A stretch of 27,016 nucleotides of DNA, taken from positions 1 to 27,016 of the IMG/VR virus record IMGVR_UViG_3300031696_000042. One strand, given 5' to 3'. Both the position numbers and the translations under genes were made by a program. Positions 1 through 27,016 of this stretch are shown piece after piece. Positions within the stretch are counted from its first letter, which is position 1. Every line of letters begins with the position of its first letter. The notes under the pieces were generated by a model, which worked only from the letters and a program-made list of their open reading frames with translations, was not told where the DNA came from and ran no database searches. The DNA is from a virus.

Positions 1-76
1 GCATGCCATCCCATTGAAAAAGATTACATACTAGTGTGTGGCCAGCATGCTCATAGTTTACAATGGGATGGCATGC
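1..76. repeat. 16-bp perfect inverted repeat at the left edge
   Basis: Bases 1-16 (gcatgccatcccattg) are the exact reverse complement of bases 61-76. The arms are separated by 44 bases, and the match stops at the inner side (17 and 60 are both a). The outer side cannot be judged because it begins at the window edge. Both arms lie inside the coding frame of the first gene. Confidence 0.85.
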
Positions 77-513
77 CTGATATGAATACATATTTTAAAG
101 ATACGGTGGTCGAGATACGTGAATACTCAGATAAACCTATAGTATTACGCAGCCATCCGCGCTTTAGAGAAAATTTACATTTTGCTATTGACGACCCACA
201 GTGGTATAAGGATCAAGGATGTGAATGGAATATTGCTAAAAAAGTTCAACAAACATACGATAGTTTTGATTTAGAAAACCAATTAAAGGAAACTCACTTA
301 ACTATTAGTCATAGTAGTAACGCAGGCATTACTAGTATTATAGAAGGAATACCTGCTATTGTCAGTAAACATAGTCTAGCATATGATATGGGTAGCTCGT
401 TCCGTGAGCGATTATTTACTAAACGAGAAACGTGGCTAATTAATATGTGTAATATAGAATATCGTGCAGACGAGATGGACGTTGCTTGGGGACGTCTTAG
501 GCAAAAGCTCTAA
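1..513 (+). CDS. Glycosyltransferase/capsule-synthesis-like protein, 3' end only
   Basis: The reading frame is open from base 1, so the true start lies left of the window; about 170 codons are present. No family name is certain. The C-terminal part has a pattern typical of GT-B fold sugar transferases and capsule-polysaccharide enzymes: a SHSSNAGITS stretch followed by IIEGIPAIV, where a nucleotide-sugar loop and an ExxxxGxP-type motif normally lie. An upstream VLRSHPR motif also fits enzymes handling activated sugars. Marine T4-like phages often carry sugar-modifying genes near or among structural genes. The stop codon TAA (511-513) overlaps the stop codon of the small minus-strand gene that faces it. 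Role inferred: modification of a cell-surface or virion glycan. Alternative: a non-catalytic phage protein with the same fold. Confidence 0.5.
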   Translation, partial: ACHPIEKDYILVCGQHAHSLQWDGMPDMNTYFKDTVVEIREYSDKPIVLRSHPRFRENLHFAIDDPQWYKDQGCEWNIAKKVQQTYDSFDLENQLKETHLTISHSSNAGITSIIEGIPAIVSKHSLAYDMGSSFRERLFTKRETWLINMCNIEYRADEMDVAWGRLRQKL

Positions 514-623
514 TGTCTGCCACCGTGATTCCTATAGTCATAAATCGTACCATCAAACCACTGAGTAAGTAGGCCGTAGTCACTAAGAAAATTATTAGCT
601 AATAATTTCTCTAGCAGATTCAC
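510..623 (-). CDS. Small hypothetical protein, 37 aa, GTG start
   Basis: This short gene reads leftward from GTG at 621-623 to TAG at 510-512. It is supported by a good ribosome-binding site (AAGGA, eight bases before GTG) and a protein-like composition: an amphipathic Leu/Lys start (MNLLEKLLANN) and an aromatic, Gly/Asp-rich end (QWFDGTIYDYRNHGG). It follows the 107-aa gene on the same strand after about 30 bases and may be the last gene of the uvsY transcript. Its stop overlaps the stop of the plus-strand gene that converges on it. I do not recognise the family. No membrane segment or metal site is visible. Confidence 0.55.
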   Translation of the reverse strand: MNLLEKLLANNFLSDYGLLTQWFDGTIYDYRNHGGRH

Positions 624-654
624 TCACTAAATCCTTGCCAACTAAATGTAAACA

Positions 655-978
655 TTACGACAATGCTCCTATTAAACTATATTGCCTTGCATTTTGCCAG
701 GTATCGTCAAACATTTCTAAATTGTGTTTGATTTTTCGTATACTACTATCAGTTGGCCGTTTTACTGCCGCCAATGCTTCGTTGTGTGCTGCTTTGAGAT
801 ATAAATCTGCACTCCTAAACATTGATTGGCAATCTCTATAACGAGACCATCCTACCTTGCTTACTTCTTTTTCTCGCATTATGCCAAGTAAACTACGGTG
901 TTCAACATCAAACTTTTCTCTAAGCTGTTCTGTTTCTGATATCAATGTGTAAACCGCGTCATACTTAGACAGAGACAT
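655..978 (-). CDS. Hypothetical protein, 107 aa, downstream of uvsY
   Basis: The protein appears mostly helical, with charged Lys/Arg/Glu segments and no recognisable catalytic motif. Its start overlaps the end of uvsY by 14 bases, with a GGA-type ribosome-binding site six bases before ATG, so it is probably translated from the same message. Function is unknown. The link to uvsY suggests, without proving, a role in DNA replication or recombination, or simply early co-expression. Confidence 0.7.
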   Translation of the reverse strand: MSLSKYDAVYTLISETEQLREKFDVEHRSLLGIMREKEVSKVGWSRYRDCQSMFRSADLYLKAAHNEALAAVKRPTDSSIRKIKHNLEMFDDTWQNARQYSLIGALS

Positions 979-1423
979 CTTCCATCCCCGCTGTGCGTAA
1001 TCTTACAACGTGACCAAGCATAAAGTTCTTACTCTCAAGTCCTTTCATAATGCCTAGCCATCTATTGCGCAATAACGCTACCTCGTTGATAATAGTTTCA
1101 AAATCAATAACTTCATCTTCGCCATCAACATACTTTTCAGCATCTCTACTGGTGAGAACCCTTGCATAATTCTCTAGATATTTTGCGAAGTGCTTACGTC
1201 TAATTTTCCGTAACTGTATGTTGAGGTGATTAAGAACTGCCTCAATTTCTTGCAGTTGCCCAAAACGAATCTCAGTTGCTGCAGGTAGTTCTTTAATCCT
1301 TGTTTCAACAAGTCCATATATAGCAACTTCTTTACGAGCCTCTTCTAGCTCGCCTTCGAAGTACGAAATAAAATCTGGGATATTACCAAGACTATCAACA
1401 ACCTTTGTGTACCAATTTGTCAT
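965..1423 (-). CDS. uvsY: UvsY-like recombination mediator
   Basis: UvsY is the T4 mediator that loads the UvsX recombinase onto gp32-coated single-stranded DNA. At 152 aa the protein is close to T4 UvsY (137 aa). The C-terminal half matches the T4 pattern as I know it: a Lys/Arg-rich helix with a YLENYARVLTSRDAEKY region, then an Asp/Glu stretch, then a helix with LRNRWLGIMKGLESKNFMLG and a RTAGMED ending (T4 has a similar Trp-Gly-Ile then SRGFAIKHIQD arrangement). The N-terminal half is a diverged coiled helix. It lies in the same module as gp32 and uvsX. There is no ribosome-binding site: a sigma70-like promoter ends six bases before ATG, so the message may be leaderless. The identification rests on pattern matching, not alignment. 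Confidence 0.75.
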   Translation of the reverse strand: MTNWYTKVVDSLGNIPDFISYFEGELEEARKEVAIYGLVETRIKELPAATEIRFGQLQEIEAVLNHLNIQLRKIRRKHFAKYLENYARVLTSRDAEKYVDGEDEVIDFETIINEVALLRNRWLGIMKGLESKNFMLGHVVRLRTAGMEDVSV

Positions 1424-1429
1424 TCTTTA

Positions 1430-1457
1430 ATTATACACTATTTCAAAGTTAAGTCAA
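1430..1457 (-). promoter_or_regulatory. Sigma70-like promoter of uvsY
   Basis: On the minus strand, TTGACT (1452-1457) and TATAAT (1430-1435) are separated by 16 bases. Only six bases separate the -10 box from the uvsY ATG (1421-1423), so the expected transcription start falls on the A of the start codon. The -35 box touches the stop codon of the radical-SAM gene upstream. Confidence 0.7.
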
Positions 1458-3526
1458 ATATTAAGTATTTGATGTTTGAGTTTATTTGTGCCACTTAGTG
1501 GCTGCGCTGATTGTTTTAAGTAATGCCTCCAGAACGGTGCGTTAAATTCAACGACAAATTTACTATAATTTGTCCACAATCCTGCTCTACTTTCTAGTAT
1601 CCATTCCCCATGTTCTAAATATTTTGTACTATTATGTAAATAAGTTTTATCGTTAACTATATCAGTTTGATCTATAACTAATGAATTAATAGCGACATAT
1701 TTGTCTCTAACAATATCACCAGTATCACCAAATGTTATATCATTCTCAGTTTTATTTAACAGTTGCATAGAGAACTCTTGATTTCGACTATAATCGTAGT
1801 CTACATCAAACTCAAGTTGTCTGCGGCCCTCTGGTAAACTACCTATATAGATTTCATTAGAGTTCCATTTAATACTAACGATTGGATCGTCTACGCCACG
1901 ATAACTATCTAACTCTAACTTGATGCATGTACTACTATATGTGTTGCGAACAAGAGCATCTACATGATCAATTATATTATCCATCAGAGCTACCGCAGGT
2001 TCACTTCCCTTGGGCTTATCCTTAAAAAACTGTCTGGCATTTTCCATATCAACACCAACTTGGCTTACTAGTCGTTCTGATACCCTGAATCGATTAAAGG
2101 GAATATTATATTCTTGAAAGAGATATACAAGACAGTATAGACGTGCCATCTTTTCCTTGTATGTGAGCGTGGAATTATCAGGATGCCAATGTAATTGAGT
2201 AAAATTGTTGTTAGGGAATTGTAACCCACTATTGCGGCTACTTGGAGTATCGGTTAATACACTAAATGCACTTAGGTTTATTAAGTTAATATCCCCAGAA
2301 GCAAACTTAGGGCCAAACTTAACAAATGTAACTAATTGCTCTAAGAAATCCTCATATCGCTCACTCCAGTGCCCAACAATAATATTTAGTATTGATTGTA
2401 TTCCTACTTGGCCCAGTTGTTCAAGTTCATATAATAATCCATCTACGTCAGTTTTTTTATTCATATGTAGTAGAACATGATCACTACCAGCTTCAGCACC
2501 AATAGTTAAACTAGTACACCCGCTGTCCTTGAGTGTTTTATAAAACTCTGATCCATATGCACTGCTACGTATTCTTGGTCTAGCAATCCAATTCGCATTC
2601 CACGTAATACGTTTTTCAACTGGTGTTGCTTTGTTATGTTTTGCGAGTATACGAATGAACTCATTAACACTTCTCATACTACCATTGGCGATACTATCTG
2701 CACTAGCAAAACTATATATACCATGCCTATTAGCAAGGAATATCATTTCATCCGCTAAATGCTGTGCGTCTTTTTGTTGAAATTTTCCAAATTGAACAGC
2801 AACATCACAAAAATCACATGCTCTTACACACCCCTTGGTTGTGTAGACTGGAAGTTGTTGTAATATTCCTGCTCCTTGTATACCATACGACATAAGATTG
2901 TAATCATCAAAGTTACTAAATGGATATGTCAGTTTATTGTTTGTAGGGGTCTTCTGTTTGAACAAATTATCTACATAACTTCCATCAAGTAAATCTATAA
3001 TAGCATCCTCACTATCACCAAGTAGTACTTTGTCATATAGGTGTTCTTGAGATAATAACTGATAAAACAACGTTTTTTGACTAGTCAGGCTTTCAAATGG
3101 ACTAGTGGTGAGTCCTTTTCCTCCTACTACAATCTCCCAATCCCTAGGCAGGTCTTTAATATACTTTAGGAACTCGTATGTGGCTATGTGTGCATAAACA
3201 CTGAATACACTGATTCCTAAATACTTAATTTTATAATTACATATACGATCATACAGTAATTGGTAGAAGTCACGGGGGTTGTCAAGAGAAGGCAACCCTA
3301 GCCAATAACTACTTTTATCAAAGTATTGGCTAGGGTCATTATTACAAAAATTTTTTAAAAAAATTATATTCGTGTCAATAATTTTAATACTGTACCCTGC
3401 ACTTTCTGCAATGCCTTTAAGTACTGCTGGGCCGCACGGAGGAACTTCTAACTCACTATACGGGAGAGTCAACAATAGCATATCATGTTGACTACTAGTC
3501 TCCGTCTCCGAACTCCATTTCTTCAT
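1454..3526 (-). CDS. Radical SAM enzyme with N-terminal B12-binding-like domain
   Basis: This 690-aa protein has three visible parts. Residues about 15-185 look like the Rossmann-type domain that precedes many radical SAM enzymes (LTLPYSELEVPPCGPAVLKG, then GISVFSVYAHIATYEF and VVGGKGLTTSP); the cobalamin-ligand motif DxHxxG is not seen, so B12 may not bind. Residues about 225-480 hold the radical SAM core with the iron-sulfur motif CVRACDFC (Cys233, Cys237, Cys240; CX3CX2C) and later TIGAEAGSD. Residues about 525-680 look like an all-beta accessory domain. The reaction cannot be named. The gene overlaps the 72-aa gene by 32 bases and lies between uvsX and uvsY. The start is uncertain: Met16 (ATG at 3479-3481) is an alternative, but neither has a strong ribosome-binding site. 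Confidence 0.85.
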   Translation of the reverse strand: MKKWSSETETSSQHDMLLLTLPYSELEVPPCGPAVLKGIAESAGYSIKIIDTNIIFLKNFCNNDPSQYFDKSSYWLGLPSLDNPRDFYQLLYDRICNYKIKYLGISVFSVYAHIATYEFLKYIKDLPRDWEIVVGGKGLTTSPFESLTSQKTLFYQLLSQEHLYDKVLLGDSEDAIIDLLDGSYVDNLFKQKTPTNNKLTYPFSNFDDYNLMSYGIQGAGILQQLPVYTTKGCVRACDFCDVAVQFGKFQQKDAQHLADEMIFLANRHGIYSFASADSIANGSMRSVNEFIRILAKHNKATPVEKRITWNANWIARPRIRSSAYGSEFYKTLKDSGCTSLTIGAEAGSDHVLLHMNKKTDVDGLLYELEQLGQVGIQSILNIIVGHWSERYEDFLEQLVTFVKFGPKFASGDINLINLSAFSVLTDTPSSRNSGLQFPNNNFTQLHWHPDNSTLTYKEKMARLYCLVYLFQEYNIPFNRFRVSERLVSQVGVDMENARQFFKDKPKGSEPAVALMDNIIDHVDALVRNTYSSTCIKLELDSYRGVDDPIVSIKWNSNEIYIGSLPEGRRQLEFDVDYDYSRNQEFSMQLLNKTENDITFGDTGDIVRDKYVAINSLVIDQTDIVNDKTYLHNSTKYLEHGEWILESRAGLWTNYSKFVVEFNAPFWRHYLKQSAQPLSGTNKLKHQILNI

Positions 3527-3713
3527 CTAATCCACCGTTATATTCTACTGCCGTTTTTAAGTAAGTATCACCAGCAGCTAGTGAAGCCATGATTTGATCA
3601 TCTACGCCGGCGTCAATTAAAATGCCAATCCAATGGTCTGCTGCTTGTTGTTTCTCCTTGATATATTCTTTAAGTATTAACCAAGATTCCACCAATAATT
3701 CTTCTTCTTCCAT
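3495..3713 (-). CDS. Hypothetical acidic protein, 72 aa
   Basis: This small acidic protein starts one base after the uvsX stop (TAATATG), with an AGGT site upstream inside the end of uvsX, so it is almost certainly translationally coupled to it. Its middle is helical (ILKEYIKEKQQAADHWIGIL) and its end is very acidic. It overlaps the radical-SAM gene by 32 bases. I do not recognise the family. Its fixed place behind uvsX hints at a recombination accessory role, but that is inference. Confidence 0.75.
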   Translation of the reverse strand: MEEEELLVESWLILKEYIKEKQQAADHWIGILIDAGVDDQIMASLAAGDTYLKTAVEYNGGLDEEMEFGDGD

Positions 3714-3714
3714 A

Positions 3715-4812
3715 TTATACCTCAGTTATATCAAGTTGTTCGTCGACAACGTCATTAATTTCTTCAATTTCAGCTACTAGTTCTGTTTCTGCATTACTTA
3801 TAGGATCATCGGCCATATCCTGCATAATAATTTCAAGTTTATCACCAGTCCATCCTTTACGGAATTCTAACATCTCCTCGCCTGCGGCTGTTGTATACTT
3901 TAGGCGGTTGCCTTGCTTAGTTAGTAAGCCTTGTTTCTCAAACATATCAAGTAACCCACTATACGGATCCATCCCTGACTCGTATGGAATCTTAACTTGT
4001 ACTGCCTCAAACGGCTTCGAGTACCGGGTCTTCATAACCTTACATGCTGCCCTAATCCCCATAACATCACTTACCTTATTACCGTCTGAGTCTTCTTTAA
4101 GTTTAAGTTTCCGCATGGCAACCACAATACTGGATGCATAGATAAAACCCTGCCCGCCACTGATCTTATCATCTGGATCAAACATATCCTGTGATGCATA
4201 AGTGTGGTTAGTGGCAACAATACCCACGTTATAACTACCAATCATATTGACTGTATTACGCACCAGTGATGTTAACGCCTTTGGCTTACGTCCGAGGTCG
4301 CCTTTCATGTCACCAGCTTCAAATTGATTAACGTCAGTTGGGGTCATCATCATACCTAAACTATCAAGTACAAACAACACCTTGGGACGTTCTTCTTCTG
4401 GCATCGCTTTATAGTCTTTCATAAACGTACTGATAGTTTTTGCAACGTCGTCAATCATACTCATGCTTAGTTTAAGCAGTTTACTTTCATCAGTGTCAAC
4501 ACCGAGTGCTTTTAGCCAACTCTCATCCAGTGCGTTCTCTGAATCAATCAATACTACAAAGATACCTTGATCTTGCGCATTTTTAACGATGTTTCCGCTT
4601 GCAAAGTAACTCTTTCCTGCTCCTGATTCGCCGGCAAACACTGTAACTTTACCCATAGGAACCCCTTTGTGAAAGTCTCCACTGATAAGGTAGTTAAGTG
4701 CGAGTGAGCCGGTACTGATCCAATCAGTAGGATCATGGAACCCAATACTGAGTCCGTCAATACTCTTTGTGATATCTTTTCTAAACTTGCTGACGTCAAA
4801 TGGTTTTGCCAT
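3715..4812 (-). CDS. uvsX: UvsX RecA-like recombinase
   Basis: UvsX is the phage strand-exchange protein that forms filaments on single-stranded DNA and drives recombination-dependent replication and repair. The 365-aa length is close to T4 UvsX (391 aa). Visible motifs: Walker A GESGAGKS (residues 61-68), the IDSEN segment with the probable catalytic Glu92, Walker B VLFVLDS (from about 145), and the ATNHTY segment (200-205) before the DNA-binding loop region GGQGFIYAS. The C-terminus is acidic, as in RecA-type proteins. It starts with ATG preceded by AAAGGTG. It lies downstream of gp32 on the same strand and is separated from it by a GC-rich hairpin. UvsY, its loader, is two genes further on. 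Confidence 0.95.
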   Translation of the reverse strand: MAKPFDVSKFRKDITKSIDGLSIGFHDPTDWISTGSLALNYLISGDFHKGVPMGKVTVFAGESGAGKSYFASGNIVKNAQDQGIFVVLIDSENALDESWLKALGVDTDESKLLKLSMSMIDDVAKTISTFMKDYKAMPEEERPKVLFVLDSLGMMMTPTDVNQFEAGDMKGDLGRKPKALTSLVRNTVNMIGSYNVGIVATNHTYASQDMFDPDDKISGGQGFIYASSIVVAMRKLKLKEDSDGNKVSDVMGIRAACKVMKTRYSKPFEAVQVKIPYESGMDPYSGLLDMFEKQGLLTKQGNRLKYTTAAGEEMLEFRKGWTGDKLEIIMQDMADDPISNAETELVAEIEEINDVVDEQLDITEV

Positions 4813-4856
4813 GTATTACACCTTTCTAAAATATGTTTGTAACGGGTTCAGTGTAT

Positions 4857-4881
4857 GGAGGGAGGGCCGGGCCCTCCCTCC
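4857..4881 (-). promoter_or_regulatory. GC-rich hairpin between gp32 and uvsX
   Basis: GGAGGGAGGG (4857-4866) pairs perfectly with CCCTCCCTCC (4872-4881) around a five-base loop. It begins seven bases after the gp32 stop codon. No T-run follows on the minus strand, so it is not a classical Rho-independent terminator. An mRNA-stabilising 3' end or partial terminator that favours gp32 over uvsX is more likely. Its GC content stands out strongly from its surroundings. Confidence 0.7.
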
Positions 4882-4887
4882 TCTACA

Positions 4888-5907
4888 TTATGCCTTTTGG
4901 CGACTGCGAATCATTGCAAGAATGTCTTCTGCACTCTTACCTCCGCTATCTCCAGCTGACCCTGGAGTTGGAGTTGCTACTGGGGCAACTACTTCTGGTG
5001 CAGCTTCTGCTACTTGAGCAGGCGGTGCTGCAATTGCTTCTTCAGCTACTTCAGCTACTTCAGCTACTGGAGCGGGAGTTGCCACTGCTACCGCTGGTGC
5101 AGGTGCAGGTGCTCCAGCTGGAGCATCGATGCCGTATGGGCGATAATATTGCCCAAATCGTTCAACATCATATGGCTGACCATCTACAGATGCCTCAAAC
5201 ATTTCCTTAATAGCATTAAGTTCTACTTCGTTTGGACGCTTGGGTAGAAAATCATTAAGGGTATAAAGACCATTTACATCAATAGCTGCACGTTGCACTT
5301 CAGTTATTGCAGTCTCTTTGCGTGACCACTTACTTGTTGAATAATCAGCATATTGTCCTTTTGTAGTTTTTGTAATACGAAAGTCCAAACCCATATCATA
5401 ATCCGTAGGGAGTTCCTGAATATCAGGATCCATTAATGCGTCTTTAATAATGTTAAAGATACTTGGTGAGATTACAAACCTACGAATTGGATTTTCAGAT
5501 TCAGTATCACCCACTAGTGGGTTATCCGTTACAAAGCCTTGGAAAATATACGAACGCTTTTTCCAGTACTTACGGCCCATATCTTCTAATGTTGGGTCTT
5601 TAAACCAAGGCCGTACTTCTGATAGAACTGGACAAGTATCGCCCCACATTTCAACGCAAGGAACTTGTACTTGTAAAGGTTTGCTATTCATATCGCCTTT
5701 AACGCCAGCAAAGGGCAAGCGAATCATTAGCCGTTCTTTCCAAAAGAAAGTATTTGATTCATCCGCATCCGGAAGGAAACGTACAACTGCCGTTGAGCCT
5801 TCTGGAATATTCCAATGTGGGTAAATTGCGTTATCGCCGCCGCCTGATCGGTCGCTGCGATTATCTTGAGATTTTAGTTTTGCTCGAATTTCTGCTAGTG
5901 ATGCCAT
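4888..5907 (-). CDS. gp32: Single-stranded DNA-binding protein gp32
   Basis: gp32 coats single-stranded DNA during replication and recombination and works with UvsX and UvsY. The 339-aa protein has the family layout: a basic N-terminal cooperativity segment (LAEIRAKLKSQ), a core with STAVVRFLPDAD (about 38-50), VPCVEMWGDTCPV (82-94) and KYWKKRSYIFQGFV (113-126), and a flexible tail. Two points differ from T4. The zinc site of T4 (one His, three Cys) is not intact: only Cys84 and Cys92 are present here and no nearby His is seen. The tail (about 260-320) is a low-complexity Ala/Pro/Val/Glu linker ending in a conserved-looking KSAEDILAMIRSRQKA. The start has GGAG about ten bases upstream and a leader of about 65 bases from a strong promoter. 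Confidence 0.92.
   Translation of the reverse strand: MASLAEIRAKLKSQDNRSDRSGGGDNAIYPHWNIPEGSTAVVRFLPDADESNTFFWKERLMIRLPFAGVKGDMNSKPLQVQVPCVEMWGDTCPVLSEVRPWFKDPTLEDMGRKYWKKRSYIFQGFVTDNPLVGDTESENPIRRFVISPSIFNIIKDALMDPDIQELPTDYDMGLDFRITKTTKGQYADYSTSKWSRKETAITEVQRAAIDVNGLYTLNDFLPKRPNEVELNAIKEMFEASVDGQPYDVERFGQYYRPYGIDAPAGAPAPAPAVAVATPAPVAEVAEVAEEAIAAPPAQVAEAAPEVVAPVATPTPGSAGDSGGKSAEDILAMIRSRQKA
5041..5067. repeat. Three tandem 9-bp units in the gp32 linker
   Basis: The unit ttcagctac occurs three times head to tail. On the minus strand it encodes the repeated Val-Ala-Glu triplets of the gp32 C-terminal linker. It is in frame, so copy-number change would alter linker length without a frameshift. 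Confidence 0.85.
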
Positions 5908-5980
5908 TGTGCCTATTCTCCTATAATTGCCAAATGTGCCTGTATTGTATGCCTAAGATACATACTGCTTTAACTCTTAC

Positions 5981-6009
5981 AGTATATAACAACTGTATTT
6001 AGCAGTCAA
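5981..6009 (-). promoter_or_regulatory. Strong sigma70-like promoter of gp32
   Basis: On the minus strand, TTGACT (6004-6009) and TATACT (5981-5986) are separated by the ideal 17 bases. It lies about 75 bases before the gp32 start and just behind the terminator of the upstream gene. It probably drives gp32 and, through the hairpin, uvsX and the radical-SAM gene early in infection by host RNA polymerase. Confidence 0.75.
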
Positions 6010-6030
6010 TATAAAAAGAGTGTTTTTTGA

Positions 6031-6060
6031 CAAAAAAGAGGAGCAATAAATGCTCCCCTT
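6031..6060 (-). terminator. Rho-independent terminator after the 880-aa gene
   Basis: Read on the minus strand, AAGGGGAGCA pairs over ten positions (one G-U) with TGCTCCTCTT around a five-base loop, followed by a T-run (complement of 6032-6037). It lies about 25 bases after the stop of the 880-aa gene and separates it from the gp32 promoter. Confidence 0.85.
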
Positions 6061-6084
6061 TGTATAAGTTTATGTTGTGAAAGT

Positions 6085-8727
6085 TTAGTTTTTAGCAATA
6101 TCCTGGAGTTTTCTAATATCACGGGCTACCAAACTTCTTGGTGTAATTTGGTAACCGGCTTCACCTTCGTGAATTCCATGGTTACTCTTAGCGCCTGAAT
6201 TAATGCCTGCTGCTTTCTTAAGCCATGCCATATCGTCTTCTTCTACTGCATCTTCTTCATGAACATCTGTATCTCCTTGCTCTAAAAAATCGCTAATAAT
6301 ACCTCTTGCATCTGCATCCGGATCGTTATCTGCTAATTCACCAAGGTCATCGTATAGTTCATCATCACCAATATAGTTTCCTACTATATCAATCGCATCT
6401 TTTGCTGGGATAGGGCCGCTTGCTATAAGTTCCTGAAGGCCAGACATATCGTCTGCAATATGCCATGTTCCTTCTTTAACAGTGTCTTCTTCTTCAGATT
6501 CTTTAATCAATCCCATGGCATCTAATTTATCAAATATATATTCATGTGGATCACCGTCTCTGCCTTTTTGTGTTCCGTAAGGCATTTCATCACTAAAGTG
6601 CCGATACAACTTGTCCATTAACGCTTCATCAGCTTCGTAAACATCTGGTCCGGCAGCTATCTTAGCGTCCTCTTCTGGCGTTAAGTTTAAATTATTTGTG
6701 AAACTGTCCATTTCGGAGTGTTCGTTAAGTTTGAGGCCACGTGCTTTAAGTTCACGATACGCCGCTTTGATTTGCTGACCAAACACAGGTGAAATATCTG
6801 GTTCGTCTGTGTCGTTTTTCTTAATCCATGCTTTTAATTTAACATCGGACATTTTATTAAAGGCGCCACTCGTCTCTGCAACAACTTCATCACCATCTCT
6901 GATAATTTGATCTATAGGTTTGTTGTATCTTTCAATCGCGCCGTCTGAGTTAAGAGCATATTTAATTTTCCAACCATCTCTTTTTGCATCATTAACATTT
7001 TTTGTGCTAGGTTTAATACTCTGTGTTTCGTCGCCACGTATCATCACAATAACATTAGTTGACATATCACTGTCGTCTTCTTCGTCGTTTTCATATTCAT
7101 CAAATTCGTTTGCTTCATCGTCTGATGTATTATAACTGCCGTCTTTATCAAAGCCGCCCTCAACAACACCATCTATAGCATTTTCATATGCTTCCATTGG
7201 ATCTACTGCTTCTTTGGGACCTTCAATTTGTTTAGGCTCAGGTTGAGCAGCTATTGATTTGCTTTGCGCAAGGGCCATCTTAGCAAGTGAAATAGCCTTT
7301 ATCTTATTTGCTTTATAATCTGGATCGTCTTTTGTTCTCTTACCAAACGTAGTGTCTTCACTACTAATTTCATTTGCCATATTGCCTGCCCAGTTTGCAA
7401 CACTGTCATCTTGAGCGCGATCTGCAACATCCCTAAGGACGGCGGTAAGTCTACCAAGATTATCCATAAATTGCATACCTTGATACGCCGGCGTGCCGGG
7501 CATCATTTCTAATGTTGCCGGCAATTCAAAATCTGGCCTATCTATACTATCTGCAGAGTCAGCACCGCGATCTGACATACCAATGCCCATTTCGCCATGG
7601 CCCTCTTGGTCTTCTTTTTCAAAATACCACTCACCAATTTCTTTACCATCCTTGACAGCAACTTTATGCTCTGCGTCTGGTGTATTCATATCACCATCTT
7701 TAACTTCAGCCTTCATTGCCTTCGCAGCGGCTAGCCATGAATTAACATCTTTAAAGTGATCTCCAGTCTTTTTCTCACTTAACTTGACTGCACGGCTTAC
7801 TGCCCCCAGACTATTTTCTAATCTAGTATCAAATACTTCTCGTGTTAGGCGTGTGCGTAAATCATTAACATCATCTTCATCTACTTCAATTTCATGCGGT
7901 TCAAAATTTTCGAAGTAATCAATATAACCTCGTTGCTTAGTAACACTCTCAAGTGTGCTTTTCAATCCATAATAACGGCTAGTTGCTTTTTCAATTACGT
8001 CTTGGGCGTCCTCACTTACATAATCATCTTTTTTAACACTACGGACAAATCCCTTTAATTCAGACATTTCTGCCATGATCTCTGAAATGTGTTCACCATG
8101 CTCATCGTTCTGATAACCACCGTTACTGATATGTCTTGCCATCGCCCTGGCGCCCGGTAAATAGTTATTCTCGAAACGGAATCGTTCTCCCATACTATTC
8201 TCAATGTAGATGGCCTTAATATCTCTACTGCGAGACCCTTGCCTATCCTCATCTACAGTATTATGGTGCTGAACAAGTAGTCTGGCACCATTTAGGTCTT
8301 GGTAGCTCTTTTGTTTACTACCATATAATTTACTTTCCATTGCAACTTTATCCTTAGAATTACTTTTACCAACCAAAAAATCAAAATCTGATTTGTCTAA
8401 ACGTGTCTTTGTGATGTTTTTGGCTTCGTAATTTATCATATTCCGTGAGCTGAAGTATCTGAGGTCTTTTAGGAAGTCATACCATTTACGCTTGGATCCA
8501 CTTCCTGCACCATCAATAATGTCATTCTTAAAGTATATCTTAAGACTACCTTCATCTAGTATACTAACTACTACACTTCCAAAATCTTCTCCGTTGTCAG
8601 TAAATTCAAATTCAAAAAATACTGCTTCATCAGGCACTAATGTCTTGGCGCCGTCATCCCTGCCCATCGTAAGGCTGTTAAATTTACCGCGAAGTTTTTC
8701 ATGGAGGTCTTGTGCTAATACGCTCAT
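6085..8727 (-). CDS. Large acidic conserved phage protein, 880 aa, function unknown
   Basis: The N-terminal third (about 1-320) looks folded, with a beta-rich start (EAVFFEFEFTDNGEDFGS, then KRKWYDFLKDLRYFSSRN) and a central GERFRFENNYLPGARAMARH segment. I recall similar proteins as unnamed products in marine T4-like phages. The rest is very acidic and low in complexity, with repeated short Asp/Glu tracts, and ends in a small folded-looking tail (DDMAWLKKAAGI, then SLVARDIRKLQDIAK). No enzyme motif is visible. The N-terminus has an early LxE (Leu8-His9-Glu10), as seen in T4 proteins cut by the head protease. It lies between gp17 and gp32 with its own late-type promoter and terminator, so it is probably a late head-associated or virion protein. 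No ribosome-binding site precedes ATG. Confidence 0.8.
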   Translation of the reverse strand: MSVLAQDLHEKLRGKFNSLTMGRDDGAKTLVPDEAVFFEFEFTDNGEDFGSVVVSILDEGSLKIYFKNDIIDGAGSGSKRKWYDFLKDLRYFSSRNMINYEAKNITKTRLDKSDFDFLVGKSNSKDKVAMESKLYGSKQKSYQDLNGARLLVQHHNTVDEDRQGSRSRDIKAIYIENSMGERFRFENNYLPGARAMARHISNGGYQNDEHGEHISEIMAEMSELKGFVRSVKKDDYVSEDAQDVIEKATSRYYGLKSTLESVTKQRGYIDYFENFEPHEIEVDEDDVNDLRTRLTREVFDTRLENSLGAVSRAVKLSEKKTGDHFKDVNSWLAAAKAMKAEVKDGDMNTPDAEHKVAVKDGKEIGEWYFEKEDQEGHGEMGIGMSDRGADSADSIDRPDFELPATLEMMPGTPAYQGMQFMDNLGRLTAVLRDVADRAQDDSVANWAGNMANEISSEDTTFGKRTKDDPDYKANKIKAISLAKMALAQSKSIAAQPEPKQIEGPKEAVDPMEAYENAIDGVVEGGFDKDGSYNTSDDEANEFDEYENDEEDDSDMSTNVIVMIRGDETQSIKPSTKNVNDAKRDGWKIKYALNSDGAIERYNKPIDQIIRDGDEVVAETSGAFNKMSDVKLKAWIKKNDTDEPDISPVFGQQIKAAYRELKARGLKLNEHSEMDSFTNNLNLTPEEDAKIAAGPDVYEADEALMDKLYRHFSDEMPYGTQKGRDGDPHEYIFDKLDAMGLIKESEEEDTVKEGTWHIADDMSGLQELIASGPIPAKDAIDIVGNYIGDDELYDDLGELADNDPDADARGIISDFLEQGDTDVHEEDAVEEDDMAWLKKAAGINSGAKSNHGIHEGEAGYQITPRSLVARDIRKLQDIAKN

Positions 8728-8730
8728 ACT

Positions 8731-8740
8731 GTATTTATTA
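8731..8740 (-). promoter_or_regulatory. T4-type late promoter element before the 880-aa gene
   Basis: The minus strand reads TAATAAATAC, with the element ending three bases before the 880-aa ATG. Its first TAA is also the gp17 stop codon. A T4-type start would fall at or next to the ATG, giving little or no leader. Confidence 0.5.
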
Positions 8741-10303
8741 AATTAAAACAAAAGGCATCGGGTCTCTGGCAAAGTCATTTCCATCCCGTAATTGGTCGTC
8801 TAAGTCTGGAACGTAGGTTTTAAGCTGCGTAGCCATCCGCAGTGCTAGAATCGTACTCATTACAAGGTCATCAGTTTCGCCACTTTTCGCAGCATAACTA
8901 GTGCCGTTAGCAATAAAAGTTTTAAGCTCACTCACGAGCATCTTACTAGTTACCTTTAGTTTATCTGTTTCTATAAGTGTTTTTAACTTAGCACATGAAC
9001 TAAGTTTACTCTTTTGCGTAGTGTTAAACCCCTTGCGGAAACGCCGAGCATTGCCATGAGATCTAGTTTCACTTAAAAATATACCAGGAATATTCTCTTC
9101 GCCTATATCTGCAATGCTTATAAGTGCTGCTTCGCCAAGTGTATTATTCTCTACACTGTAATATACGTTATGCTCTGAACGTGATTCTTCAGCTAGATAC
9201 TCACATATACCGTGTAATATCTTTATTTGTTGTGGTATAGGTGTTTTACTATGTGACCACTCTGCCACCTGTATCATACTGGGTGCTTCAAATACTTGTA
9301 TTGCTGCTGGGTCGCCGCCTGTGCCTAAACTAGGGTCAAGGGCAACAAGATATAGTTTATCTTGCTGTGGTTTTCTATACCAACGTACTACGCCTTGTTT
9401 AAATAACGGTTCCTCACCACGTAATGCTAACAATATGAGACTGTCAATTAAAGTTTCATCATTAATAACAAATTCACAACCATGTTCTCTACGAAAACGT
9501 TCCTCGCCGATTCGACCTAATTCTTCTGCTTTCCAAACCTCATCCCTATCTGGGTGTTCTTCCCAATAAGCGCGGAATGCCTTAAATCCATTAACGCCAA
9601 CATCAGTATCATTGCCATCAACATCATAGCACTTATTAGCTAATCGCCATATCTCAGCAAACTGATCTTCATCACTATTTGGAGTACTTGTGATAATAGC
9701 ACTACCACCAGTTGCCAGCGTAGGTGATATACTAGTCCAGAACTCTTTAGCAATGCTGGGCCTAACGAACGCAAACTCATCTGCGTATAGTAACGAAATA
9801 CTCAGTCCACGTCCTGTATTTTCCGTAGTTGCTTGTGCAATAATACGTGAACCGTTCTCAAACTCTATACTACCTTTGTTATAACTTGTGACGCCGGCGC
9901 GAATATGATTCGGACATAGTTCATACGCATATCGTATACGTTGCATAATTTCCTGTGCGCCCGCATACTTGTGCGCAGCAATAAGGATAATACTATCAGG
10001 CACAAACATAGCCCTCCACAACAGATATCCAGCGGCTGTCGTTGTTTTGCCAGTTTGCCTAGGCAACATGTTAACATTGAATCTGTTTTCATGGTACGTG
10101 TGTAGTAATTTAATTTGATAGTCATATGGCTTATACAGCAACTGGCCCTGCGTTGGGTGTTGTATATGAAAGTGGTTGTTCATAAAGTAATACACACCAT
10201 CCACGGGATCTGCATTTTTTGCAAATTCTAAAATTTCTTCTTCTGTAAACGACTGCCGTTGGTGTGCTTTTTTTACAAGCGAACTATCTTGTGTAAGATT
10301 CAT
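8738..10303 (-). CDS. gp17: Terminase large subunit gp17
   Basis: gp17 is the ATP-driven motor and nuclease that packages phage DNA through the portal. Visible elements in the 521-aa protein: Walker A PRQTGKTT (81-88), Walker B LLYADE (171-176) with the catalytic Glu, the coupling motif ITSTPNS (204-210), and an RNase H-like nuclease with ALDPSLGTGGDP (Asp323), YSVENNT (Glu385) and ETDDLV (Asp478/Asp479). It is about 90 residues shorter than T4 gp17 (610 aa), mostly at the N-terminus. The start overlaps the 150-aa gene by 20 bases, implying coupling. The small subunit gp16 is not adjacent here but lies about 2.7 kb upstream in transcription order. Confidence 0.97.
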   Translation of the reverse strand: MNLTQDSSLVKKAHQRQSFTEEEILEFAKNADPVDGVYYFMNNHFHIQHPTQGQLLYKPYDYQIKLLHTYHENRFNVNMLPRQTGKTTTAAGYLLWRAMFVPDSIILIAAHKYAGAQEIMQRIRYAYELCPNHIRAGVTSYNKGSIEFENGSRIIAQATTENTGRGLSISLLYADEFAFVRPSIAKEFWTSISPTLATGGSAIITSTPNSDEDQFAEIWRLANKCYDVDGNDTDVGVNGFKAFRAYWEEHPDRDEVWKAEELGRIGEERFRREHGCEFVINDETLIDSLILLALRGEEPLFKQGVVRWYRKPQQDKLYLVALDPSLGTGGDPAAIQVFEAPSMIQVAEWSHSKTPIPQQIKILHGICEYLAEESRSEHNVYYSVENNTLGEAALISIADIGEENIPGIFLSETRSHGNARRFRKGFNTTQKSKLSSCAKLKTLIETDKLKVTSKMLVSELKTFIANGTSYAAKSGETDDLVMSTILALRMATQLKTYVPDLDDQLRDGNDFARDPMPFVLI

Positions 10304-10736
10304 TAAAAATCCTTAAAGTTACTATTGGTTTGGTTGATACTTGTATGTATTCTGCTATAAAATCAAAATGTCTTGACAACAGTTGAAACACATCTTGTTG
10401 TAGTCGTTCGCTAGCTATTCCGTAACTACTACTACCAATATGTCTATAATATGTCTTATTTAACCCATATCGCGAACCGTACTTAGGAAAGACTCCGCTT
10501 AAAAATAAACAAGTGTCTCCTAATTGTTTGGCGCTTGTATAATCTTTATTATTTAGAATAGAATACGCCTCAGCAAATGATCGTTCTGGTAAAAAATCTG
10601 GCTTATCGATAAAACTCGCTAATAGTGCACTAACATAAACTTCAACATTTTCCGGTAGCGCATGGCCTGTTTCTTTGCGTGTATTGACAATCATGTCATT
10701 AAATGGTAAAAAATATTCATCACGCATGTGCTGCAT
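10284..10736 (-). CDS. Conserved hypothetical protein, 150 aa, upstream of gp17
   Basis: The protein is mainly helical with a conserved-looking centre: a DTCLFLSGVFP segment, then YGLNKTYYRHIGSSSYG and a following helical LSRHFDFIAEYI. I have the impression of similar small bacterial and phage proteins with an LSGxFP motif but cannot name the family. It starts at ATG 10734-10736 with AGGAG close upstream, in the leader just beyond a strong terminator, and overlaps gp17 by 20 bases. The genetic link suggests a packaging accessory, but the small terminase is more likely the gene at 13029-13532. Confidence 0.75.
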   Translation of the reverse strand: MQHMRDEYFLPFNDMIVNTRKETGHALPENVEVYVSALLASFIDKPDFLPERSFAEAYSILNNKDYTSAKQLGDTCLFLSGVFPKYGSRYGLNKTYYRHIGSSSYGIASERLQQDVFQLLSRHFDFIAEYIQVSTKPIVTLRIFNESYTR

Positions 10737-10765
10737 TAACTCCTATATAATATACTTATTAACAA

Positions 10766-10799
10766 ATAAGGGCTAGTGATATTACTCACTAGCCCTTAT
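10766..10799 (-). terminator. Strong hairpin terminator
   Basis: A perfect 14-bp stem (ataagggctagtga with its complement) closes a six-base loop. Transcription from the 141-aa gene and the small membrane gene would meet it before the 150-aa gene. The minus-strand 3' flank is T-rich but not a pure run, so termination may be partial and some transcripts may continue into gp17. Confidence 0.75.
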
Positions 10800-10821
10800 C
10801 ACATAACATTAATGTTATCTG

Positions 10822-10989
10822 TTAGTCTTTTTTAATAATAGCCCATATACCGTAAGCAAGTCCTGCCCACGCTACCCATTTAATAACAGGACTAGCAATT
10901 AGTGCTAATACACTAATTGCAATTACAACGCCGCCGTCCCAACTAGTACGCTCGGCTACTCTGTCTTTTACATAATTAACGATATTCAT
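10822..10989 (-). CDS. Small membrane protein, 55 aa
   Basis: This short gene runs from ATG (10987-10989) to TAA (10822-10824), with a clear GGGAG ribosome-binding site eight bases upstream. The protein begins with a short amphipathic helix (MNIVNYVKDRVAER), then a SWDGG turn. A hydrophobic stretch of about 30 residues follows (VVIAISVLVLIASP and WVAWAGLAYGIWAII), ending in KKD. This is a classic one- or two-pass inner-membrane design. I recall similar small proteins in marine T4-like phages near head genes, with no known role. It lies between the 141-aa late gene and a terminator, so it is probably expressed late. Confidence 0.8.
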   Translation of the reverse strand: MNIVNYVKDRVAERTSWDGGVVIAISVLALIASPVIKWVAWAGLAYGIWAIIKKD

Positions 10990-11073
10990 CTTTTTCTCCC
11001 TTTAAGGTATCTGTAGTAGTGGCAACTATGCCCCTTGATCCCCAGTTTACCGGTTGAGGTTCTTATTAATAAA

Positions 11074-11499
11074 TTACGCTGTTACGATTTGTACTGAAAC
11101 ATTCGCTACTGCAGAAGTTTGATCATCAACCCACACTGCACTTGCACCTGTTGCAAATTCATGTGTTGCGGCGCCAAACTGTGTTAGTGTTGCGCGGTTA
11201 GCTGTAAGTTTAGTAACATAATATGTTTTACTTGAACTATCTGTTGCTGTTAGTGTTGCTTCGCCAACTGCGATAGCACCACTTGCTTTTGCAACTAGAC
11301 TAACAATACTTGTTCCGTCTGATGTAGTGACACTAAAACGGTTTGTGCCCTTTTGATTAACAACTGACGTGTTGTTTGCTGTTCCGCCAGTAACTCTAGC
11401 GATCATTTGGATCTGTTGGCCGGCCATACTTTGTGCGCCGATGGCACCAGTTTTGTCGTTGCCGTCAACTGCTTTTGCTGTTTTTAGTGGTCTTCCCAT
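11074..11499 (-). CDS. Probable abundant virion protein, 141 aa
   Basis: The sequence is Ala/Thr/Ser/Val-rich and probably all beta, with almost no Cys or Trp, as expected for a small decoration or structural protein. It starts MGRPLKTAKAVDG. Expression signals are strong: an AAGGAG site, a late promoter element 80 bases upstream, a terminator just beyond that isolating it from the previous gene, and a structured 5' leader. These together suggest high late expression. I recall similar proteins annotated as virion structural proteins in cyanophage-type myoviruses, but the exact part of the particle cannot be named. Confidence 0.7.
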   Translation of the reverse strand: MGRPLKTAKAVDGNDKTGAIGAQSMAGQQIQMIARVTGGTANNTSVVNQKGTNRFSVTTSDGTSIVSLVAKASGAIAVGEATLTATDSSSKTYYVTKLTANRATLTQFGAATHEFATGASAVWVDDQTSAVANVSVQIVTA

Positions 11500-11539
11500 T
11501 TGTTTTCTCCTTCATGAGTTTAAGACGTTTTAGGTCTAC

Positions 11540-11575
11540 GGGGTTGAGTCCCCATAAACTAACGATTTTCGTTAG
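11540..11575 (-). promoter_or_regulatory. Two hairpins in the 5' leader of the 141-aa gene
   Basis: Just downstream of the late promoter the transcript can form CTAACGA-AAA-TCGTTAG (11559-11575) and GGGG-ACTCAA-CCCC (11540-11553) in series. They lie before the ribosome-binding site and leave it free. Such 5' hairpins commonly protect phage mRNAs from decay; regulation is possible but unproven. Confidence 0.6.
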
Positions 11576-11579
11576 CCTT

Positions 11580-11589
11580 GTATTTATCG
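11580..11589 (-). promoter_or_regulatory. T4-type late promoter of the 141-aa gene
   Basis: The minus strand reads CGATAAATAC. It directly follows the T-run of the upstream terminator and lies about 80 bases before the start codon. Confidence 0.7.
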
Positions 11590-11590
11590 A

Positions 11591-11615
11591 CAAAAATCCC
11601 CCAATCAAGGGGGAT
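11591..11615 (-). terminator. Rho-independent terminator after the 284-aa gene
   Basis: The minus strand reads ATCCCCC, a six-base loop, GGGGGAT, then TTTTTG. The seven-base stem is perfect. It ends the 167-aa/284-aa transcript some 35 bases after the stop codon. Confidence 0.88.
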
Positions 11616-11647
11616 AAGTGTCTTTTATTGATCTAGTCTGCTTAGAA

Positions 11648-12502
11648 TTATTCGCTCTTAAGCTCCTCAATCATATTTTTATACTCTTTGTAAAAAGTTT
11701 CGTCAACATTATCAACATCAAGTGCCCTTACTGACATGGCGTTATCTCCGCCTGCGGCTGTTGGATGCATAGTCTTCGGTCCATTTAATCCACCACTTAA
11801 ACCAATAAGTTGCTCCTCGGCATCCATATATTGCTCTTCTGGCTCGTTAGCATACTCTTCAATCTTTTCAGCATAGTTATCGTACCCTGCTAATTTCATA
11901 ATATCCGTAAGCTCTTGGACTGGAATTGTAACAACTGCCTCTTTAACTTCAGGATCATCTGAATCAAGATCATCTGAATCAGGATCATCGCCTCCGTAGA
12001 CCGGATCGTTTGTGCCTTCTGAAACTATGCCTAAAACACCAGAACGGCCTGCCATTTTAAGCATTTCTTCTAATGCATAATCACTATCGTCTTCTACTTC
12101 ATGAACTTCTTCAATGCCTTCTTCAGTTGCTGATTCACCATATTGGTCTGGATATGCGATATCCTTTGATCCAGCCCAATTTGCTAAACGTGCAGCTAAT
12201 TGTGCGGCTTCTTCTTTGGATAGCTGAACATAACCGTCAGGACCAGTTAACTGAATACTTACTTGGTCGTCACCGGAGCCAAACTGCTTAACACTAACAT
12301 CACCAATTGTGCCCATTTCTGTGCCTTCAATTACTGATTGGTCTTGCTCAATTGTTTCTTCTTCAACTTGTGTGACGCTTTCGTCCTCAGATACATCAAA
12401 TTGATGTTTTCCAGCTGCATCGATGCCACGCTGCATATCTTCATTGTCGTAGCCCGCTTCTACAATTCCCTGTAGTCGTTTCATTACATCTTGCATCTGC
12501 AT
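11648..12502 (-). CDS. Acidic head-associated protein candidate, 284 aa
   Basis: The protein is very acidic, with long Asp/Glu tracts (for example a GDDPDSDDLDSDDPE run) and scattered folded-looking pieces: a QLTGPDGYVQLSKEEAAQLA segment and two short helices ending in Lys-x-Ala-Gly (LEEMLKMAGRSG, ELTDIMKLAGYDN). A similar helix ends the 880-aa protein. The best start is ATG 12500-12502, eight bases after AGGA; a TTG at 12518-12520 is in frame but poorly placed. The N-terminus contains Ile-Val-Glu at 13-15, compatible with a head-protease site. It directly follows the 167-aa gene and ends at a strong terminator. Function is unknown; a scaffold or internal head protein is an inference. Confidence 0.7.
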   Translation of the reverse strand: MQMQDVMKRLQGIVEAGYDNEDMQRGIDAAGKHQFDVSEDESVTQVEEETIEQDQSVIEGTEMGTIGDVSVKQFGSGDDQVSIQLTGPDGYVQLSKEEAAQLAARLANWAGSKDIAYPDQYGESATEEGIEEVHEVEDDSDYALEEMLKMAGRSGVLGIVSEGTNDPVYGGDDPDSDDLDSDDPEVKEAVVTIPVQELTDIMKLAGYDNYAEKIEEYANEPEEQYMDAEEQLIGLSGGLNGPKTMHPTAAGGDNAMSVRALDVDNVDETFYKEYKNMIEELKSE

Positions 12503-12503
12503 T

Positions 12504-13007
12504 TTATTGTTCCTTTGCAAACTCGTACTTGCGAGTTTCTAAATCTTTTAACATGCTCTCATTATATTCATCACCGAATACTTTAGCAACGTCATGTTTG
12601 TTTTCGTCTTTATATTCAGCATCTTCAAGTTTGGCAGAATATTCTTCGCCTTCTTCTTTAAGTGCTTCTTCCCGTGCAATTTCTTCTGGATGATCTTTAT
12701 TAATAACAACTAAATGACTAGCTGGAATATCCATAATTTCAGTTAGATAATGATAAAGCTGATTTGCTGTTACTGGGTATGTTAACTCTGCATCCATAAT
12801 ATGCACTTCCGTATTTTGCAATGTTTGGAAGTCCATTGGGTGCTCTTGGATAGGAGTACGCTTGGGCTTACTTAAACTCTTAAGTTCCCATTTTTCAAGA
12901 ACAGTTTCCATCTTATCCAGTAGCTCATCCGTGCATTCACATGCAAGTTTTAACCGAAAGGTATAAGTGGTTTCGTCTTCTGTGAGATATTCTACAAAGC
13001 TCTTCAT
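12504..13007 (-). CDS. Head-region protein with capsid-targeting-like N-terminus, 167 aa
   Basis: The start is set by an AGGA site eight bases before ATG 13005-13007; the in-frame ATG at 13014-13016 has no spacing for a ribosome-binding site. The product begins MKSFVEYLTED, close in form to the T4 internal-protein leader MKTYQEFIAEA, which targets proteins into the prohead and is cut after Glu by the head protease. The middle has a KPKRTPIQEHPMDF segment and a ferredoxin-like alternation of strands and helices that recurs in marine phage proteins I cannot name. The C-terminal third is charged and helical. It has an exact TATAAATA late promoter. Confidence 0.7.
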   Translation of the reverse strand: MKSFVEYLTEDETTYTFRLKLACECTDELLDKMETVLEKWELKSLSKPKRTPIQEHPMDFQTLQNTEVHIMDAELTYPVTANQLYHYLTEIMDIPASHLVVINKDHPEEIAREEALKEEGEEYSAKLEDAEYKDENKHDVAKVFGDEYNESMLKDLETRKYEFAKEQ

Positions 13008-13025
13008 TATAATCATCCTATATTA

Positions 13026-13033
13026 TATTTATA
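13026..13033 (-). promoter_or_regulatory. Exact T4 late promoter TATAAATA
   Basis: The minus-strand octamer matches the T4 late consensus exactly. It lies within the last codons and stop region of gp16 and 18 bases before the chosen ATG of the 167-aa gene, giving a leader of roughly a dozen bases with the AGGA site. Confidence 0.75.
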
Positions 13034-13532
13034 CTTTTTTGCCCAAAATTTCAGCTAATAATGTGTTACGATCTACTACCACGCCCTCTCCATCAACTGA
13101 ATTATCACCATCTAACTGCTTTATCCTAAGGTCTAGGGTTGCTTTTTTAAGTTGCAAATCTACCATTTTTAGCTTTTTATTAATTTTATGTGATTTTGCA
13201 CTTAATGCCGTATCTAGCATCCTACTAGCATTATTAAATATTTCGCCAGCAAATCGCGCTTCTACATTCATACCCAAATCCATCAGGTCCTGAAATGTTG
13301 CTTTTGCTGTTTCGGCAATATCATCCATCTCTGCGTCACTTGATTCTAAATCTCGTATAGTAGGCAACGCGGCATCAATCTTATCTACTGCTGACAATGC
13401 TTCCTGGATTTGTGGTAGTGTCTTCGGAGCTTCTTTGTCTGTGTTCATGCCAATGAGCTCATAATTTTCCCCAATAGTTACTTCGGGCATTTCATCATCA
13501 AGGTCAAAGAGCTGTTCAAGTTTTTTTGTCAT
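13029..13532 (-). CDS. gp16: Terminase small subunit gp16-like
   Basis: T4 gp16 forms rings that recognise DNA and regulate the gp17 motor. This 167-aa protein matches T4 gp16 (164 aa) in length and plan: a short N-terminal LEQLFDLDDEMPEV segment, an acidic linker, then a long coiled helical pair. In the helices, ARFAGEIFNNASRMLDTAL corresponds to the T4 PRHMEVFATLMGQM region, followed by a Lys-rich HKINKKLKMVDLQLKKA helix. Residues after about 145 are a short tail. It overlaps the GNAT gene by one base pair set (TAATG), so it is translationally coupled. It is well separated from gp17. Identification is by pattern only; another coiled-coil protein is possible. Confidence 0.6.
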   Translation of the reverse strand: MTKKLEQLFDLDDEMPEVTIGENYELIGMNTDKEAPKTLPQIQEALSAVDKIDAALPTIRDLESSDAEMDDIAETAKATFQDLMDLGMNVEARFAGEIFNNASRMLDTALSAKSHKINKKLKMVDLQLKKATLDLRIKQLDGDNSVDGEGVVVDRNTLLAEILGKKV

Positions 13533-13876
13533 TATGCTTTCTCCGGAGTTCGGATCATCGTTTCTCTGAAACTAAAATCTTTATTGCGGCCTCTGTTAGG
13601 CACAAACCCAAACTGTTTATAAAATTGTATAAGTCTACCTTTAGAACCGCCAAATGCTGTGTCTGGAGTTAGTGCTATTATTGCGCCTTGTGCATCCGCC
13701 ATGTCAACTATACGTTGCATAATTTTAGAACCGATCCCACTGCCTCGGAGGGGTTTTGGTACTTCAATTCTACTTAGGGTATAACCTTGTTCAGCATTGC
13801 CGTATAGATTAAGTATAACCCCAAACTCTGCTTCTATGTCTCCAGCAAAGTCTTCTGTTAGTTCATGTATTCTCAT
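13532..13876 (-). CDS. GNAT-family acetyltransferase
   Basis: GNAT enzymes transfer an acetyl group from acetyl-CoA to an amine on a protein or small molecule. The 114-aa protein has the acetyl-CoA loop in PKPLRGSGIGSKIMQRIVD (R44-G45-S46-G47-I48-G49) and the usual C-terminal FYKQFGFVP segment, with a beta strand (YTLSRIEVP) before the loop. The substrate is not predictable. It begins MRIHELTEDF; the Leu-Thr-Glu at 6-8 resembles a head-protease site, the same LTED as in the 167-aa protein. It lies between gp4 and gp16 in a late-type gene cluster, an odd place for a metabolic enzyme, and is coupled to gp16 by TAATG. Confidence 0.88.
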   Translation of the reverse strand: MRIHELTEDFAGDIEAEFGVILNLYGNAEQGYTLSRIEVPKPLRGSGIGSKIMQRIVDMADAQGAIIALTPDTAFGGSKGRLIQFYKQFGFVPNRGRNKDFSFRETMIRTPEKA

Positions 13877-13890
13877 ATTACCATTACTTA

Positions 13891-14325
13891 TCAGCGTTTC
13901 TTGCCACTATGGAAGATATCTGCTTCAGTTACGATCCGGAATTGCACACCTTTGTGTTTACACCATTTAGCTGCCGCTTCCCATTTGGCATGATTGATGG
14001 CGATTGCAAGTTTATCACGCTGACTTGTCTTTACGCCCAATCTTGTTTGACTTGACGGCTTAATCTCAATAAGCTCGGCTCGCTTAGATCCAGTTTTACT
14101 TTGATACATTATAAAAAAATCAGGAACGTAAATGCTTTGCTTGCCTGTTAGGGGATTACGATAAGGTATTCGTATCGACTCGCTTGCCCAGTTTATAATA
14201 CTTGGGTGATTATCAGCAAAACGCATAAAAGCATGTTCCCAACTGCTTCTGTAGCGAGGAGGCTTATTGCCTGCATATTTGCTAGGGTTAGCAACTTCAT
14301 ATAATCCATTAGCCCAGTTAGGCAT
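13891..14325 (-). CDS. gp4: Head completion protein gp4 (nuclease-like)
   Basis: T4 gp4 (also called gp50/65) completes the DNA-filled head before tail joining and has a nuclease-type fold. The 144-aa protein matches T4 gp4 (150 aa) along its length: an N-terminal Lys-Tyr segment, YRSSWEHAFMRFADNHP (25-41), INWASESIRIPY (44-55), VPDFFI (67-72), IEIKP (86-90) and KGVQFRIVTE near the end. Putative metal-binding residues of a PD-(D/E)xK-like site are Glu30, Asp69, Glu87 and Lys89. ATG is preceded by AGGGA. It lies between the 125-aa protein and the GNAT gene. Confidence 0.92.
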   Translation of the reverse strand: MPNWANGLYEVANPSKYAGNKPPRYRSSWEHAFMRFADNHPSIINWASESIRIPYRNPLTGKQSIYVPDFFIMYQSKTGSKRAELIEIKPSSQTRLGVKTSQRDKLAIAINHAKWEAAAKWCKHKGVQFRIVTEADIFHSGKKR

Positions 14326-14358
14326 TCTATTTCCCTAACTCTATCATGTCACAGCAGC

Positions 14359-14736
14359 TCATGGTGCTACTTGTCTATTATTCTCTGCGCTCGGAATAAC
14401 TGGAAGTTTGTACCCGATTAGACTCGTGCCTGATCTAGATAAATTAAACACTAGCCCCAATGTCTTTTGATAATCTGGTGTATCTATCTTGTCAATAATA
14501 TCCTGTGGATATACACCCATTTTGCTTGCTGCTATCAAAACAGCAACAGTATTTGCAGCGATGGCGTCTTCATTAATTCCTGTTGTATCTTTAGCTCTAA
14601 AAAATGCCTTAACTACATCATATTCACTTGGATTAACAGTTACCGTTTCTTCAAAATATTCTTCAAAATACTGTTTTACTTTCTCATCTATAGAGTTATC
14701 TGGATTAATTATAGGTACTGATGTATCAATTGCCAT
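14359..14736 (-). CDS. Virion-associated conserved protein, 125 aa
   Basis: This small mostly helical protein has an acidic N-terminal half (VKQYFEEYFEETVTVNP) and a central YDVVKAFFRAKDTTG, followed by NTVAVLIAASKMGVYPQDII. It ends in LVFNLSRSGTSLIGY and a Pro-rich tail. I recall comparable proteins in marine T4-like phages annotated as virion proteins, with no T4 equivalent I can name. It starts on the last base of the preceding stop (TAATG), so it is translated with the tube-like 459-aa protein. A tail or baseplate role is inferred from that coupling. Confidence 0.7.
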   Translation of the reverse strand: MAIDTSVPIINPDNSIDEKVKQYFEEYFEETVTVNPSEYDVVKAFFRAKDTTGINEDAIAANTVAVLIAASKMGVYPQDIIDKIDTPDYQKTLGLVFNLSRSGTSLIGYKLPVIPSAENNRQVAP

Positions 14737-16115
14737 TAAATTGTCTTTCCAAATTCTAAGTCAAGGCGTTCATTTAGTAGTTGTAATTCTCTTAACGCAC
14801 TAGGATCAATATTACCAAGGTTACGCTGGTTATCTATTCTAGTAGTTACTCTGTCCACTTGAGATTCTAACTCTAGACGTCGTTGATTCTTTGTGTTAGT
14901 TTGTGTGCCACCATTAAATAAATTAGCAAAATTGTCGCTTAATTTATTTGGCGTCGAGGTCGTGCCATCATTGGCTGGTATTGCGATTGCATTACCAATT
15001 GAGTTAACTATGTCGCCAAGTGAGTTAGCAAACGTTGATGTGGTAATTACTTGATTATTACTAACTACCTTATTACTAGTGGGAAGTCTTACAGTTCTAT
15101 CCACAGTATTAATCCGGTTAGGGCGGCCGGACCCTGTTAGTGTTGTACTTCCTTGCGTAGTTGGCACAATAATATCATTAAATGGATTTTCCCCACGTAA
15201 TATGGAGCCTATTATACGGGTTCCATCTTTTTCTAATACTGCGCCCAAATCAATGTTTTTAACCTCGTTAAAAACTACTCCGCCTTTAATTACTGCACCT
15301 AATATATTACCACTGAACAGGTCTTTTGCAATAGAACCGGCAGTATCAAGTAGGCCGCCTTGGAATAATACAGTGTCCTCTAATAACCCACCAAATTGCC
15401 CAAGTGGACTTGGTGTAGTATCATAATGTATTGTGCCAAAACCTTTTGGATTTATATTATTAACAAACCCTGTTGCATACTTAACCGTTTCATAGGTTAC
15501 TCCTATATTATGTTCCATTAATTGGCCTGATGCATACGAATGATTATCGTGACCGAATGAAGTTATCATAGGATTAATTAGAGTATACTCAGCAAACCGC
15601 TTCTGGTACATACTATAAATTCTAATGTCTTTAAAAAATCTGCCTTGTCCTTCTGCCAGGCCCCATTGACTATCTTTATATCCAGCATACCTATCGTTTG
15701 TGCTGTAGGCGCCGGCGCTTTGAGAGTACTGACTATCTTTGAAATAAAAGTTTTGATAGCTATGCAGGAAGCTCCGAATTAGGTCATGCTGGTCATCATG
15801 AAATGTAATGTTTATAGGATTATAATGTATTTTATGTTGACTGTGCACCTCTCTATTGTACTGATTATGCGTTTGCACATCGACACTAAAGCTAGGCAAC
15901 CCTGCTGTCTTAATTAGCATAGGTATTTCCATCTTTTCAACACTATTAAACATCTGAGCTGCTTGTGGTGTGAAATTGAAAACTACCGCAAATAAATTTT
16001 GGTAGCGAGGTTGTAATTCGTAGTTATTGTCTACAAATAATCTAGATGCATGTTGGAAATCTTTAATCTGATCTCCTTTAGCTAGTGCATTTAAAACAGT
16101 ATTAACGCTAGTCAA
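14736..16115 (-). CDS. Tail-tube-like protein, possibly gp54-type tube initiator, 459 aa
   Basis: The N-terminal half (about 30-215) has features of the contractile-tail tube fold: a LFAVVFNFTP strand, then IPMLIKTAGLPSFSVDV, YNREVHSQHKIHYNPINITF and a late YETVKYATGFV strand. The arrangement of a strand pair followed by a conserved INITFHDD recalls gp19 and the T4 baseplate tube initiator gp54. The rest is a Gly/Thr/Asn-rich linker ending in a helical tail with LELESQVDRVTTRID. It begins with TTG, chosen because AGGAG lies seven to eight bases upstream and no ATG fits. A late promoter and terminator separate it from gp19. gp54 is the best guess; a second tube paralogue is possible. Confidence 0.65.
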   Translation of the reverse strand: MTSVNTVLNALAKGDQIKDFQHASRLFVDNNYELQPRYQNLFAVVFNFTPQAAQMFNSVEKMEIPMLIKTAGLPSFSVDVQTHNQYNREVHSQHKIHYNPINITFHDDQHDLIRSFLHSYQNFYFKDSQYSQSAGAYSTNDRYAGYKDSQWGLAEGQGRFFKDIRIYSMYQKRFAEYTLINPMITSFGHDNHSYASGQLMEHNIGVTYETVKYATGFVNNINPKGFGTIHYDTTPSPLGQFGGLLEDTVLFQGGLLDTAGSIAKDLFSGNILGAVIKGGVVFNEVKNIDLGAVLEKDGTRIIGSILRGENPFNDIIVPTTQGSTTLTGSGRPNRINTVDRTVRLPTSNKVVSNNQVITTSTFANSLGDIVNSIGNAIAIPANDGTTSTPNKLSDNFANLFNGGTQTNTKNQRRLELESQVDRVTTRIDNQRNLGNIDPSALRELQLLNERLDLEFGKTI

Positions 16116-16130
16116 GATACGTCTCCTATC

Positions 16131-16142
16131 TAGTATTTATCC
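16131..16142 (-). promoter_or_regulatory. T4-type late promoter of the 459-aa gene
   Basis: The minus strand reads GGATAAATACTA, 15 bases before the TTG start and directly after the T-run of the gp19 terminator. Confidence 0.75.
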
Positions 16143-16143
16143 A

Positions 16144-16173
16144 CAAAAAAACCCCCCATACCAGGAGGGCTTA
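16144..16173 (-). terminator. Rho-independent terminator after gp19
   Basis: On the minus strand CCCTCC pairs with GGGGGG (one G-U) around a six-base loop, extended by weaker pairs, and is followed by seven T. It lies about 20 bases after the gp19 stop. Confidence 0.85.
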
Positions 16174-16194
16174 TTGTATTTGTGTTTGGAGATA

Positions 16195-16812
16195 TTACCC
16201 TGTTACTACTGAACCAAGTGTTCGCGCTACTGTTGCGCCAACGCCATCACCAATTGGTGACTGGATAGCATTATCAAATCTGATTTGAGCAGTAATAGTT
16301 GCTGCCTCAGATGATGCGTAATTAAGGTCATTATAGTTTACGTTTGTTAGGAAGCAACCATAGCACTCCCAAGTCTCAAGTACACTTGCTGCGCTGGCAC
16401 CGTTTCCGCCGTCTAATATTTCAAAACGTGTAATGAACTTATAGTCAATTCCTGACGCGGCACTAGCTTGTTCCATGACGTCAAACTGCTTCTGTACTTG
16501 TTCACCAAGTAGTCTACTTACAGCGCCATTAACATCATCACGAAAGTTAACAGTAATTTGCTCCCAAGAATGTTTGCCTGCTAGGTAAACACGTGAGTTA
16601 TAAACTGGAATTTCCATTTCTTCAAATGTAACGCTAGGTCGAGTAATATCTATTACTTGCTTAGTTAATTCCGTACGTGGAGTAGACACGCCTAAGTTCT
16701 CAAATAACGCACGAAAGCGGTATTTAAGTTTTGGCATAAGCAAGCCTTGTGAGCTTGCTGATTGATCACTGTCTAATGGTACAGTAAATTTTGTTAGTGA
16801 TGAAACTGACAT
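16195..16812 (-). CDS. gp19: Tail tube protein gp19
   Basis: gp19 stacks in hexameric rings to make the inner tube of the contractile tail. At 205 aa it is longer than T4 gp19 (163 aa) but typical for marine relatives. Visible elements: LMPKLKYRFRALFENLG (25-41), then ITRPSVTFEEMEIPVYNSRV, GKHSWEQITVNFRDD, the central LLGEQVQKQFDVM helix, RFEILDG, and a WECYGCFLTNVNYNDLNYAS strand pair near the end. ATG is preceded by CAGGAG with nine bases. It is a single-gene late unit with its own promoter and terminator, between the sheath gene and the tube-like gene. Confidence 0.93.
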   Translation of the reverse strand: MSVSSLTKFTVPLDSDQSASSQGLLMPKLKYRFRALFENLGVSTPRTELTKQVIDITRPSVTFEEMEIPVYNSRVYLAGKHSWEQITVNFRDDVNGAVSRLLGEQVQKQFDVMEQASAASGIDYKFITRFEILDGGNGASAASVLETWECYGCFLTNVNYNDLNYASSEAATITAQIRFDNAIQSPIGDGVGATVARTLGSVVTG

Positions 16813-16842
16813 ATTGTCCGACTCCTGTAATTCTTTTATAAA

Positions 16843-16852
16843 AGTATTTATC
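16843..16852 (-). promoter_or_regulatory. T4-type late promoter of gp19
   Basis: The minus strand reads GATAAATACT, about 30 bases before the gp19 ATG and ten bases after the sheath terminator. Confidence 0.75.
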
Positions 16853-16861
16853 TGTTATGCG

Positions 16862-16898
16862 TTAATAAAAATGGGGGGTAAACTGTATACCCCCCATT
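16862..16898 (-). terminator. Rho-independent terminator after gp18
   Basis: AATGGGGGGTA (16870-16880) and TACCCCCCATT (16888-16898) form a perfect 11-bp stem with a seven-base loop. On the minus strand it is followed by a T-rich tract. It lies about 20 bases after the sheath stop codon. Confidence 0.88.
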
Positions 16899-16919
16899 AA
16901 TTTCTGCTTTCTACGCTAT

Positions 16920-19900
16920 TTAAACGCTATTTGAAGAGGCTATACTGCCGCTTGCAATCTCACCTGTATTTTTAAGTCTGATTGGAATATATATAAATTC
17001 CGTAGCCTTTGTTGGTTCAATTGCTATATCAACATATAGTTCATTACGATCAATTCTGTCATTTGTATTATTTGATTCATCACAAACAACCAAATAATCG
17101 TAAATACCGCGTTTTGCAACCAGATCATTCATATACTGCTCAATCTGCTCTTTGAGTTCGTCTCTTGTAATCTTATCATTTGGTTCAAATACAAAACCAA
17201 ACGCTGTGCGTTGAATTGTCTTACGCATAACAGCAACAAGCCTTGCTACGTTAATACGATCCAGTGCACTTGTGGTTGCTGCTCGTGTCTTATTACCATA
17301 GTTAAGAATGCCAGTTCCATTAAAGAATGTAATTGGATTCACTCTATTTGAATAAAGTGTATCTCTTACGCTTTCACGCACATTGTCAACATTAAATTCA
17401 CCTGTTGCACTATTGACATAACCAATGGATGTAACATTATCAACTAACCCCCTGCGTGTTCCAGCTGGAGCAAACCATTGATAACTTTGATCATCACTAC
17501 GTGCAATTGTTCTTAGCATCATATGACTTGCTGGGACCGTAATAGTTTTGCCATTTAAATCTGTTGTCTGCCCTGATGGGTAAAATACACCTAAATATGC
17601 ATCACTACTTACAAGGCCAACTTCGCCGTTATCAGCAGCTAATGACGCATTAGTTGCCCAATTCTGGATCGCTGTACCTGAGGCCGATAATCTAATTGGA
17701 GTATCACCAACAACAAACCCTGTATTTCTACGATCGTTATTTAGGCTTACCATATTCGCAATAAGTTCTGGATACCCCGGGGCTGCGATGAGGTTGAAGT
17801 CTCTACTATCTTCACGTAGTTCTTCACTAGAATCAATTGCTGATTTCATTGCTGCTACAACAACACTACGCACTGCCTTGCGGCCCATGTACGGTGAACC
17901 GTCATTTTTGTTGCCACTAGCTGTTACCCACGCATCCTTCTCTGTTGGAAGTGTTGGATAAAGTGTTGTGCTGCTAAAGTTTGTGCGACTAAAGTAGTTA
18001 CTACGGAATTTTTTAACACCGTATGTACTTCTCCGTGTATTAAACAGCAGCATACCACGCGGGTAAATTGCTGGATCTGGTTTATCAATATCAACTACGT
18101 CACTTGTTAGTAAACTCTTGGTTGTTGACACTGTACCAGTGACGACATCTGTGGTCGTATCACCCATAAAGCGAGCGTCATTAAACAGGATGCCATTTTC
18201 TGTTAGTTGATCTGTGTTATCAATCAATACCCATGCATTTTCGCCGTTATCAAGTTGATAACGATAAATCATCGGATAGTTTTCAAGATCACTTGAATCC
18301 AACCATAAATCACCAACAACTAATGCAGTTTGGTCACTCTGCGTAGTTGGCTCAGTTGTACTAATAATAACACCACTTGGATCAGTGAGACTAAGATCAA
18401 AACCACGTGCATCGGTTACATTCTGATAACCTTTCCAAATAGTACCGTTATGGATCATAACATCAACTTCAAATCCAGTATGGTACCAGTAACTGTTGTC
18501 TACTGGATCAGCGGTTGGTGAACTTGTAGCTGCTGTGTATGTTGGTGCAACCCAGTTACTAATAATTAAGTCACTGCTATTACCTGCACGTATCTGGCCA
18601 GATGTGACAGCTGCAACTAATCCTGCATCAGCAAGTGGCGTGCCACTTGTATCTTTAGCAACTATGATTCCGCCCAATGCGTGTGTCAATTTTAAATAGC
18701 CGTCACTTGTAACTTCAGCACTAACATTAGCAACGTTAGCACCATTAATATCACTAGCTAGTGTTAATAATGTTGTGCCTGTTGTTGTAACTGTAGTAGG
18801 GCTAGACATTGCAGTACTATTTGCTGCGCTTGTACTGAGTGTAAATGTCTCAGATGCTGATATTGGACTAGCTGCATTAATGTTACCAGTAACTTCCATA
18901 ATACCCGTAGCATATCTACGGAATATTTTATAAGTTGCTGTGTCGTTTTCAGTTACGTCATATTGGGTATAATAAGTTCCAACTAAAATTGCCTTACCGC
19001 CGGTTGTGTCTAAATTTTTATTAGCAGTTTGGTCATTCTCATATAATAGTGCACTTATGCCATCAAATTGAGAAGTTATTGTGTTATAATAAGAAGTGTC
19101 TAATTGTGCACCTAGGTTGCTTGCAGTTGTTTTAACCCAAATACTACCAGCTGGGCGTGATACTGTGTCTGTACTTTTCCATTCTGGAACTGTGTAATGT
19201 GCACTCTGTTGAATTAGTGGGCAAGCATATGTTGCTGCTGTTAATCCGCCGGCACTTAGGATTGTGCCACTAGCATTAGCAAGTATAATTTTACCATCTG
19301 TGGTTGAGCCGTCACTAGCTGCAGAACTTGTAGCATAAATCTCAATCTTGTTGTTAACTGCTGCGGCCGTAACACCAGTAATGCTGGCGCTAGTAATACT
19401 AGATGCTAGTGCAGTTACTGTCGTGCCACTCAGTGTAACGGTTGTGCTATTAATTGTAATAGTGTTGCCGTTAACTAGAGTAGGACTTGCTACTGTTCCT
19501 GTGATAGACGCCCAGCTTGTCTGCCATGTGCTACCACCAACTAATACCCACGCATTGCTGCGGTTCTTATAATATACGGGATTACTTGTATTTGTTGCTA
19601 CTACTGCATATTCACCAATTGCGCCAATTGAAGTCTTTGGAACTCCAGTATCTAAATCTGAGGCAAGGGTGATAACCCGTGGTACCTTATTAGTAAATGC
19701 GCCTGTGCTTGGGTTCCATTCAAAGACACCCCAGCGGCTATCTGATCCGGTATCTAACCAAATAGTACCATTAGTTGGTGCGCCAGTTGGGCGGCCTGTG
19801 TTCGATGCTAGTTCTGCAAGGTCAATATTTGCACGAGTTACGTATGCTCTGTTGCTTACGCCTAGTAGGCTGTATGCTGCCATAAGCCCATACTCGTTAA

Positions 19901-20165
19901 TTTCATATCCGTGTATAGGAGTTCCTGCGCCAGTTTGGTAAAAGGCTGGATTACCAAACGTAGTAGTAAGCTCGCGCTGACTACCGATAAGATAAGTTTT
20001 ACCAGCATTTGCGGTTGTGGTTCCTGCGGCGGTTCCTGTACCAGCGCCGGTATTTTTGTCTGATGCCGTAGCAATTATAATGCTTGCGACTGTTCCTGTG
20101 TCTGAAGGTACATATTGGCTTTCGTCAATTACTGTTACCTCAACACCTGGTGATACTAATGCCAT
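16920..20165 (-). CDS. gp18: Tail sheath protein gp18, enlarged
   Basis: gp18 forms the contractile sheath that drives the tube through the cell envelope. The 1081-aa protein begins with the standard MALVSPGVEVTVIDES. Its C-terminal 370 residues carry sheath hallmarks: NLIAAPGYPELIANM, DRRNTGFVVGD, the NPITFFNGTGILNYGNKT segment, and a final FVFEPNDKITRDELKEQIE and IYIPIRL strand. It is far longer than T4 gp18 (659 aa). The extra length lies about 125-650 and consists of repeated modules: several GxxWxxT-type beta units near 133, 340, 556 and 617, and two related Thr/Val/Ala-rich units at about 228-313 and 435-516. Start: ATG with GAGGAT upstream. Expressed as its own late unit. Confidence 0.95.
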   Translation of the reverse strand: MALVSPGVEVTVIDESQYVPSDTGTVASIIIATASDKNTGAGTGTAAGTTTANAGKTYLIGSQRELTTTFGNPAFYQTGAGTPIHGYEINEYGLMAAYSLLGVSNRAYVTRANIDLAELASNTGRPTGAPTNGTIWLDTGSDSRWGVFEWNPSTGAFTNKVPRVITLASDLDTGVPKTSIGAIGEYAVVATNTSNPVYYKNRSNAWVLVGGSTWQTSWASITGTVASPTLVNGNTITINSTTVTLSGTTVTALASSITSASITGVTAAAVNNKIEIYATSSAASDGSTTDGKIILANASGTILSAGGLTAATYACPLIQQSAHYTVPEWKSTDTVSRPAGSIWVKTTASNLGAQLDTSYYNTITSQFDGISALLYENDQTANKNLDTTGGKAILVGTYYTQYDVTENDTATYKIFRRYATGIMEVTGNINAASPISASETFTLSTSAANSTAMSSPTTVTTTGTTLLTLASDINGANVANVSAEVTSDGYLKLTHALGGIIVAKDTSGTPLADAGLVAAVTSGQIRAGNSSDLIISNWVAPTYTAATSSPTADPVDNSYWYHTGFEVDVMIHNGTIWKGYQNVTDARGFDLSLTDPSGVIISTTEPTTQSDQTALVVGDLWLDSSDLENYPMIYRYQLDNGENAWVLIDNTDQLTENGILFNDARFMGDTTTDVVTGTVSTTKSLLTSDVVDIDKPDPAIYPRGMLLFNTRRSTYGVKKFRSNYFSRTNFSSTTLYPTLPTEKDAWVTASGNKNDGSPYMGRKAVRSVVVAAMKSAIDSSEELREDSRDFNLIAAPGYPELIANMVSLNNDRRNTGFVVGDTPIRLSASGTAIQNWATNASLAADNGEVGLVSSDAYLGVFYPSGQTTDLNGKTITVPASHMMLRTIARSDDQSYQWFAPAGTRRGLVDNVTSIGYVNSATGEFNVDNVRESVRDTLYSNRVNPITFFNGTGILNYGNKTRAATTSALDRINVARLVAVMRKTIQRTAFGFVFEPNDKITRDELKEQIEQYMNDLVAKRGIYDYLVVCDESNNTNDRIDRNELYVDIAIEPTKATEFIYIPIRLKNTGEIASGSIASSNSV

Positions 20166-20200
20166 GTTTTATATCCTCAATATAAGAGATCTCTGTTACG

Positions 20201-20210
20201 GTATTTATCG
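20201..20210 (-). promoter_or_regulatory. T4-type late promoter of gp18
   Basis: The minus strand reads CGATAAATAC, about 35 bases before the sheath ATG. Confidence 0.72.
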
Positions 20211-20256
20211 ATATGCTCTGAAATAGCTTGTTTTGCAAGCACCCTTTAAAGGTTCG

Positions 20257-20268
20257 TGTAAATACTAC
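20257..20268 (+). promoter_or_regulatory. Late-promoter-like element abutting the zinc-ribbon gene
   Basis: TGTAAATACTAC on the plus strand ends one base before ATG 20270. A T4-type start would fall on the start codon. No ribosome-binding site lies at a normal distance (AAAGG ends 18 bases upstream). Confidence 0.4.
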
Positions 20269-20269
20269 T

Positions 20270-20611
20270 ATGCGTCCTATATGTATCCAATGTAATTCAA
20301 TTCCATGTGCTGTGAATTATCACCGCAAGGGAAAAATTCACTATAGGAGGTTGTGCGAGTCGTGTTGGAAAAAACAAAAAAAAGAACGTCTGCCAAAGCA
20401 TCCACGTTGGTTTATGGCGGGATACAGGATGAAACATACATGCGAAAATTGCGGATATAAGCCGACGCTGCAAGAACAATTAGTAGTATTTTATGTAGAT
20501 GGGAATCGTGAGCACATTAACTCAATGAATTTAATAACGCTATGTTTAAATTGTAATGTGGAAATTAGTGTTACTGGTTGGAATCGCGGAGATCTGCTAG
20601 AAGACTTGTAA
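20270..20611 (+). CDS. Zinc-ribbon / HNH-like protein, 113 aa
   Basis: The protein has four Cys pairs: CIQC (residues 5-8), CESC, CENC and CLNC, enough for two zinc sites. The second pair of clusters, with a HTCENCGYK start, a VFYVDGN strand and INSMNLITLCLNCN, has the layout of HNH-type nucleases, but the usual catalytic His-His is not complete (VDGN where a His-x-Asp-His would be expected to vary), so cleavage is uncertain. Very similar small proteins recur in marine T4-like phages as I recall them. ATG 20270 is preferred because it begins MRPICIQCN; an upstream TTG at 20228 is in frame but unsupported. Its 3' end overlaps the oppositely oriented dNMP kinase gene by 41 bases. Confidence 0.75.
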   Translation: MRPICIQCNSIPCAVNYHRKGKIHYRRLCESCWKKQKKERLPKHPRWFMAGYRMKHTCENCGYKPTLQEQLVVFYVDGNREHINSMNLITLCLNCNVEISVTGWNRGDLLEDL

Positions 20612-21191
20612 CACTTAGTTGTAGCTCTTCAATAGAACTATCATTTGTAATAAGATAGTTAGGCGTAACCCCAGCCCAACTATACTCACTAGCATGGATG
20701 TCTGGATAGATTTGAGGCATCCCTTCCGGGTTAGATGCTGCTAATTCAAACCAGTCCGGATCATCTCCCTGCTTAACACGCACAACTACTCCGCCTAGTC
20801 TTCGTACCATAGAAACCTCGTTAGGGAATCGAACATCTGTTATTACTGTATTATTTTTGGAATCTACGATTCTAGACTCCATACTTAGTATCCATATATT
20901 TTGATGAAAGTGATTACGGAAAACTTCAGTACCCATTAACTGTAATGCTAGCCGGGGGCTAAAATCTGGAATAGCTAACCGTTCAGACCACCAATCATCA
21001 ACAGTCTCTCTCCATTGCCTGCTCTTAACAGTCGCACCCTCGAGCAATTCCCTGTCCCAATTAAATACTGAGGCTGTTGCATCTTTGAGTGATTTTGCAA
21101 AACTCTCGTGTTTGAAGCCTTGCTCGACAAGCATATCACCAACAGTTCCTTTGCCGGCGCCTATGAGTCCTATAATTCCTACAATAGTCAT
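20571..21191 (-). CDS. gp1: Deoxynucleoside monophosphate kinase (gp1-type)
   Basis: This enzyme phosphorylates dNMPs to dNDPs to supply phage DNA synthesis. The 206-aa protein starts with the kinase P-loop GLIGAGKGT (8-16), followed by FAKSLKDATASVFNWDRELL, PRLALQLMGTEVFR, and ITDVRFPNEVSMVRRLGGVV with the DVRFPNE motif characteristic of this family. The length is slightly below T4 gp1 (241 aa). No ribosome-binding site precedes ATG; an extended -10 promoter ends six bases upstream, so the message may be leaderless. The last 41 bases overlap the 3' end of the zinc-ribbon gene on the other strand. Confidence 0.9.
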   Translation of the reverse strand: MTIVGIIGLIGAGKGTVGDMLVEQGFKHESFAKSLKDATASVFNWDRELLEGATVKSRQWRETVDDWWSERLAIPDFSPRLALQLMGTEVFRNHFHQNIWILSMESRIVDSKNNTVITDVRFPNEVSMVRRLGGVVVRVKQGDDPDWFELAASNPEGMPQIYPDIHASEYSWAGVTPNYLITNDSSIEELQLSVTSLLADLRDSNQ

Positions 21192-21197
21192 GTATGT

Positions 21198-21225
21198 ATT
21201 ATAACATAAATTTACTTGTTGTCCA
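21198..21225 (-). promoter_or_regulatory. Sigma70-like promoter with extended -10, dNMP kinase
   Basis: On the minus strand, TGGACA (21220-21225), a 16-base spacer and TATAAT (21198-21203) preceded by TG-T give an extended -10 promoter. Six bases separate TATAAT from the dNMP kinase ATG, so the predicted start is the start codon itself. Confidence 0.65.
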
Positions 21226-21319
21226 ATAAAAAGTTGAGGACTACTTCAGCGTAGGATTCATTACCTGGCCAAGCGCCGGAGTTTCTATATGCTCTAGTTC
21301 TAATAATCTCATACAGTAT
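21212..21319 (-). other. Orphan 35-codon open frame without a normal start
   Basis: Directly after the TAA of the 100-aa membrane gene, in the same frame, 35 sense codons run to TAA at 21212-21214. The peptide is strikingly protein-like (EIIRTRAYRNSGAWPGNES, then YAEVVLNFLLDNK). No ATG, GTG or TTG is present; ATA, CTG or ATT would have to serve. It could be a remnant of a truncated gene, a tiny gene with a rare start, or a readthrough extension. The last 14 bases hold the -35 side of the dNMP kinase promoter. Confidence 0.35.
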
Positions 21320-21622
21320 TTAACCGATTATTTTAATAAGATATGCTACTATACCGTTTAGGAAAATAGCACATGCCACAGCGTTAACTACAATTAACGC
21401 ACGATCGTTCCAAAGAATTGCAACCCACAGCCAGCCGCTGACGCCGATAAACTGTACATACATATTCCACGGATACATGTCGTTAGTTGTCATGATCATT
21501 GCAATGATTATCACCAAAGATGATGCCCACTTCAGCCGCCAACTAAGAGGATGGTGATGTTTCGAAGGTGTTAATGTTTTTGAAGGATTTTCGTGTTCCT
21601 GCAACTCGTACTCTTCTTCCAC
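21320..21622 (-). CDS. Small membrane protein, DUF6552-like, 100 aa
   Basis: After a charged, His-rich N-terminus (about 1-27) the protein has three hydrophobic segments: about 32-45 (WASSLVIIIAMIMT), 52-70 and 77-98, with a WNDRALIVVNAVA motif between the last two. This layout and the Trp-Asn-Asp-Arg-Ala signature match my memory of DUF6552 proteins in marine bacteria and their phages. Function unknown; inner-membrane location inferred. The start is GTG at 21620-21622 with AAAGGT eight bases upstream. It follows gp13 on the same strand and may share its late transcript. Confidence 0.75.
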   Translation of the reverse strand: MEEEYELQEHENPSKTLTPSKHHHPLSWRLKWASSLVIIIAMIMTTNDMYPWNMYVQFIGVSGWLWVAILWNDRALIVVNAVACAIFLNGIVAYLIKIIG

Positions 21623-21668
21623 GGAATTTACCTTTCCGAATTAGTTGTGGATTTTGTTGTGTACTGCT

Positions 21669-22424
21669 TCAGCCGATGATAAATGACAAAGGATCTGAAC
21701 CATCTACATAGTTCTTAAGATCAATTTCTAGTTGTTGCATCTCAGTTTGTGCTTCTGCTTTAAGTGTATCACCATTCATACTAGTACCACCCTGTGGGCC
21801 TGCTATTGTACTAAACTTACTTCGGGCTTCACCTAATGTGAACTTAGCCAATGCTAATGAATAGTCCTGTATCCATGGTTGTGTTTTATGATCTTGTAAT
21901 AACGTAGTATCTGGTCGAGTATTATAAGTCCATAATACCACTTGTTCACCAGTTGCGTCAAACTTACGAAGTAATGTAATTTTATGGTTTACTCTATCCC
22001 AATCAAAGTTTACAAAGCCACCAAACATTCTTGCGCTTAGTTCTTGGTATTGAAAATACATTTCGTAAGTAGCTTGCCCACCAACTCTACCTGCTTGTAA
22101 TAGGTATGTGTTGACAAATGCCGCTTCAAATGGCTCAAACTGTTGTCCAGAATCACTACCGCTGCCTATACTGCGGCGGAAAACTTGTCTCACTTCTTGA
22201 ATTTCGTCTGGTAGTATATACTCTTGTTGTTCTGCAACAATGGGCAAAAACACATAACTGCTTTCAACTGACGCTTGCGCTCTTTGACGATACTTCTTGA
22301 GAGATTGATTAATACACATGTCGTAATGTGATGGATCAAGCTCAACATCTATCATATCCCCAGCTAATCGGAAATAGATATAATCTTGTATGTCTTTTCT
22401 AAGTGTTGTTAAGTCTACAGCCAT
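21669..22424 (-). CDS. gp13: Neck protein gp13
   Basis: gp13 with gp14 seals the DNA-filled head and forms the neck to which the tail binds. The 251-aa protein matches T4 gp13 (309 aa) at both ends. The N-terminus has LRKDIQDYIYFRLAGDMIDV and ELDPSHYDMCINQSLKKY (T4: ILRRLGAPIINVELTPDQI). The C-terminus has WIQDYSLALAKFTLGEARSK, then GGTSMNGDTLKAEAQTEM, and a short DPLSFIIG ending (T4: WVKDYATALAKELNG and DPPFGILVG). ATG has AAGGA upstream and a late promoter overlaps the end of the preceding gene. Its partner gp14-like gene is on the opposite strand about 1.7 kb away. Confidence 0.88.
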   Translation of the reverse strand: MAVDLTTLRKDIQDYIYFRLAGDMIDVELDPSHYDMCINQSLKKYRQRAQASVESSYVFLPIVAEQQEYILPDEIQEVRQVFRRSIGSGSDSGQQFEPFEAAFVNTYLLQAGRVGGQATYEMYFQYQELSARMFGGFVNFDWDRVNHKITLLRKFDATGEQVVLWTYNTRPDTTLLQDHKTQPWIQDYSLALAKFTLGEARSKFSTIAGPQGGTSMNGDTLKAEAQTEMQQLEIDLKNYVDGSDPLSFIIG

Positions 22425-22441
22425 TGTGGTTTCCTTATATT

Positions 22442-22451
22442 GTATTTATTA
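22442..22451 (-). promoter_or_regulatory. T4-type late promoter of gp13
   Basis: The minus strand reads TAATAAATAC, 17 bases before the gp13 ATG. Its first TAA is the stop codon of the 403-aa gene, the same arrangement as gp17 and the 880-aa gene. Confidence 0.7.
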
Positions 22452-23660
22452 GGAAACCTTTAGTAATACTGTGTGTTCGTTTAGCCTTCCGTTCATCTTA
22501 GTCTCCGTAGCTTTGATATCCCCAAGAAACTTACGCAGCGCAACCTTGCCAGATTTTCCAAACGCCTTTAGTTGCTCTGCAGGCTTGCGTAATGTTTTCT
22601 GTACACTTTGCTTTGCATCAAAATTTAGCAAGGTAGTTCCTTTAATAGTTAAATCTTGGTGAGATTCAGCTACATATTTTCCCAGCTTACGGTTTTTTGT
22701 GTTAAACACCCATAGCTCTTGTGAGCCGATGATATCAGCGGGACTAATACTGACAATCTTATAACGAGCGTCTTCGGCACTGTATTTTAGCTTACTAATT
22801 AGCTTCTCTACACTAGGTGCTTTTTTAACACGCGACTTCCGTGCTTGCTTCTTAACATTAGCATACACATCCAAGTCAGCAAACAGGGTGTCGAACCACG
22901 TTAGGTAACACTTAATATCATCCTTAGAGAGGAATGAATACGCTTCAGCAATTTGTTCCCACTCGTCACGATCTTCTTCACTCATTTTCTTAATTTTAGC
23001 AGTGGTAGGCATACTGGCAAGCAATTTATACTCAGCATGGATAGGCTCGTAATAGGCGCGAATCTTATTAATATGCGCTTGTGCAACGGTATGCTTGGTT
23101 AGCCAATCAAACATCTTTGGAACGTCTTTACTGGGCTGTAAATCAATCAACTCATCAAACTCGGCAATAATATCACTAAGTTGCTCTGCCATGCGATCTT
23201 GGATACTAGGAGTATATATGTTGGCTTTCTTTGCTTCTTCAGCTTTCTGTTCCTTAACAATACTCATACCAGCTTCTACTAGCGCATCAAATTTATCGGT
23301 ATGATACTTTGTGCTCTGGCTATAATCATCTTCATCATTCTTAGCAGGGCTGCACACGCCATTATCACCTTGAGCAAATGGCTTATCTATATGAACAGAT
23401 GCCCAATAGCACCAGGCCGCCCCGGTTTGGGTATTCCATTTCCATTCAGGATGCTTTAGGATAGCCTGTGCGCTTTCCTTGCTATATGCTTTACGGATAT
23501 AACCTTTAATAATCGCACCTGAGTCTTTTGTTTCAACGGCTGTGTTAAATAGCCTAACAAATGTACGATAGCCTTTTTTATAATCAACTGCGCCGGCTCC
23601 AGATTTGCGTGCTCGTGTAGTTGGTGCTTTTTTACGCCGTGCTTTTATCAAATTTGCCAT
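22449..23660 (-). CDS. Conserved hypothetical protein, 403 aa, early operon
   Basis: ATG 23658-23660 is preferred (GGAAG six bases upstream); an ATG at 23681 is in frame but lacks a site. The N-terminus is strongly basic (ANLIKARRKKAPTTRARK), suggesting nucleic-acid contact. The body is helical with a YRTFVRLFNTAVE start, a WKWNTQTGAAWCYWAS segment, a Lys/Glu-rich middle and a basic region (KKQARKSRVKKAPS) before a beta-rich C-terminal part (ELWVFNTKNRKLGKYV). I know similar unnamed proteins from marine myoviruses but no function. It overlaps the 60-aa gene and lies in an operon with a sigma70-type promoter, so it is probably expressed early. Confidence 0.75.
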   Translation of the reverse strand: MANLIKARRKKAPTTRARKSGAGAVDYKKGYRTFVRLFNTAVETKDSGAIIKGYIRKAYSKESAQAILKHPEWKWNTQTGAAWCYWASVHIDKPFAQGDNGVCSPAKNDEDDYSQSTKYHTDKFDALVEAGMSIVKEQKAEEAKKANIYTPSIQDRMAEQLSDIIAEFDELIDLQPSKDVPKMFDWLTKHTVAQAHINKIRAYYEPIHAEYKLLASMPTTAKIKKMSEEDRDEWEQIAEAYSFLSKDDIKCYLTWFDTLFADLDVYANVKKQARKSRVKKAPSVEKLISKLKYSAEDARYKIVSISPADIIGSQELWVFNTKNRKLGKYVAESHQDLTIKGTTLLNFDAKQSVQKTLRKPAEQLKAFGKSGKVALRKFLGDIKATETKMNGRLNEHTVLLKVS

Positions 23661-23814
23661 AATATTCTTCCATTCCTTCAATTAGACCCATTATATCAGC
23701 AACATCTAGGTTATCAATAGCTTCGTGTGCTACCAACTCAACCCACTCACGTTGCAGGGTAGTTATCGGTATTTGCTCTTTTGAGTAGAAATCAAAAATC
23801 ATTTGTTCCATCAT
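23632..23814 (-). CDS. Small acidic hypothetical protein, 60 aa
   Basis: The start at ATG 23812-23814 is set by the ATGA overlap with the stop of the 59-aa gene; an in-frame ATG at 23838 would lie inside that gene and give an odd Cys-rich leader. The protein is acidic and helical (TLQREWVELVAHEAIDNLDV, then GLIEGMEEYYGKF). No known motif. It overlaps the following 403-aa gene by about 29 bases, so the three genes form a coupled unit. Confidence 0.7.
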   Translation of the reverse strand: MMEQMIFDFYSKEQIPITTLQREWVELVAHEAIDNLDVADIMGLIEGMEEYYGKFDKSTA

Positions 23815-23990
23815 GCAGGTTCTTCTACAACAGTCCAAACATCGCCATCACGCATGGCACTTGCAGTGAGAAAACACTCACCACCATTGTCGCCTTCAAA
23901 GACAAGATTGATCTTGTCACCAGTGCGTTCAACCCGCAACAAACCCTTCTGGTTCTGTAGCTCAACTCCACCTAAATCAACATTAAACAT
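23811..23990 (-). CDS. Small hypothetical protein, 59 aa, first gene of early operon
   Basis: It runs from ATG 23988-23990 to TGA 23811-23813, with a strong AGGAG eight bases upstream. The protein is predicted to be nearly all beta strand: VELQNQKGLLRVERTGDKIN, LVFEGDNGGECFLTASAMRD, then WTVVEE. It may be a small barrel or sandwich. No family is recognised. The stop overlaps the next start as ATGA. A sigma70-like promoter with an extended -10 lies about 35 bases upstream. Confidence 0.78.
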   Translation of the reverse strand: MFNVDLGGVELQNQKGLLRVERTGDKINLVFEGDNGGECFLTASAMRDGDVWTVVEEPA

Positions 23991-24025
23991 AATGTCGTCT
24001 CCTGCTTGTTTCTAACTTATACTTC

Positions 24026-24053
24026 ATTATAGCATATATAATGCAAGTGTCTA
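24026..24053 (-). promoter_or_regulatory. Sigma70-like promoter with extended -10, 59/60/403-aa operon
   Basis: The minus strand has TAGACA (24048-24053), a 16-base spacer and TGC-TATAAT (-10 box at 24026-24031). It would give a leader of about 30 bases containing the AGGAG site. It is back to back with the plus-strand late promoter of the gp14-like gene. Confidence 0.72.
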
Positions 24054-24066
24054 CCGGTTCTAATAC

Positions 24067-24078
24067 AATAAATACTAT
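24067..24078 (+). promoter_or_regulatory. T4-type late promoter of gp14-like gene
   Basis: The plus strand reads AATAAATACTAT, 17 bases before ATG 24096, with TAAGGA between. It is the best plus-strand late element and is divergent from the early operon promoter. Confidence 0.75.
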
Positions 24079-24095
24079 ACAAGTAAGGATTAATA

Positions 24096-25280
24096 ATGCC
24101 AAGATTATCGCTATGGAAAGACGGCACTCATACTAACGATTTTAAATTTTTTGATAGACGAATATCAGAAATGTTTACTATTGGCGGAACTGGAGTTAAT
24201 GTGCACAAATACCTTGGTATTTTAGACCAAGGGGTAAGTTTGGATAAAAGTCAGCCCCAATCAGCGACGGACGACCCTTTAGCTATACAAGATTTTTTAT
24301 TCTTAGAGAATAGAGACCGAAAGTACAGTCAAGACGTGTATAATATGCGGGGCATCTATAATGTTGCTGATACAGATTTTGACCTAAGCCAATTTGGGCT
24401 ATTCTTGCAGAATGATACCTTATTCATAACATTTCACTTGCAGGATATGGATCGCATCATTGGGCGCAGACTTATGGCTGGTGATGTTTTGGAATTGCCT
24501 CATCTCAAAGATTATAATTCTTTAGACACTAGCGTCGAGGTGGCACTTAAACGCTACTACGTAGTCCAAGAAGGAACAAAGCCAACTGAGGGATATAGCC
24601 CAACATGGTATCCGCATTTATGGCGTGTTAAGGCTACTCCACTAGTAGACAGTCAAGAATACAACGATATCCTTAATAAGATACAACTTGACGAAAGCAC
24701 TGGCGAGTCTACAGGTGCTACATTGCGTGACTTACTAAGCACGTATAAGAAAGAGCTTGAAATAACTGATAAGGTTGTTGAACAGGCAGAAGTAGAGGTA
24801 CCAGAGAGCGGTTATGACGTTAGTAAATATTACGTTGTTCCTGCAGATTCAACAGGAAAGCCATTAGAGCCTACTGGGCATAATGCAGATGAGACATCTA
24901 TTACTTCAGACAGTGAATTAATTGATGCTAGTAGCTCGAGGATTAGTCCTGAAAATGTTAACGCTTATAGTGGATACCTAGTTGGTGACGGGCTAGCACC
25001 AAACGGAGAGCCAATAACCATGGGAACTGCTTTTCCTAGCGGTGCACTTGAAGGAGACTATATACTACGACTAGACTATTTGCCAAACAGATTATTTAGA
25101 TTTGGCGGAAGCCGCTGGATTAAAGTAGAAGACGATGTCCGCAGCAAACTAACGCCGGGAACTGGCAATACACTACGTGATGGGTTTATTAATAATAATA
25201 AAATTACAACAAGAGACGATAACACGACTACGCCGCAGCGCCAAGGATTAAGTGATATCCTATCAGCTAAGGAAGATTAA
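24096..25280 (+). CDS. gp14: Neck protein, gp14-like
   Basis: T4 gp14 (256 aa) forms the neck with gp13. This 394-aa protein follows a neck-protein plan: an early YNVADTDFDLSQFGLFLQND strand region, then LFITFHLQDMDRIIGRRLMA, GDVLELPHL, ALKRYYVVQE and YPHLWRVKATPLVDSQEY. These match the order in marine gp14 proteins as I know them: FGL... ITF..., a GD-x-L-x-LP step, then a Tyr-rich strand and a W-x-V/L strand. The C-terminal 180 residues are extra, with an acidic linker and a FRFGGSRWIKVEDDVRSKLT end. Context supports it: it is followed by gp15 and is near gp13. Other neck or tail-completion identities are possible. Confidence 0.6.
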   Translation: MPRLSLWKDGTHTNDFKFFDRRISEMFTIGGTGVNVHKYLGILDQGVSLDKSQPQSATDDPLAIQDFLFLENRDRKYSQDVYNMRGIYNVADTDFDLSQFGLFLQNDTLFITFHLQDMDRIIGRRLMAGDVLELPHLKDYNSLDTSVEVALKRYYVVQEGTKPTEGYSPTWYPHLWRVKATPLVDSQEYNDILNKIQLDESTGESTGATLRDLLSTYKKELEITDKVVEQAEVEVPESGYDVSKYYVVPADSTGKPLEPTGHNADETSITSDSELIDASSSRISPENVNAYSGYLVGDGLAPNGEPITMGTAFPSGALEGDYILRLDYLPNRLFRFGGSRWIKVEDDVRSKLTPGTGNTLRDGFINNNKITTRDDNTTTPQRQGLSDILSAKED

Positions 25281-25343
25281 ATGTCAATTAAAATTAATGA
25301 AATTTCTGAATTTGTAATTAATTGCAAACTCAATCAAGAATAA
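25281..25343 (+). CDS. Possible 20-aa peptide between gp14-like and gp15
   Basis: ATG follows the gp14-like stop directly (TAAATG) and the frame ends at TAA 25341-25343 after MSIKINEISEFVINCKLNQE. An AAGGA lies about ten bases upstream inside the preceding gene. It may be a translated mini-gene, or may just help carry ribosomes to the gp15 start, which is 11 bases further on. Evidence is thin. Confidence 0.3.
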   Translation: MSIKINEISEFVINCKLNQE

Positions 25344-25354
25344 AGGGAAAATAA

Positions 25355-26755
25355 GTGGCACAAACATTTTTTTACGACGAACAAATTAGAAGGTTCTTGT
25401 TGCAATTTATTCGTGCATTTTCAAATTTTCAAGTTGAATATGGCAAGGATAGAGACGGCAACATTACATTAGTAACAGTGCCTGTTAAATATGGTGACGC
25501 AACACGCACTGTTTCGAATATTATTCGCGAAAATTCAGAGAATAAAGTAATCCCAACTCCTATGATTAGTTGCCACGTGGCTGCTATGGAATATATGCCA
25601 GAGCGTAGACAAGACCCTACATTTGTCGACAAAAAGCATATACGTATGCGCAAATATGACGAAGACACTGGTGAGTACACTGCGACCCAAGGAAACGCTT
25701 ATACAGTAGAACGGCTAATGCCAGTTCCTTATAAACTGTCAATGAGTGTAGATATTTGGACTAGCAACACTACCCAAAAGTTGCAGTTACTAGAGCAAAT
25801 ACTCGTGTTATTTAATCCTGCTCTTGAGATACAAAGCACAGACAACTATTTAGACTGGACTAGTTTAAGCTATATTGAGTTAACACAAACACAGTGGAGT
25901 AGTAGAGCTATACCGGTTGGCGTAGACGATGCAATTGACATTGCAACACTAACATTTGATGTTCCAATTTGGCTAACATCACCAGCTAGAGTTAAGAAAC
26001 TAGGCGTTATACAAAAGATTGTTGCTAGCATATATGACGAGAGCGGAAGTATAGCTGATGGTGTTATTGATAGGGACATATTGCTTGGAGAACGTATGAA
26101 GTTTACGCCTATGAACTTTGGTATTTTATTAATAGGGTCAACTATACAAATATTACACAACGAAGAAACTGTAACTAATAAAGTAGATTACAGCCCATTG
26201 AACGACCCTCCAACAAAAGTGGGTGCTAATGATGCGTCATGGGCGGCTGTTATCAACCAGTATGGAGAACTACAACCTGGAATTAGTCAAGTTATGATAG
26301 AGGTTGGCTCATCTGAAGTTATAGGAACAATAGCATTACATCCTTCTGATGATTACAAACTCCTATTTACTATCAATAGTGACACTGCACCGACCAACAC
26401 AATAGGCGCGGTAAGTAAAATTATTAATCCACTTAACAATGCACCAGGATCTGGGCTCGGCGCCGCGGCTGCTGGACAACGCTATCTTATCCTTAACGCT
26501 ATTGGCAAAAGTTCAAATACAGACGGGCCAGATGCGTGGAAAAGCGCCGCAGGTGCTGACTTTGTCGCAAGTGCTAACGACATTATCGAGTATGACGGCA
26601 ATAAATGGGAAGTTAAGTTTGATTCTAGTAGTGAGCAGGGTATAGAATATATGACAAACACCACCACTGGTATTCAATATAAATGGAACGATAATAGTTG
26701 GGTTAAAAGTTATGAGGGCGAGTACAAGGCAGGAGACTGGTCTTTAATAATATGA
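25355..26755 (+). CDS. gp15: Tail sheath stabiliser / tail completion protein gp15
   Basis: gp15 caps the tail tube and sheath and joins the tail to the neck. The 466-aa protein matches T4 gp15 (272 aa) over its first 215 residues: FFYDEQIRRFLLQFIRAFSN (T4: FYNSSFRRYATLMGDLFSN), ITLVTVPVKYGDATR, PTPMISCHVAAMEY, PVPYKLSMSVDIWTSNT, LLEQILVLFNPALEIQ, and the IDIATLTFDVPIWLTSPARV strand. The remaining 250 residues are an extension with an Ala/Gly linker and a Trp/Tyr-rich beta end (DIIEYDGNKWEVKF and a YKAGDWSLII finish). The start is GTG with AAAGGGA upstream. It is on the same transcript as the gp14-like gene and overlaps the Nudix gene by four bases. Confidence 0.9.
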   Translation: MAQTFFYDEQIRRFLLQFIRAFSNFQVEYGKDRDGNITLVTVPVKYGDATRTVSNIIRENSENKVIPTPMISCHVAAMEYMPERRQDPTFVDKKHIRMRKYDEDTGEYTATQGNAYTVERLMPVPYKLSMSVDIWTSNTTQKLQLLEQILVLFNPALEIQSTDNYLDWTSLSYIELTQTQWSSRAIPVGVDDAIDIATLTFDVPIWLTSPARVKKLGVIQKIVASIYDESGSIADGVIDRDILLGERMKFTPMNFGILLIGSTIQILHNEETVTNKVDYSPLNDPPTKVGANDASWAAVINQYGELQPGISQVMIEVGSSEVIGTIALHPSDDYKLLFTINSDTAPTNTIGAVSKIINPLNNAPGSGLGAAAAGQRYLILNAIGKSSNTDGPDAWKSAAGADFVASANDIIEYDGNKWEVKFDSSSEQGIEYMTNTTTGIQYKWNDNSWVKSYEGEYKAGDWSLII

Positions 26756-27016
26756 ACACAAGCATAGGTACTATTTTTTTTAGTACTTCAACTAAGCGAT
26801 ACTTATTTCTTCTACGAGCTAAGGCAAGCCACGGAGATACATGGGCGTTTGTTGGAGGAAAAATTAAAGGCGATGAAAGCCCATTGCAGGGATTGGAACG
26901 TGAAATAACTGAAGAAGTTGGCTTTATGCCAGACATCAATAAGCATATCCCTATTGAAAAATTTACCAGTAAGAAGAAAAGTTTTGAATATCATACATTC
27001 ATTAGTCTAGTAGATA
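26752..27016 (+). CDS. Nudix hydrolase, cut by the right edge
   Basis: Nudix enzymes hydrolyse nucleoside diphosphates linked to another group, such as damaged dNTPs, NADH or dinucleoside polyphosphates. The 88 codons present contain the full Nudix box GKIKGDESPLQGLEREITEE followed by VGF, matching Gx5Ex7REUxEExGU, with the metal-binding Glu pair in REITEE. Upstream is the usual N-terminal strand (TKRYLFLLRAK) and a GDTWAFVGG lead-in. Its ATG overlaps the gp15 stop (ATGA), so it is coupled to a tail gene. The substrate and C-terminus are not visible. Stop lies beyond the window. Confidence 0.93.
   Translation, partial: MNTSIGTIFFSTSTKRYLFLLRAKASHGDTWAFVGGKIKGDESPLQGLEREITEEVGFMPDINKHIPIEKFTSKKKSFEYHTFISLVD

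Follow-up and report, generated by a model that had tools for sequence, protein, structure and literature searches.

Promoters ending six bases before the start codon suggest leaderless expression of uvsY and other genes in a clade of T4-like phages

Described leaderless systems and the uvsY locus of the window

Leaderless mRNAs are already known from lambda cI and from many bacteria, and the usual textbook case of phage leaderless translation is cI, whose message from the promoter PRM starts at the AUG. The genes considered here are likewise phage genes, and for them a message beginning with the AUG is predicted from sequence; however, cI encodes the lysogeny repressor of a temperate phage, whereas the present genes, from T4-like phages, serve DNA metabolism or encode virion proteins. 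In bacteria, the "TA-led" genes (Zheng et al., 2011; PMC3160421) and the -10-adjacent ORFs of Deinococcus-Thermus (PMC12340547) have both been read as leaderless, and for Deinococcus this reading has experimental backing (PMC12340547). The likeness to our case lies in a TATAAT-like box ~10-12 bp before the start codon and in the lack of a Shine-Dalgarno (SD) ribosome-binding site. However, those genes belong to cellular genomes, whereas ours belong to a T4-like phage clade in which the -35 box is conserved and TAAATA boxes define a second class. T4 itself, also a UvsX/UvsY/gp32 phage, carries the homologous uvsY gene with TATAAT boxes upstream, but these boxes lie ~50 nt and more upstream and leave a leader with an SD-like AGAG. 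In openly licensed papers, we found no report of a leaderless uvsY or of clade-wide, two-class leaderless use in T4-like phages.

The window, by which we mean the whole 27,016-nt stretch of DNA analysed here (IMG/VR record IMGVR_UViG_3300031696_000042, positions 1-27,016), is AT-rich and comes from an uncultivated T4-like phage, and a search for nucleotide similarity to cultured phages returned no match. Its uvsY-like recombination mediator gene (965..1423, minus strand, 152 aa, ATG at 1423) was identified by a PHROG profile match (phrog_231, E 7.1e-12) covering residues 19-147 of the product; a Pfam search of this product gave no match. Located nearby on the same strand are a uvsX-like recombinase gene (3715..4812; phrog_97, E 9.5e-71) and a gene for a gp32-like single-strand DNA-binding protein (4888..5907; phrog_1192, E 1.5e-61), the latter with an SD-led start (upstream sequence TAGGAGAATAGGCACA). 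The gene directly upstream of uvsY encodes a radical SAM protein (1454..3526, minus strand; PF04055, E 4.5e-11), behind which uvsY lies by 30 nt on the same strand.

Read on the minus strand, the upstream region of uvsY consists of TTGACT (1457-1452), a 16-nt spacer, TATAAT (1435-1430), the 6-nt discriminator TAAAGA (1429-1424) and the ATG (1423), and the TGA stop codon (1454-1456) of the radical SAM gene falls within the -35 box. The two hexamers, 16 nt apart where 16-18 nt was allowed, match 11 of the 12 positions of the sigma70 consensus, against which the promoter was scored. At sigma70 promoters, the RNA starts ~7 nt past the -10 box and preferably at a purine, and this geometry predicts an RNA start at 1423. 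We detected no SD-like site upstream of the uvsY ATG in the window, and an in-frame TAA stands two codons ahead of the ATG. Two claims of the initial annotation, namely that a near-consensus promoter ends six bases ahead of the uvsY ATG and that neither a ribosome-binding site nor another in-frame start exists nearby, are thus borne out. Because relatives retain the residues WY immediately after the start, we judge the start codon to be correct. The lack of an SD site at genes of this type is partly forced, since the -10 box occupies the SD position.

In the first 14 kb of the window, 42 promoter-like matches were found compared with 43.8 expected from shuffles, and the uvsY promoter is the joint best of the 42. 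Because the total equals the shuffle expectation, the match alone is weak evidence, and the case for a leaderless message rests on position and conservation.

Conservation of the promoter and its spacing among uvsY relatives

The relatives of uvsY, drawn from two scans of viral contigs, include a branch in which the protein begins M-x-N-W-Y and the gene bears the promoter. Within this branch, six distinct upstream sequences could be distinguished (window; L002/L181; L167; L168/169/172; L003/178/170/171; L179/180). All six carry a -35 box of TTGACA or TTGACT, a spacer of 16-17 nt and exactly 6 nt between the -10 box and the ATG; the -10 box is TATAAT except in L179/180, where it is TACTAT. The mean pairwise identity is 0.89 for the -10 box, 0.48 for the spacer and 0.43 for the discriminator, whose length is kept exactly although its sequence varies. 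Furthermore, L003 and L168 have identical uvsY beginnings but differ in upstream context and promoter sequence, and the geometry is the same in both. The comparison of related genomes proposed in the initial annotation therefore yielded an exact 6-nt gap in five further distinct upstream regions with diverged spacers and discriminators. The conserved ribosome-binding site that would have counted against the proposal is absent from the promoter-carrying close relatives, and SD-led uvsY starts occur only in distant ones. The uvsY starts of Vibrio phage 2.275.O, Agrobacterium phage Atu_ph07 and Salicola phage SCTP-2 are SD-led or coupled.

No uvsY promoter was found in the close relatives L173-L177 and L183-L186 or in a large branch whose protein begins M-W-Y, and in these relatives the uvsY start mostly overlaps or abuts the end of the upstream ORF. 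Where stop and start overlap in this way, translation of uvsY is probably coupled to that of the preceding ORF. In one further relative, L033:2424, whose protein starts MAQWY, we could recognize no clear TATAAT at the 6-nt distance and no obvious SD site.

The contig sequences indicate that the gene upstream of uvsY is one that changes between close relatives. The radical SAM gene is the upstream neighbour here but not in most relatives, and in many of them uvsY is directly preceded by an ORF of the type of the acidic 72-aa ORF (3495..3713, minus strand), a similarity read by eye from translations and unscored. In L003, a different radical SAM-like gene (1656-2993, protein judged by eye) lies between the acidic ORF and uvsY; L002 has no radical SAM-like gene at this position.

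These comparisons bear on the reading that the promoter match is a chance or minor one and that uvsY is expressed from a longer gp32-uvsX-radical SAM operon message by coupled or SD-independent internal initiation. The position of uvsY 30 nt behind a same-strand gene, the many relatives with coupled starts and no promoter, and the chance-level number of promoter-like matches would all agree with such an operon. However, six distinct upstream regions keep the promoter and the exact gap despite diverged spacers, coupling is unlikely with the upstream stop 30 nt off and no SD site, and promoters accumulate at the same distance genome-wide, as described below. We therefore regard expression from the operon message alone as improbable, and we favour a leaderless message from the promoter itself, although uvsY could be readable from upstream transcripts too.

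Promoter positions across the clade and in control phages

We counted promoters (threshold, at least 10 of 12 matches) by their distance d, the number of bases that separate the end of the -10 box from the ATG, in 34 related contigs (2.11 Mb, ~2,165 ATG genes), taking as the start the first ATG of each ORF of at least 70 aa. At d = 6, 44 genes have a promoter, whereas the other distances average 3.19 (Poisson 2e-34); orthologues are included separately in the 44, so that these events are not all independent, and the genes at d = 5-7 represent 34 families. A second, broad bump spans d = 28-33, the range in which SD-led genes should fall. ORFs were called in a simple way, and a portion of the starts will be incorrect; such errors would be expected to blur a spike and not to create one. 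Only 4 of 10,209 internal ATGs have a promoter at d = 6, and none of the 64 genes with a promoter at d = 5-7 has an SD site. The start codons at the spike comprise 48 ATG, 2 TTG and 1 GTG. Leaderless initiation prefers AUG, and the near-restriction of the spike to ATG is consistent with it.

A message that starts at the uvsY promoter with a 5′ leader of 1-5 nt, and is hence translated from a short leader and not strictly leaderless, would account for the 12 genes at d = 5 and the 8 at d = 7, and start-site choice at sigma70 promoters does shift by one or two bases. We nevertheless consider this very unlikely, given that transcripts would normally begin at the A of the ATG, judging from the sharp peak at d = 6 and the preference for ATG.

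The sigma70-type families with this geometry include uvsY, a DNA helicase, a primase, several exonucleases, an SbcC-like subunit, deoxynucleoside monophosphate (dNMP) kinase, UvdE and some of unknown function; where a function could be assigned, it is mostly replication, recombination or repair. The dNMP kinase gene (20571..21191, minus strand; phrog_139, E 1e-41; PF21448) is the second sigma70-type leaderless candidate of the window, with the promoter TGGACA-N16-TATAAT-ACATAC (21192..21225, minus strand) ending 6 nt before its ATG. This gap is kept in four lineages (window, L092, L152/L153 and L163/L164), and the gene has a leader with GGAG instead in L157-L161. The same geometry was also seen in five contigs for a 166-aa family of unknown function (phrog_11279, MRILTLDN..., e.g., L416:8403-8900).

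A second class is formed by T4-late-type TAAATA boxes, which 133 genes of the 34 contigs carry 4-7 nt ahead of the ATG (32, 54, 17 and 30 at d = 4, 5, 6 and 7, compared with ~3 at the neighbouring distances of 0-3 and 9-16), with a further bump ~17-26 nt from the ATG. The families concerned include portal, terminase and virion proteins and are mostly virion families where identified. In the window, a virion structural protein gene (6085..8727, minus strand; phrog_13484, E 7.1e-18) has TAAATA (8732-8737) 4 nt before its ATG, and a small ORF (20270..20611, plus strand, 113 aa from the ATG) has TAAATA (20259-20264) at 5 nt. Late promoters of T4 (TATAAATA, used with gp55) are the evident known counterpart, in that the clade has TAAATA boxes and some of its contigs encode gp55-like sigma factors. 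However, TAAATA at d = 4-7 is enriched in the clade and not in T4, where none was found in 211 genes, and Vibrio phage 2.275.O shows no such spike. A gp55-like sigma factor is present in the three tested contigs longer than 180 kb and was not found in seven shorter, possibly fragmentary ones, including the window. The position of these boxes suggests that they, too, give rise to leaderless late messages.

Could the uvsY box itself be a late promoter, recognized by a gp55-like sigma factor and producing a late leaderless message? The resemblance of TATAATTA to TATAAATA, the gp55-like factors of related contigs and the TAAATA boxes adjoining other ATGs speak for it. T4 late promoters need no -35 box, however, and at uvsY a -35 box of TTGACA or TTGACT is conserved at 16-17 nt. 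In addition, the two classes barely overlap, with 34 sigma70-type and 63 TAAATA-type families and only 3 common to both. A late promoter at uvsY is thus hardly to be expected, and we retain the sigma70-type assignment.

With the identical method, promoters at d = 5-7 were found at none of the 211 genes of T4, none of the 410 of Vibrio phage 2.275.O and 2 of the 226 of P-SSM2. Because the uvsY starts of cultured relatives are SD-led or coupled and neither T4 nor Vibrio phage 2.275.O has the spike, the trait cannot be ascribed to the UvsX/UvsY lineage as a whole, and we rejected the cultured relatives as support for it. The initial annotation held that leaderless messages are rare in such phages; this stands for T4 and Vibrio phage 2.275.O but not for the clade, where the sigma70-type geometry is found at ~3% of genes and the late-type geometry at ~6%. 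In P-SSM2 (NC_006883, 134581-134610), the arrangement TTGACT-N17-TATAAT-GCAACT-ATG stands at PSSM2_156, a gene located upstream of gp45, which encodes the sliding clamp. PSSM2_156 was rejected as a conserved case, its relatives in other cyanophages having starts that adjoin or overlap the upstream gene.

A wider sample comprised 121 TTGACA-N17-TATAAT promoters from arbitrary viral contigs, selected by a scan in which an ATG had to follow at 2-14 nt. For the ATGs of ORFs of at least 60 aa, 17 lie at d = 6, 9 at d = 7 and 0-3 at each other distance of this range, and this clustering means that the geometry is not confined to the clade. In contigs L243-L322, the clustering at d = 6-7 takes in replication-type genes. 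In an ATG-independent sample of 96 viral promoters, the first ORF starts at d = 6-7 in 6 of 54 cases, which is too small a number for a firm rate. Genes with leaderless geometry may be widespread among environmental phages.

Proposed expression of uvsY and meaning for the clade

We assign a probability of about 0.8 to the reading that uvsY is expressed as a leaderless message from a compact sigma70-type promoter, as part of a clade-wide set of leaderless type; the conserved 6-nt gap and the clade-wide spike at d = 6 support the leaderless reading, as proposed in the initial annotation, well. RNA polymerase would start at the A of the uvsY ATG or one to two bases off, and, by analogy with work on lambda cI and in E. 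coli, 70S ribosomes would presumably bind the 5′-terminal AUG. It is chiefly 70S ribosomes that translate leaderless messages, by binding an AUG located at the 5′ end or close to it (PMC9031893). According to Zheng et al. (PMC3160421), a leaderless start has the advantage of tying the expression of a gene to its own promoter and not to leakage from an upstream operon. Dependence on the promoter only would fit uvsY, because its upstream neighbour differs between relatives. In the branch of the window, the promoter seems to replace coupling and to keep uvsY expressed whatever gene lies upstream.

Because relatives share the uvsY spacing and dozens of further clade genes show it as well, leaderless messages seem to belong to the normal gene expression of the clade, with DNA-metabolism genes probably expressed from sigma70-type promoters and virion genes from T4-late-type TAAATA boxes. 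In the initial annotation, leaderless expression of uvsY was taken to imply a distinct translation control, such as efficient initiation under prevailing 70S ribosomes or altered initiation factor levels, and control of this type may exist. A more speculative extension, which we consider unlikely though conceivable, is that infection alters host translation (70S ribosomes, initiation factors or ribosome modification) and thereby favours both leaderless sets, the sigma70-type for replication and repair and the gp55-type for the virion, over the SD-led messages of the host.

Leaderless starts can escape start-codon callers that look for an SD site, which matters for annotation. Because P-SSM2 is cultured and has a candidate gene, the idea is testable without cultivating the phage of the window. 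In this T4-like clade, approximately 1 gene in 11 has leaderless geometry, with DNA-metabolism genes in one promoter class and virion genes in the other. The clade would therefore offer a natural setting in which to study why a virus does without SD-based initiation, for which tight promoter-only control, escape from SD-based regulation and the use of altered ribosomes are candidate reasons.
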